Positions 1 through 64,000 of a stretch of DNA of 64,000 bases are shown piece after piece. Numbering within the stretch: position 1 is the stretch's first letter; each line of letters starts with the position of its first letter. This DNA comes from an uncultured Pelagibacteraceae bacterium. GTDB taxonomy: Bacteria > Pseudomonadota > Alphaproteobacteria > Pelagibacterales > Pelagibacteraceae. A model generated the notes under the pieces. The model saw nothing but the letters and a program-made list of their open reading frames with translations. It did not search any database and was not told where the DNA came from. The DNA lies in assembly GCA_902627805.1 (NCBI GenBank), contig CACOKN010000003.1, forward strand, positions 1 to 64,000, written 5' to 3'. Made by a program: the position numbers and the translations under genes.

Positions 1-313
1 CCTTAATTAATAAATCATTCGGTTTTTTATATACAATTCTCTTTTTATAATATTTTGAAATTAGTTTTTTTACTAATATACAATTTAATTTTGTAATTTT
101 AGTTATAGTTAAATTCATATTTTCTAGGTTATAAAAAAAACTTACAAATAAATTTCCTTTAAATGAAATCCATTTTCTTCCGTACTGCCCACGTCCATTA
201 CTTTGACTCTCAGCAATTATCATTCCATTCTTTAAATTAGAACTTTTAACCATTCTTATGGCTGTATCATTTGTGCTTCTTAATTTTTTAAATCTTAAAA
301 TTCTGAATTTCAT
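1..313 (-). CDS. birA: Biotin--protein ligase (BirA-like), 3' part beyond window edge
   Basis: Manual translation from ATG at 313: MKFRILRFKKLRSTNDTAIRMVK...GRGQYGRKWISFKGNLFVS; STNDTA and GRGQ.GR.W motifs of biotin ligases; overlaps the nuoN stop. Confidence 0.85.
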   Translation of the reverse strand, partial: MKFRILRFKKLRSTNDTAIRMVKSSNLKNGMIIAESQSNGRGQYGRKWISFKGNLFVSFFYNLENMNLTITKITKLNCILVKKLISKYYKKRIVYKKPNDLLIK

Positions 314-1731
314 TAAATTATATTAATTCTGGAAACTACCTCTATTAATTGACTTGGAAATATGAAGTATATCAGAATTAACAATGTAGATGCTGTTAAA
401 GAAAATTTTAACCAAAAACCATGATCAGTATCATATTTTTCTTTTTGTTCATCAAAATACATAATTTTAATTAACCTTAAATAATAAAAAGCTGCAACGA
501 CTGTTGATAATAAACCTACGATTGCTAAAAAATACATTGATTGTTCAATGACTGCTTTAAAAACATAAAACTTAGCAAAAAAACCAGCTAAAGGAGGAAT
601 CCCAGCTAGTGAGAATAAAATTATAAGTAATGATAACGCTAGCATTGGATGATTTTTAGACAAACCTGACAAATCATCTATTTTTTCATAATATTTATTA
701 TCTCGTTTCAACATTAATAAGCATGAAAATAATCCTAAGTTCATGAGTATATATATAGTTATATAAATTAGTGAACTTTGAATGCCATCATTAGTCCCTG
801 CTGCTACACCAGCTAGTGCATAACCAACATGGCCTATGGAGCTATAGGCAACAAGTCTTTTCAAATTTGTTTGCCCTATGGCTGCAATAGCGCCAAATAA
901 CATTGATGCGATCGATAAGAAAATTAAGATCATTTGCCACTGATCAATCAAATTTAAAAATGGTACATATAAAAATCTTATAAATACTGTCAGTGCTGCT
1001 ATTTTTGGAACCATTGTAAAAAATAATGTCACTGAAGTTGGTGAACCTTCATAAACATCTGGAGCCCACATATGAAAAGGAACAGCTGAAATCTTAAACG
1101 CTAGTCCCACTAAAATAAATACAATACCAAATGTCAAAGCATATTCATTTGAATTTAATTGATTAGCTATTACATCAAAATTGGTAGAGCCAGTAAATCC
1201 ATATATTAAAGAGCAACCATAAAGCAACAAACCAGAAGATAGGGCACTTAAAACAAAATATTTAAGTCCTGCCTCAGAAGACTTGATTTGATCTCTATCA
1301 AATGTAGCTAAAACATATAATGCCAACGACTGAAGCTCAAGACCCATGTAAAATACAATTAAGTCATTAGAATTAATCATAACCATCATACCTAATACAG
1401 AACTTAAAATTAATATCGGATACTCAATCTTAAAAATTTGAAAAGTTTTAAGATAGTTCGAAGAAATGGTTAAGACTAAGAATGCAGCCAATAAAGTGAT
1501 TATTTTCATCAAAGAAGATAGATAATCAATAATAATACTATTATTAAATAATTTTGTTTCGTTAACACCAATTGTTTCGTTAAAAGTAATTACAGCAGTT
1601 ACAATCAAAACAGCTAAGGAAAGACTCTGAACAAGTCTTAAGCTATTTTTTTTAAAAACACCTAATATTAATAAAAACATTATCGACAATGATAAAAATA
1701 TTTCAGGTAATACTAATTGTAAATTTTCCAT
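313..1731 (-). CDS. nuoN: NADH-quinone oxidoreductase subunit N
   Basis: 472 aa polytopic protein; position at the end of the nuo operon. Confidence 0.95.
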   Translation of the reverse strand: MENLQLVLPEIFLSLSIMFLLILGVFKKNSLRLVQSLSLAVLIVTAVITFNETIGVNETKLFNNSIIIDYLSSLMKIITLLAAFLVLTISSNYLKTFQIFKIEYPILILSSVLGMMVMINSNDLIVFYMGLELQSLALYVLATFDRDQIKSSEAGLKYFVLSALSSGLLLYGCSLIYGFTGSTNFDVIANQLNSNEYALTFGIVFILVGLAFKISAVPFHMWAPDVYEGSPTSVTLFFTMVPKIAALTVFIRFLYVPFLNLIDQWQMILIFLSIASMLFGAIAAIGQTNLKRLVAYSSIGHVGYALAGVAAGTNDGIQSSLIYITIYILMNLGLFSCLLMLKRDNKYYEKIDDLSGLSKNHPMLALSLLIILFSLAGIPPLAGFFAKFYVFKAVIEQSMYFLAIVGLLSTVVAAFYYLRLIKIMYFDEQKEKYDTDHGFWLKFSLTASTLLILIYFIFPSQLIEVVSRINII

Positions 1732-3215
1732 TATGTTTTACTTGCTAATTTAAAATTATATTGATCAATTAAATCTGAGATAGATACCTCAATTGTATTA
1801 ATAAGAGGATCTGGATAAAATCCAAAAAATAGAGTTGGCACAGCTAAACAAGATAAAATAAATAACTCAGATCTATTTAAATCAAACATCTGTTTTAAAT
1901 CTGTATTTATTAATTTTCCAAAAACTACTCTTTTGTATAACCAAAGCATATATGCAGCACCAATAATTACCCCTAAGCTAGCAATCACAGCTACTAAAAA
2001 ATTATCCTTAAATGCACCCATCAAAATTAAAAACTCCCCAACAAAACCACTTGTTCCAGGTAATCCTAGAGCTGCTAAAGTAAACAACATAAATAAAATA
2101 GAATATTTTGGAATAATACTCACGATTCCACCATAGGTATTTATAAGTCTTGAATGCATTCTGTCATAAACAACACCTACACATAAAAAAAGCGCTGCAG
2201 AAACTAGTCCATGACTGATCATCTGAATAATACTTCCCTCAATACCTTGTTGCTGAATAGTAAAAATTCCTAAAGTAACATAACCCATATGTGCAACTGA
2301 TGAATAAGCAATTAGCTTTTTCATATCTTCCTGCATTAAAGCTATGAGAGAAGTAAAAATTATCGCAATCACACTGAGTGTATAAACTAGTGGAGTGAAG
2401 ATTTCTGATGCTACAGGAAATAATCCAAGAGAAAATCTAATAAAACCATAACCTGCCATTTTTAATAATATAGCTGCTAATAAAACAGATCCCGCTGTTG
2501 GTGCTTCAACATGAGCATCTGGTAACCATGTATGAACTGGCCACATAGGAGTTTTAACTGCAAAAGAACTAAAAAAAGCTAACCATAAAAGATTTTGGTA
2601 CTTTATATCAATTCCAGAATTATAAAGTTCAACTACATCAGTAGTTCCATTCAACCAATATATCGTAATTATGGCTACCAACATTAGGACTGAACCAAGT
2701 AAGGTGTACAAAAAAAATTTAAACGCTGAATAAACTCTTCTGGCACCACCCCAGATACCAATAATCAAAAACATGGGAATTAAACCTGCCTCAAAAAATA
2801 AATAAAAAATAACAAGGTCTAAAGAGCAGAATACACCGATCATAAAAGACTCCATGATAAGTACAGCTATTAAAAATTCACTAAGTCTATCTTTGATTGA
2901 ATTATTTACAGATATTATGCAAAGGGGTGTTATAAAAGTTGTTAGTAAAATAAACAAAATTGAAATACCATCAACACCTACCTTGTAATTTATTAAATCT
3001 TTAATCCAAATTCTTTCCTCAACAAATTGAAAGTCAGGAGTTGTTGGATCAAATAATATCCATAGATAAACTGATAAAAAAAAATTTACTGCTGAAGTAA
3101 ATAAAGCGACATATTTTCCAGTAAAATTATTTTTTTTATCACTTTTGGTAAAAAATAAGAATAAAGCTCCAATTGATGGTAATAAAATCAAAGAGGAGAG
3201 AATAGGAAAGTTCAT
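1731..3215 (-). CDS. nuoM: NADH-quinone oxidoreductase subunit M
   Basis: 494 aa; HTWLPDAHVEAPTAGSVLLA motif. Confidence 0.96.
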   Translation of the reverse strand: MNFPILSSLILLPSIGALFLFFTKSDKKNNFTGKYVALFTSAVNFFLSVYLWILFDPTTPDFQFVEERIWIKDLINYKVGVDGISILFILLTTFITPLCIISVNNSIKDRLSEFLIAVLIMESFMIGVFCSLDLVIFYLFFEAGLIPMFLIIGIWGGARRVYSAFKFFLYTLLGSVLMLVAIITIYWLNGTTDVVELYNSGIDIKYQNLLWLAFFSSFAVKTPMWPVHTWLPDAHVEAPTAGSVLLAAILLKMAGYGFIRFSLGLFPVASEIFTPLVYTLSVIAIIFTSLIALMQEDMKKLIAYSSVAHMGYVTLGIFTIQQQGIEGSIIQMISHGLVSAALFLCVGVVYDRMHSRLINTYGGIVSIIPKYSILFMLFTLAALGLPGTSGFVGEFLILMGAFKDNFLVAVIASLGVIIGAAYMLWLYKRVVFGKLINTDLKQMFDLNRSELFILSCLAVPTLFFGFYPDPLINTIEVSISDLIDQYNFKLASKT

Positions 3216-5128
3216 TATTTAACAATTAAGAATGTTAATAAAGCAGAAAAACCAAGTAACATTACAAAAGCATATTGATATATGTACCCACTTTGAAATT
3301 TATTAGCTTTTACTGAAAATTTTTTAATCATCGACGAAATACCGTCTGGACCAAACCCATCGATAATTTTCAAATCAAAGAACTTCCATAAAAATAAACC
3401 CAATTTTTTTGATGATTTAACAAATAAAACATCATAAAGTTCATCAAAATACCACTTATTTAATAAAAACTGATAAAGCGGTTTATTTATACTAGCTAAT
3501 CGTTCAGGTAAATTTCTATTTTTAACGAATAAATAATATGCTAGTGGAATAGACAATATAACCAAAGTTGGGGTAAGTAACAAAAACCATAGTGGTGGGT
3601 GATCAGTGCTTAATGGTTTTAGAAAAAATATTGAGTCACGCCAAAAATTATTTAGACCTTCATAACCGATAAATAATTCTTTAAATAAAAATCCTGCAAA
3701 TATTGCACCAATTGATAATAAAACTAGAGGTATCAACATCACGATAGGAGACTCGTGCGTCTCAGCTATCTTTATCTCTTTATTATTATACTCACCATGA
3801 AAAGTTTTAAAAATTAATCTCCAAGAATAAATTGATGTAAGAAATGCTGTAAAAATACCTATACCAGCAGCATAATAACCTGTTGTATTTCCTCTCAAAT
3901 AAGCAAATTCAATTATTGCATCTTTAGAATAAAAACCTGACAAAAATGGAAACCCCGTTAAAGCTAGTGTTCCTATAATCATTAGTGAATAAGTGTATGG
4001 AAGTTTTTTCCACACGCCTCCCATATTATTTATATTTTGTTCGTCTTTAAAAGCATGAATTACTGAACCAGATCCTAAAAATAATAGAGCTTTAAAAAAC
4101 GCGTGAGTAAATAAATGAAACATTGCAACATTATATGCTCCCACGCCAGTGGCAAAAAACATGTAACCTAATTGGCTACAAGTAGAATACGCAATTATTT
4201 TTTTAATATCATTTTGTACTAGAGCTACTGTTGCAGCAAAGAATGCAGTACTCATACCAATGATCGTAATGATATTTAAAGCTAGATCAGAGTATTCAAA
4301 AATTGGTGAACACCTTACAACTAGAAAAACTCCTGCTGTTACCATTGTGGCGGCATGAATTAAGGCAGAAACAGGTGTTGGTCCTTCCATAGCGTCTGGT
4401 AACCAGGTATGAAGTAAAATTTGTGCTGATTTACCCATAGCACCAATGAACAAAAGTAAGCAAATCAAATCTACAGCATTAAATGTGATACCTAAAAATA
4501 CCAAATCTTTATCTGTAATGTTTGGAATTTTAGTAAAAACCTCAGAATAATTTACTGTTCCAAATAAATAAAAAATTAAAAATATTCCTAGAGCAAACCC
4601 AAAATCGCCCACTCTATTCACTACAAAAGCTTTAATTGCAGCTTTGTTTGCTGACTCTTTTTTAAACCAAAATCCTATTAAAAAATACGAACATAAGCCT
4701 ACACCTTCCCAACCAAAAAATAATTGAATGAAATTATCTGCAGTAACTAACATCAGCATTGCAAATGTAAATAAGGATAAGTAAGCCATAAATCTTGGTT
4801 TGTGCGGGTCGTGAGACATATAACCGATTGAATAAATATGAACTAAGGCAGAAACTGATGTAACAACAACTAACATCACAGCAGATAATGAGTCAATCTT
4901 CATTGACCAATTTACTTCAAGCGATCCAGAGCTAATCCATGTCGCAATTATTATGTTCTCTTGATATTTATTAACAACAACCTCATACAAAACAAGGACA
5001 GAAAAAATTGCTGAAATAAATACCAACAGGCTAGTGATAATTTCTGAGCTTCTATCTCCTATTAATTTTCCAAAAAATCCTGAAATAATTGAAGCAACTA
5101 ATGGTAATGCTATAATCGAAATTTCCAT
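3215..5128 (-). CDS. nuoL: NADH-quinone oxidoreductase subunit L
   Basis: 637 aa; HTWLPDAMEGPTPVSALIHAATMVTAGV motif. Confidence 0.96.
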   Translation of the reverse strand: MEISIIALPLVASIISGFFGKLIGDRSSEIITSLLVFISAIFSVLVLYEVVVNKYQENIIIATWISSGSLEVNWSMKIDSLSAVMLVVVTSVSALVHIYSIGYMSHDPHKPRFMAYLSLFTFAMLMLVTADNFIQLFFGWEGVGLCSYFLIGFWFKKESANKAAIKAFVVNRVGDFGFALGIFLIFYLFGTVNYSEVFTKIPNITDKDLVFLGITFNAVDLICLLLFIGAMGKSAQILLHTWLPDAMEGPTPVSALIHAATMVTAGVFLVVRCSPIFEYSDLALNIITIIGMSTAFFAATVALVQNDIKKIIAYSTCSQLGYMFFATGVGAYNVAMFHLFTHAFFKALLFLGSGSVIHAFKDEQNINNMGGVWKKLPYTYSLMIIGTLALTGFPFLSGFYSKDAIIEFAYLRGNTTGYYAAGIGIFTAFLTSIYSWRLIFKTFHGEYNNKEIKIAETHESPIVMLIPLVLLSIGAIFAGFLFKELFIGYEGLNNFWRDSIFFLKPLSTDHPPLWFLLLTPTLVILSIPLAYYLFVKNRNLPERLASINKPLYQFLLNKWYFDELYDVLFVKSSKKLGLFLWKFFDLKIIDGFGPDGISSMIKKFSVKANKFQSGYIYQYAFVMLLGFSALLTFLIVK

Positions 5129-5129
5129 T

Positions 5130-5441
5130 TTAACCTTTTAGTTTATCTATCTCTTCTACTCGAATAGTTCCAGAGTTTCTAAAATAAACAACTATGATCG
5201 CAAGACCAATTGCAGCCTCAGCTGCAGCAACAGTTAGTATAAAGAGGGTAAACACTTGACCAGAAAGATCTCCTAAATAAATTGAAAAAGATACTAAATT
5301 AATATTTACAGCTAATAAGATAAGTTCAATACTCATTAAAATTACAATAATATTTTTTCTATTAAGAAATATACCAATTATTCCAATACTAAAAATAACA
5401 GCACCTAAAGTTAAATAATGACCTAAACCTATATCAATCAT
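5130..5441 (-). CDS. nuoK: NADH-quinone oxidoreductase subunit K
   Basis: 103 aa; [24 protein letters not shown] motifs. Confidence 0.95.
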
Positions 5442-6066
5442 CTATTTTTACTCCTTTATTAGACGCAACTTCAAGTACTTCCACACCTTCAGTCCTTTCT
5501 CGAGATATTTGTTTTAAATAACTTTGTTTTTTAACACCCTCTCTTTGTCTAAAAGTAAGGACTATTGCACCTATCATAGCAATCAAAAGTATCATCCCAC
5601 TAATTTGAAACACATGTATATAATCAGTGTATAAAACCTGACCTAATGAATGAGTGTTACTAACCCCGTTTTCTAGTGAAGATTTTGCAGAATTAAATAG
5701 ATCAGGCTTATATTTCCATCCGCCTATTACAATAATCAATTCAAAAAAAATTATTACACTGATTAATAATCCTATAGGAATATGTCTTGAGCTATCTTTT
5801 GAAACAAACCACTGGTTTTTTTGTTGAGCAACATTGAGCATCATTACAACAAACAAAAATAGCACTGCAACTGCCCCAACATAAACTATCAACATAATCA
5901 TCCCCAAAAATTCAGCACCAATCATTATGAAGAGGCAAGATATACTTATAAAATCAAGAATTAAAAAAAAAACTGAATGAACTGTGTTTTTAGAAACAGT
6001 TACCATTATGGCAGAAACAACTGCAATGACAGAAAAGACATAAAAAAATATTGCATGTGCAATCAT
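5434..6066 (-). CDS. nuoJ: NADH-quinone oxidoreductase subunit J
   Basis: 210 aa; membrane protein with [18 protein letters not shown]. Confidence 0.95.
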
Positions 6067-6069
6067 AAA

Positions 6070-6555
6070 TTATCTGTATGGATTGTCTGATTTAATATTT
6101 GCCGCTAAAACATTTTCCCATCTATCTCCGTTATCTAGGAGCTTTTCTTTTGTATAATAGAGTTCTTCACGAGTTTCGGTTGAAAATTCAAAATTTGGTC
6201 CTTGGACAATTGCATCTACAGGACAAGACTCTTCACATAATCCACAATAAATACATTTCATCATATCAATATCATAGCGAGTAGTTTTTCTACTTCCATC
6301 AGCTCTTTCGGAAGATTCAATAGTAATGGCTTGGGCAGGACAGACAGCTTCACACAATTTGCAAGCTATACATCTTTCTTCTCCATTAGGATATCTTCTC
6401 AAGGCGTGTTCGCCTCTATATCTTGGACTAATTTTGCCTTTTTCAAATGGATAATTTATTGTTTTTTTTTGTTTGAAAAGTTCTTTAACAGCAATAAAAA
6501 GTCCACTAATAAAATCGGTCATTAAAATTGTTTTAAAAAATCTTGATATTTTCAT
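6070..6555 (-). CDS. nuoI: NADH-quinone oxidoreductase subunit I (2x[4Fe-4S])
   Basis: Two CxxCxxCxxxCP clusters ([24 protein letters not shown]). Confidence 0.96.
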
Positions 6556-7554
6556 TTATATTGTAGGTAGAAGATTAAAGTAAAAAAGATAACTTGCTGT
6601 CAAAACAACATAGGTTAAAGATAATGGTAAAAATATTTTCCAACCTAATCTCATTAGTTGGTCATATCTATATCTTGGAACAATCGCTTTGACCAACGCA
6701 AAAAGAATAAATAAAAATAAAATTTTGAAAATTAACCAAAGAGCACCCGGTATTAGATTAAAAGGATAAAGATCGATTGGAGATAACCAGCCTCCTAAAA
6801 ATAATATTGACCCAAGTGCACACATTAACAAAATATTTGCATACTCTCCCAACCAAAACATTGCATACATCATCCCAGAATATTCTGTTTGGTAACCTGC
6901 AACTAATTCAGCCTCTGCTTCTGGTAAATCAAAAGGTGGTCTATTCGTTTCAGCTAAAGCTGATATAAAAAAAATTACAAACATTGGAAATAATGGTATT
7001 ACAAACCACATTTCTTTTTGAGCTATTACAATATCATTCAAGTTTAGAGATCCGACGCATAATAAGACATTAATTATAATGATACCAATTGATACTTCAT
7101 AAGATACCATTTGTGCAGCAGATCTAATTGCTCCTAAAAAGGGATACTTTGAATTCGAAGCCCATCCACCCATTATTATCCCATACACACCCAATGATGA
7201 GACAGCAAAAATATATAAAATTCCAACATTTATATCTGCTAATACTTGTTCAAGTCCAAAAGGAATTACGGCCCAAGCTATTAAAGCTAGAGTCATTGTT
7301 ATTATTGGAGCAAGAATAAAAATTACTTTGTTTGAACTGGCAGGTATTATAATTTCCTTGAAAATATATTTTAGGGCGTCTGCTAAAGATTGTAGTAAGC
7401 CAAACGGACCAACAACATTTGGACCTTGTCTTTTTTGAACAAAAGCCCAAACTCTTCGATCTAACCACACAATCATAGCGACTGAAACTAAAACAGGCAC
7501 TAATAAAAATAAAATTTTGTAACTTTCTTGAAAAATTAGATTTAAGTATTCCAT
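6556..7554 (-). CDS. nuoH: NADH-quinone oxidoreductase subunit H
   Basis: 332 aa; [42 protein letters not shown]. Confidence 0.97.
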
Positions 7555-7557
7555 GAA

Positions 7558-9591
7558 TTAACCATCTGTCCCTGTTTTTTTTATATCAATTTTTGCGTTA
7601 TTACATTCAAGCATAGTTTTTGATGAACGTGCAATTACATTAGAAAAATAGTAGTCTTTATAATCAACTTTTAAAAATTCATCAGTAAAATCGCTTTCAT
7701 TTAATTCATTATTTAATTCTGAAGTTTGCTGATCTTTATTCATTTTTAAATAGTTAAACATACTACTTTCGAGTTCATCTTTATCATTAAAAAGTTTTCT
7801 ATTATTCATAATCTCGGCAAGATCATTTATAATTTGCCAGTCCTCTTTTGCATCACCTGGGGGGTAAGATGCTTTATAAGCTTTTTGTAATTTACCTTCC
7901 AAGTTAGTGTAATGTCCGGATTGTTCAGTATAAGCGGCACCTGGTAAAATTATATCTGCAATTTCTGCACCTCTATCTCCATGACTTCCTTGATAGATAA
8001 TAAATTCATCTTTCTTTTTAAAATCTAAATTATCTTGGCCAAGTAAAAAAATTATTTCAAATTTATTTTCATGAAGTTCATCTAGAATTTTATTATTTTT
8101 ATCAATTATATCTAAATCTAAATTTCCAATTGTAGCTGCATCCACTGATAATACATTAATTGGGTTCCAATCATCATTCAATTTATTATTCTTGGATAAA
8201 AATTTTTTGGATAAATTAAATAAATAACTAGCTGATTTAATTTTAAAAAAAGACTCTCCAAATACAATCATTGGTTTTTTTGACTCAATAATTTCTTTTG
8301 ACAATTCACTATTATTTTCAAATATATCTTTGATAGTTTTTATCTTCCCATTTAAACTTTGATAGTTGTAAGTTAGGTCACCAAGATCGTTTAAAGAAAC
8401 AACTTTGGTATTATTACTTAAATATGCTTTTCGAATTCGCGCATTAATCATTGTTGCTTCAAATCTGGGATTTGTGCCTATCAATAAAATTAAATCTGCT
8501 TCTTCAATTCCATTTATCGATGAATTAAATAAATAATTTTCTCTTTTAGAACTATCAATAAATCTTTTTGTAGATCTAAAATCATATTTTTTCGTATCAA
8601 TTGTTCTTTCTAAAAATTCTTTGAAAATAAAACTTGTTTCCATATTTGTTAAATCACCAACAAATCCACAAATCTTATCTTTATTTGCATTTTCTATTTT
8701 TGATTTGATGATTTTGTAAACTTCATCCCAAGAAGCTTTTTCAAATTTATTATTATACTTTATATATGGAGTGTCTAATCTTTGATTTAATAATCCGTCA
8801 CATGCATATCTTGTTTTGTCTGAAATCCACTCTTCATTTATATCTTCATTTATAACAGGCAAAACCCTTTTTACCTCCCAATCATAGGTATCAACCCGAA
8901 TATTTGAACCAACCGCATCCATTACATCAATTGTCTGCGTTTTCTTTAATTCCCATGGTCTTGCTTCAAAAACATAAGGCTTAGATGTTAAAGCCCCTAC
9001 TGGACAAAGATCGATTACATTTCCTGACAATTCTGACTGAACTGATTGCTCTAAATATGTAGTAATTTGCATATCCTCACCTCTTCCAATTGCACCTAAC
9101 TCAGGAACTCCAGCTATCTCAGTTGCAAATCTCACACACCTTGTACAATGAATACATCTTGTCATTTGAGTTTTGATCAGTGGACCCATATTTTTTTCAG
9201 GCACCGCTCTTTTGTTTTCTTTAAATCTTGACTTATCTATTCCATAAAACATTGATTGATCTTGAAGATCACATTCCCCACCCTGATCACACACTGGACA
9301 ATCCAACGGATGATTTGCTAATAAAAACTCCATCACACCTTTCCTTGATTTCTCTATTTTTTGAGTATTAGTTTTAATAACCATTCCATCTGCAGCGGGC
9401 ATTGCACATGAGGCTATTGGTTTTGGAGATTTTTCCATTTCAACTAAACACATTCTGCAGTTACCAGCTATTGATAATTTTTCGTGATAACAAAATCTTG
9501 GTATTTCTGCGCCTGCTTTTTCACAAGCTTGAAGAACAGTCAACCCTTCCTCAACCTCTACTTCAATATCGTTAACTTTTAATTTAAGCAT
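7558..9591 (-). CDS. nuoG: NADH-quinone oxidoreductase subunit G
   Basis: 677 aa; [2Fe-2S] ferredoxin N-terminus, [25 protein letters not shown]. Confidence 0.96.
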
Positions 9592-10912
9592 TTTTATCCA
9601 ATAAGTGTTGATCTACCAAATAAGGAATATTTTTATTTTCTTTTACAATTGGATCAAATTTATTTCTTTTTTTAATTTCATCTTTGAAATGTCTTAATAA
9701 ACCTTGAACTGGCCATGATGAACCTTCACCAAATGCACAAATCGTATGACCTTCTATTTGTTTTGTAACATCACCCAACATGTCTATCTCATCTTTAGAT
9801 GCTTCTCCTTTCGCCATTCTTTCAAGCATTCTCCACATCCAGCCTGAACCTTCTCTACAAGGTGTGCATTGGCCACAACTTTCATGTTTGTAAAATCTTG
9901 CTATTCGAGCCATACATTTTATAATATCTTGATCTTTGTTAATCACAACTACACCAGCTGTTCCTAATCCACTTTTTTCAGCCATTAATGAGTCAAAGTC
10001 CATAGTTAAAGTCTCACATTTATCTTTTGGTATTAATGGCATTGATGACCCACCAGGTATGACAGCTTGTAAGTTATCCCAGCCACCTATTACACCACCA
10101 GCATGTACTTCAATTAGTTCTTTTAATGGAATGTTCATTTCTTCCTCAACATTGCAAGGATTATTTACGTTTCCAGATATACAAAAAATTTTGGTACCCG
10201 TATTTTTTTCTCTTCCTAAAGATGCAAACCATTTCCCACCTCTTCTTAATATAGTTGGTACAACAGCTATAGTTTCCACATTATTAATTATTGTTGGGCA
10301 ACCATAAAGTCCAATTAGTGCTGGAAAAGGAGGCTTTAATCTTGGTTGACCTTTTTTTCCTTCAATACTCTCGAGTAATGCAGTTTCTTCTCCACAAATA
10401 TATGCTCCAGCTCCATAGTGAATATAAATATCTAGATCCCACCCGGTACCTGCAGCGTTTTTACCTAGTAGTTTTTTCTCATAAGCTTCATCAATTGCTG
10501 CTTGTAGCTTTTGTCCGTCTACAAAATATTCTCCTCTAATATAAATGTAACAAACATGTGCTTGAATTGCATAAGATGCAATCAAACAACCTTCGATTAA
10601 TTTATGAGGTTCAAATCTTAAAATATCTCTATCTTTACAAGTACCTGGCTCAGACTCATCACCGTTAATCACTAAATAATGAGGTCTAGAGCCGACCTCT
10701 TTAGGTGCAAAAGACCATTTTAAACCTGTTGGAAAACCTGCACCACCTCTTCCTCTAAGTTGTGAGTCTTTAATTTCATTTATAATCCAGTCTCTGCCCT
10801 TATCCGTTATTTCTTTAGTATTCACCCAATCACCTCTTTTTTGAGATGAAGTTAGATCAGGTCCTAAATCATTGTATAAGTTTTGAAAAATTCTATCTTG
10901 ATCCTTAAGCAT
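9584..10912 (-). CDS. nuoF: NADH-quinone oxidoreductase subunit F
   Basis: 442 aa; [44 protein letters not shown]. Confidence 0.97.
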
Positions 10913-11513
10913 TTTTTAAATCCATTAATGTTTTTCTATTATTTTCTGGTTCATTATTTATTCTTCCTCTATAAGAACCAGGTGTTGGTTTTTCTCCATT
11001 AAGAATTTTATCCAAAATTTTTAAGGTTTTTCCTTTATCAAGATCTTCATAGTAATCATCATTAATTTGCATCATCGGAGCATTGACACATGCACCAAGA
11101 CACTCAACTTCCATCCATGAACAACTTTTATCATTTGAAAGGACTGATTCATCTTCTGAAATTTTTTCTTTACATGCCTCGACTAATTTGTTTGCACCCC
11201 TTATCATACATGGGGTTGTGGTACACACTTGAACAAAATATTTACCTACAGGAGATAAATTATACATGCTATAGAAAGTAGCAACTTCATATACTTTTAT
11301 GTATGGCATATTTAAAAATTTTGCGATGTATTTCATTGCAGCTAAAGGTATCCAGTTATCATTTTGTTTTTGAGCAATGTATAATAATGCCATCACGGCA
11401 CTTTGTTGTTTACCCTTTGGATATTTGGCAACAATACTTTTTGCTGCCTCTAATGAGGAAGTATTAAACTCAAAATTTTCAGGTTGGTTTTTTGCAGGTC
11501 TTCTTAAACTCAT
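10905..11513 (-). CDS. nuoE: NADH-quinone oxidoreductase subunit E
   Basis: 202 aa; thioredoxin-like [2Fe-2S] pattern CTTTPC...CLGAC. Confidence 0.95.
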
Positions 11514-12685
11514 CTATCGACCTCCCCAAAAACTATATCAAGTGAACCAAGAACAGCAGGCACATCCGCTAACATGTGGCCCTTAATTAAATAATCCATT
11601 GATTGTAAATGTGAAAATCCTGGCGCTCTAATTTTGCACTTGTAGGGTTTACTTGATCCATCTGAGATTAAATAAACACCGAATTCACCTTTAGGTGCTT
11701 CAACAGCAGTATAAATTTCATCTTTCGGTACACGATATCCCTCAGTAAATAATTTAAAGTGATGTATCAATGCTTCCATAGATTGTTTTATTTCTGCTTT
11801 AGGTGGTGGAGATATTTTTCCATCAAAAGTTTTGATTGGACCTTTTTCCATTCTTGCTAAACATTGTTTTATAATTGATACACTTTCTTTCATTTCCTCA
11901 ATTCTACATAAATATCGATCGTAACAATCACCATTTTTACCAACTGGAATTTTAAATTCTAATTGATCATAACAATCGTAGGGTTGAGATTTTCTTAAAT
12001 CCCAAGGGATGCCTGAACCTCTAATCATTACACCGCTAAAAGAGTAGTCTAACGCATCATCTTTTGTTACTAATCCAATATCCACATTTCTTTGCTTAAA
12101 TATTCTATTATCAGTTAAAAGGTTCTCAAGATCATTTATTATTTTTGGAAAAGTTTCACAAAATTTTGCTATATCATTTTCTAAACCAGCTGGTAAATCT
12201 TGATGAACTCCACCAGCTCTGAAATAATTTGCATGCAATCTTGATCCAGATGCTCTCTCGTAAAAAGTCATTAGTGTTTCTCTTTCCTCAAATCCCCATA
12301 ATGATGGTGTTAAAGCACCCACGTCCAGAGCTTGAGTAGTAACATTCAATATATGACTTAATATTCTTCCGATTTCACAAAACATTACTCTTATGTATTG
12401 AGCTCTAATTGGAACATCAATATTTAGAATTTTTTCAATAGCTAAAGCAAAAGCATGTTCTTGGTTCATTGGAGCAACATAATCAAGTCGATCAAAATAT
12501 GGAACAGCTTGCATATATGTTTTATTTTCAATTAATTTTTCTGTTCCTCGATGCAATAAACCAATATGCGGATCTGCTTTTTCTACAACCTCACCATCAA
12601 GCTCAAGAATTAGTCTTAACACACCATGGGCAGCAGGATGTTGTGGACCAAAATTCAAATTTAGATTTTTAATTTTTTTTGTCAT
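11510..12685 (-). CDS. nuoD: NADH-quinone oxidoreductase subunit D
   Basis: 391 aa; [15 protein letters not shown]...[10 protein letters not shown]. Confidence 0.97.
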
Positions 12686-13274
12686 TAGTTTCTGATATTT
12701 CTTTTATATATTTTGTTCCTTCCCAAGGACTTTCATAATCAAAATTTCTATAATTTTGTTCTAGTTTTACAGGTTCATTAATAACTTTTTTTTTCTCCTC
12801 ACTATATCTGACTTCCGAATTACCAGTTAAAGGGAAGTCTTTTCTTAATGGGTGACCTTCAAAACCATAGTCGGTTAATATTCTTCTTAAATCAGGATGA
12901 TCTTTAAAATTTACACCATACATATCAAAAACTTCTCTTTCCATCCAATTAGCTGATGGAAATACGGATGTAAGAGTAGAGATTAGTTCATTTTCATTAA
13001 TGAAATAACTCAAAATAATTCTTTGATTGAACTCATGACTTAGAAATAGATATACTATTTTAAATCTTTGTGTTTCCTCAGGATAATCTACAACTGTAAT
13101 ATCAATAAGTTGTCTAAATTTAGTATCTTTGTTTGTTTTTAAAAATAAAACAACGTCAATTAGATCCTCTTTATCAATTTCAATATAAATTTGATTATGT
13201 TTAATTGAAGTCTTATTAATTTTTGTCGTAAGTTCTGAATTTATCTTTTTCTCTAAATCAATTAAATTATTCAT
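12669..13274 (-). CDS. nuoC: NADH-quinone oxidoreductase subunit C
   Basis: 201 aa; [40 protein letters not shown]. Confidence 0.96.
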
Positions 13275-13275
13275 T

Positions 13276-13791
13276 TTACCTGCTGAAAGATCCTTTATTT
13301 CTAATTTTTTTTTGCAATTGCATTATTCCGTATAACAACGCCTCAGCTGAAGGTGGACAACCTGGCACATAAACATCAACAGGCACTATACGATCACAAC
13401 CCCTTACAACAGAATATGAATAATGATAATAACCTCCTCCATTAGCACAACTTCCCATTGATATAACATATCTTGGTTCAGGCATTTGGTCATAAACTTT
13501 TCTTAATGCTGGTGCCATTTTATTTGTTAAGGTGCCTGCAACAATCATAACATCAGATTGTCTAGGTGACCCTCTCGGAGCAGCACCAAACCTCTCAAGA
13601 TCATATCTTGGCATAGCTGTTTGCATCATTTCGACAGCACAGCAAGCAAGACCAAAAGTCATCCAATGTAAAGATCCAGATCTAGACCAATTTACTAGAT
13701 TTTCTAATGATGTTGTTATAAATCCATTCTTGCCAAAATCTTCTGCAAGTTGTTTAAATTCATTAGGTATTTGATCTAATTTATTGCTCAT
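13276..13791 (-). CDS. nuoB: NADH-quinone oxidoreductase subunit B
   Basis: 171 aa; [27 protein letters not shown]. Confidence 0.97.
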
Positions 13792-13801
13792 TTAAAAGAT
13801 T

Positions 13802-14188
13802 TTATTCCCAGTCTAATGCACCTTTTTTCCATTCATAAATAAATCCAATTGTAAGTATGAATAAAAAAATCATCATTGACGTAAAACCTAAGATACCAAT
13901 ATTTCCCAAAGAAATTGCCCATGGAAATAAAAATGCAATTTCAAGGTCAAAAATAATGAATAAAATTGCAACTAAATAAAATCTCACGTCAAATTCCATT
14001 CTTGAGTCTTGAAATGGTTCAAATCCACATTCATAAGCTGACAACTTTTCTGGATCAGGGTTTTTTGGTGATAAAATAAAATTTATCATTATAAAGGCAC
14101 AACTGAGTCCTAAAGCTATAATTAGAAACAAAATTATAGGTAAATAATCGTTAAGAAATCCCGCATTCATTTGAGGGATATATACCAT
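13802..14188 (-). CDS. nuoA: NADH-quinone oxidoreductase subunit A
   Basis: 128 aa; [26 protein letters not shown]. Confidence 0.96.
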
Positions 14189-14240
14189 CTTTTTTAATAA
14201 GAAGAAGTGATGTTAAGTCACATTTTATACAAAAAAAAAA

Positions 14241-14300
14241 TCAACAAAATCAATTATTTACATCGATACATTAAAAAAGATCAACAAAATCAATTGTTTA
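14241..14300. repeat. Direct repeat TCAACAAAATCAATT(A/G)TTTA, two copies 40 nt apart
   Basis: 14241-14260 and 14281-14300 are identical except one base; lies upstream of nuoA. Confidence 0.85.
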
Positions 14301-14328
14301 GTATTTAATATAGAGAATCATTGAAAAG

Positions 14329-14405
14329 TGGCGGGAGTGAAGGGACTCGAACCCTCGACCTATCGCGTGACAGGCGATCGCTCTAACCAACTGAGCTACA
14401 CCCCC
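14329..14405 (-). tRNA. tRNA-Asp (GTC)
   Basis: Reverse complement GGGGGTGTAGCTCAGTTGGTTAGAGC...CTGTCAC...GGTTCGAGTCC...CCA; complete cloverleaf with encoded CCA. Confidence 0.97.
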
Positions 14406-14423
14406 ACTTGTTACCTTTTTATT

Positions 14424-14499
14424 TGGTGGGCAGTAAAGGACTCGAACCTTTGACCCCCTCGGTGTAAACGAGATGCTCTACCAACTGAGCTAACCGCCC
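14424..14499 (-). tRNA. tRNA-Val (TAC)
   Basis: Reverse complement GGGCGGTTAGCTCAGTTGGTAGAGC...TTTACAC...GGTTCGAGTCC...ACCA; complete cloverleaf. Confidence 0.97.
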
Positions 14500-14606
14500 T
14501 TAAACAAAAAGTAAAGTGTTTTATATCTTTTAAAGTACCTTCGTCAAGGTCTATTAATACTAAATAACGTCAAGATTTATTAATTGCTTCAATTTTAGGG
14601 GTTCTT

Positions 14607-14726
14607 TTAAAATCCGCCTCTCCAATTATTTTTGGAGTTAAAATTTTCTTTCTCTATTTTTGATGTCGGTCTTGTAAGATAATAAGTTACAAAAACTACT
14701 ATTAATAAAATTATGTATAATTCCAT
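14607..14726 (-). CDS. Small single-TM protein (39 aa), hypothetical
   Basis: Manual translation MELYIILLIVVFVTYYLTRPTSKIEKENFNSKNNWRGGF*, between tRNA-Val and lon; not in the ORF track. Confidence 0.5.
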   Translation of the reverse strand: MELYIILLIVVFVTYYLTRPTSKIEKENFNSKNNWRGGF

Positions 14727-14737
14727 AAATAAATTTT

Positions 14738-17122
14738 TTATTGAATGCTTGCCTGAGACTTGTCGTCTTTTTTAGAAATATCAACTTCAACCCACTCTGT
14801 TTTTTTAAGTTCCTTAGTTAAAGCAATTTTTAAAACTTCATCAGCATATTCAACAGGGGTTATTTTAATTTCATCAATTATTTTTTTTGGCATATCTACT
14901 AAATCTTTCTCATTTTCTTTTGGTATTAAAACTTCTTTTATTCCTGCTCTATGCGCTGCAATAAGCTTTTCTTTTAAACCACCAATAGGCAATACCTGCC
15001 CTGTTAAAGTAACCTCACCTGTCATTGCAACATCTCTTTTTACTGGAATATTCGTAATAGAAGACACTATAGAAGTAACCATACCAATTCCAGCAGATGG
15101 GCCATCTTTTGGTGTAGCTCCCTCTGGAACATGAATATGAAAGTCTTTTTTCTCAAACAAAGGAGGTATTATTCCATACTCTAAACATTTTGATCTTACA
15201 AAAGATTTTGCTGCTTTAACTGACTCTTGCATTACATCTCCAAGCTTACCAGTTATTTGCATTCTGCCTTTACCAGGCATTGTTGCAGTTTCAATTTTTA
15301 AAATTTCACCACCATACTCAGTCCAAGCCAATCCAGTTACTATTCCTACTCTATTTTCAGTTTCCAATTCACCTGATTTAAACTTGGGAACACCTAAAAA
15401 ATCTGACAAATTTTCTTTGTTAATTTTAACTTCTTTTTCCTCTCCAGCTACAATTTTCTTAACTACTTTTCTAGCAACTTTAGAAATTTCTCTTTCTAAA
15501 TTTCTAACACCAGACTCTTTTGTATAACTTCTAATAATTTCCTGGATAATGTCATTTTGTAAATTCATTTCTTTTTCTTTTACACCATTATCTTTAATTT
15601 GTTTTGGTAATAAATATTTGTTTGCAATATTTATTTTTTCATCTTCTGTATAACCTGCTAATCTTATCACTTCCATTCTATCTAAAAGTGGTGGAAGTAT
15701 ATTTAAAGTGTTAGCTGTTGTTACAAACATAACATCAGATAAATCATAATCAACTTCAAGATAATGATCGTTAAAAGTCGTGTTTTGCTCAGGATCTAAT
15801 GCCTCCAGTAATGCTGAGGATGGGTCACCTCTATAGTCATTACCAATTTTATCAATCTCGTCTAAAAGGATTAATGGATTTTTTGTACCAGCTTTTTTCA
15901 TCATTTGGATTATCTTACCAGGTAAAGATCCTATGTATGTTCTTCTATGTCCTCTTATTTCTGCTTCATCTCTCATACCACCAACTGACATTCTTACAAA
16001 TTCTCTGTTTGTAGCTTTTGCTATTGATTTTCCTAAAGATGTTTTACCAACACCAGGGGGACCAACCAAACATAAAATAGGTCCTTTTATTTTTTCCATT
16101 CTTTTTTGAACAGCTAAAAATTCAATAATTCTCTCTTTTACTTTCTCTAAACCAAAGTGATCTTTATCTAAAATTTCTAAAGCTTTTTTCAGATCAATCT
16201 CTACAGCACTTTTTTTATGCCATGGAAGTTCAGTCATCCAATCTAAATAATTTCTAACAACTGTTGCCTCAGCTGACATTGGACTCATATTTTTTAATTT
16301 TTTTAATTCCTGTAAACATTTTTTTTCGACATCTTTGGGCATTCTCGCCTTAATTATTGCTTTATTAAGGCTGGTATTTTCATCTTTTCCATCCTCGATT
16401 TCACCTAACTCTTTTTGAATAGCTTTTAGTTGTTCATTTAAATAATATTCTCTTTGAGTTTTTTCCATTTGTGTTTTAACTCTGCCACGAATTCTTTTTT
16501 CAACACCAATTATGCTTGTTTCGTTTTCCATTATCTTAATTATTGAATTTAATCTTTTCTTTACGTCTATGGTCTCAAAAATTTGTTGTTTTTCTGAAAT
16601 AGTAGCAGTTATATGAGATGCAATGTTATCAGCAATTTGTGAAGGATCCTTTAATTGCTTAATAGAATTGATTGTTTCATTAGAAATTTTTTTGTTAATC
16701 GATGTTAATTTTTCTAATCTTCTGAGAGCCGTTGCTGCAAGAGGATATAAATCCTCATCTTTGTTTGAAATATCATTATAATGAGTAAATTCACAAGTAA
16801 TAAATTTTTCGTTGTCTTTAAAATCTAAAATTTTTACTCTTTTGATTCCCTCTACTAAAACCTTAACTGTTCCATCTGGTAATTTTAAAAGCTGAAGAAT
16901 ACTACCCTCACAACCATACATAAAGATGTCTGTCTTTTTTGGATCATCTATCTCTGAATTTTTTTGAGTTACTAAAATAATTTTTTTATCTTTTTTCATT
17001 ACCTCATTAAGAGCAGAGATAGACTTATCTCTTCCTACAAAAAGAGGAATCACCATACTTGGAAATACCACTATGTCTCTTAATGGCAATAGAGGTGCAG
17101 AAATTTTAACGTCCATATACAT
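14738..17122 (-). CDS. lon: ATP-dependent protease Lon
   Basis: 794 aa; GPPGVGKTSLGKSIA Walker A, PKDGPSAG catalytic Ser motif. Confidence 0.98.
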   Translation of the reverse strand: MYMDVKISAPLLPLRDIVVFPSMVIPLFVGRDKSISALNEVMKKDKKIILVTQKNSEIDDPKKTDIFMYGCEGSILQLLKLPDGTVKVLVEGIKRVKILDFKDNEKFITCEFTHYNDISNKDEDLYPLAATALRRLEKLTSINKKISNETINSIKQLKDPSQIADNIASHITATISEKQQIFETIDVKKRLNSIIKIMENETSIIGVEKRIRGRVKTQMEKTQREYYLNEQLKAIQKELGEIEDGKDENTSLNKAIIKARMPKDVEKKCLQELKKLKNMSPMSAEATVVRNYLDWMTELPWHKKSAVEIDLKKALEILDKDHFGLEKVKERIIEFLAVQKRMEKIKGPILCLVGPPGVGKTSLGKSIAKATNREFVRMSVGGMRDEAEIRGHRRTYIGSLPGKIIQMMKKAGTKNPLILLDEIDKIGNDYRGDPSSALLEALDPEQNTTFNDHYLEVDYDLSDVMFVTTANTLNILPPLLDRMEVIRLAGYTEDEKINIANKYLLPKQIKDNGVKEKEMNLQNDIIQEIIRSYTKESGVRNLEREISKVARKVVKKIVAGEEKEVKINKENLSDFLGVPKFKSGELETENRVGIVTGLAWTEYGGEILKIETATMPGKGRMQITGKLGDVMQESVKAAKSFVRSKCLEYGIIPPLFEKKDFHIHVPEGATPKDGPSAGIGMVTSIVSSITNIPVKRDVAMTGEVTLTGQVLPIGGLKEKLIAAHRAGIKEVLIPKENEKDLVDMPKKIIDEIKITPVEYADEVLKIALTKELKKTEWVEVDISKKDDKSQASIQ

Positions 17123-17177
17123 AAATATGGATATTATTAATTATATTGCAATACTTTTTTCCTAATTATTAAGGATA

Positions 17178-18446
17178 TTACGCCGCTGAGGTCTTGGTAG
17201 ACTTAGATTTTTCGTCCGTTTCTGAATGAACTATTATTGGTTGAGATTGTCCTTTTACAGATGCAGCATCAACTATGACCTCTTTAATATTTTCTTGACT
17301 TGGTAAATCATACATCGTCTTAAGTAAAATATTTTCCAAAATTGATCTTAAGCCCCTTGCTCCTGTTTTTTTTCTAATTGCTTTGAGAGCAATTTCTTTT
17401 AATGCACTTTCTTTAAAACTTAATTTTGCACCATCGAGTTTAAATAATTCTTGATATTGTTTTGTTAGAGAATTTTTTGGTTCTTGTAATATCTTTATTA
17501 AAGATTTTTCGTCTAAATCATCTAAAGTAGCAATCATCGGTAATCGTCCAATAAATTCTGGGATAAGTCCATATCTTAATAAATCTTCTGGTTCTAATCC
17601 TTTCATCCATTCACCAGTTTTTTTGTCTTGTGTGTTTTTTACATCAGCACCAAAACCAATTGAGGTTCCCTTGTCTCTTTGTGATATAATTTTATCTAAA
17701 CCTGCAAACGCTCCACCACAAATAAATAAAATATTTGTAGTATCAACTTGTAAAAATTCCTGTTGTGGATGTTTTCTTCCACCTTGAGGCGGAACACTTG
17801 CAATCGTTCCCTCCATAATTTTTAATAGTGCTTGCTGAACACCTTCACCCGAAACATCTCTAGTAATAGATGGGTTCTCAGATTTTCTACTGATTTTGTC
17901 TACCTCATCTATGTATACTATTCCACGTTGAGCCTTCTCAACATTATAGTCAGCAGCTTGTAATAATTTTAAAATAATATTTTCAACATCTTCACCAACA
18001 TAACCTGCTTCAGTTAATGTGGTTGCATCAGCCATTGTAAACGGGACATCTAAAATTCTAGCAAGTGTTTGTGCTAATAAAGTTTTTCCACATCCAGTTG
18101 GGCCAACTAATAAAATATTTGATTTTGCAAGTTCTACATTTTTACTTGTCTTATTTTCATAATTAAGTCTTTTGTAATGATTATGAACTGCTACAGATAA
18201 AACTTTTTTAGCATGTGATTGTCCAATAACATAATCATCTAAAACTGAACAAATTTCTTTTGGTGAAGGTAACCCATCTTGATGTTTAACAAAAGTATCT
18301 TTGCTCTCCTCTTTGATGATATCCATACAAAGTTCAACACACTCATCACAGATAAAAACAGTTGGGCCTGCAATAAGTTTTCTAACTTCGTGTTGACTCT
18401 TTCCGCAGAAAGAACAGTATAAAATATTTTTGTTATTTGTATTCAT
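17178..18446 (-). CDS. clpX: ATP-dependent Clp protease ATP-binding subunit ClpX
   Basis: 422 aa; zinc-binding CSFCGKSQ...[23 protein letters not shown]. Confidence 0.98.
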
Positions 18447-18535
18447 AGTTTTTATAACGAATCAATTTAATTACTTTATTATAAGAGACTGATGTTAATC
18501 AAGTTTCTAATAATTTGATGTCAATATCTTGTGTA

Positions 18536-19147
18536 TTAAGATCTTTTTTCTACAACTTCATCTATCAAGCCAAAAGACTTGGCGGCATCAGCAGTCATGA
18601 AGTTATCTCTTTCTAGAGCAGATTTGATTTCTTCTACTGATTTACCTGTATGTTTTGAATAAATTTCATTTAATCTTTTTTTTAAGGATAAAACTTCATT
18701 AGCATGAATCTCAATATCAGTTGCTTGTCCTTGAAAACCAGCAGATGGTTGATGAACCATTATTCTAGAATTTGGTAATGAAAATCTTTTACCTTTTTTT
18801 CCAGCTGAAAGTAAAAATGATCCCATCGATGCTGCTTGACCAATACATAATGTGGAAATATCAGGCTTTACATATTGCATAGTATCATAAATACCAAGAC
18901 CAGCAGTTACTAACCCTCCTGGACTATTAATATATAAATAAATTTCTTTTTTTGGATCTTCTGCCTCCAAAAATAAAAGTTGAGCAGTAACTAGAGAAGC
19001 AACATTGTCATTAATTTGTCCTGTTAAAAAAATTATTCTCTCTTTTAATAGTCTCGAGTAAATATCATACGCTCTTTCACCCTTACTTGATTGTTCAACA
19101 ACCATAGGAACTAACGTACTCATGTGTTCTGATATTTTATTTGTCAT
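18536..19147 (-). CDS. clpP: ATP-dependent Clp protease proteolytic subunit ClpP
   Basis: 203 aa; [34 protein letters not shown]. Confidence 0.98.
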
Positions 19148-19179
19148 AAGTTGATTCGTTTTACTTATACAACTTGAGA

Positions 19180-20613
19180 TTACTTTTTACTAACTTTTTT
19201 TGTTTTTTTAACTGGAGACTTTGTTTTTGGGGTTTTTGTTTTAGTTTTGTTCGTTGAGGGTTTTTTAGTCTCGACCTTCTTTTCAGTTTTTTTTTTGCCC
19301 TCATTAGCATCACTATATTCTTGCATTTGAGATTGTTTCAAAATTTTTTCTGCCTCTTCTTTTGAAACTTCTTTCTTATTAGGTTTTGCTTTTTCTTTAA
19401 TTAGCTTTAAAATTTTTTCCTCATAGACTGTACCTCTTAAACTAGATAATGCTGAAGGATTTTTTTGATAAAAATCCATGACCATTTTCTCTTGACCTGG
19501 CATCATTCTAATTTGTTTTTGGACTTCAGCTTGTAGTTCCTGTTCTGTTACCTTGATTTGATTTTGCTCACCAAATTCATTTAAAACTAATCCAACTTTA
19601 ATTCTTTTTTTCGCTATTTCTTCAAAATTTTTCCTACTTTTTTTTGCATCTTCTTCAGACATTCCTTGAGAAAGAATTTTTACTTCTTCATCAATGAGAT
19701 TCTCAGGAATTTCTGTAATCTTAAATTTTTCTATCTCTTTTAAGATTTGATTTTTAGAGAAACGCTCAAGAGAATTTTTATATTCATCATTTATTTGTTT
19801 TGATATTAAAGATTTAAGGTCTTTCAAATCTTTTGCACCAAAATTTTTTGCAAATTCATCATCGATTTTTACAGGTTCAGGATTTTTTAATATAGTAATT
19901 TTGCATTTAAATTTTGCTTTTTTATTTACCAATTCTTTTTCAGGAAAGTTTTCAGGCAAAGTAGCTTCAACAGTCTTTTCATCACCTACTTTGACACCAA
20001 TTAATTGTTTGTCAAAACCTTTTAAAAATAAATCTTTACCCAAAGTTAGTTGTGTATTTTTACCTTCTCCACCTTTAAATGGCTTATCATCAATAGTAGC
20101 ATTATAATCAAAAGCTACTAAATCACCTTCTTTTGCAACTGTATCTTTTGGAGCTTCTTTGAAGTTTGGTTGATTTTTTGCTATTTCTTTTATTCTTTTA
20201 TCTGCTTCACTGTCATCTATTTTTACTGAATACTCATCAAACTTAATATTTTCTATTGGCTTTACTTCGACCTTTGGAAGCTCTGTTACAGAGATAACGT
20301 ATTCAAGATCTTTATCTTCCCCATATGTTTTGAGATCTAATTTTGGTTGACCTGCGGGTTTTATATTGTTTTCTTGCAATGCTTTAGTTGAAGAATCTTT
20401 AATAACCTTATCTAAAACTTCACCAAAAACTGCTTTTCCAAATTGTCTTTTTAAAATTTCCTTTGGTACTTTTCCAGGTCGAAAACCTTTTAGGTTTACA
20501 GTTCCTTTTATCTCTTCATATCTTTGGTCCATATGAGTATTCATAGTTTTTTTATCTATGAATACTTTTAAGTTTTTATTTAAACCTTTTTTATTTTCTA
20601 TTGTTACTTTCAT
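19180..20613 (-). CDS. tig: Trigger factor with Lys/Thr/Pro-rich C-terminal extension
   Basis: 477 aa; [17 protein letters not shown], PPIase-like central domain; tail [37 protein letters not shown]. Confidence 0.95.
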
Positions 20614-20623
20614 AATTTATTGA

Positions 20624-20708
20624 TGGTAGGGCGAAAAGGACTCGAACCTTCACAGATTGCTCTATCGGTTCCTAAGACCGACGCGTCTACCAATTCCGCC
20701 ATCGCCCC
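20624..20708 (-). tRNA. tRNA-Leu (TAG)
   Basis: Reverse complement GGGGCGATGGCGGAATTGGTAGACGC...CTTAGGA...long variable arm...GGTTCGAGTCC...ACCA. Confidence 0.97.
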
Positions 20709-20827
20709 ACAAATCTTGAGGTTTTATATATTATTGAAACTATTTGTCCAATGACAAATATTGAAAAATTATCTATTTATTTCATAAATTTTATAATATT
20801 TTTATAATTAAGTAATTAAAAGGAAGC

Positions 20828-21400
20828 TTGATGGAGTCAAATAATAATTTTTTTTTAAAAAGAAGATCTGTTTTAGCAAAAAAAATACAAAATCATCCCA
20901 TTAGTGAAGATGATTTAAATATAATTTTAAATGCTGGAATTAGAGTTCCAGATCATGGTGCTTTAAATCCATGGAAAATAAAAGTTATAAAAGGCAATAA
21001 ATTAAAAATTGTAGATGAAGAGGTTATTTTATCGGAATTTATTAAAGAAAATCCTGATGCAAGTTCAGAAAGTAAACTTTTAGAGTCGAAAAGACTTCAA
21101 AGAGCTTCAGTAGTTTTAGCAGTTTTATCAACACCAGTTGAGCATCCTAAAATACCTAATTGGGAAATGATATTATCCTCTGGTGCTGTATGTATGAATT
21201 TACTATCATGTGCTCAATCGTTAGGTTATGCAGCGCAATGGTTAACAGAATGGTATTCTTATAATAATAAAATGCTTGAATATTTAGGTGGTAGGTCAGG
21301 TATAGATCGAATTTCTGGTTTTATCTATATTGGTCATAAAGCAGAAGAACCATTAGAAAGAAAAAGGCCTGATCCAGAAAAGGTAATTTCATATATATAA
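20828..21400 (+). CDS. Nitroreductase family protein
   Basis: 190 aa; RRSV, ILNAGIRVPDHGALNPWKI, GYAAQWLTEWYSYN typical of YdjA-like nitroreductases. Confidence 0.85.
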   Translation: MMESNNNFFLKRRSVLAKKIQNHPISEDDLNIILNAGIRVPDHGALNPWKIKVIKGNKLKIVDEEVILSEFIKENPDASSESKLLESKRLQRASVVLAVLSTPVEHPKIPNWEMILSSGAVCMNLLSCAQSLGYAAQWLTEWYSYNNKMLEYLGGRSGIDRISGFIYIGHKAEEPLERKRPDPEKVISYI

Positions 21401-21418
21401 TGATGATAAGAAAGTATT

Positions 21419-21592
21419 ATGGCTAAGACAACTATTGTAATGATAATTTATATTTTAGGACTTATTTTTGGAGCTTTATTTCTTAAAATATGGAGTGCAG
21501 ATACCAATGTATATAAAGGTCTTTTAGGGCTAGGCTGGACAGCTATATTTTTAATAAGTTTATTTTTAGCTGACAAACATGAAAAAAGTTAA
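21419..21592 (+). CDS. Small membrane protein (57 aa), hypothetical
   Basis: Manual translation MAKTTIVMIIYILGLIFGALFLKIWSADTNVYKGLLGLGWTAIFLISLFLADKHEKS*. Confidence 0.65.
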   Translation: MAKTTIVMIIYILGLIFGALFLKIWSADTNVYKGLLGLGWTAIFLISLFLADKHEKS

Positions 21593-22001
21593 ATATTTTA
21601 TCATTTTTTTATTCTTTATTTTACCCATCCAAAATTTAAAATCTGAGATTATCGTCATGAGTGCTTGTGACGATAAACAGGATGAGTTTTTAAAGAATGA
21701 ATACATACTTAATTTGAATGAGTTGATTATGGTCAGAAATTATGTGTACAAAGAAAAAACTTACCAAAAATATAGATTAACAGATCTAAGTGTTAAAAAA
21801 TCTAACTCGTATGTAAGAAATATCTACGAAGAAAATGGAAAAATTTTAACTCACAAACATGGATACCCACAATTTTACACTCAAATACTTTTTGAAAAAG
21901 GCAAACAAGAAGTTTATATGAAAACTGTTTTAAATGATGAGGAGGGAATTTCTAAGATTTCCACGTGTAAAAAAATAGAAAAATTTGATAGTGAAAGTTA
22001 A
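21579..22001 (+). CDS. Hypothetical secreted protein
   Basis: 140 aa ORF with N-terminal signal-like segment. Confidence 0.6.
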   Translation: MKKVKYFIIFLFFILPIQNLKSEIIVMSACDDKQDEFLKNEYILNLNELIMVRNYVYKEKTYQKYRLTDLSVKKSNSYVRNIYEENGKILTHKHGYPQFYTQILFEKGKQEVYMKTVLNDEEGISKISTCKKIEKFDSES

Positions 22002-22123
22002 TTTTTTTTACTTTTTTTTGCAAAGTTTCTTTTTTTTTGATTAAATCGACTCTGAGTGATATTTCTTCTGTGTCTTGCATAAGCTTGTTTTTGTGCTTGT
22101 TTCATTGCTCTCTTTGAGGACAT
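21998..22123 (-). CDS. Very basic 41 aa protein, hypothetical
   Basis: Manual translation MSSKRAMKQAQKQAYARHRRNITQSRFNQKKRNFAKKSKKN*; not in the ORF track. Confidence 0.5.
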   Translation of the reverse strand: MSSKRAMKQAQKQAYARHRRNITQSRFNQKKRNFAKKSKKN

Positions 22124-22130
22124 ATTTTTT

Positions 22131-22688
22131 TTAATAATTTATCTCTAAGCTTCCTATAATATTTAAATTTCTATTAGAAACAACTATTTCACCAGATGAT
22201 GAACCATAATTCAGTATCTCTGATATCAATACGTAGTGTGTTACTAAAACTAAATTTTTATCACTTTTAAATTTTTTAATATATTCTTTCAATGCTTTAA
22301 CCTGCTTATCCTTATTTTTTGCAAATTTTGAGCTATAAAAAGAGTTTAAAAAACTATTGGTAGAAAAATTTTTAAAAGCGATTTTTGCTGTTTCTTGACA
22401 TCTGCACCACTCACTCGATAAAACCTTATCTATTTTAACTTTGTTATTTCTAAAAAATTCCCCAATATATTCTGCTTGTCTTTGTCCTTCTTTACTTAAA
22501 TTTCTTTGAGTAGAACAATCGTTAAGATTGAAATTATCTGGATCTCCACTTCCAGGTGCATATGCATGTCGAATAAATATTAATTTTCCACCTTCTTCAA
22601 GTTGATTAATCAACTTTTTATTTAAATCCGCTTTAACTGGTGACGTTAAAGATATAAATATAATTAAAAAGAATCTTAAAAATTTCAT
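22131..22688 (-). CDS. Histidine phosphatase family protein
   Basis: 185 aa; FIRHAYAPG (RHG-type), SSEWCRCQETA, signal-like N-terminus. Confidence 0.85.
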   Translation of the reverse strand: MKFLRFFLIIFISLTSPVKADLNKKLINQLEEGGKLIFIRHAYAPGSGDPDNFNLNDCSTQRNLSKEGQRQAEYIGEFFRNNKVKIDKVLSSEWCRCQETAKIAFKNFSTNSFLNSFYSSKFAKNKDKQVKALKEYIKKFKSDKNLVLVTHYVLISEILNYGSSSGEIVVSNRNLNIIGSLEINY

Positions 22689-22690
22689 TT

Positions 22691-23371
22691 ATGGACATTA
22701 GATTGAATAATTTAAACAAAACAATAGTTAATTGTAAAAAATGTCCAAGACTAGTTAAATTTGTACATAAAGTAAGTACACAGAAAAGAAAACAAAACAT
22801 GAATGAGGTTTACTGGGGAAAGCCTGTTCCGGGTTTTGGAAATTTAAATTCAAAATTAGCGATTATTGGACTTGCCCCCGCCGCTCATGGAGGAACAAGA
22901 ACAGGAAGAGCTTTTACTGGAGATAAGTCAGGTGATTTTTTATTTAAATGTTTACATGAGGTGGGTATTTCAAATTCTCCATTTTCGAAAAGTTTAAATG
23001 ATAATTTAAAATTAAAATCTACATATATTACTAATATACTAAAATGTGTGCCTCCTGAAGATAAACCATTAAGTAATGAAATTTCTAATTGTTCAAATTT
23101 TTTTGATGAGGAAATATTATCTTTAAAAAAATTAAAAGTAATAGTTACATTAGGTAAAGTTGCTTTTGATAATTGTATTAAATTATATAAACAAAAATTT
23201 AATATTAAACAAAAATATATTTTTAAACATGGTAAATCTCAACTACTGCCAAATGGTTTAATCATTTTATCAAGCTATCATCCAAGCCCAAGAAATGTTA
23301 ACACTAAACTAATCTCAGATAAAATGATGGTAGATTTATTTAAAAAAGCAAAAAAAATTGCTAAGTTTTAA
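22691..23371 (+). CDS. Uracil-DNA glycosylase, family 4/5 type
   Basis: 226 aa; CKKCPRLV, GLAPAAHGGTRTGRAFTGD, SYHPSPRN. Confidence 0.88.
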   Translation: MDIRLNNLNKTIVNCKKCPRLVKFVHKVSTQKRKQNMNEVYWGKPVPGFGNLNSKLAIIGLAPAAHGGTRTGRAFTGDKSGDFLFKCLHEVGISNSPFSKSLNDNLKLKSTYITNILKCVPPEDKPLSNEISNCSNFFDEEILSLKKLKVIVTLGKVAFDNCIKLYKQKFNIKQKYIFKHGKSQLLPNGLIILSSYHPSPRNVNTKLISDKMMVDLFKKAKKIAKF

Positions 23372-23783
23372 TTGTGTCACAGAAATAAGGTTTAAATTTT
23401 GAATTTATATCTTCAGGAATTTTCACTGGTTTGCCATCTTTATTCACAAAAACTAAATGAACTTGCGCTTCAACTATAATTTCTTCACCTTTTGAAATAA
23501 TTTGGTTCATAAAAAAAGAGGTTTTGGTTATAGATTTTACAAAAGATCTGATGGTTAATTCATCCTCTAAAAAAGCTGATTTTTTATATTCAATGTTACA
23601 TGACTTAACAATTATTAATAAACCAAATTGATCTTGAACTTTTTTATTACTAAAACCTATTGAAAATAGAGCTTCTGTTCTTGCTCTTTCTAAGTACTTT
23701 AGATAATTTGCATAATAAACCACTCCCCCGGAGTCTGTATCTTCATAATAAACTTTTAATTTATGAAAAAAATTTTCATGCAT
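23361..23783 (-). CDS. ybgC: Tol-Pal associated acyl-CoA thioesterase (YbgC-like)
   Basis: 140 aa; YYEDTDSGGVVYYANYLKYLERARTE hot-dog thioesterase motif. Confidence 0.9.
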   Translation of the reverse strand: MHENFFHKLKVYYEDTDSGGVVYYANYLKYLERARTEALFSIGFSNKKVQDQFGLLIIVKSCNIEYKKSAFLEDELTIRSFVKSITKTSFFMNQIISKGEEIIVEAQVHLVFVNKDGKPVKIPEDINSKFKPYFCDTIKT

Positions 23784-23808
23784 ATGAAAAATTATATCAA
23801 ATAATTAT

Positions 23809-24459
23809 CTAATTTGCTGAAAAATAGATATTTTGAAAATAAGCTATAGCTTTCATTTTAGAATTATCAGTATCAGACATTATTGCTAACCCATCTAATT
23901 CATTAACATCTAAATCGTGGAATTTTTTAAAATCTTCTTTGACATTTGCTTTAACAGTAACCCACTGATTGAGATTATTTTTGGTTGAAGATAAAACATT
24001 ATCTATGGATTTTTTCGTATAAGGGCTTGGTGAACTAAATCCAATTTCGTTGTTACTTGAAAAGACATAATTTATTGCCCTATTAGAAAGTAGTGTTGCA
24101 CCAGTCTTTTTTACTGCAAATACTCTGGCTGCAAAATCATGTCCTTTTTTTGTATTTTCTTTTATCCCAGATAAATCTTTTTCAACTTTCCATGTAATAT
24201 TAATAAAAGGTGTCTTGTTAAGGTCAATTTTAACCTCTTTTCCTAAACCTGAAGCAGCATTATCAGCAACTGATTTTAAAAAATTGCCATTTTCATTAGA
24301 TCCAACCGAATAATTTGTCTTATTGTCAGCACCTCTCACTTTTCTGACCTCAAGCTGTGAAAGTTCAGCTTCGGTAAATTCAAATACTTTTATTTCGGTA
24401 GCTAAGCCAATCTCAGTAAACAAAAAGAGACTGATTAGAAGTTTTAAAATTATTTTCAT
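23809..24459 (-). CDS. DUF3047-like secreted protein
   Basis: 216 aa; signal peptide; AARVFAVKK...RAINYVFSSN...AIMSDTDNSKMKAIAYFQNIYF. Confidence 0.65.
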   Translation of the reverse strand: MKIILKLLISLFLFTEIGLATEIKVFEFTEAELSQLEVRKVRGADNKTNYSVGSNENGNFLKSVADNAASGLGKEVKIDLNKTPFINITWKVEKDLSGIKENTKKGHDFAARVFAVKKTGATLLSNRAINYVFSSNNEIGFSSPSPYTKKSIDNVLSSTKNNLNQWVTVKANVKEDFKKFHDLDVNELDGLAIMSDTDNSKMKAIAYFQNIYFSAN

Positions 24460-24542
24460 AAATTTATAAAAAAAATTGTTAATACATTATTTTGACAAAA
24501 TTTAAACAATCAAAAATCAATTTCTATTCGTATATATTAATT

Positions 24543-24680
24543 ATGAAGACAATTTCCATTTTTATTTTATTAATTTACTGGTCAATAATGATTTTTGCTC
24601 CAGTGATGTCAAAAGATGTAAAATTTGGCAGGGCCAAACTAAATCAAACTAAAATAGTTGAGATAAAACCAAGAAGTTAA
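24543..24680 (+). CDS. Small membrane/secreted protein (45 aa), hypothetical
   Basis: In-frame ATG at 24543 within the 24492 ORF: MKTISIFILLIYWSIMIFAPVMSKDVKFGRAKLNQTKIVEIKPRS*. Confidence 0.45.
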   Translation: MKTISIFILLIYWSIMIFAPVMSKDVKFGRAKLNQTKIVEIKPRS

Positions 24681-25429
24681 TAGGTCGAACGACCCCCACT
24701 GATATCAAAAACTGCAGCAGTTGAGAACGTATTTTCCTCTGAAGACAACCAGCAGACTAAAGAAGTGAACTCTTCAACCTCAAGAAATCGTCCTCTTGGC
24801 ACTTTTGATAACATTCTTTGGACGTGTTCTTTAGTCATTTGGTCCAAAATTCTGGTTTTAGCACCCGCAGGAGTAACAGCATTTACAGCTATATTCTTAT
24901 CTGCGAGCTCTTTACCTAATGATTTTGTTAGTCCAATTGCACCAGCTTTTCCAACACTATAAGCACTCGCGTTTGCGTTGCCATCTTTACCCGCAACTGA
25001 AGCTACATTAACTATCCTACCATAATTATTTTTGATCATATTGGGCACAATTGTCCGACAACAATTAAAAGTGCCCATTAAATTTATATCTACAACTTTT
25101 CTCCACATTTCAACGTCATATTCCCATAAAGAAGCAGTTGGACCAGTAATACCTGCATTATTAATTAGAATATCAATATTTTTTTGCTTAGTGATTTCCT
25201 GCACGCATTCTTCAACTTTTGTGTAATTAGAAATATCAACGATATTAAAACTAAGATTGGAACTTTTAATATCTTCAATTGCTTTTTCGACCATTCTTTT
25301 ATCGTTGTCCCAGATAATTACACTCGCATCAGATCTTATTAATCTTTTTGTGATGTCCAATCCAAAGCCTTGTGCACCGCCAGTAACAATTGCAGTTCTG
25401 CCTTTAAAATCAAAAGAAATTTTATCCAT
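24677..25429 (-). CDS. Short-chain dehydrogenase/reductase
   Basis: 250 aa; TGGAQGFGLDI, NNAGITG, YSVGKAG (YxxxK). Confidence 0.9.
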   Translation of the reverse strand: MDKISFDFKGRTAIVTGGAQGFGLDITKRLIRSDASVIIWDNDKRMVEKAIEDIKSSNLSFNIVDISNYTKVEECVQEITKQKNIDILINNAGITGPTASLWEYDVEMWRKVVDINLMGTFNCCRTIVPNMIKNNYGRIVNVASVAGKDGNANASAYSVGKAGAIGLTKSLGKELADKNIAVNAVTPAGAKTRILDQMTKEHVQRMLSKVPRGRFLEVEEFTSLVCWLSSEENTFSTAAVFDISGGRSTY

Positions 25430-25433
25430 AAAA

Positions 25434-26891
25434 CTACTCTCTGGCTAAGAGGTAATAAACAAAAGCTGCAACAAATGCACCAATAATCCAAGAGTAAGAT
25501 TGTAAAAACATAAAATTTGTGTTCCAAATTGTTGAAGCAGAAAAAATAAATCCTAATATTAAAGAATAAACTCCTTTAAGATGCCATCCTCCCGAATAAT
25601 AATAAGAGCCACTAGATTCAAGTGAATATATATCTTTATTTTCCAATTTTCCTTTTTTAATCATGTAAAAATCAGCAATCATTAATCCAAATAAAGGACC
25701 AAAAAAGGCACCAATCGTATCTATAAAAGATAAGACCCCAACCTGGCTTAAAAAAGTTAACCAAAAAACTCCTATAACAAACCCAAAAAAAGCAATTACA
25801 TAACTGGCACTTTTTAGAGAAAAAGATGAAGGGTCAAAATTAATTAATGTATATTGAGAGGGAATAAAGTTTGCTATTAAATTTGTTGATGCGGAAGCAA
25901 TAATAATAAAAATTAAGGCTAAAGAAACTAAAAGAATATTATCTAATTTTCCAATTATATCTGTTGGGTTAGTTAAGATCATTTCTACATTTTGCTCATT
26001 TAAATTCTGAAATGCATCTGCACCTGTAACAATAAATAACGCAAAAAATGAAAAAATTATTAGATTCAAAATTAAACTTAAATTGCCTTTTCTTAGCTCT
26101 TTTTCATTTTTAACGTATCTAGAAAAATCACCAAATGTTAAAATTATAATAGAAAAAAAGGTAAATGTAGTCCCTGCAACTGTAATTATTGGACCAACAT
26201 TGTTTGGGTTAAAGATATTTTGAAAATCTAAAACATCTATAAAAGATTTAGCAGTCAATTTTACATCAGATAATAAAACAATAAAGAAAAACATTATCAT
26301 TGCGGCATAAATCGTTAATGCAGAAAACTTGATTAATTTTTTGTTATAATTCATTCCAACACTAAACAAGTATGTTTGAAGTATAATTGAAATTAATATA
26401 GCAGCCCAATCGATAATGTTTAATCCTATGAAAAAAAATAATAAAATTTCTTTTTGTAAAATTGAATTATCTACTGAGTACATCAAAACCCTAATTAAAA
26501 AACCTATCGCTTTTGATAAAAAATATGTTTGAATTCCAAACATAAATATTCCTACAATACTTCTCAACAATCCAAAAAATCGTGCTCCTCTAAATCCTAA
26601 TGAGGATCTTAATAAGACAACAAATGGTAATCCAAATTTCTGGGATGGTTTTCCAATTAAGTTACAAAATATATAAACAAAAAAAGTTCCTAAAATTGTT
26701 CCAAAAAGAACTACAGCAGTATTTAAATTATAAATTAAGTACAAAGATGCAATTAGTGAAAATCCAATAACACTCTGAATATTAACTCCCCAAAAACAAA
26801 ACAGATCTTTCCAGTCCCAAGTTTTATTGTTTGGGTTTACAGTAACTAAATCCCAATTAATGAGTGTTTTTTTTGTTTTTTGTTGACTCAC
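25434..26891 (-). CDS. NCS1 family nucleobase/hydantoin-type permease
   Basis: 485 aa polytopic; N-terminal TVNPNNKTWDWKDLFCFWGVNIQ and FGLPFVVLLRSSLGFRGA typical of NCS1 transporters. Confidence 0.82.
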   Translation of the reverse strand: MSQQKTKKTLINWDLVTVNPNNKTWDWKDLFCFWGVNIQSVIGFSLIASLYLIYNLNTAVVLFGTILGTFFVYIFCNLIGKPSQKFGLPFVVLLRSSLGFRGARFFGLLRSIVGIFMFGIQTYFLSKAIGFLIRVLMYSVDNSILQKEILLFFFIGLNIIDWAAILISIILQTYLFSVGMNYNKKLIKFSALTIYAAMIMFFFIVLLSDVKLTAKSFIDVLDFQNIFNPNNVGPIITVAGTTFTFFSIIILTFGDFSRYVKNEKELRKGNLSLILNLIIFSFFALFIVTGADAFQNLNEQNVEMILTNPTDIIGKLDNILLVSLALIFIIIASASTNLIANFIPSQYTLINFDPSSFSLKSASYVIAFFGFVIGVFWLTFLSQVGVLSFIDTIGAFFGPLFGLMIADFYMIKKGKLENKDIYSLESSGSYYYSGGWHLKGVYSLILGFIFSASTIWNTNFMFLQSYSWIIGAFVAAFVYYLLARE

Positions 26892-26916
26892 CTAAACTAT
26901 ATAAAACTTTAAAATT

Positions 26917-28251
26917 CTATTGTCCATATAAGAGAGTAGGCAACCAAAGAGCAATCTTAGGGAATATTACAATTAAGATTAATCCTATGATTTGTAGAAC
27001 CATAAATTGCATCATTCCATAATAAATATCTTTTAAATCCCACTCAGGAACAACTCCTTTTAAGAAATAAGCTGATAGAGCTACAGGTGGTGAAAGCCAG
27101 GCGGTTTGTAAATTAACCGCGACTAATATTGCAAACCAAGTTAAATTAAATCCAAGTGCCTCAACTAGAGGTAAAATTATTGGAATAATTATCATTACAA
27201 TAGGTACCCATTCAAGAGGCCAGCCTAATAAGAATATCATAACCATTATCATTGCTAGAATTAAATATTTGTTCATTTCTAAACCTAGTAAAAATTCAGT
27301 TAACAATGTTGGGGTTCCTAATCTTGCGAAAACTGCACCAAAAAAATTAGAGGCAGCAACTAAGACCATAATCAAAGCTGTGATTTCAAGAGTTTTGACT
27401 AAAGCCTCTTGAAGTTTTGGTAGAGTTAATTTCTTATATGCTAAAGATAATAAAAGAGCTCCCATTGCACCACATCCTGCTGCTTCAGTAGGTGTAGCAA
27501 AACCAAATAAAATACTTCCTAAAGCAGCAAAAACTAATGCAGCAGGAGGAACTAATCCAAGAAAGAATTCAATCCATACTTCTTTCATACTAGCTGCCCT
27601 CATATCTTCAGGTAAAACTGGACCCAGTTTTGGATTTATCATGCATCTGATTGTTGTGTAAGCTGCGTACAAACTTGCAAGAAGAATTCCTGGTATGATC
27701 GCAGCTGCAAATAAGTCTATAACTGGAATTTCCATAATTGGCCCCATTACCACAAGCATAATGCTAGGTGGAATTAATATTCCCAAAGTTCCACCTGCAG
27801 TGATTGTTCCAGCGGCAAGTTTAACGTCATATCCGGATCTATTCATGGATTTTGCAGCCATTATTCCTAAAATTGTAACTGATGCACCAACGATACCTGT
27901 TGCAGCAGCAAATATTACCGAAACAAATAAAACTGCATAATATAAAGATCCTTTTACTTTTGCTAACATCATTTGGAATGATGAAAATAATCTTTCCATT
28001 AAACCAGCTTGTTCCATCATAATACCCATAAAGACAAAGAGCGGTACGGCGGCAAGAGTTTGTTCGGTCATAACCATGGAAAATTGTAGTGTCATCAAAT
28101 AAAAAACCAATTTTCCAAAACCTAAGTATCCAAAAACAAATCCTAGAAATATTAGTGTAAATGAAATGGGAAATCCGACAAATATTGCAAAAAGCATCAC
28201 GCCTACAAGGACGAAACCTAAAATTGCCGGATCTATTAATTCAGCGATCAT
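26917..28251 (-). CDS. TRAP transporter large permease (DctM family)
   Basis: 444 aa; GGTLGILIPPSIMLVV, ATPTEAAGCGAMGAL. Confidence 0.93.
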   Translation of the reverse strand: MIAELIDPAILGFVLVGVMLFAIFVGFPISFTLIFLGFVFGYLGFGKLVFYLMTLQFSMVMTEQTLAAVPLFVFMGIMMEQAGLMERLFSSFQMMLAKVKGSLYYAVLFVSVIFAAATGIVGASVTILGIMAAKSMNRSGYDVKLAAGTITAGGTLGILIPPSIMLVVMGPIMEIPVIDLFAAAIIPGILLASLYAAYTTIRCMINPKLGPVLPEDMRAASMKEVWIEFFLGLVPPAALVFAALGSILFGFATPTEAAGCGAMGALLLSLAYKKLTLPKLQEALVKTLEITALIMVLVAASNFFGAVFARLGTPTLLTEFLLGLEMNKYLILAMIMVMIFLLGWPLEWVPIVMIIIPIILPLVEALGFNLTWFAILVAVNLQTAWLSPPVALSAYFLKGVVPEWDLKDIYYGMMQFMVLQIIGLILIVIFPKIALWLPTLLYGQ

Positions 28252-28868
28252 TTTTTACTTTCTTCTCCTGGCCATTCGCCTTTTTTTGCTGCCCAGTAAC
28301 TCTTAAGTAATTCTGAAACACCTTGGATTAACAAAAAAATTATTCCAACTAACAGACACGTTTTGATTGGCCACATATACGGCATCCAAGTAGTATCCAT
28401 GCCCCTCTCACCTCTTTGAATAGACTCTCCAACAAAACCTATTGTCATATAAAGAAAAACAATTAAGCCTGGAAAATAAAATAAAAGATATAACCAAAAA
28501 TCAATTAGACCTTGGTTTTTTGTTTTAAAATTTCTGTATAAAAAATCAGCTCTGATATGTACTCCTCTAGATAGAGCATAGCCAGCACCTAACATAAAAA
28601 GTGCACCATACAAAAAGCGGCTTATATCATAGGCCCAGATTGTTGGGGCTAAAAATAATTTTCGTGCAAGCACTTCATAGGTCATCGCAAAAATGAGTGG
28701 CATCAATATCCAACAAACAATATTACCAATCCACTTACTAAATTTATCAATATTTATAATAAATTTTGCCATCCATAACGGCATGTCATCAGGCATTTTT
28801 CCCGAACCGCCTCGCCTTTCGGCAATCATTTCATCAGAGATATCTAATTTACCAGGTTCTTCTGCCAT
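28248..28868 (-). CDS. TRAP transporter small permease (DctQ family)
   Basis: 206 aa; EVLARKLFLAPTIWAYDISRFLYGALFMLGAGYAL. Confidence 0.9.
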   Translation of the reverse strand: MAEEPGKLDISDEMIAERRGGSGKMPDDMPLWMAKFIINIDKFSKWIGNIVCWILMPLIFAMTYEVLARKLFLAPTIWAYDISRFLYGALFMLGAGYALSRGVHIRADFLYRNFKTKNQGLIDFWLYLLFYFPGLIVFLYMTIGFVGESIQRGERGMDTTWMPYMWPIKTCLLVGIIFLLIQGVSELLKSYWAAKKGEWPGEESKK

Positions 28869-28888
28869 AAAATTTTAGTTAAAAAAAT

Positions 28889-28915
28889 TAGAGCGGACTG
28901 TAAAAGTCCGCTCTA
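28889..28915 (-). terminator. Strong hairpin between TRAP binding-protein gene and permease genes
   Basis: TAGAGCGGACT-gtaaa-AGTCCGCTCTA perfect 11-bp stem in A/T-rich flanks. Confidence 0.75.
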
Positions 28916-28937
28916 AAAAATTAAGATTAATTACTGA

Positions 28938-30032
28938 TTACTTTAATGTTGCTGCGTGAGCCATTCCTAGCTTCGCATTAGACATTTGAGCACCACTCCA
29001 GAAAGGAACAGCTATATCAGCAAATTTTTTCATTGAATTGTAAACTTCATTGAAAAATGCGTTATCTTTAGCATTCTTGTTTAAAGAAGCTTTTGCTGCA
29101 GCCATATATTCTGTGAAATAATCTGAAGGTGTATCTTCTAAAATTACTCCATGTTTAGTAGTTAGCTCTTGTAAAGCTTTACCATTCTCATAGATTCTGT
29201 AACTTAAAGATTTTGCTAATGATGCATTAGCAGCTACTTCAAGTGACTTCTTCTCATGAGCGCTCATAGCTTTATAAGTTTTTCCAGTAATATAAAAGTC
29301 AGCATTTACGACTACTTGGTGTAAACCTTGTAAGTAATAGTGCTTTAATACTTTTTGGAAACCAAATGTTAAGTCTGGTTTTGGACAACACCACTCAGCA
29401 GCATCGATAGTACCTGCCTCAAGAGCTGGAAGAATATCTCCACCACCCATTGCAACAGATGCTATACCAATGTCTTTGTAAGTTTGTCCTGGAATTCCTG
29501 GAGGAGTTCTAAACTTATATTTTCTAAAGTCAGCCATATCTTTAATTGGTTTTGGAAACCAACCTAAAGCCTCTGGACCAACTGGTTGAATCATAAATCC
29601 TTTAATGTCTCTTCCCATTTCTTTCCAAAGTTGGTCGTATAATTCTTTACCACCACCGTATTGGAACCATGAAAGGAATGCGATATTATCGATACCAACT
29701 CCACCACCAGCTACTGGAGATCCAAATAGCATAGCAGCAGGATGATCACCTGACCAATAGTGAGTCCATGCGAATCCACAATCGATCAGACCTTTATCAA
29801 CAGCATCAAGAGTTTCCTTAACTCCAACAACAGCGCCCGCAGGTAAAATTTCGAATTTTAACGAACCAGCTGTTAATTCAGTTACTGTATCAGTAAAGTC
29901 CTTTAACATTTTCACTTCATCAGCTTTAGTGTTAAGAACAGTCTGACATTTTAGTGTTTTTGCAGCATTAGCATTAGAAATAAATCCAAGCACTAAGACA
30001 GATGCAAATAACATTGAAATGATTTTTTTCAT
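28938..30032 (-). CDS. TRAP transporter substrate-binding protein (DctP family)
   Basis: 364 aa; signal peptide; FRTPPGIPGQTYKDIG...GGDILPALEAGTIDAAEWCCPKPD. Confidence 0.93.
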   Translation of the reverse strand: MKKIISMLFASVLVLGFISNANAAKTLKCQTVLNTKADEVKMLKDFTDTVTELTAGSLKFEILPAGAVVGVKETLDAVDKGLIDCGFAWTHYWSGDHPAAMLFGSPVAGGGVGIDNIAFLSWFQYGGGKELYDQLWKEMGRDIKGFMIQPVGPEALGWFPKPIKDMADFRKYKFRTPPGIPGQTYKDIGIASVAMGGGDILPALEAGTIDAAEWCCPKPDLTFGFQKVLKHYYLQGLHQVVVNADFYITGKTYKAMSAHEKKSLEVAANASLAKSLSYRIYENGKALQELTTKHGVILEDTPSDYFTEYMAAAKASLNKNAKDNAFFNEVYNSMKKFADIAVPFWSGAQMSNAKLGMAHAATLK

Positions 30033-30164
30033 TATTTTCCCTCTTGTTAGTTAAATTTAACAAATACATACAATCAGAAAAACAAACCTGACACAAGTGA
30101 CAATTGATTAATATGAGTGTAAAGATGATTTAAAAAGATTAATTAAAAAATTATTCAACTTGTA

Positions 30165-31760
30165 ATGGAAAACTTTGATTTTATAATTATTGGTGCTGGA
30201 TCGGCGGGATGTGTTCTAGCAAATAGACTTTCTGAAAATTCTCAAAATAAAGTTTTATTGATCGAAGCTGGAGGCAAAGACAATTATCCGTGGATACATA
30301 TTCCTGTTGGATATTTTAAAACTATGCACAATCCATCTGTTGATTGGTGTTACAAAACAGAACCTGATGAGACAATGAATAATCGATCAATTCGTTATCC
30401 AAGAGGAAAAACTTTAGGTGGGAGCTCTTCGATCAACGGACTACTTTATATCAGAGGACAAAGCAGAGATTATGATGTTTGGCGACAATTAGGAAATAAT
30501 GGTTGGGGTTGGGATGATGTTCTTCCTTATTTTATCAAAGCGGAAAATCAAGAGCGAGGAAAAGATGATTTTCATGGTGTTGGGGGACCACTTTCTGTCT
30601 CTGATCAAAGAATTCAGTTGCCATTATTAAATGAATTTCAAAATGCTGCAGAAGAATTTGGAATCCCAAAGACAAAAGATTTTAATACTGGTGATAATCA
30701 TGGTTGTGGTTATTTTCAAGTCACTGAAAAAGATGGTTTTAGATGTAGCACTGCTGTTGGATATTTAAATCCTATTAAAAGTAGAAATAATTTGAAGATA
30801 ATTACCAATGCTCATGTAAAGAAAATCAACTTTGAAAATAAAACTGCTAAAAGTGTTGAGTATTGGCAAGAAAATGAAATCAAAAAAGTCTCGGCAAATA
30901 GAGAGGTGATTCTTTCCTCGGGATCTATTGGTTCGCCACAGATTTTACAAACCTCAGGAATTGGTAATTCAAAAAAATTAAAAGACTTAGGCATTGATAT
31001 GGTTAACGATTTAAAGGGAGTTGGAGAGAATCTTCAAGATCACCTAATGTTTAGACCAATCTACAAAGTTCATGGATTAAAATCTTTAAATAAAAAAATT
31101 AATAGTTTGTTTGGAAAATTGATGATTGGGCTTGAGTATGTTTTTAATCGTAGTGGTCCAATGACAATGGGTGCTAGCCAAATGTGTATGTTTGCCAAAA
31201 GTGATCCATCTTTAGAATTGCCAGATCTTCAGTGGCATGTACAGCCAATGAGTATGGATACATTAGGTGCAACAAAAAATCATGACTTTCATGCATTCAC
31301 TCCAACTGTCTCTAATATAAGACCAACTAGCAGAGGTCATGTAAATATAACAGATAAAGATTCTAGAACTTATGCAAAAGTAAAACTCAATTATCTCTCA
31401 ACCGACCATGATCGTATGGTTGCAGCAAAAGGTTTAAAACTAACAAGAAAAATTGTCATGGAGTCTGAGACATTTAAAAAATATAAACCAGAAGAATATA
31501 GACCTGGAATAGATATTAATGATGATGAGGAGCTTGTAAAAGCTGGTTCAGAATTTACTCAGACTATTTTTCATCCTGTGGGAACTTGTAAAATGGGGCA
31601 AGATGATATGGCCGTAGTAGATGAAAAACTTAAAGTAAAAGGTTTAAATAATCTTAGAGTGATTGACGCTTCAATAATGCCAAATATAACTTCAGGTAAC
31701 ACTAATGCACCTACAATAATGATTGCAGAAAAAGGTGCTGATATGATACTTAGAAGTTAA
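30165..31760 (+). CDS. GMC family FAD-dependent oxidoreductase (choline dehydrogenase-like)
   Basis: 531 aa; IIGAGSAGCVLANRLSE, PRGKTLGGSSSINGLLYIRG, GSPQILQTSGIG. Confidence 0.93.
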   Translation: MENFDFIIIGAGSAGCVLANRLSENSQNKVLLIEAGGKDNYPWIHIPVGYFKTMHNPSVDWCYKTEPDETMNNRSIRYPRGKTLGGSSSINGLLYIRGQSRDYDVWRQLGNNGWGWDDVLPYFIKAENQERGKDDFHGVGGPLSVSDQRIQLPLLNEFQNAAEEFGIPKTKDFNTGDNHGCGYFQVTEKDGFRCSTAVGYLNPIKSRNNLKIITNAHVKKINFENKTAKSVEYWQENEIKKVSANREVILSSGSIGSPQILQTSGIGNSKKLKDLGIDMVNDLKGVGENLQDHLMFRPIYKVHGLKSLNKKINSLFGKLMIGLEYVFNRSGPMTMGASQMCMFAKSDPSLELPDLQWHVQPMSMDTLGATKNHDFHAFTPTVSNIRPTSRGHVNITDKDSRTYAKVKLNYLSTDHDRMVAAKGLKLTRKIVMESETFKKYKPEEYRPGIDINDDEELVKAGSEFTQTIFHPVGTCKMGQDDMAVVDEKLKVKGLNNLRVIDASIMPNITSGNTNAPTIMIAEKGADMILRS

Positions 31761-32353
31761 TGTTCACAGATCTAATTACTCCAGAACAAATTACTATTCT
31801 AACACAAATTATTTTAATCGATCTAGTTTTAGCTGGCGACAATGCAATCATCATTGGGATGGTCGCATCAAAATTTCCACTAGAACAAAGAAAAAAGATT
31901 ATTTTTTGGGGTATAGGTGGTGCTGTAGTTTTAAGAATTATTTTAACTTTATTAACTGCTTACCTACTACAAATTACAGGTTTAAGACTAATTGGTGGTC
32001 TTCTTTTACTCTATATAGTTTACAAATTGTATGTTGATGTTGTGAAGGGATCTAATTACGATAGTGATATAAAAGTAGACAATTCAAGTTTCTTAAAAGC
32101 TATTTGGACAATTCTATTAGCTGACTTTACAATGAGTCTGGACAATGTTTTAGGTGTTGCTGGAGCAGCTGGAGATCATTACTTTTTACTTGTTTTTGGT
32201 CTAGTCTTATCTATTGTTTTGATGGCTACAGCTGCAACATTAATTTCCAATTGGATTAAGAAATATAAGTGGATTGCATGGGCTGGATTAATAGCTATTC
32301 TAATTGTAGCTATTGAGTTAATTTACACTGATATTAAAATATTATTTTTATAA
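31760..32353 (+). CDS. TerC family integral membrane protein
   Basis: 197 aa; DLVLAGDNAIIIGMV, ADFTMSLDNVLGVAG. Confidence 0.92.
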   Translation: MFTDLITPEQITILTQIILIDLVLAGDNAIIIGMVASKFPLEQRKKIIFWGIGGAVVLRIILTLLTAYLLQITGLRLIGGLLLLYIVYKLYVDVVKGSNYDSDIKVDNSSFLKAIWTILLADFTMSLDNVLGVAGAAGDHYFLLVFGLVLSIVLMATAATLISNWIKKYKWIAWAGLIAILIVAIELIYTDIKILFL

Positions 32354-33120
32354 TGTTCTTAAAAAATTATAACTTCAAAAATAAAACTGCAATCGTTACA
32401 GGTGCGGGCAAAGGTATTGGTAGAGCTTGCGCTATAGCCCTAGCAGAAGCTGGAGCAAATTTGATAATTATTAGTAGAACCAAAAGAGATTTAGATGAAG
32501 TTTCGAAGAAAATAAAAAAATTTAAAACAAAGTGTAAATCTTATGTTTGTGACATTACAAATTATAATGATATTAAAGAAATTATTAACAAACAGTCCAA
32601 ACTAGATATTCTTATCAATAACGCTGGTAATAATAGACCAGCTCATTTTACAAAAGTAAAAACTAAAGATATGGAACATATGGTTAAGATAAATACAATA
32701 GCCACGTTTAATCTTGCACATTTATGTGCACTTAAAATGATAAAATCAAAAAATAGAAAAAAAATGGGTGGCGCTATTGTTAATATGTCATCACAAATGG
32801 GTCATGTAGGTGGACCAATAAGAAGTGTTTATAATATGAATAAATTTGGTTTAGAGGGTTTAACAAAAGGAATGTCAATAGATCTTGCAAAATATAACAT
32901 TAGAGTAAATACAGTTTGCCCAACATTTGTTGTCACTCCTATGACGAAGAAGTTTTTAAAAGACAAAAAATTTAAAAGAGACATGTTGAATAATATTCCT
33001 CTTGGAAGATTTGCTGAATTATCTGAAGTAGCATCTGCCGTGGTATTTCTAGCTTCTGATGCAGCATCAATGATTACAGGTACTTCTTTATTGGTTGATG
33101 GTGGATGGACTGCAAAATAA
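32353..33120 (+). CDS. Short-chain dehydrogenase/reductase
   Basis: 255 aa; TGAGKGIGRACA, NNAGNN, YNMNKFG, LVDGGWTAK. Confidence 0.9.
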   Translation: MFLKNYNFKNKTAIVTGAGKGIGRACAIALAEAGANLIIISRTKRDLDEVSKKIKKFKTKCKSYVCDITNYNDIKEIINKQSKLDILINNAGNNRPAHFTKVKTKDMEHMVKINTIATFNLAHLCALKMIKSKNRKKMGGAIVNMSSQMGHVGGPIRSVYNMNKFGLEGLTKGMSIDLAKYNIRVNTVCPTFVVTPMTKKFLKDKKFKRDMLNNIPLGRFAELSEVASAVVFLASDAASMITGTSLLVDGGWTAK

Positions 33121-33908
33121 TATCTAAACTTTTATTTGTAATAATTTTTTTTACCACAACTCATCTGAATGCTGTTGAATTTAAGGGAAAATTTTTACAA
33201 GGACATTTCATAGTTGGTTTAACAGACCCATCAGCTAAAATTATTATTGGCAAAAAAGAAGTTAAAGTATCAAAAGATGGTTATTTTGTTTTTGGAATAG
33301 ATAGAGATAGAAAATTTGATCTTACTATAACAAAAATAATTGACGGCAAAAAAGATAAAATCACTAAAAAAGTTTTAAAGAGAAAATATAATATTCAAAG
33401 GATTGATGGTTTAGAAGAAAGTAAAGTTACTCCTCCAGAATCTGTTTATAAAAGAATTAAAGAGGAAAATAATAAAATTGGTGAAGCAAGAGCAATTAAT
33501 TCTGATTTACCATTTTTCAAAAATCAATTTATTATGCCAGTTGAAGGTATCATAAGTGGTGTTTATGGAAGTCAGAGAATTTTAAATGGTAAACCTAAAT
33601 GGCCTCATTATGGAATTGATATTGCTGCCAAACAAGGAACTATGATCAAATCATCTGGATCAGGTATCGTTACTATGGCAGAAGATGATCTTTATTATAC
33701 GGGTGGAACAATAATTATGGATCATGGTCATGGCATCTCAACTATTTACTCACATCTTGAAAATGTAATGGTGTCTGTTGGAGATAAAATAAATCAAGGG
33801 GATATTATTGGAACAGTTGGTTCAACCGGAAGATCAACTGGTCCACACCTAGATTTTAGAGTTAACTGGTTTCAAACTAGACTAGATCCTATGTCTGTAA
33901 TAAATTAA
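33105..33908 (+). CDS. M23 family metallopeptidase
   Basis: 267 aa; GVYGSQRILNG...HYGIDIAAKQGT, STIYSHLE, GRSTGPHLDFRV. Confidence 0.92.
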   Translation: MDCKIISKLLFVIIFFTTTHLNAVEFKGKFLQGHFIVGLTDPSAKIIIGKKEVKVSKDGYFVFGIDRDRKFDLTITKIIDGKKDKITKKVLKRKYNIQRIDGLEESKVTPPESVYKRIKEENNKIGEARAINSDLPFFKNQFIMPVEGIISGVYGSQRILNGKPKWPHYGIDIAAKQGTMIKSSGSGIVTMAEDDLYYTGGTIIMDHGHGISTIYSHLENVMVSVGDKINQGDIIGTVGSTGRSTGPHLDFRVNWFQTRLDPMSVIN

Positions 33909-33911
33909 ATC

Positions 33912-34031
33912 ATGCAAACATTAATTCTCTTGGCTTTGGTAATTGTTACTGGTTGGATATTGTTTAGACCAATCACAAAAAAAGAACTTGATAGATATAA
34001 CGACAAAGACTGGCCTGATATAAATTTATAA
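33912..34031 (+). CDS. Small single-TM protein (39 aa), hypothetical
   Basis: Manual translation MQTLILLALVIVTGWILFRPITKKELDRYNDKDWPDINL*, 3 nt after the M23 gene. Confidence 0.6.
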   Translation: MQTLILLALVIVTGWILFRPITKKELDRYNDKDWPDINL

Positions 34032-34033
34032 CG

Positions 34034-34056
34034 GGGCACCTGGCAACAGAACGCCC
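34034..34056. other. GC-rich intergenic hairpin, motif copy 1
   Basis: GGGGCacctggcaacagaacGCCCC; shares CC(T/C)GGNNACAGAAC(G/T)CC with 34773-34795. Confidence 0.5.
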
Positions 34057-34149
34057 CTAAATAATAAATCCACGTTGATTCTATTAACTTTTTTTAATTT
34101 TAAGAGCATACACTAAAGCATACACCTAATTTTAAGGCAGGAGCAAATT

Positions 34150-34683
34150 TTACTTTTTAAAATATTTTAAAATAATTGGTATAATATTGATGCCACCTAT
34201 CCAAATAATTACGGCAAGTAAACCAATAAGAGGTCTTGATACTTCAGTATGGATAAAAATATACACATGTAGCAAATAAGAAAGAAAATCTATTATTAAA
34301 AAAACCATATTTATGATTAAAGGAAATCCTATTAACCAAAACATCCAAAAAGAATAATAAGGTTTCCATGGATAATCAAAGAGAACTTTTAATGAATTGA
34401 TGGCAAATTTTTTTTTGAAAATATTTATAGTAAATAAAATTAATATAAATATGCAACTCCAAAGAAAAATTGTAATCAAACTATATAAAATATTTTCATT
34501 GCCAAATTTTAATCCAATGGCATCAGCAACACTTCCTTTTGGAGAGATGTCTCCAGGATCATTCCATAAATTTAAAACAGGGATGTACTCTTGGAAAACT
34601 CGCATAACAAAAACAGTTATTACAAGAGAAATTAATATAAAAACTACACCTAAAAAGAATTCCGGTTTAGTATAATTTTTCAT
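34150..34683 (-). CDS. Hypothetical polytopic membrane protein
   Basis: 177 aa ORF with several hydrophobic segments; no recognised motif. Confidence 0.6.
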   Translation of the reverse strand: MKNYTKPEFFLGVVFILISLVITVFVMRVFQEYIPVLNLWNDPGDISPKGSVADAIGLKFGNENILYSLITIFLWSCIFILILFTINIFKKKFAINSLKVLFDYPWKPYYSFWMFWLIGFPLIINMVFLIIDFLSYLLHVYIFIHTEVSRPLIGLLAVIIWIGGINIIPIILKYFKK

Positions 34684-34796
34684 AAATTCATTATAACAAT
34701 TTTAGGTAAAAAGAGCAGACACTAAAAAGCATACACCTGTAATAATTCCCATTAAATATATGTAATAAATCAGCGACCCGGTTACAGAACTCCAGG

Positions 34797-36101
34797 TTAA
34801 ATTTCAGATCTAGCTCGAAACCTTTCATAAATAAGTCTGGCTTTTACTCCTAAATCCAAAAAAGGTTGTGGTGGCAACCAAGTTGGTTTATTTCTAGCCT
34901 CAATAGTTTCAATTTCTTTTGTTTGTTCATTACTAGCCTTAATAGCAATTTGTTCACCAAACAATGTACCTACCCCAATACCTGAGCCATTATAACAACC
35001 TGCAACAAATATATTTTCTTGAATTTTTTCAAAGATTTGAGAACTATTTCTGGTTCTTGAGACAATTCCTGACCAAGTTGATTGAATAATATCATCTGGT
35101 AATTGTGGAAATCTTTTTTTAATACCAATCTTTTGCTTTATAGATCTTTTTTCCAAATTATGTTTGGACATCTGGGATGGATTGTGAACTTCCGCAGTGT
35201 TTCTTATTAAAATTCTTCTATCTTTAGTCATCCTAATCGTTGCACCCATTGGTCTAATTGGTAAAACACCCCACTCTTTTGGTTCTCCAATTGATGTAAA
35301 TTCCTCTTTAGTTAAAGGTCTTGTCATACTTGCAGTTAAAGTAATTGGAAAATTATAATTTGCTTTGATGCCTAGGGATTTAAGAAATCCGTTAGTTGCA
35401 AAGATTATTTTTTTTGATTTTATTGAGCCATTCTTAAAATTACAATTTATTAAACCATCAATCTTTTTCCAGTTTAATAACAATGAATTCTCATAAAGTA
35501 TTACATTTTCAGGCAATGTATCAATCATTGCTCTTACTAATTTGCCTGGATGTAATAAAATTCCTCCTTTTGTGTGAAGAGCAACATTATAAAAGTTGGT
35601 GCCTAATCTTTTTGTAAGATCTTTTTTAAATAATAAATTATGCTCAAAACCCAATTTAGATAGGGTGTCTGAAAAATTTTCTAAGATTTTTTTATCTTCA
35701 GTGTTTGAGGATGCAAAATACTTTCCACATTCGTTCCAATCACAATCAACCTGATGTTCCTTAATGAATTTTTTAACTACATCTATGCCTAATTTATAGA
35801 TATCAGATTTTTTTTTATAATTTTCTAATTCTTTATTAGAAGTGAAGCCATCATTAAGTGTAGTATCAACTAAATAACCAGAATTTCTTGAACTTGCACC
35901 CTCTCCTGCTAATTGAGCATCAACTAATAAAATTTTTTGATTTGGATAAAGCTGACCTAATTTTCTTGCAGCAGACAATCCTGTATAACCTGCACCTACG
36001 ACTAACCATTCGCAACTCAAATCAGACGAAAGTGTTTGGGTATTTATTCTTGGACTTAAATCATTGACCCAACTGCAACTATTATCGTTTACTACTTCCA
36101 T
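34797..36101 (-). CDS. FAD-dependent oxidoreductase, DAO/DadA/PuuB-like
   Basis: 434 aa; WLVVGAGYTGLSAARKL dinucleotide fold, EGASSRNSGYL, GCYNGSGIGVGTLFGEQIA; adjacent to xsc. Confidence 0.85.
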   Translation of the reverse strand: MEVVNDNSCSWVNDLSPRINTQTLSSDLSCEWLVVGAGYTGLSAARKLGQLYPNQKILLVDAQLAGEGASSRNSGYLVDTTLNDGFTSNKELENYKKKSDIYKLGIDVVKKFIKEHQVDCDWNECGKYFASSNTEDKKILENFSDTLSKLGFEHNLLFKKDLTKRLGTNFYNVALHTKGGILLHPGKLVRAMIDTLPENVILYENSLLLNWKKIDGLINCNFKNGSIKSKKIIFATNGFLKSLGIKANYNFPITLTASMTRPLTKEEFTSIGEPKEWGVLPIRPMGATIRMTKDRRILIRNTAEVHNPSQMSKHNLEKRSIKQKIGIKKRFPQLPDDIIQSTWSGIVSRTRNSSQIFEKIQENIFVAGCYNGSGIGVGTLFGEQIAIKASNEQTKEIETIEARNKPTWLPPQPFLDLGVKARLIYERFRARSEI

Positions 36102-36140
36102 AAAGAAAGATTACGATAATTGTTTGTTAATTAAAAGATC

Positions 36141-37925
36141 TTAAGAAATCAAAGAAGGTTGCTTCTTCATATCTTCTTTTTTAATACCAGCTACTCTTAC
36201 TGGCTTTTTCATAGCATCTCTTCTAAATGGTTCACCAAGCTCTTGATTTAGAATTACTTCTATAAATGTAGTAATACCTTTTTTTTGATCTTCACAAGAT
36301 TGTTTAATTGCTGCAGTTGTCTCTTCCATAGATTTAACCGTAACGCCTTTTAAACCACAGGCATCAGCAACTTTTGCATAACTTAGTTCTGGGTCTAACT
36401 CTGTTCCAACGAAATTATTATCAAACCAAAGAGTTGTATTTCTTTTTTCTGCACCCCATTGGTAGTTTCTAAAGATCACCATTGTAATTGCCGGCCATTC
36501 CTCTCGTGCACAAGAACTCATCTCATTCATACTAATTCCAAATGCACCATCTCCTGCAAAACCAATGACTGGTGTATCAGGACAACCTATCTTTGCACCC
36601 AAGATCGATGGGAAACCATAACCACAAGGACCAAATAAACCTGGAGCTAAATACTTTCTTGGTTTTTCAAAAGTAGGATAAGCGTTTCCAATTGCACAGT
36701 TATTTCCAATGTCACTTGAAATAATTACATCTTCAGGCATTCCAGCTTGAATTGCTCTCCACGCTTGTCTAGGTGACATTCTATCTTTATCTCTTTCTCT
36801 TGCCTCTTTGTTCCAAACTGTTCCTTCATCGTCATCTTCATGATCTAAACTTGATAATTTTTGTAACCATGCAGATTTTGTTTGGTGAATTAAATCTTTT
36901 CTTTTTTGTCTATCTGTATCTCCAGCGTTTGGAGACAATTTTTCTAAAATCTGTGTTGCCACTAATTTTGCATCACCGCTAATTCCAACTGTAACTTTTT
37001 TTGTTAAACCAATTCTATCAGGATTCATATCTACTTGAATTATACTTGCATTCTTAGGCCAATAATCAATTCCATATCCTGGAAGTGTTGAAAATGGATT
37101 TAGTCTTGTTCCTAAAGCTAAAACCACATCTGCTTTTGAAATAAGTTCCATTGCAGCTTTAGATCCATTGTACCCTAATGGTCCAACAGCCAACGGGTGA
37201 CTTCCTGGAAAACTATCATTATGTTGATAACCAGAACAAACTGGTGAATCTAATTTTTCTGCAAGTTTTTTTGTTTCTTCAATTGCTCCACCGATAACAA
37301 CTCCCGCTCCAGATAAAATTACAGGAAATTTTGCATTTGATAAAAGTTTTGCAGCTTTATCTATTGCTTCGGCTCCACCACCTTGTCTTTCCAATCTAAC
37401 TATTGGTGGCAATTCTATATCTATAACTTGAGTCCAATAATCTCTCGGTACATTTATTTGTGCGGGTGCAGAACCTCTTATCGCTTTTTCTATAACTCTA
37501 TTTAAAACCTCAGCCATTCTTGATGGATCTCTTACTTCCTCTTGATAACAAACCATATCTTTAAATAAATTCATTTGTTCTACTTCTTGAAAACCACCTT
37601 GCCCCATAGTTTTATTTGCAGCTTGCGGTGTTACTAATAGTAAAGGTGTGTGGTTCCAATATGCAGTTTTAATTGGCGTTACTAATCCAGTTATACCTGG
37701 TCCATTTTGTGCAATGACCATAGACATTTTTCCAGTAGATCTTGTGTAACCATCAGCAATTAATCCACCATTTGTCTCATGAGCAACATCCCAAAAAGTT
37801 ATTCCTGCATCAGGAAAAATATCAGAGATCGGCATAAATGCTGAGCCAATTATACCAAAAGCATGTTCAATGCCGTGCATTTGTAAAACTTTTACAAAAG
37901 CTTCTTCTGTTGTCATTTTTGTCAT
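36141..37925 (-). CDS. xsc: Sulfoacetaldehyde acetyltransferase (ThDP-dependent)
   Basis: 594 aa ThDP enzyme; GIIGSAFMPISDIFPDAGI, SGYQHNDSFPGSHPLAVGPLGYNGSKAAMEL and C-terminus are Xsc-like; sulfur-gene context. Confidence 0.88.
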   Translation of the reverse strand: MTKMTTEEAFVKVLQMHGIEHAFGIIGSAFMPISDIFPDAGITFWDVAHETNGGLIADGYTRSTGKMSMVIAQNGPGITGLVTPIKTAYWNHTPLLLVTPQAANKTMGQGGFQEVEQMNLFKDMVCYQEEVRDPSRMAEVLNRVIEKAIRGSAPAQINVPRDYWTQVIDIELPPIVRLERQGGGAEAIDKAAKLLSNAKFPVILSGAGVVIGGAIEETKKLAEKLDSPVCSGYQHNDSFPGSHPLAVGPLGYNGSKAAMELISKADVVLALGTRLNPFSTLPGYGIDYWPKNASIIQVDMNPDRIGLTKKVTVGISGDAKLVATQILEKLSPNAGDTDRQKRKDLIHQTKSAWLQKLSSLDHEDDDEGTVWNKEARERDKDRMSPRQAWRAIQAGMPEDVIISSDIGNNCAIGNAYPTFEKPRKYLAPGLFGPCGYGFPSILGAKIGCPDTPVIGFAGDGAFGISMNEMSSCAREEWPAITMVIFRNYQWGAEKRNTTLWFDNNFVGTELDPELSYAKVADACGLKGVTVKSMEETTAAIKQSCEDQKKGITTFIEVILNQELGEPFRRDAMKKPVRVAGIKKEDMKKQPSLIS

Positions 37926-38040
37926 TAATAGAGCCTTTCTAAACGAGTAAATTTATAATTATTTATAAAACTATTTGTTAATTGACGCGATTAATATATA
38001 AGATTTCTCAAAATTCAAACAAACAATTGACACTATATAT

Positions 38041-38325
38041 ATGGCTACTGACATCATAATTCACGACAAAAAGGATAATGTCGGGGTGGTTGTGATCGAA
38101 AAAATAACCCCAAAACAGGATTGTAAATGCTGGATTATGGAGGATGACAGCTCAACAGATATTCAATCAATGGATGAAATACCCTTAGGACACAAAATTG
38201 CAATGGTCGATTTAAAAGAGGGAGATACAATCTTAAAATATGGTCATGATATTGGAAAAGTAGTAAAATCAATTAAAAAAGGTGAGCATGTTCATGTTCA
38301 TAATGTAAAAACTAAGAAATGGTAA
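38041..38325 (+). CDS. suyA: SAF-domain protein, (2R)-sulfolactate sulfo-lyase small subunit candidate
   Basis: 94 aa UxaA N-terminal type SAF domain; IPLGHKIAMVDLKEGDTILKYGHDIGKV; paired with the next gene, divergent from xsc. Confidence 0.75.
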   Translation: MATDIIIHDKKDNVGVVVIEKITPKQDCKCWIMEDDSSTDIQSMDEIPLGHKIAMVDLKEGDTILKYGHDIGKVVKSIKKGEHVHVHNVKTKKW

Positions 38326-38329
38326 TTAA

Positions 38330-39496
38330 ATGGAAATTCCAAAAAGCTTTTTAGGATATAAAAGGGAAAACGGCAGAGCTGGAACTAGAAATCATGTAAT
38401 TATTTTACCAGTAGACGATATTTCAAATGCTTGTGCAGAAGCAGTTGCAAATAATATAAAAGGCACAATTGCATTACCACATTCTTATGGGCGACTACAA
38501 TTTGGAGCAGATTTAGAATTACATTTTAGAACTATGATTGGAACAGGTAGTAACCCAAATGTTGCAGCAGTAATTGTGATTGGTATTGAACCTAAATGGA
38601 CTAAAAGAATAGTAGACGGAATTGCGAAAACTGGAAAACCAGTTGAGGGTTTCCATATTGAACGTACTGGGGATATTGGAACTGTAATGAAAGCTTCAAA
38701 AAAAGCTCAAGAATTTGTTATGTGGGCTTCTGAAAAACAAAGAGAGGAATGCCCGATAAGTGATTTATGGATTTCAGTAAAATGTGGAGAGTCTGATACC
38801 ACTTCTGGTTTAGCCTCTAATCCGACTGTTGGAAATTTAATGGATAAACTTGAACCATTTGGAGTTCATTTATGTTTTGGGGAAACATCAGAACTTACAG
38901 GAGCAGAAAAAGTTTGTGCAACAAGAGGTGCTACTAAAGAAGCTTCAGATAAATTTATGAGGACTTGGAGTGCTTACAATGATTTTATTTTAAAGGAAGC
39001 AACAGATGACCTCTCTGAAAGTCAACCAACTGCTGGTAACATAGCAGGTGGTTTAACAACTATTGAAGAAAAAGCTTTTGGAAATTTTCAAAAAATAGGA
39101 AATTGTAAATTTGTTGATGTATTAGAACCTGCTGAAGAGCCAAAAAAAGGAAAAGGTTTATACTTTATGGATACCTCATCTGCTGCAGCAGAGTGTGTAA
39201 CACTACAAGCAGCTGCGGGATTTAATATTCACTTATTCCCTACTGGTCAGGGTAATATAGTAGGTAACCCAATTGAACCAGTTATAAAATTAACTGCAAA
39301 CCCTTTAACAGTTAAATCAATGGGTGAACATATTGATTGTGATGTTTCAAAAATTCTCTCAAGAGAAATGAATTTATCCGAAGCTGGAGATGAATTAATT
39401 AAAACAACTTTAAAAGTTGCAAATGGTAGACTCACTTGTGCTGAAGCTTTAGGTCATAGAGAATTTGTAATGACCAAATTATACCGAAGTGCTTAA
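38330..39496 (+). CDS. suyB: UxaA-family dehydratase large subunit, (2R)-sulfolactate sulfo-lyase large subunit candidate
   Basis: 388 aa; [43 protein letters not shown]; family clear, substrate inferred from context. Confidence 0.75.
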
Positions 39497-39500
39497 AATT

Positions 39501-40586
39501 TTACTTAGCTGGTTTGCTAAAGTGCTTTTTTTTTAAATCAGATAAAAATCTTCGAATAAATGCCGCTGCCACACCTAACGCAATAGCAAAAAATATAGAA
39601 AATAAACTATATACAATTGGCATATCTTTAGAAAATTTTTTAACTAAAACTGATAATGGTGTTAAGTCTTTCTCTGCAACTTTATTGATACCATTCATAG
39701 TATGATCAACAAAAAAAGTATCATATGCAATTGCAATTCCAACAATTAATAATAAAACTGCTAATAACGCTTTTAGTCCAGAACTTTCAATTGACTGACC
39801 AATTTTTTGACCTGTTTGTACTCCAATTATCGAACCAATAACCAACATTAAAACTAAAATTAAATCTATAGATCCATAATTAAATGCATGTAAAAAAGTT
39901 ACGATGACACTTACAAAAATAGTTACAAACAAAGAAGTTCCTGGAACTAATTTTGTGGGCATACCTATTATATAAATCATTGCAGGAACTAATATGAAAG
40001 CTCCTCCAATACCCATAATTGCTGCTATAAAACCTACAAATAAACCAATGATAATTGGTGTAAATGCACTCTCGTATAATTTTGATTTAGGGAATCTCAT
40101 CCTAAATGGAAGACCGTGTATCCAATAATGGACGTGTAATTTTCGTTTTACAATAGTATTTTTTCTAGCTTTATCGATCTCACCAAGACTTTCAACAAGC
40201 ATTAAAGTTCCAATAATTGCCAAGATATACATGTAAGCAAGAGAGATAACAGTATCTATTTTGCCGATGTCTTTAAAGTAAGTGAATGTATAAATTCCAA
40301 TAATAGTTCCTATTGCACCACCAATGACAATCAAAAAACCCATTTTATAATCCAACGTGTTTTTTAGATAATGAGTAGTAGATCCAGAAACAGAGGTAGC
40401 TAAAATGTTATTTGCTTCGTTTGCAACGGCATAAGCTGGTGGGACACCTAAAAAAATTAAGAAAGGTGTCATTAAAAAACCACCTCCTACTCCAAATAGT
40501 CCTGATAAAACTCCAACTAGTGCACTTAATAAAATAATTTCAATAGCAGTAACATGTACTTGTGCTATTGGTAAAAATACTTCCAT
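39501..40586 (-). CDS. TauE/SafE family sulfite/sulfonate exporter
   Basis: 361 aa polytopic; LVGVLSGLFGVGGGFLMTPFLIFLGVPP, GFIAAIMGIGGAFILVPAMIYIIGMP duplicated motif. Confidence 0.9.
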   Translation of the reverse strand: MEVFLPIAQVHVTAIEIILLSALVGVLSGLFGVGGGFLMTPFLIFLGVPPAYAVANEANNILATSVSGSTTHYLKNTLDYKMGFLIVIGGAIGTIIGIYTFTYFKDIGKIDTVISLAYMYILAIIGTLMLVESLGEIDKARKNTIVKRKLHVHYWIHGLPFRMRFPKSKLYESAFTPIIIGLFVGFIAAIMGIGGAFILVPAMIYIIGMPTKLVPGTSLFVTIFVSVIVTFLHAFNYGSIDLILVLMLVIGSIIGVQTGQKIGQSIESSGLKALLAVLLLIVGIAIAYDTFFVDHTMNGINKVAEKDLTPLSVLVKKFSKDMPIVYSLFSIFFAIALGVAAAFIRRFLSDLKKKHFSKPAK

Positions 40587-40616
40587 TTAAAATAATTAAC
40601 TTTTTTTTAAAAAAAT

Positions 40617-40751
40617 TTATTTAAAAGTTAAAAAAGTTCCAAATAATATTACACCCCAGCAAGCTAGTATTGCTGAAAAAATTCCTGTTTTAATTAAAGC
40701 TGTTTTATAATTTAAGATTTTTTGTAGAATTTTTATATTTGAAAGGTGCAT
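40617..40751 (-). CDS. Small single-TM protein (44 aa), hypothetical
   Basis: Manual translation MHLSNIKILQKILNYKTALIKTGIFSAILACWGVILFGTFLTFK*; between tauE-like and orf116. Confidence 0.5.
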   Translation of the reverse strand: MHLSNIKILQKILNYKTALIKTGIFSAILACWGVILFGTFLTFK

Positions 40752-40794
40752 CTATATCTTCAATAGCACCCGCAGAAAAATTGTCAAACTTTAA

Positions 40795-41145
40795 TTAATA
40801 AATTGTGGCTCCAAAAATTTTTACTTCGCCATCCTCAACTCCAAGGACTAGTCTTCCTAAAAATTCTCCAGGCACCTCCTTATTAGTCTGCTTAATTAAT
40901 ACAGTAATATGATCGCCTCTTCTTAATGTTCCAAATGGTTCGTAGGTCTCATTTAAATTGGTAATAATCTTGTTGTTAGCCCATTGCTTTCCAAGCTCTA
41001 CTTCGTTAGCCCCAAACAGCATTTGAGTAGAAAAATCTCTGGTAAAGCCACCATAATCTTTCATATTTGAGGCTCTTACGAGATTTTCCCAAAAAGGCTT
41101 GGCTATCGCGAATATCTCCTCGTCAGATTTTTTCAAAAAGTCCAT
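40795..41145 (-). CDS. Hypothetical soluble protein downstream of aprA
   Basis: 116 aa ORF 21 bp after the aprA stop, same strand; overall pattern resembles NTF2/SnoaL-like proteins (weak). Confidence 0.7.
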   Translation of the reverse strand: MDFLKKSDEEIFAIAKPFWENLVRASNMKDYGGFTRDFSTQMLFGANEVELGKQWANNKIITNLNETYEPFGTLRRGDHITVLIKQTNKEVPGEFLGRLVLGVEDGEVKIFGATIY

Positions 41146-41166
41146 AAAGAAGTTAGAAATATAGTG

Positions 41167-43026
41167 TTATGAAGCCTTCTTCTTCTCTTTTTCGTCAACA
41201 ATGTGATAGACAGGCACTTTCTCTAGTGAAAATTTCCCAGTTTTTGGATCTCTTCTCGATACAGTAAGGCAATGCCAATTATCATCATCAAGTTTCATGA
41301 AATCCCCCCTATAATAATAACCAGGCCAACGAGTTTCTTCTCTAAATAAAGTATGTTCAGTTACACATTGAGAGGTAAGAGCTCTATGTTTTAATTCCCA
41401 GGCTCTCATTAATTGATGATAATCCTCAGCACCAACATTCTCTAAATCTTCTTGAAGCCAATCTAATAACTCCAATCCTCTTTTTAGCAAATTTCCATTA
41501 GTCATATAATTTGATGTAATTCCTCCTACATACTCATCCATAATCTTCTGAAGTCTTTGTAGACCTTGTATTGGAGAAATATAACTAGGTGAAACTGTAC
41601 CACCAGTAATTTCATTTTGAGCTATTGTGTAATTATCTAAAGGTTTATAAATGGCCTTTTTAAAATCATCACATTGTTTATCTGATACTTTAATTCCTTT
41701 AGCTTTTTGATCCTCAATATATTTTACTGCAGCTTTTGCAGCCAATCTACCTTCTGTAAATGAGCCAGATGAAAATTTATGAGCACTACCACCAACTGTA
41801 TCACCAGCTCCAAATAAACCATTTATAGTTAACATTCTGTTATAGCCCCAAAAATATTCTGGTGGAGAAAGATCTTCTGGTCCACTTACCCACGCTCCTG
41901 AGCAAGTTGCATGTGAACCCATTACGTATGGTTCTGACGTAGTTAATTCTGGATTTGTATATTTAGGATCAATGTTTTGTGATGCCCACACAACGGCCTG
42001 ACCAACTGTCATTCCTAAAAAATTTTCCCATCCAACTGTCTCTAAATGAGGATCTTGAAAAGCTTCTGTAGTGACCATATGAATTGGTCCGCCCCCTGCA
42101 GCAACTTCTTGAATAAATGCATGATTTCTTAAACATGTTGGAGTTGGGTGATGATCTATATATTCTCCAACTAATTCCTTAGTTTGATCATACCATTTCT
42201 TCTCATAGTTTTCTCCATTAGCGTTTTGCGTATAAGTTTTTAAATGTAAAAAATAAGCTCCAACTGGACCATATCCATCTTTAAATCTACATAAAACAAT
42301 TCTATTTTCCATCTGAGTCATCTTTGCACCTGCAGCAATAGGTAGTGCATAAGCTGAACCATTACTCCATGGAGCGTACCAAGTTCTACCCATACCTTCT
42401 CCAACCGCTCTTGGTTTAAAAATATGTGAAGCTCCACCAGCTGCTACAATAACTGTCTTTGATCTAAACACATGGAAATCTCCTGTTCTCATATTAAAAC
42501 CTACAGCTCCACCAATTCTATTCTCTTGGGACTCATCCATTAATAAATGGGTAACCATAATTCTATTATAAATTTTATCAGCTGATTTTTTTGCAGCCTC
42601 TGCTACGATAGGTTTATAACTTTCACCATGTATCATGATTTGCCACTTACCTTCTCTTAAGTATCTTCCAGTCTTCTCATTCTTCATCATTGGCAAACCC
42701 CACTCATCAAACATATGAACTGTTGAGTCAACATGACGAGCCATATCGTAACCTAAATCTTCTCTAACCATTCCCATTAAATCATTACGGGCATATCTTA
42801 CGTGATCTTCAGGTTGATTTTCGTCCCATTGCATTCCCATGTAGCAATTTATTGCATAAAGACCTTGAGCTACTGCTCCACTTCTATCGATATTTGCTTT
42901 TTCAACACATACAATTTTTAGGTCTCTACCCCAATGTCTAGCCTCGAATGTGGCACCTGTTCCAGCCATACCACCACCAACAACTAATACATCACATTCC
43001 TCGTAATGCGTTTTATGTTTTGCCAT
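41167..43026 (-). CDS. aprA: Adenylylsulfate reductase alpha subunit
   Basis: 619 aa; VVGGGMAGTGATFEARHWG, MNGLFGAGDTVGGSAHKFSSGSFTEGRLAAKAA-like region; aprB adjacent. Confidence 0.94.
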   Translation of the reverse strand: MAKHKTHYEECDVLVVGGGMAGTGATFEARHWGRDLKIVCVEKANIDRSGAVAQGLYAINCYMGMQWDENQPEDHVRYARNDLMGMVREDLGYDMARHVDSTVHMFDEWGLPMMKNEKTGRYLREGKWQIMIHGESYKPIVAEAAKKSADKIYNRIMVTHLLMDESQENRIGGAVGFNMRTGDFHVFRSKTVIVAAGGASHIFKPRAVGEGMGRTWYAPWSNGSAYALPIAAGAKMTQMENRIVLCRFKDGYGPVGAYFLHLKTYTQNANGENYEKKWYDQTKELVGEYIDHHPTPTCLRNHAFIQEVAAGGGPIHMVTTEAFQDPHLETVGWENFLGMTVGQAVVWASQNIDPKYTNPELTTSEPYVMGSHATCSGAWVSGPEDLSPPEYFWGYNRMLTINGLFGAGDTVGGSAHKFSSGSFTEGRLAAKAAVKYIEDQKAKGIKVSDKQCDDFKKAIYKPLDNYTIAQNEITGGTVSPSYISPIQGLQRLQKIMDEYVGGITSNYMTNGNLLKRGLELLDWLQEDLENVGAEDYHQLMRAWELKHRALTSQCVTEHTLFREETRWPGYYYRGDFMKLDDDNWHCLTVSRRDPKTGKFSLEKVPVYHIVDEKEKKKAS

Positions 43027-43496
43027 TAATAGTAAACTCCCTTTTTAAAAGACTCTTTGGGGACTGATGGTAATTCTTTATCTGTATTTAGACCTTCTGG
43101 CTCACTATATAACCTTTGTGAATTTATCTCTCCTTGATTAGGTGTATCGCCTTCAGCGAGTTTAGGAATAAATTTTCCCCATGGTTTTGTTGTAATAGGT
43201 GAGACAAAGTTTTTTTCAGTACCATTTCTAAATTTTATTTTCCATGAAATTGTACCCTTCTCTTCTTCTCTTCTTACTCTCACGCTATGTCCCATTGGAG
43301 CAAAATCAGCGTAACCTCTTACGTCGATTGCATGATTAGGACATGCTTTAACACATGAATAGCACTCCCAACAAAAATTTGGTTCGATATTTTTTGCTCT
43401 TCTAATATTTTCATCGATGTGCATGATATCTGAAGGGCATATATCAACACAATGACCACAGCCATCGCATCTTGTCATGTATACAAAAGTTGACAT
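43026..43496 (-). CDS. aprB: Adenylylsulfate reductase beta subunit
   Basis: 156 aa; CDGCGHCVDICPSDIM, CWECYSCVKACPNHAIDVRGYADF. Confidence 0.94.
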   Translation of the reverse strand: MSTFVYMTRCDGCGHCVDICPSDIMHIDENIRRAKNIEPNFCWECYSCVKACPNHAIDVRGYADFAPMGHSVRVRREEEKGTISWKIKFRNGTEKNFVSPITTKPWGKFIPKLAEGDTPNQGEINSQRLYSEPEGLNTDKELPSVPKESFKKGVYY

Positions 43497-43529
43497 AGTT
43501 TTTATTTTTCTCCTCTTTCTATTAGCATA

Positions 43530-44324
43530 TTAATAATGTTTTGGCTCTTCTCTTTTTATACCCAGGCCAAATTGTTCAGGTGCATCTGCTGGTGGTGGTA
43601 AATTATCTCTAGATCCATCAGCTTCAGCTAAATTTTTTTGAATAGCTGCACCAGGTTTATAAAACATATGAGCGAATTTAGACCAATAAACTCCACCAAA
43701 CAAAATTAAATTAGATGCAACAAATAAAATAAAAAATAAATAAGAAAAACCCATTTGGCCGTTAAATTGAGTAAATGACCAAGCTAAACCAAATGTTGAA
43801 CATGCAAGTAAGGCTAGGACAAATAAATCTGCTTTAATAATTCTATACCAAGGATGTGCCTCTGCAGAAACATCAACTCTTAAAAAAAACCAAAACCAAT
43901 ATCCACCTAAGCAAGTTAAAATTGCTCCAACATGCCAAAGCATTGACCATGTTTGTGAGTTTGATTTTTCAGGACCAGTATAACAGAAAACTAATATTAC
44001 CGACGATAACCAAAATAAAATTGTTCCATACATTCCAAGAACATGTGCAAGTCTCCTTTTACCAAGTCCAAGTTCCGAGGTTGTTCCAATATCTACTATT
44101 GTGGTCTTTGCAATTACTGAAACTTTTTCTCCAACACCTAATTTTTTTGTTGCTGAAAGTTTTGCTTTCTTTGCATTATTAAAAAAGTATGTAAGGTTTT
44201 TATGATGGATCATTTGGACAATTGTTCCAACTGCAATTAATAAGATCATCGCAACAATAAAAGACTGCATTGCAAGTGGTGGAATTGTTTCTGATAAAAT
44301 TGAAAAAGGATTATTACTTAACAT
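43530..44324 (-). CDS. aprM: AprM-like membrane protein, putative anchor for AprBA
   Basis: 264 aa polytopic protein directly upstream of aprBA, same strand. Confidence 0.75.
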   Translation of the reverse strand: MLSNNPFSILSETIPPLAMQSFIVAMILLIAVGTIVQMIHHKNLTYFFNNAKKAKLSATKKLGVGEKVSVIAKTTIVDIGTTSELGLGKRRLAHVLGMYGTILFWLSSVILVFCYTGPEKSNSQTWSMLWHVGAILTCLGGYWFWFFLRVDVSAEAHPWYRIIKADLFVLALLACSTFGLAWSFTQFNGQMGFSYLFFILFVASNLILFGGVYWSKFAHMFYKPGAAIQKNLAEADGSRDNLPPPADAPEQFGLGIKREEPKHY

Positions 44325-44415
44325 TTCCGCCTTTTGTTAAATTTTGATTTAACTTTATATATGTTGAATTTAAAGTTCAACCTCAAACTGCGGTCAATTT
44401 GTCTTTTATAACAAG

Positions 44416-44814
44416 CTAATTATTTCTTTTATAATGTTGTTTGTTTGGAATGACTGATCGAACTCCCCCCTGAGGATTATCAACATCTCCCTCTCTTCTG
44501 GGAATCAGATGAAAATGACAATGTAAAATAGATTGACCCGAAACTTTTCCAATATTTGTTCCTAAATTAAATCCTTTAACTGATGAATCTTTATTTATAA
44601 TCTCTTTTTTTATGATTTTTATTAAGTTATTACATGCAACTAATTCATTATCAGATAGGTCAAAATAATCTTTAATGTGTCTTTTAGGAATAATTAGGCA
44701 ATGATGTTTTGAAACAGGGTAAGAATCATAACTTGCATAAGCTAGGTCGTTTTCATGAGCGCATCCGCTTTTTTTGATATCACAAAATAGACAGGGATTA
44801 TTTGGATCTTTCAT
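44416..44814 (-). CDS. HIT family hydrolase/nucleotidyltransferase
   Basis: 132 aa; canonical HIT motif HCHFHLI; CLFCDI N-terminus. Confidence 0.92.
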   Translation of the reverse strand: MKDPNNPCLFCDIKKSGCAHENDLAYASYDSYPVSKHHCLIIPKRHIKDYFDLSDNELVACNNLIKIIKKEIINKDSSVKGFNLGTNIGKVSGQSILHCHFHLIPRREGDVDNPQGGVRSVIPNKQHYKRNN

Positions 44815-44817
44815 GCA

Positions 44818-45591
44818 CTAAAATTTATAGGGGTTACATTTTTCTATAACGGCATCATAGTGTTTTGAAAGATTCTTATATTCATTTAAATTTCTTCTCT
44901 TCCAACTAATTTCATTTATTGTTCTAACTGATGTAACTCCTTTTCCAGAGCCTAATAATAATATTTCATCATAATCATGGATCTCTTTTAAAAGGATATC
45001 TTTTTTTGTTATTTTCTTTATTTTTGTTTTAAAAAATCTAAAAGTATTTCCCTCATAATAACCTTTTTTGGGAGTAAAAAACTTCTGATCTTTTACAAAT
45101 AATAGATTTGAGGTTCCAGTTTCTAACACCCTTTTATTAGATACTAGCGCAATATCTGATTTAGAATTATCCATCTTAGACAAATATGATAATATTTTTT
45201 TGTATTTTAGATTTTTAAATTGTGGTTTTTCTCTTTTTAATTTTACTAACTTTAAATCAAAATTCAGTTTCGGTTTAATTCTTTTTCTTAAAGATATTGA
45301 AATAATTTTTTTATTTACTGCTATTCTTAGTAAGTGATTATATTTTTTCTTTTTTGATAAGTTATTTTTAATTATCTTTAAGATGTTTGTTTTTAAAGAT
45401 TTTTGTTTTATTTGATATTTCTTTAAAGATAATATCAAATTTTCTATATGATTTTTAAAAAATAAAATTTTTGCCGGTTTTCCATAAATCCACATTGTCG
45501 TAAAAATTCCATGATCATCCCAGAGATCTTGAAATTTAACCTGTTTTAAATCACTAAGTTGATAAGATTTTTTTAATAAGTAAGTTGCCAT
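44818..45591 (-). CDS. pabC: Aminotransferase class IV, aminodeoxychorismate lyase candidate
   Basis: 257 aa; LLRIAV, ETGTSNLLFV, DYDEILLLGSGKGVTSV; adjacent to pabA/pabB. Confidence 0.72.
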   Translation of the reverse strand: MATYLLKKSYQLSDLKQVKFQDLWDDHGIFTTMWIYGKPAKILFFKNHIENLILSLKKYQIKQKSLKTNILKIIKNNLSKKKKYNHLLRIAVNKKIISISLRKRIKPKLNFDLKLVKLKREKPQFKNLKYKKILSYLSKMDNSKSDIALVSNKRVLETGTSNLLFVKDQKFFTPKKGYYEGNTFRFFKTKIKKITKKDILLKEIHDYDEILLLGSGKGVTSVRTINEISWKRRNLNEYKNLSKHYDAVIEKCNPYKF

Positions 45592-46111
45592 TGACTGTTA
45601 AAAAAGATTCTGGGTGAAATTGAAATCCATAAATTTTTTCTTTTTTATTTTCAAAAGCCATTGCTACTTTTGAATTTAAACATCTCATAGTTATCTCAAA
45701 ATTATTAGATTTGAAAGGTTCTTTTAATTTTAAGGAATGATACCTTCCTACTTTAAATATCTTTCCTTTTTGAAACAAAGATTTGTTATTAACTACTTGA
45801 ATATTTGATTGATAACCATGGTATATCTTTTTTTGCTCAATAATTTTTGCACCTTCACAAAAAAGAATGTGTTGAAATCCTAAGCAAATTCCAATCATTT
45901 TTTTTTTCCCTTTAAATTTTTTATAAATTTTAGTGGTAATTGGATAATTTTTTGGATTACCTGGTCCTGGTGAAAAAACTATTGTTGATGCCTGTTTAAT
46001 TTTTTTTTCACTTACTTTATTATAATTATCGCACTCAACTTTATCGAATAAAGCAAGCTGATGAACAACATTATGAGTAAATGAGTCATTATGATCAATT
46101 ACGTAAATCAT
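45554..46111 (-). CDS. pabA: Glutamine amidotransferase, aminodeoxychorismate/anthranilate synthase component II
   Basis: 185 aa; DHNDSFTHNVVHQL, FSPGPGNP, GICLGFQ, FQFHPESF. Confidence 0.85.
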   Translation of the reverse strand: MIYVIDHNDSFTHNVVHQLALFDKVECDNYNKVSEKKIKQASTIVFSPGPGNPKNYPITTKIYKKFKGKKKMIGICLGFQHILFCEGAKIIEQKKIYHGYQSNIQVVNNKSLFQKGKIFKVGRYHSLKLKEPFKSNNFEITMRCLNSKVAMAFENKKEKIYGFQFHPESFLTVNGNLLIKKILST

Positions 46112-47259
46112 TAAAATAAATCAATTAATGCTTTGGCTTTAATAAAGTTTTCGTTGAATTCATGATTGGCATTGCTATCTACAACTACGCCAGATGCAAC
46201 TGAAATTTCAGAAATATCTTTATAATTTAATATTGATCTTATAATTATATTAAATCTCATATCACCATTAAATTTTATATAGCCAAAGCTTCCAGTGTAA
46301 ATATTTCTATTTTCCTTTTCCTGATTATTTAAAAGATTAAGTGTGCTTATCTTTGGACATCCAATTACAGAACCACCTGGCATCATTGCTTTAATTATAT
46401 CTAAATTTTTTATATTCTTTTTAAGTTTTCCACTAATTAGGCTCACGTAATGAAAAAGATCTTTATATTCCTCAACAATTTTTTGTTTAGACAGCTTTAC
46501 GGAACCAACCTTACAAATTCTGGATAAATCATTTCTTTCCATATCTACTATCATATTGTGTTCTTTAGTTTCCTTTATGTTTTTTCTAAAATAATTTAAT
46601 GCTTTTAATTTATTCAAATGCTTAGTTTTTTTGACAGTCCCAGCTATAGGTTTTGTAGATATATTGCTTCCTTTTTTTGTAATCAAATTTTCAGGAGAAC
46701 AGCTTATTATTGAATAATTATTATCTTTAATCATAAAAGCTTCTGGTGCTAAATTTGTACTTGATAATCTTGAAAAAAAATCTAATGGATCAATTTTTGA
46801 TTGAGTTTTATACTTTGTGCAGATTTTAATTTGATATGTTTCACCACTCTTTATTTTTTTCTTAAATCTATTAAATATTTTTCTATAAGTTTTTCTATTG
46901 ATATTGATTTTGAAGTTCCCTGACTCATAGCTTTTTTTGTTATACTTAAGGCTATTATTAAGTTTTATCTTTTTTTCTGGTTTATAAAAGATACCTTTTG
47001 GAAAATTAAAATTTTTTTGTTTTGGGACTTTGACATCAATCAAATTATTTAATAACTCATATCCAAAGAAACCTATAAAAAGATCAGTATTTTTAGATTT
47101 ATATCTATTTTTTTTATTTAAAAAACTTTTTATATTTTTATTACTTAAAATAATCTTTTGTGAAAAATTAGTATAAAGATTAAATCCTTTTTGAGATTTG
47201 TAAATAATATAAGGTTTTCCTGATTGATGTATTTCCGATAATTGATTTAATCTATTCAA
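46111..47259 (-). CDS. pabB: Aminodeoxychorismate synthase component I (chorismate-binding)
   Basis: 382 aa; GETYQIKICTKYK, TKPIAGTVKK, DMERNDLSRICKVGSV, MMPGGSVIGCPK. Confidence 0.85.
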   Translation of the reverse strand: MNRLNQLSEIHQSGKPYIIYKSQKGFNLYTNFSQKIILSNKNIKSFLNKKNRYKSKNTDLFIGFFGYELLNNLIDVKVPKQKNFNFPKGIFYKPEKKIKLNNSLKYNKKSYESGNFKININRKTYRKIFNRFKKKIKSGETYQIKICTKYKTQSKIDPLDFFSRLSSTNLAPEAFMIKDNNYSIISCSPENLITKKGSNISTKPIAGTVKKTKHLNKLKALNYFRKNIKETKEHNMIVDMERNDLSRICKVGSVKLSKQKIVEEYKDLFHYVSLISGKLKKNIKNLDIIKAMMPGGSVIGCPKISTLNLLNNQEKENRNIYTGSFGYIKFNGDMRFNIIIRSILNYKDISEISVASGVVVDSNANHEFNENFIKAKALIDLF

Positions 47260-47260
47260 T

Positions 47261-48481
47261 TTACTCTGTTTTAAGTCTAAAAACTGGTTCTTCTCTTATG
47301 GGCAAATGAATTATTGCAGCAAAAATGGATAATGCAATTGCTAAATACCACGCATAGTCATATGAACCATAGGTGTCATGAAATAAACCTCCTAAATAAG
47401 CTCCAAAAAATGATCCTATTTGATGACTTAAAAATACTATTCCATATAACAAACCCAAATATTTTGTTCCAAATAGATGAGCAACAATCCCGCTAGTAGC
47501 AGGAACGGTAGATAACCATAAAAATCCAAAGCTTGCCCCAAAAATAAACGCAGAAATATTACTTGCTGGCATGAATATAAAAAAGACAATCGAAACACCT
47601 CTTAAAAAATAAATTGCACTTAAAATAATCTTTTTACTCATTTTTGCAGATAGATAACCACTAAGTAAAGAACCGAGTATATTGAATAAACCTATCAATG
47701 ATAAAATTGCTGCTGCAGTCCAGTCTTCAAGCCCTCTATCAATTACATATTTTGGTACATGCGTCCCAACAAGAGTTATATGAAACCCACAAACAAAAAA
47801 ACCAGAGACAAGTAGAACATAACTTTTTGTATTAAACGCCTCTTTAAGCGCCTCTGAAAATGATTGCTCAGAATTTTGTTCTATTCTCTCCGAGTCAGAT
47901 GGAGATCTGACAAAATATGCTGCTATTAAACCGGCTATTAATAATAAACCAAAAACATATAAAGTATAATTCCAGCCGAATTCATTTAAAGAGTAACTTG
48001 TAAAAATTGGTGATAAAAAATAACCAAAAGATCCTAATGCAGTAACAAAACTCATTGCAATAGTTCTTGTTGATAATGGAAAGTGTTTTCCTACAATTGA
48101 CATTGGGATACTTATTGCTGTCCCTCCAAGACCTATCCCTATAAGAAGACCCATATGAATTTGAAAAAAAATTCCTGTATTAGGACCTGTGTAAAGAAAG
48201 AAAATTCCTGCAACATAAAAAATAAATGCAGAGATTATTGCAACATGACCACCATACTTATCAGCTATTGCTCCAAAGATTGGTCCGGTTAATCCCCACA
48301 TTAACATTTGCAATCCAATAGCAAAACCAAAGGCAGTATTACTTATTTTAAGACTTTCATTAAAATCCATAAAAAACAAACCGAAAGTTTGTCTTACACC
48401 AAGTGATATCAAAACAACTAAACATGCAGCAAATAAAGTAATTATTGCAGTTCTGGAGTGAAAAAATTTTTCTGAGGTCAT
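47261..48481 (-). CDS. MFS transporter
   Basis: 406 aa, about 12 TM; GAIADKYGGHVAIISAF motif A. Confidence 0.88.
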   Translation of the reverse strand: MTSEKFFHSRTAIITLFAACLVVLISLGVRQTFGLFFMDFNESLKISNTAFGFAIGLQMLMWGLTGPIFGAIADKYGGHVAIISAFIFYVAGIFFLYTGPNTGIFFQIHMGLLIGIGLGGTAISIPMSIVGKHFPLSTRTIAMSFVTALGSFGYFLSPIFTSYSLNEFGWNYTLYVFGLLLIAGLIAAYFVRSPSDSERIEQNSEQSFSEALKEAFNTKSYVLLVSGFFVCGFHITLVGTHVPKYVIDRGLEDWTAAAILSLIGLFNILGSLLSGYLSAKMSKKIILSAIYFLRGVSIVFFIFMPASNISAFIFGASFGFLWLSTVPATSGIVAHLFGTKYLGLLYGIVFLSHQIGSFFGAYLGGLFHDTYGSYDYAWYLAIALSIFAAIIHLPIREEPVFRLKTE

Positions 48482-49653
48482 CTTAAATGTCTTAATGCTT
48501 GTTTTAAATCAGCAATAAGATCATTTGGATCTTCTAACCCTATATGTAATCTTACTAAGTGCTCATCTTTTGCTAAGTTTAGAAACTTTCTCTTTCCTAT
48601 TTCTAAACTTCCTTGATGAAGTGCCAAACTTTCAAAACCACCCCAACTATATCCATAACCAAAAAGTTTTAACGAATTTACAAATTTAAGAACGGAGTTT
48701 TTATTACGGGATTTTATTTTTAGACCCATCAAGCCTGATGCACCTGAATAATATTTTTTCCACATTCGATAATTTTGTGAATTCTTCTTGTAAGGATAAA
48801 GCAGTTTTACTTTTTTATTTTTTGATAAAAAAGCTGAAATTTTTTTCGCATTTTCTTGATGTTTATCAAGTCTAACATCTAGAGTTCTTAAACCTCTTGT
48901 AATTAAATAAGCGTCATCTGGACCTAATCTCAATCCTGAAATTCTCTCAGCTAATTGAACTTTTTTAAACGCACGTTTATTTACAGCTAAACTTCCACCC
49001 ATGACATCAGAATGACCAGAGTAATATTTTGTTGCTGAAACTATTGACATATCAAAACCTAGTTTAATTGGTTTAAAAAAATAAGGTGTCGCCCATGTAT
49101 TATCTATTGCTGTAAAAATTTTTCTGCTTTTCGCAATTGAAATTATCTTTTTTAAATCCTGAAAATCAAAAGTATTACTCCCTGGATTTTCAACGAATAT
49201 CATTTTAGTATTTTTGGTGATGTTACTCTTAAGAGATTTAAGATCATGAGGATTATAAAAAATTGTCTTAATATTAAAATCTTTTAAATAATCTTCTGTT
49301 AATCTTCTTGTTGGTTTATAAGTAGGATCTGAAACGATAATTTCATCTCCAGGTCTTAAAATACTAAACAGGGCCAAAAAGATAGAACCAAAACCTGTCG
49401 GAGTTAAAAAAACATGATAAGATTCCTCTAACTTTGTTAAAATTTTGGAAAGAATATGAGTTGTAGATGTTCCTTGCCTACCATAATCAAAATGACCACC
49501 TGTCGGATTTTTCCTTGCTTTATTTTGAGTTTTTCTAATATCTCTCATTGACTTGAAAATGATAGTTGATGCTCTTACCACTGGTGGGTTTACAGACTGA
49601 TTGTGAAAATCTTTAGCCGTATGCTTTAAAAATGTTTTAAAAGATTTTGACAT
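48478..49653 (-). CDS. metC: Cystathionine beta-lyase (PLP, Cys/Met metabolism family)
   Basis: 391 aa; YGRQGTSTTHIL, VENPGSNTFDFQD, SATKYYSGHSDVMGGSL. Confidence 0.87.
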   Translation of the reverse strand: MSKSFKTFLKHTAKDFHNQSVNPPVVRASTIIFKSMRDIRKTQNKARKNPTGGHFDYGRQGTSTTHILSKILTKLEESYHVFLTPTGFGSIFLALFSILRPGDEIIVSDPTYKPTRRLTEDYLKDFNIKTIFYNPHDLKSLKSNITKNTKMIFVENPGSNTFDFQDLKKIISIAKSRKIFTAIDNTWATPYFFKPIKLGFDMSIVSATKYYSGHSDVMGGSLAVNKRAFKKVQLAERISGLRLGPDDAYLITRGLRTLDVRLDKHQENAKKISAFLSKNKKVKLLYPYKKNSQNYRMWKKYYSGASGLMGLKIKSRNKNSVLKFVNSLKLFGYGYSWGGFESLALHQGSLEIGKRKFLNLAKDEHLVRLHIGLEDPNDLIADLKQALRHLR

Positions 49654-49726
49654 AAAAAATTTGATAAGCTTTTAAGACAATGCTATATCCCACTATAAAA
49701 TTCAATAAATTAATGAATAGGATTAA

Positions 49727-49810
49727 ATGAGTTACCCAAAAAAACATAGAGGCCGAAGAAAAATGGGCTCTAAAAAAAGAAGAGCTCGAAAAAAGAATAA
49801 AAAAAAGTAG
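49727..49810 (+). CDS. 27 aa extremely basic mini-protein, putative ribosome-associated
   Basis: Manual translation MSYPKKHRGRRKMGSKKRRARKKNKKK*; convergent with mnmA, not in the ORF track. Confidence 0.55.
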   Translation: MSYPKKHRGRRKMGSKKRRARKKNKKK

Positions 49811-49811
49811 A

Positions 49812-50930
49812 TTATTCTTTAATCCAGCCACCACCTAATACTTTAAAACCTTCTTTTTCAGTCTTGTAAAATACACAAGCTTGTCCTGGAGATATTCCAT
49901 CCTCTGAGTTAAGTAAATTAACTTCGGCATAATTTTGGCCAATTAAATTTACTTTTGCATTTAATAATTTACCTGTTGATCTTACTTTTACAAAAATATC
50001 TTTTTCAAATTCAGTCTTGTCACTTAATAGATTGACATTTTGCAATGATATAAATTTTTTACCTAAATTTTCTTTAGAACCGACTATTATTTCATTTTTT
50101 TCTGCATTTATCTTCAAAACATATAGAGGGTTTTTATCTGAAACTTTGATCCCTTTTCTTTGACCAATTGTAAAATTTATTATTCCATCATGTACACCAA
50201 TAACCTTGCCATTAAGATCTTTGATGTTACCTTTCTTAAAAGAGTCAGGTTTAAATTTTTGAATTACTGAAGCATAATCACCACTAGGCACAAAACAGAT
50301 ATCTTGACTATCTGGTTTATCTGCAACATTTAATTCAAGTTTTTTTGCAATATCCCTCGTTTCTTCCTTTAATAATCCTCCAAGAGGAAATCTAAGATAA
50401 TCTAATTGTTCTCTAGTTGTGTTGAATAAAAAATAACTTTGGTCTCTATTTTCATCAATAGCTCTATACATGTTAGTAGTATTGTTATTAGTAATGCTTT
50501 TTACATAATGACCAGTGATTAGCGCATCTGCATTAAGATCTTTGGATACTTCAAACAAGTCTTTAAATTTTACAGTTTGATTACATTGGACACATGGAAT
50601 TGGTGTTTCACCTTTTAAATAACTATCTACAAAGTTATCTATTACACCTTGTTTAAACTTATTTTGATAATACAGAATTTTGTGATCGATATTTAATTTA
50701 TTTGCAACTCTTTTGGCATCCATAATATCCTGACCTGAACAGCATTGTTTTGCATTTTTTGCTTCTTTACCGTCATCGTAAAGTTTAAGAGTAATACCAA
50801 CAACATTATACCCTTCCTTTTTCATCATACCTGCCACTGTGGATGAGTCTACTCCACCTGACATTGCTACAACTACTTTAGTATCGGAAGGTTTTTTGTT
50901 GATACCAATCGAGTTTAATTCGCTATTCAT
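49812..50930 (-). CDS. mnmA: tRNA 2-thiouridine(34) synthase MnmA
   Basis: [38 protein letters not shown]; start chosen at MNSELNSIG (50930) rather than the ORF-track start at 51050. Confidence 0.93.
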
Positions 50931-50971
50931 TTGGTGGTATTTATACTCATTTCTACTATAAATAAAATGAA

Positions 50972-51142
50972 ATGATTTTAGATTTTGAGCCAGGCGACAA
51001 AGTGTTAAATCCCAATAAAAAAGACTGGGGAATTGGGCAAGTGCAGTCAATAATCAAAGACAGAGTGACAGTAAATTTTGAAAATGTAGGAAAAAAAGTA
51101 ATAAATGCAAAAAATATAGAATTAATAAAACTGAATGAATAA
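50972..51142 (+). CDS. DUF3553-like small protein (56 aa)
   Basis: Manual translation [56 protein letters not shown]. Confidence 0.75.
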
Positions 51143-51905
51143 CATGGATAAAAAAGAGATAGTTGAAAGTTTAATCGATACTTTTTTATATGCTGGAAAA
51201 GTTTGTCTCGAATTAAGAGACAAAGGCTTAATTAAAAAAATTAAGTCTGATAACACACCAGTAAGCAATGGTGATTTAGAAGTTAATAAGATTGTTACAG
51301 AAAAAATTAAAGAAATTACTCCACATTTACCAATTGTTTCAGAGGAAACTGCTGATAATAAATCCATTAATGATTTAAAAGATTTTTGGTTAGTCGACCC
51401 AATAGACGGTACCTATGATTATATTAATAATTTAGAAGAATTCACAATAAATGCAGGTTTGATAATTAATAAAAAACCAGCTGCAGGAATAATCTACGCA
51501 CCCTCAAAAAAAAGAATGTTTTATTCCTATGGGGAAAATAATGCATATGAAATAGTAAATGATAAAAAAATTCAGTTAGATTGTTCTAAAAATTTAAAAA
51601 AAGATGAAATTAAATTTGTATCTTATTCAAACAAAATTAAACCAGAGATAGAGCAAATACATAAAAAATTAAATGTTAAAAAATTTGTTAGAATGAAAAG
51701 TTCTCTCAAATTTTGTGTAATTGCTACTGGAGAATTTAATGGCTATGTTGCAGAACCCCGAGCCTGTGAATGGGATATAGCAGCTGGTCATGCAATTTTT
51801 AAACATGCGGGTGGAATTATTACAGATTTTGAGGGTAATGAAATTACATATGGAAAAAAAAATTTTAAAAACCAAAGTTTAATTTTGAAAAGTAAAAACA
51901 TTTAA
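51135..51905 (+). CDS. Inositol monophosphatase / 3'(2'),5'-bisphosphate nucleotidase (CysQ-like)
   Basis: 256 aa; PIVSEE, WLVDPIDGTYDYI, CEWDIAAGHAIFKHAGG. Confidence 0.88.
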   Translation: MNNMDKKEIVESLIDTFLYAGKVCLELRDKGLIKKIKSDNTPVSNGDLEVNKIVTEKIKEITPHLPIVSEETADNKSINDLKDFWLVDPIDGTYDYINNLEEFTINAGLIINKKPAAGIIYAPSKKRMFYSYGENNAYEIVNDKKIQLDCSKNLKKDEIKFVSYSNKIKPEIEQIHKKLNVKKFVRMKSSLKFCVIATGEFNGYVAEPRACEWDIAAGHAIFKHAGGIITDFEGNEITYGKKNFKNQSLILKSKNI

Positions 51906-51906
51906 T

Positions 51907-52050
51907 ATGGATGAACAATTAAGAACTATATTGATAATTATTGTATCTGTATCTATTTTTGGTTTATTAGTATTTGTTTACGTAAAAAATACTATAAGAA
52001 ATAAAATCATTAAATTGGTTGAAGATGAAAAGAAAAAAAAATTAAAGTAA
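51907..52050 (+). CDS. Small single-TM protein (47 aa), hypothetical
   Basis: Manual translation MDEQLRTILIIIVSVSIFGLLVFVYVKNTIRNKIIKLVEDEKKKKLK*. Confidence 0.55.
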   Translation: MDEQLRTILIIIVSVSIFGLLVFVYVKNTIRNKIIKLVEDEKKKKLK

Positions 52051-52605
52051 CTTAATTATCTTAAGATAATCGTCTTTTTGTAATTCCATTACTTTTTTTG
52101 AAGTTTCAAAATCGAAACCATTTCTTGCTAATAAAGAAATATCTTTTTTAAAGAATAAAGGTCTATTATCCTCAGTTCTTGCTGGTCCAATTCTTTTCTT
52201 TTTGCAAATCTTTATAGCTGAAAAAAAATCTTGATCAGAATTATCTTCATTTATTTTATTAACAGTATCTTTTATAAATTGATCATTCACACCTTTACCA
52301 ATAAGGTAATTTCTTATTTTATTTATTGAATTTCCCCTGCGGATCATACTTTTTGCTTTGCTTTCTGAATAAAATTTATCATTAATAAATTTGCTTTTTT
52401 CTAAATCAGATAAAACAATATCTATTAAATTTGTAACATCTTGTTTTTTTACATTTGGAACAGATAATTTTAGATACTTTTTTAACAAATATGTTCTTAA
52501 TTGTTGTTTAGATGGGGCATATTTATCTACATATGCTAAAGCAAAGTTCCTCATCTCATCTACAGTTACTTGTAAAGTTTTTCTTTTATTTCTTATAGGA
52601 ATCAT
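52042..52605 (-). CDS. recX: Regulatory protein RecX family
   Basis: 187 aa; FALAYVDKYAPSKQQLRTYLLKK, FINDKFYSESKAKSMIRRGNSINKIRNYLIGKGV. Confidence 0.82.
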   Translation of the reverse strand: MIPIRNKRKTLQVTVDEMRNFALAYVDKYAPSKQQLRTYLLKKYLKLSVPNVKKQDVTNLIDIVLSDLEKSKFINDKFYSESKAKSMIRRGNSINKIRNYLIGKGVNDQFIKDTVNKINEDNSDQDFFSAIKICKKKRIGPARTEDNRPLFFKKDISLLARNGFDFETSKKVMELQKDDYLKIIKLL

Positions 52606-52633
52606 TGTGAGATTTAATATAATATTATTTAAA

Positions 52634-53107
52634 ATGATCGAACAAATTTTTACTTACTTTACAATTGAAATTCTCTACTTTTGGGTGAATTTAGGTGTTT
52701 TGCCATTTTGGTTAACATTAATATTTTTTCCTCAGTCAAATTTTACAAAATATTTCGTTACTTCTATTTTTCCAATAATTTTACTTGGAGGGTCTTATAT
52801 ATTTGTGCTTTATAAAGCTTATTTAAATACTTATGATTTTGATAGTAATTTTGAATTATATTTGAGCATAAGTAATCTATCAAATCTATTTACAAGTAAC
52901 ACTTTCCTAATATTGTTTTGGATACATTTTTTATCAATCAATTTATTTGTTGGTGGATGGATTGTAAGAGACTCTCAAAAATTATTAATAGGAAAAATTC
53001 TAGTCGCGGTACCATTAATCATAACGTATTTAATTGGTCCTTTGGGTATTTTTATTTATTGGCTAATTAGAATATTTTACGCAAAAAGTATTAATCTATA
53101 TGAGTAA
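52634..53107 (+). CDS. ABA4-like (DUF4281) membrane protein
   Basis: 157 aa from internal ATG (MIEQIFTYF...); GGSYIFVLYKAYL, FWIHFLSINLFVGGWIVRDSQK, GPLGIFIYWLIR; avoids overlap with recX. Confidence 0.7.
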   Translation: MIEQIFTYFTIEILYFWVNLGVLPFWLTLIFFPQSNFTKYFVTSIFPIILLGGSYIFVLYKAYLNTYDFDSNFELYLSISNLSNLFTSNTFLILFWIHFLSINLFVGGWIVRDSQKLLIGKILVAVPLIITYLIGPLGIFIYWLIRIFYAKSINLYE

Positions 53108-53684
53108 AACAATCGATTTTTACTTCGATTTTATTAGCCCATACTCTTACATCGCTTATAAAAAAATTAAATCAATGCAGGATAAAAATAAAATTAATTT
53201 TAACTATAAACCTATTTTGCTTGGTGGTTTACATAAATTAGGCGGCATAACTGCTCCTGCTTTTAATGAACGTAAAATGAAAAATATGAAAAATGATTGT
53301 GAAATTATAGCTAAAAAAAATAATATATCATTCAAATGGAATGAAAGATTTCCAATTAATACTTTATATTTGATGAGAGGATTTATTTCAATTGATGCAA
53401 ATAAAAAAAATGAATATTTTGATAGTTGTTTTGATGCCTATTGGAAAAATAATGTTGATATATCAGTAGAAGCTAATTTAAACGAAATTTTGGATAGTTG
53501 TAAAATTGATAAAAAAAAGTTTTTATTGGATATAAGTGACCAGAAGGTAAAAGATGAATTAAAAAATTTAACTGATAAGGCTTTTCAACTAGACGTGTTT
53601 GGTGCTCCAACTTTTATAGTCGACAACAAACTTTTTTGGGGACAAGATAGACTTGAATATGCTTTAGAAGAGTGCATTTCTTAA
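53100..53684 (+). CDS. 2-hydroxychromene-2-carboxylate isomerase / DsbA-like thioredoxin-fold protein
   Basis: 194 aa; FYFDFISPYSYIAYKKI, FGAPTFIVDNKLFWGQDRLEY. Confidence 0.88.
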   Translation: MSKTIDFYFDFISPYSYIAYKKIKSMQDKNKINFNYKPILLGGLHKLGGITAPAFNERKMKNMKNDCEIIAKKNNISFKWNERFPINTLYLMRGFISIDANKKNEYFDSCFDAYWKNNVDISVEANLNEILDSCKIDKKKFLLDISDQKVKDELKNLTDKAFQLDVFGAPTFIVDNKLFWGQDRLEYALEECIS

Positions 53685-54100
53685 ACAATCTTAAATTTAC
53701 TATTTTTTATAGCCCCAAAACCACCATCAATATGTGAAACTTTTTCAAAACCCATATCTTTTAATGTTTTTGCAGCTAAAGCTGATCTCATACCGCCAGC
53801 ACAAAAAAGAACCATTTCCTTATTCATATCCAGTTTACCATCTTTGAAATATGGACTATCAGGATCTAGCCAAAACTCTAACATTCCTCGGGGAATATGA
53901 TTTGAACTTTCAACTCGCCCATCTCTTTCTAGTTCTCTTATATCTCTTATATCAATTAAATTACATTTATCTGCATTCATCATTGATAATGCTTCGTCTG
54001 GTGAAATTGTTTTAATTTCACCTAAGGCTTCTGTAACAAGTGTTTTTGATGATTTTATATTCATAAAACTAAATTTATTATATAGTTTTTTTAAAATCAC
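53681..54100 (-). CDS. Rhodanese-like domain protein
   Basis: 139 aa; NLIDIRDIRELERDG, LFCAGGMRSALAAKTL. Confidence 0.88.
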   Translation of the reverse strand: MILKKLYNKFSFMNIKSSKTLVTEALGEIKTISPDEALSMMNADKCNLIDIRDIRELERDGRVESSNHIPRGMLEFWLDPDSPYFKDGKLDMNKEMVLFCAGGMRSALAAKTLKDMGFEKVSHIDGGFGAIKNSKFKIV

Positions 54101-54111
54101 ATAAATAAAAA

Positions 54112-55098
54112 ATGAAAAAAATTTGTATTGTTTATACTCATCATAAATTAGGTGATTTAATTTGGCAATTACCCTACATTAAAGCGATTAGTCAACATCA
54201 TCAGACAAATATAGATTTAATTGTTAGAGAAAAAACCCAAGCTCAAAATATACTAAAAGACCTTAAGCATATTAATCAAATTTTCTATAATGATTTCAGA
54301 AAAGGTTTATTTTATTGGATTGATGTATTAAAATTAACAAAAATATTCAAATCAGAAAAATACGATTTTGTTTATATATTAGATAAAGTTAATAAACCTG
54401 CAATTGCTGCCAAATTTGCAAAAATTCAAAATATAATTGGACCAGGATTTAAGAATCAAAAGAAATGGCTAACAGTAAAAAATTTTCTTGATGAAGAAGA
54501 TTTAAAACTAAATTATTCAGAAAGATCTCAAAAATTGCTCAAAATTAATTCAATAAATATTGAAGACAAATATCCAAATTTAGAAATTGATTTTGAAAGT
54601 CTCAAAAAAAACAATGCAGACCTTATATTTGATGGAAGGAAAATTGCTTTTGGAGTTGACTCTTTTGAGGATTACAAGATGTGGTATGAAGAAGATTTTA
54701 TCGAACTTGCAGATCTCTTGTCCAAAAAACAATTATTTGATTACATATATCTTGTTTGTAGCCCAGAAAAATCTCATATTGCAAAAAAAATAATTTCTGA
54801 GTCAAATAAAGATTATTTTATTGATTGCTCAAGTAAAGATCTACAGGGAATTATATTGGCAATAAAAAATTCAGATTTTTTCCTTGGAAATAATTCTGGA
54901 CCTTTAAACTTATCTGCTGCTTTAGGTGTTAAAACCTTTGGTCTTATAGCTAATGATCCTGTGAGTGAATTAAAATATAGTAAAATTGAACCAATAACAC
55001 CGCCTGATTATATTGATAATATTTGGACAAGAAAGAGAGAGGGAATGAAAAAACTTCGACCGAATGATGTTTTTGAACAAATAAAAAAAAAATTATAA
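54112..55098 (+). CDS. Glycosyltransferase family 9 (heptosyltransferase-like)
   Basis: 328 aa; KLGDLIWQLPYIKAI, FFLGNNSGPLNLSAALGVKTFGL. Confidence 0.85.
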   Translation: MKKICIVYTHHKLGDLIWQLPYIKAISQHHQTNIDLIVREKTQAQNILKDLKHINQIFYNDFRKGLFYWIDVLKLTKIFKSEKYDFVYILDKVNKPAIAAKFAKIQNIIGPGFKNQKKWLTVKNFLDEEDLKLNYSERSQKLLKINSINIEDKYPNLEIDFESLKKNNADLIFDGRKIAFGVDSFEDYKMWYEEDFIELADLLSKKQLFDYIYLVCSPEKSHIAKKIISESNKDYFIDCSSKDLQGIILAIKNSDFFLGNNSGPLNLSAALGVKTFGLIANDPVSELKYSKIEPITPPDYIDNIWTRKREGMKKLRPNDVFEQIKKKL

Positions 55099-55130
55099 AA
55101 AAAGGCCCCTGATTGACTCAAGGGCCTTTT
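55098..55130. terminator. Bidirectional intrinsic terminator between convergent GT9 and amt genes
   Basis: AAAAGGCCC...GGGCCTTTT stem between stop codons. Confidence 0.85.
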
Positions 55131-55151
55131 AATTAACTTTGAGGAAGTAAA

Positions 55152-56453
55152 TTAATCTCTTATTGCGTAAGCGATAACACCTGTCTCGGTCACGTCGGTA
55201 CCTTTGGTTTCACCTTCTCTACTTAACCTAAGACCAATCGTTGCTTTCATAATTTTAAAAATGATGAATGCCACTACAAAAACAAATATGTTCACTGAAA
55301 GTACTCCAATTAACTGTGTGCTAAAGTTTGCACCAGAATTTGTTGCGGGAACTATCAAAGTGCCCCAAACACCAGCAAATAAGTGTGCTGGAATTGCACC
55401 AACTACATCATCGATTTGTAATGAAAATAATAATTTTGTTCCATAAACTACTATTAAACCACCTACAGCACCAATTAAAATTGCCGCAAAAGGAGTGGGT
55501 AATAACGGCTCGGCTGTAATTGCAACTAAACCTCCTATACATCCATTTAACATTTGTATTACATCTGTTTTTCTAAAATGTAATCTTGTTATCACAGCTG
55601 CCCCAAGTACTCCACCTGCACCAGCAAGAAAAGTATTGATAAATATTTTTGATACAGCTATTGCATCTGCAGTAGTTCCTATTGCTAGTTGAGACCCTCC
55701 GTTAAAACCAAACCAACCTAGCCATAAAATAAATACACCAATTGTAACTAATGGAATTGAAGATGCCGCAAAAGGCTTCAAAGGAGCTGGTGAACCAGAT
55801 TTAGTAAATCTTCCTAATCTTGGACCAATAATTATAGCACCAGCTAAGGCAGCGGCTCCACCAGTAGAGTGAACTAAAGTTGAACCAGCAAAGTCAGAAA
55901 ATCCCATTGTAGCTAACCAACCTCCACCCCACTGCCAACCCATAACGATAGGGTAAATGATGCCAGAAAGAATTGCAGCAAAAGTAAAGAATGGCCATAA
56001 CTTAATTCTTTCAGCCATTGCTCCTGATACAATCGAAACTGTAGTTGCACAAAATACCATTTGGAAATACCAATCTGATCCATCTGAATATCCAGTATCT
56101 ATTTTACTTCCATCTGCCCAAGGAATAAATTTTCCAATATACCCTCCTGGATCAATTCCATAAGCTAAATTATAACCAACAAGCCAAAACATTATTCCGG
56201 CTATAGAAAACAAACCTATGTTTTTTGCACAAATTACGGAAACACTCTTTGATGTAACCATACCAGATTCTAACATGGCAAATCCTGCCGCCATAAACAT
56301 GACCAGAAAACCACAAATTAAAAAAAGTAGAGTATTAAAAATAAACCCTACCTCAGCAGAAACTGTTGTATCTGCCATGCCTGCACTACTCATATTTAGT
56401 AAAAAGATCATACTTATGAGTAGAGTGCTAAATTTTTTAAATAATTTTGTCAT
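55152..56453 (-). CDS. amt: Ammonium transporter
   Basis: 433 aa; GFAMLESGMV, DFAGSTLVHSTGGAAALAGAIIIGPR. Confidence 0.96.
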   Translation of the reverse strand: MTKLFKKFSTLLISMIFLLNMSSAGMADTTVSAEVGFIFNTLLFLICGFLVMFMAAGFAMLESGMVTSKSVSVICAKNIGLFSIAGIMFWLVGYNLAYGIDPGGYIGKFIPWADGSKIDTGYSDGSDWYFQMVFCATTVSIVSGAMAERIKLWPFFTFAAILSGIIYPIVMGWQWGGGWLATMGFSDFAGSTLVHSTGGAAALAGAIIIGPRLGRFTKSGSPAPLKPFAASSIPLVTIGVFILWLGWFGFNGGSQLAIGTTADAIAVSKIFINTFLAGAGGVLGAAVITRLHFRKTDVIQMLNGCIGGLVAITAEPLLPTPFAAILIGAVGGLIVVYGTKLLFSLQIDDVVGAIPAHLFAGVWGTLIVPATNSGANFSTQLIGVLSVNIFVFVVAFIIFKIMKATIGLRLSREGETKGTDVTETGVIAYAIRD

Positions 56454-56547
56454 AAGACCTCCCTATTATTTGAGTTCTTATATTTTTTAATAAATTTTAA
56501 ACTAACGTTGATTAGGAAAATTGGGTATGCAGATTTTGCATATAGAA

Positions 56548-56578
56548 ACAGCCTTAACGTCTATGTCGTTAAGGCTGT
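56548..56578 (-). terminator. Intrinsic terminator downstream of the HU gene
   Basis: ACAGCCTTAACG-tctatgt-CGTTAAGGCTGT hairpin. Confidence 0.8.
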
Positions 56579-56586
56579 GAAATTAA

Positions 56587-56862
56587 TTATTTATTGAATA
56601 CTTCTTTTAAAGCTTTAGCTGGTAGGAATTTAACCTTTTGAGATGCCGCAATTTGAATTTGCTCACCAGTTCTTGGGTTTCTTCCAACTCTTGCTTTTCT
56701 CTTAGCCACTTTATATGTACCAAATCCTGCAATCTTTACTGAATCATCAGCCTTTAGTGCATCTAAAATAGTGTTGGTAATCGTGTCAAAAGTTCTCTCA
56801 GCATCAGCTTTACTAAGGTTTAAAGCGCCTGATAATTTGACCACTAATTGTTTTTTGTTCAT
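56587..56862 (-). CDS. hup: DNA-binding protein HU
   Basis: 91 aa; MNKKQLVVKLSGALNLSKADAERTFDTI, GFGTYKVAKRKARVGRNPRTGEQIQI. Confidence 0.95.
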   Translation of the reverse strand: MNKKQLVVKLSGALNLSKADAERTFDTITNTILDALKADDSVKIAGFGTYKVAKRKARVGRNPRTGEQIQIAASQKVKFLPAKALKEVFNK

Positions 56863-56970
56863 TTTAGCTCCGGTTTTATTAGGTTATTTACTATCTTTAT
56901 CAAAAGTATTGATAAATCAAGCCTTTTTTTAGTATCTCACATAAAGTTATACACAATATCTAGTATGATG

Positions 56971-56998
56971 AAAAAACCTTTATTTTAAAGGGTTTTTT
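56971..56998 (-). terminator. Probable intrinsic terminator downstream of rseP
   Basis: AAAAAACCTTTA...TAAAGGGTTTTTT hairpin. Confidence 0.6.
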
Positions 56999-57014
56999 AA
57001 AGTTCCAAATTTTA

Positions 57015-58127
57015 TTAGTTTAATAAGCCGAGATCTCTCAGATCATTAAATGTTGTAAATATCATCAAAGTTAAGAGTAAAAACATTCCGATTCGAAAAA
57101 AACCTTCTTGAGTTTTTTGTGATAAAGGACGACCTAAAACTTTTTCAAAGGCATAAAACATTAAATGACCTCCATCCAACATTGGTATAGGAAATAAGTT
57201 AATTAACCCTAAACTAATAGAAATATAAGCCATCATACTGACAAATGCTAATAATCCGAACTCTGCTACTTGACCTGAAATCTTAGCAATTCTAATTGGT
57301 CCACCAAGTTGTGAGGTATCAGCCTTTCCAAAAATCATCGCACCGATATATTTTAGTGAGGATATACTCACGAAATATACTTCATTTGCAGCGTGGTATA
57401 TAGCTTGAGCGGGTCCTAATTTAATATGATTTATCTCATTGTTGTACGCACTTAATTTAATTCCAACTATTCTTTTGTTAATTTTATTTCCAAGATTATC
57501 TTCACTTAAAACCATTTTAGGTTTAACTTTTAATAATATTTCATCATATGAACGTTTAACCTTAAAATCTATAAAATCATCAGTTGATAATGTTATAAAT
57601 TTAGAAACATCCATTATACTTTTAACTTCATTTCCATCTATCTCTAAAATAATATCATTTTGTTTCAAACCACCTATCATTGCAGGACTATCTTTTTGAA
57701 CCTCATTGATCATTGCTGGAGTAAAATCTTTTCCTGCAAAAGTATAGATGGAAAAGAAAATTAATAATGCGAGCAAGAAGTTTGCTAATGGTCCACCAAA
57801 AACAATTAGAGCTCTTTGATAAAGTGGTTTTAGAACAAATAATTTTTTCCTGTCTTCTTCATTATATTTTTCTATTAATTTTTCTTGGTCAGCTTGTGAA
57901 AAAACATTTCTATCTCCGAAAAATTTTACATATCCACCAAGAGGTATCCAACAAATTTTCCATCTGGTTCCAGATTTATCATTCCAACCAAATATTTCTT
58001 TTCCAAATCCAATTGAAAAATCAGTTACTGCAACACCATATCTTTTTGCAAAATAATAATGACCGTATTCATGGATGAATACCACAATCATTATAAGTAT
58101 CAAAAATGGCAATATATAATCTATCAT
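57015..58127 (-). CDS. rseP: RIP metalloprotease RseP
   Basis: 370 aa; FIHEYGHYYFAKRYGV (HExxH), PDZ, MLDGGHLMFY. Confidence 0.94.
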   Translation of the reverse strand: MIDYILPFLILIMIVVFIHEYGHYYFAKRYGVAVTDFSIGFGKEIFGWNDKSGTRWKICWIPLGGYVKFFGDRNVFSQADQEKLIEKYNEEDRKKLFVLKPLYQRALIVFGGPLANFLLALLIFFSIYTFAGKDFTPAMINEVQKDSPAMIGGLKQNDIILEIDGNEVKSIMDVSKFITLSTDDFIDFKVKRSYDEILLKVKPKMVLSEDNLGNKINKRIVGIKLSAYNNEINHIKLGPAQAIYHAANEVYFVSISSLKYIGAMIFGKADTSQLGGPIRIAKISGQVAEFGLLAFVSMMAYISISLGLINLFPIPMLDGGHLMFYAFEKVLGRPLSQKTQEGFFRIGMFLLLTLMIFTTFNDLRDLGLLN

Positions 58128-58128
58128 C

Positions 58129-58677
58129 TTAGATTGATTGTCTTTTAATTAATTCTTTGATTTGATTTATCATCATATCTGGTGATTTCATTGTGGGGTA
58201 TATCTCTTTAGCTTTTTTATAACTCTTAATAGCCTTATTGTAATTTTTTAATTGTATATTAACAAGACCCTGCCCCGCTAGAGCGCCAAAATGCCTTTCT
58301 TCTAATTCTAAAACTTTATCAATATCTTTTTGTGATTTCTCAAAGTTACCAGATAAGTAAAATACAGTTGCACGCTTATTCCAAGCTTCTGCCCATGACG
58401 GATCTAAAGCAATAGCTTTAGAAAATATATCAATTGCTTGATTATATTTTGATTGATTAACTAAAATTGAACCTTCATTTAATAATATTGTCAAATTTTC
58501 ATCATTTGGATGTGTACTCCACATTTTCCAAATTTCTTGTTCAATTTTAGAGGCAATTGAATAGTTCGTTGTTTTTAAATCTTTAAACAATTTATTAAGT
58601 TCTTTTACTCTATCATCTGCAAATAAATTGTTTAAATTAAAAAAAAACATTAGAAAAATAATTAAAAATTTTTTCAT
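58129..58677 (-). CDS. TPR-repeat secreted protein
   Basis: 182 aa; signal peptide; YNQAIDIFSKAIALDPSWAEAWNKRATVFYLSGNFEKSQKDIDKVLEL. Confidence 0.85.
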   Translation of the reverse strand: MKKFLIIFLMFFFNLNNLFADDRVKELNKLFKDLKTTNYSIASKIEQEIWKMWSTHPNDENLTILLNEGSILVNQSKYNQAIDIFSKAIALDPSWAEAWNKRATVFYLSGNFEKSQKDIDKVLELEERHFGALAGQGLVNIQLKNYNKAIKSYKKAKEIYPTMKSPDMMINQIKELIKRQSI

Positions 58678-58681
58678 TAAC

Positions 58682-58846
58682 TTAAAAATATAACAATATT
58701 AAGACTGCTGACAAAAATAATAAAGCAGCCGAAAATATAATTAGATTAATCTTTATTTTAAATTTTTGGTAAATTTTCTCATTAATTTTCTCCCAAAAAA
58801 GTACAACTAAAAAGAAAATTATTGCTGGGATTACAAATTTTAACAT
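58682..58846 (-). CDS. Small membrane protein (54 aa), hypothetical
   Basis: Manual translation MLKFVIPAIIFFLVVLFWEKINEKIYQKFKIKINLIIFSAALLFLSAVLILLYF*. Confidence 0.55.
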   Translation of the reverse strand: MLKFVIPAIIFFLVVLFWEKINEKIYQKFKIKINLIIFSAALLFLSAVLILLYF

Positions 58847-58852
58847 TTTTTC

Positions 58853-60553
58853 TTATCTCGAATTATTATCATTAACATAAACTGATACGCCTCTTGTGTT
58901 TATATCAACATCGAACTTTTTGTGTAAAGGTGGAAAGGCTCTTTGAGAACAATCTAATCTGTCACACGTTCTGCATGAGACACCTATTGGAATTTCGGTT
59001 TTTTTATCAGAAATATCCAAATTTTCTGTGTAAACAAATTCTTTTGCATATTTTGCTTCACAGCCTAAACCAATAGATAAAATACTTTTAGATTGACCAT
59101 ATCTTCCAACACCTTTTTCAACAGTTTTTGCTATACATACATACTTCTCCCCATTGGTCATTTTGCTTACCGCAGCTTGAATTACTCCTGGTCTTGTAAA
59201 TGCAGAATAAACATTCCACCTAGGACATGCCCCACCATATCTTGGGATTTCTATTCCAGATAATGAAAATCTTTTTGAAATATTTCCAGCCATGTCCACT
59301 CTTAAAAAATGAAAAGGAATGCCGGGTAATTCTGGATCTTGTAAACAAGTTACTCTATGAGCTACTTGTTCAAAGGAAGTTGCAAATGTATTTTGTAATA
59401 ATTGAAGATCATATTTCAATCTCTTACATTCATTATGAAAAAGTTTATATGGCATAAGTATAGCTGCCCCACAATAATTCAATAATGCAACTTGAGTTAA
59501 TCTTTTAGATTCATCTGATGGAAATTTAAATTTTGATAAATAATATTCAATAATATCACTAGCTCCTTCTTGAGCAATTTGAGCTGCAGCATGTAATTTT
59601 TTTGTCTCTAACGAGTTGTAATCACTTAGTAATAATTCTTTATTTTTCTTATTAAAAACTTTTGAAAATGGCTTTTTTTCTTCAGGTATTAAGTCTCTTA
59701 CTTTTATTGAATATTCTTTTTTTAAAAAATCACACAAAGCTACGTATCTAGTTCGATTATTTTTTTGAACTTTTTCAAAAATTTCATTAGCAAAATTTTC
59801 AAGTTTAGGAAAATAATTTTTATTTTCCTGTAAAAAATCAGATATAACCTCACCAGGAAAAGAAGTTTTTCTACTATCAATTATTTTCCCAGATAAATTT
59901 TCTACTTTATTTATAATTTCATGATCTTTTTGTTTAAAATTGTCACCAAGTTTTATTAAAGCCTTTGCGATTTTAGGATTTGTATTTACTAAATCTTTAA
60001 CCTCAGGTCCTAAAATATCTAAGTCATCAAATAGTTGATCATCTAAAAGATTTGAAATATCATTTTCTAAATTTATATCACTTTTACTTGTTAAATCTGA
60101 TAGATCTACTCTAAGTTCTTTGCTAATTTTGATTAGTAAATCACCATCTATTTTTCTTTTACTTGATTCAATTAAATTCAAATAACTAGGTGATATATTT
60201 AGTTGTTCAGCAAATTTGTTTGCTTGAAGTCCCAATTGACGTCTAAAAGCTTTTATTTTTGGTCCAATTTTAAGATCTAATTTATTTAAATTTTTTACTT
60301 TTGAAAATTTTGAAATAGCTAATTTAGAATTATTAAGATCAATTTCATTTTCATTTTTTAAATCTGATAATTCAATTCTAAGCTCCTGGCAAATTTTTAA
60401 AAGTAATTCACCATCAATTCCTCGTTTTCCACTCTCAATTAGATTTAAATAACTTGCTGATATATTTAATTGTTCCGCTAATTTTTTTGCTTGAAGACCA
60501 AGTCTTTTACGGAAAACCTTTAATTTCTCACCAATTTCTCTATTAAATTTCAT
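58853..60553 (-). CDS. ScfR/RamB-like short-chain fatty acid metabolism regulator with duplicated N-terminal HTH
   Basis: 566 aa; two XRE-type HTH copies (aa 7-65 and 96-154), IrrE-like middle, Cys-rich CRTCDRLDCSQRAFPPLHK C-terminus. Confidence 0.87.
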   Translation of the reverse strand: MKFNREIGEKLKVFRKRLGLQAKKLAEQLNISASYLNLIESGKRGIDGELLLKICQELRIELSDLKNENEIDLNNSKLAISKFSKVKNLNKLDLKIGPKIKAFRRQLGLQANKFAEQLNISPSYLNLIESSKRKIDGDLLIKISKELRVDLSDLTSKSDINLENDISNLLDDQLFDDLDILGPEVKDLVNTNPKIAKALIKLGDNFKQKDHEIINKVENLSGKIIDSRKTSFPGEVISDFLQENKNYFPKLENFANEIFEKVQKNNRTRYVALCDFLKKEYSIKVRDLIPEEKKPFSKVFNKKNKELLLSDYNSLETKKLHAAAQIAQEGASDIIEYYLSKFKFPSDESKRLTQVALLNYCGAAILMPYKLFHNECKRLKYDLQLLQNTFATSFEQVAHRVTCLQDPELPGIPFHFLRVDMAGNISKRFSLSGIEIPRYGGACPRWNVYSAFTRPGVIQAAVSKMTNGEKYVCIAKTVEKGVGRYGQSKSILSIGLGCEAKYAKEFVYTENLDISDKKTEIPIGVSCRTCDRLDCSQRAFPPLHKKFDVDINTRGVSVYVNDNNSR

Positions 60554-60556
60554 TAA

Positions 60557-60647
60557 TTTGTAAATTTTGTAAATTTTAATTTACAAAAAATTTACCTAAT
60601 TTACAAGCAAAATTGATGTTTTTAGTAGATTTTGTAAATCTTGTAAA
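60557..60647. promoter_or_regulatory. Putative operator array TTTGTAAA/TTTACAAA between regulator and aceA side
   Basis: TTTGTAAA at 60557, 60566, 60631; CTTGTAAA at 60640; TTTACAAA at 60580; TTTACAAG at 60600. Confidence 0.6.
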
Positions 60648-60660
60648 TTATAAGCTACAT

Positions 60661-60822
60661 ATGGACGAAAAATTAAAAAATAATGAAAATGAGGCTCAAA
60701 TCATAAGACATGAGGATCTAACTAGACACAATAGCAGAGGGATCTACATGAGAGATGACCATTGTGATTGGGGTTCAAGTGGAATGAAAGATCTAGTTGA
60801 GACCCTAAACGACTCAAACTAA
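60661..60822 (+). CDS. Small hydrophilic protein (53 aa), hypothetical
   Basis: In-frame ATG at 60661 of the 60613 ORF: MDEKLKNNENEAQIIRHEDLTRHNSRGIYMRDDHCDWGSSGMKDLVETLNDSN*; first start codon after the operator array. Confidence 0.55.
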   Translation: MDEKLKNNENEAQIIRHEDLTRHNSRGIYMRDDHCDWGSSGMKDLVETLNDSN

Positions 60823-60870
60823 ATCACTCGTTCAACTTTAATTCATTTTAACAAAATTTAAAAAGGAATA

Positions 60871-62148
60871 TTGATGAGTGCAGAGAATGTCTCATATGAC
60901 TTAAAAAGATTTGCAGGAATCAAAAGAGATTATACTCCTGAAGATGTTGAGAGACTTAGAGGATCATTGAAAATTGAGTTCTCTTTATGCAAACAACAAT
61001 CAAAAAAACTATGGACTTTATTAAACTCAGAACCTTATATTAACACACTAGGATCATTATCTGGAAACCATGCTGTTCAGCATGCTAAAGCTGGTTTAAA
61101 AGCGATTTACTTGAGTGGATGGCAAGTTGCTGCCGATGCAAATAGTGCTGGCGAGATGTATCCTGATCAATCTTTATATCCATATGATAGTGCTCCAAAA
61201 TTAGTAGAGTCAATGAACAATGCCTTATTAAGAGCTGATCAAATTCAACATATGGAAATAATTGATGGTGATATGAAAGGGGAAAAAAGAATTGACTACA
61301 TGTTACCAATAATTGCAGATGGCGAAGCTGGATTTGGTGGACCTCTGAATGTTTTTGAACTTGCAAAGAAATTTATAAAAGCAGGAGCTGCTGGAGTACA
61401 TTTTGAAGACCAATTAGCAAGTGAAAAAAAGTGTGGACACATGGGTGGAAAAGTACTTGTTCCAACTGGTACAATGATAAAAAATCTTAAAGCTGCAAGA
61501 TTAGCAGCTGACATCGCTGATGTCCCATTAATTATTTTGGCTAGAACTGATGCAAATGCAGCAAAATTAATTACTAATGATCATGATGATAATGATAAGC
61601 CCTTTTTAACAGGTGAAAGATCTCCAGAAGGTTTTTATTATGTTAAAGCTGGTATTGATCAAGCGATTTCAAGGGGTCTTGCCTATGCGCCATATTCTGA
61701 TTTAATTTGGTGCGAAACAGCTACACCAAATCTTGAGGAAGCTAAAAAATTTGCAAATGCAATTCATGAAAAATTTCCTGGAAAACTTTTGGCTTATAAT
61801 TGCTCTCCATCTTTTAATTGGAAAAAACATTTGTCAGATAGTGAAATAGCTTCATTTCAACAAGAAATAAGTAAAATGGGTTATAAATTTCAATTCATTA
61901 CACTAGCGGGATTTCATACACAAAATATAGCTATTTTTGAATTAGCCGAAAAGTATAAAAAAGAAGGTATGACTGCATATTCAAAAATCCAACAACAAGA
62001 ATTTGCTCGTGAAAAAGATGGTTACACAAGTGTAAAACACCAAAGAGAAGTGGGCACATCTTATTTTGATGCTGTTTCTAATACCATAAGTAGTGGAAAA
62101 AGTTCAACTACAGCAATGGATGGCTCAACAGAGTCAGAACAATTCTAA
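60871..62148 (+). CDS. aceA: Isocitrate lyase
   Basis: 425 aa; [53 protein letters not shown] (KKCGH), [11 protein letters not shown]. Confidence 0.97.
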
Positions 62149-62197
62149 TAAAACAATTCCTCTTATATATTAGTCTATTTACTGGCCCAGAAATGGG

Positions 62198-63118
62198 TCA
62201 GTTAAATTTTCTGGTTATAAATCTAAATTTCCAAAAAAGATTTTTAATTAATTTCTTTAAAATAAAATTATCAGCCATTTTTTTTCTATTTTCTGCGTCA
62301 ATTATAATTTCATTAATTTGAAACTTGCAGGCACCTCTAATATCAAAGTAATCTTTTTTCTCTAATTCAGGAAATTTTTCATAATAATTATTAGTAATAT
62401 GTTCAATGAAAGAATCCGGGTGTGGTTGATTATTTTCTTCAGGAATTAAGGTTGCTTTGAAATAATTCATACTAAGTGCGTGGAAACCAATTGATGATCT
62501 CTCTGTAATACCATAATTATGCCTAAAATTATGTGCTCTTTTTTCAAATGACCACCATTTGGATTTTAAAAAAGTTTCAAATTGTCTTTTTGTATAGATC
62601 CAGAAACAACAATAATTTTCTAAGTCATTCACAACAAAACTTTGATCGTCTATTTCAAAAAATTTGTCTAATTTTTTTGAAATATGAATACTATGTTTTT
62701 GATTAGTTTTGTTATTCATTTCATAAATGAAAAAACCTAAATGAAACCCTTTTTTTGCTAATAAATCTTGATATTTCAGCCAATATTGTAGATTAACTTC
62801 TGAGAACTTAATATCGTGCTCCAAGTAAGTAAAGTATTCATACTCATTTTTTTGTTCTTCCATTAATGATCTACACTTCCATGTTAAATACCCTTTATTC
62901 AGGTCACTATCACTCATTTGATGTTTGACAATTTTAGCATTTAAATTTTTATCATCTAGAAAATCATTATGCGTGTGTATAAAAATATCATTTTTAATTG
63001 AAAGTGATTTAAGATTGATTACATTTTCTTCAAGATAATCAAAACGGCGTAGGTTTCTATAACCTTCTTTTTTTTCAGGATTTGGATTGTAAAAAGGTAT
63101 ATGAATAGATATAGACAT
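62198..63118 (-). CDS. Hypothetical protein, possible glycosyltransferase-like fold
   Basis: 306 aa; YFTYLEHDIKFSEVNLQYWLKYQDLL; no family firmly recognised. Confidence 0.55.
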   Translation of the reverse strand: MSISIHIPFYNPNPEKKEGYRNLRRFDYLEENVINLKSLSIKNDIFIHTHNDFLDDKNLNAKIVKHQMSDSDLNKGYLTWKCRSLMEEQKNEYEYFTYLEHDIKFSEVNLQYWLKYQDLLAKKGFHLGFFIYEMNNKTNQKHSIHISKKLDKFFEIDDQSFVVNDLENYCCFWIYTKRQFETFLKSKWWSFEKRAHNFRHNYGITERSSIGFHALSMNYFKATLIPEENNQPHPDSFIEHITNNYYEKFPELEKKDYFDIRGACKFQINEIIIDAENRKKMADNFILKKLIKNLFWKFRFITRKFN

Positions 63119-63159
63119 TATTTATTTTAAAATTATAAACATATTTATAACATTTAATA

Positions 63160-64000
63160 ATGAAAAAAATTCTAATAACGGGTGGTACAGGTTATCTAGG
63201 AAGAAATTTAGCTAATTTTTATAAGAAAAAATATAAAGTTTTTCTTGGTGCCCGTAATAATAAACAAAATTTCTTAGTAAAGAATTTAACGAATTGTGAA
63301 GTAGTACCTTTAGATGTTTCTAATATTGAGTCAGTACATGATTGTTTAAATTATACTAAACCTGAAATCGTAATTCATGCAGCAGCTACAAAATTTGTAG
63401 ATTTATCAGAAAAATTTCCATTTGAATGTATCGACATAAATATACTTGGATCGACAAATATTGTCCGCGCTTGTATAAACAAAAAAGTTCCAACAGTTAT
63501 AGGTGTCTCAACAGACAAAGCATCACCGCCAATTGAAAATATTTATGGTTTAAGTAAATCTTGTATGGAAAGACTTTTTTCATCAATTAAATCTTATAGT
63601 AAAACTAAATTTATTTGTGTGAGATATGGTAATGTAGCATGGTCTACTGGATCTGTTCTACCGATTTGGAAACAAATGTATAAAAAAAATAAAACTATAC
63701 TTACTACTGGACCTTACATGAGGAGATTTTTTTTCTCAGTTAATGAAGCAGTAAGTTTAATTGATCAAGCTTTAAAACTTAAAAAAAAATTAAATGGGAA
63801 AATTCTTTCAGCTGAAATGAAATCTGCAAAAATGATTGATTTCTTAAAAGTCTGGACAAATAAATTTGGAGGAAAATATAAAATAATTCAATCCAGAAAA
63901 GGTGATCGACAAGATGAATATCTAATTGGTGAGGAAGAGTTGAAATATGCTAAAGAGATAAAAATTAAGAATAGAAAGTATTTTGTAATTGATTTTAATA
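63160..64000 (+). CDS. NAD-dependent sugar epimerase/dehydratase (UDP-GlcNAc 4,6-dehydratase-like), truncated at window edge
   Basis: Manual translation MKKILITGGTGYLGRNLANFYKK...VIGVSTDKASPPIENIYGLSKSCMERL...VRYGNVAWSTGSVLP; polysaccharide biosynthesis CapD/PseB-like motifs. Confidence 0.82.
   Translation, partial: MKKILITGGTGYLGRNLANFYKKKYKVFLGARNNKQNFLVKNLTNCEVVPLDVSNIESVHDCLNYTKPEIVIHAAATKFVDLSEKFPFECIDINILGSTNIVRACINKKVPTVIGVSTDKASPPIENIYGLSKSCMERLFSSIKSYSKTKFICVRYGNVAWSTGSVLPIWKQMYKKNKTILTTGPYMRRFFFSVNEAVSLIDQALKLKKKLNGKILSAEMKSAKMIDFLKVWTNKFGGKYKIIQSRKGDRQDEYLIGEEELKYAKEIKIKNRKYFVIDFN

Follow-up and report, generated by a model that had tools for sequence, protein, structure and literature searches.

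The window (the whole 64,000-nt stretch of DNA analyzed here) comes from a 1.14-Mb Pelagibacter (SAR11) genome and carries, in divergent orientation, a gene for a RamB-like regulator and the isocitrate lyase gene aceA (Table 1). Between ramB and a 53-aa ORF (sORF) lies a 107-bp spacer, which holds an array of 8-bp boxes. A sequence-only reading had named six of these, and all six are borne out: TTTGTAAA reads at 60557, 60566 and 60631, CTTGTAAA at 60640, TTTACAAA at 60580, and TTTACAAG at 60600. The same reading had the array facing aceA; that gene does lie on this side, but the sORF comes first. Boxes 1-2 and 5-6 have the form TTTGTAAA-T-TTTGTAAA and TTTGTAAA-T-CTTGTAAA, and the ramB start codon is 3 bp from boxes 1-2, which lie on its upstream side. 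Boxes 3 and 4 are 20 bp apart. To this list we add a third pair with 9-nt pitch, TTTACCTAA/TTTACAAG, found at 60591–60607 in the source genome; in most relatives the half corresponding to 60591 is degenerate.

Table 1. Features of the ramB–aceA locus, in window coordinates
Feature	Position	Strand	Remarks
RamB-like ScfR regulator, 566 aa	58853..60553	-	HTH1, HTH2, IrrE-like domain, ScfRs C-terminal domain with C-X2-C-X4-C
HTH2, residues 97-155	60089..60265	-	Ancestral DNA-binding domain
HTH1, residues 5-65	60359..60541	-	Lineage-specific tandem copy of HTH2
Boxes 1-2, TTTGTAAATTTTGTAAA	60557..60573	+	Tandem pair, 9-nt pitch
Box 3, TTTACAAA	60580..60587	-	TTTACAAA on + strand equals TTTGTAAA on - strand
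Box 4, TTTACAAG (60600-60607), with degenerate partner TTTACCTA at 60591	60591..60607	-	9-nt pitch
Boxes 5-6, TTTGTAAATCTTGTAAA	60631..60647	+	Tandem pair, 9-nt pitch
-10-like element, TATAAG	60649..60654	+	TATA-to-ATG distance 12 bp in 129/139 spacers
sORF, 53 aa	60661..60822	+	Invariant RDDHCDWGSSG core; first gene of predicted sORF-aceA operon
aceA, isocitrate lyase, 424 aa from ATG after AAAAAGGA	60874..62148	+	NF011645, 726.9 bits (cut-off 562)

Six sites matching [T/C]TTGTAAA on either strand fall within 91 bp. In third-order Markov simulations (n = 200, 64 kb each), the densest 91-bp cluster never exceeded three sites, a value reached once, and three was also the maximum in dinucleotide shuffles of the spacer (17% GC; n = 2000). 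The box cluster is not explained by chance. Individual TTTGTAAA words show no enrichment across the window (20 occurrences versus 16.4 expected), and hence it is only the clustering that is significant. A shared helical face of the six boxes was not significant (R = 0.69 at 10.5 bp, P = 0.15) and is not claimed. Each TTTGTAAA box corresponds to the palindrome TTTGCAAA with one C-to-T change. Because TTTGCAAA is palindromic, the distinction between 'direct' and 'inverted' copies largely disappears, and strand orientation carries little weight. By this comparison, the TTTGTAAA and TTTACAAA boxes appear to be AT-drifted forms of the ScfR box TTTGCAAA.

The protein encoded by ramB has the features of the ScfR/IsaR short-chain acyl-CoA regulators, namely an HTH, domains PF09856 and PF06114, and a cysteine motif. 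The N-terminal XRE-type HTH is present in two stretches (HTH_3, 1.2e-23), the ScfRs domain PF09856 scores 200.7 bits against a cut-off of 24 (1.6e-59), and the IrrE-like domain PF06114 scores 37.7 bits against a cut-off of 22. Solved structures of M. tuberculosis PrpR are matched at 6e-61. The cysteines of C527-X2-C530-X4-C535 are invariant across 28 aligned homologs, and this C-X2-C-X4-C motif has been assigned to a [4Fe4S] cluster (PMC6765138). The actinobacterial RamB equivalog NF038139 is not reached (394.3 bits versus a curated cut-off of 700), which means that neither the ligand nor the sign of regulation can be transferred from actinobacterial RamB. The earlier description called RamB 'related' to this regulator; the regulator goes beyond that and is itself an ScfR protein.

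To gauge conservation, we compared 146 distinct same-genus (Pelagibacter) spacers, and 139 of them match one template, with the caveat that the genomes are related and the counts therefore non-independent. In this template, boxes 1-2 keep their 9-nt pitch, box 4 starts 43 bp from box 1, and neither of two longer distances varies beyond a single nucleotide: box 3 follows box 1 by 23 bp and boxes 5-6 follow by 73 or 74 bp, in 139/139 templated spacers each. The boxes and the TATAA element are kept across the 139 spacers, the intervening DNA far less so, and indels are nearly absent within the box frame but tolerated beyond it. A motif scan, which the sequence-only reading had proposed, was run on 40 near-complete genomes. 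The exact 17-mer TTTGTAAAnTTTGTAAA occurs 38 times in 31 of these genomes, and all 38 copies lie at the ramB-aceA locus; a reversed control pattern occurs three times in the same set. A regulon elsewhere was considered and rejected, as the two one-mismatch copies away from the locus fall inside long open frames. Both ramB and aceA are absent from seven near-complete genomes of the genus (G128, G153, G172, G206, G210, G235 and G237). This suggests that gain or loss affects the glyoxylate locus as a whole.

Across the genus, the sORF occupies the interval from ramB to aceA. An ORF of 52–56 aa follows 138 of the 139 templated spacers, with a median pN/pS of 0.36 and a near-invariant core, G(I/V)YxRDDHCDWGSSG. 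Related ORFs in distant genera of Pelagibacteraceae read REDDQDWGxSG. Homologs are present in L006-L071, L180, L181 and L182, and when 142 genomes from the whole class were searched with a profile, only the two Pelagibacteraceae had the sORF. Searches of the sORF against Pfam and NCBIfam gave no match. Judged from these patterns of sequence conservation, the sORF very probably encodes a translated protein tied to the glyoxylate locus. Other genera of Pelagibacteraceae have a different small ORF, either beside the first or alone; in L182 it begins MRREKNNIESNCVSFDDACFDETN (about 3220-3395) and in L183 it begins MTHREKHNIESNCVSYNDDCYNETN, in both cases within the ramB-aceA interval. The L180 sORF is preceded by a Shine-Dalgarno-like AAGGAG, and the sORFs of the genus are apparently leaderless.

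Taken together, the comparative data make it highly likely that the array is the operator through which the divergent ScfR-type RamB controls aceA in Pelagibacter, with RamB as the putative protein bound to the spacer boxes. The idea of a glyoxylate-shunt control site, already voiced from the sequence, gains support from the rigid spacing and the locus-only 17-mer; its companion idea, co-evolution with a double HTH, does not. Judging from the position of the TATA element, transcription is predicted to start near 60661, where the ATG of the sORF begins. Since the TATA lies 12 bp before this ATG, a leaderless transcript is predicted. The spacer region contains no match to a sigma-70-like promoter or –35 element, which fits a promoter that requires an activator. 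Relative to the predicted start of sORF-aceA transcription, boxes 5-6 span about –30 to –14, where RamB occupancy would repress, and boxes 1-2 abut the ramB start, where occupancy would autoregulate. The stretch from about –104 to –54, which holds boxes 1-4, would be suited to activating a promoter that has no recognizable –35. Published work on P. denitrificans RamB describes repression of the glyoxylate operon on succinate and activation on acetate, and a tetramer that CoA esters turn into a dimer. By analogy, ligand-free RamB tetramer would repress both divergent promoters, and the acyl-CoA-bound dimer would recruit RNA polymerase and activate the sORF-aceA operon. A literature search on glyoxylate control in Pelagibacter found no relevant paper.

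The sequence-only reading took the 9-nt tandem array to match what the two HTHs of one regulator chain could read, suggested that operator and regulator had co-evolved, and proposed a comparison with single-HTH strains. The regulator in the window does carry a duplicated HTH. The copies in double-HTH proteins are roughly 50–75% identical with the recognition region kept in both, AlphaFold2 models them as two separate folded domains, and at least 44 distinct proteins retain the duplication. However, identical arrays stand beside single-HTH regulators, an outcome that the same reading had named as refuting its idea: the templated spacers (n = 139) divide into 97 with a single-HTH and 42 with a double-HTH regulator, and boxes and spacings are alike in both. 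The outgroup, comprising other Pelagibacteraceae genera, has one HTH, so the single form is ancestral, the double form emerged within the genus and the array was there before the duplication. Single-HTH genera outside Pelagibacter also carry 9-nt pairs; L182 has three, with a clear tandem pair at the place matching box 4. The PrpR footprint, from a single-HTH protein, itself has the 9-nt pitch, and the modeled linker between the HTHs, about 30 residues of low confidence, would set no pitch. One observation favors co-evolution, in that box 3 is exactly TTTACAAA in 37/42 double-HTH versus 20/97 single-HTH spacers, but this large raw difference amounts to about one independent contrast and was rejected as evidence on that ground. 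Reading of the array by two co-evolved HTHs is thus very unlikely, and the co-evolution idea is rejected. The HTH duplication is real and maintained, yet the 9-nt pitch is independent of it, and the extra HTH appears from the phylogenetic distribution to have been added onto an operator already in existence. In the L029/L032 clade, branch support of 95–98 hints at a secondary loss of HTH1, but a single clade of double-HTH proteins was not rejected by the AU test (p = 0.12), so that later loss of HTH1 there is a possibility.

Two further explanations do without RamB. The boxes could work in RNA, with box 2 and box 3 forming a leader hairpin that governs attenuation or stability; TTTGTAAA-N6-TTTACAAA is able to pair, and these boxes are rigidly spaced. 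But the predicted transcription start lies at the sORF ATG, with the boxes upstream of it, and in 44/97 single-HTH spacers box 3 is TTTACAAT while box 2 is still TTTGTAAA, so that the outer pair is broken and uncompensated. With no terminator-like site in the region and no Rfam match, we rejected this reading, the least probable of those considered. Alternatively, another DNA-binding protein (an XRE regulator or nucleoid protein) could read the array, its proximity to ramB being incidental. The genome does encode at least one other XRE-type protein (a weak match of 30% identity, G000:C2:53180), and RamB binding is a prediction from sequence. Against this, regulator and target genes are divergently arranged, the seven genus genomes without ramB are also without aceA, the exact 17-mer occurs at no other locus in the 40 near-complete genomes, and the boxes fit the ScfR consensus. 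We consider this extremely unlikely, and return to RamB as the probable reader of the array.

SAR11 bacteria count among the ocean's most abundant cells; their transcription factors are few, and the cells themselves are difficult to manipulate. For these reasons, there is value in a RamB-array pair that comparison supports down to the level of single bases. In the HTH duplication, a transcription factor gains a DNA-binding domain and its operator does not change. This is the opposite of simple operator-regulator co-evolution, and the natural single- and double-HTH orthologs make this case testable in vitro. A possible but rather doubtful extension is that the array governs a leaderless mRNA whose first product, the family-specific microprotein of the sORF, acts in glyoxylate-shunt control (for example on isocitrate lyase or RamB), and that the RamB of one SAR11 clade acquired another DNA-reading head, with extra contacts such as box 3, while its operator was unchanged.

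The array invites comparison with the site of PrpR, a single-HTH ScfR protein of M. tuberculosis, whose DNase I footprint reads TTTGCAAA-N-TTTGCgAA, i.e. two 8-bp palindromes with one base between them (PMC3420887, PMC6765138). PrpR also targets a site upstream of icl1 (PMC3420887, PMC6765138). Both systems place two 8-bp TTTGCAAA-like palindromes at 9-nt pitch beside a divergent ScfR regulator gene, and the Pelagibacter pairs show this arrangement, including the single intervening base, if one C-to-T position is allowed. Pelagibacter differs in having TTTGTAAA in place of TTTGCAAA, three elements rather than one and, in the window, a regulator with two HTHs. The class 2 RamB of Paracoccus denitrificans is likewise an alphaproteobacterial ScfR protein encoded divergently from glyoxylate-cycle genes and associated with more than one box (PMC10370305). 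On the complementary strand of the published oligonucleotide (PMC10370305) we find CTGTAAGGTTTGTCA and CAGTCAGTATTGTCA, which by our own inspection hold TTGTnA-type half-sites 9 nt apart within each box. There, two boxes with an 18-bp spacer precede malate synthase-icl, whereas in Pelagibacter three elements precede sORF-aceA; these start at 60557, 60591 and 60631, leaving gaps of 17 and 23 bp instead of the 18-bp spacing. Among single-HTH alphaproteobacterial ramB-aceA spacers more widely, 9-pitch TTTAC/GTAAA pairs occur in 4/15, compared to 0.01 in shuffles. The RamB of Corynebacterium glutamicum shares the TTTGCAAA core and regulates aceA and aceB (PMC4448153). Its motif is a 13-bp AA/GAACTTTGCAAA with many genomic targets (PMC4448153), in contrast to the Pelagibacter 17-mer, which in exact form is limited to one locus. 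The probable Pelagibacter operator array is thus strongly conserved and of a kind already known, in a lineage that is new for it and important.
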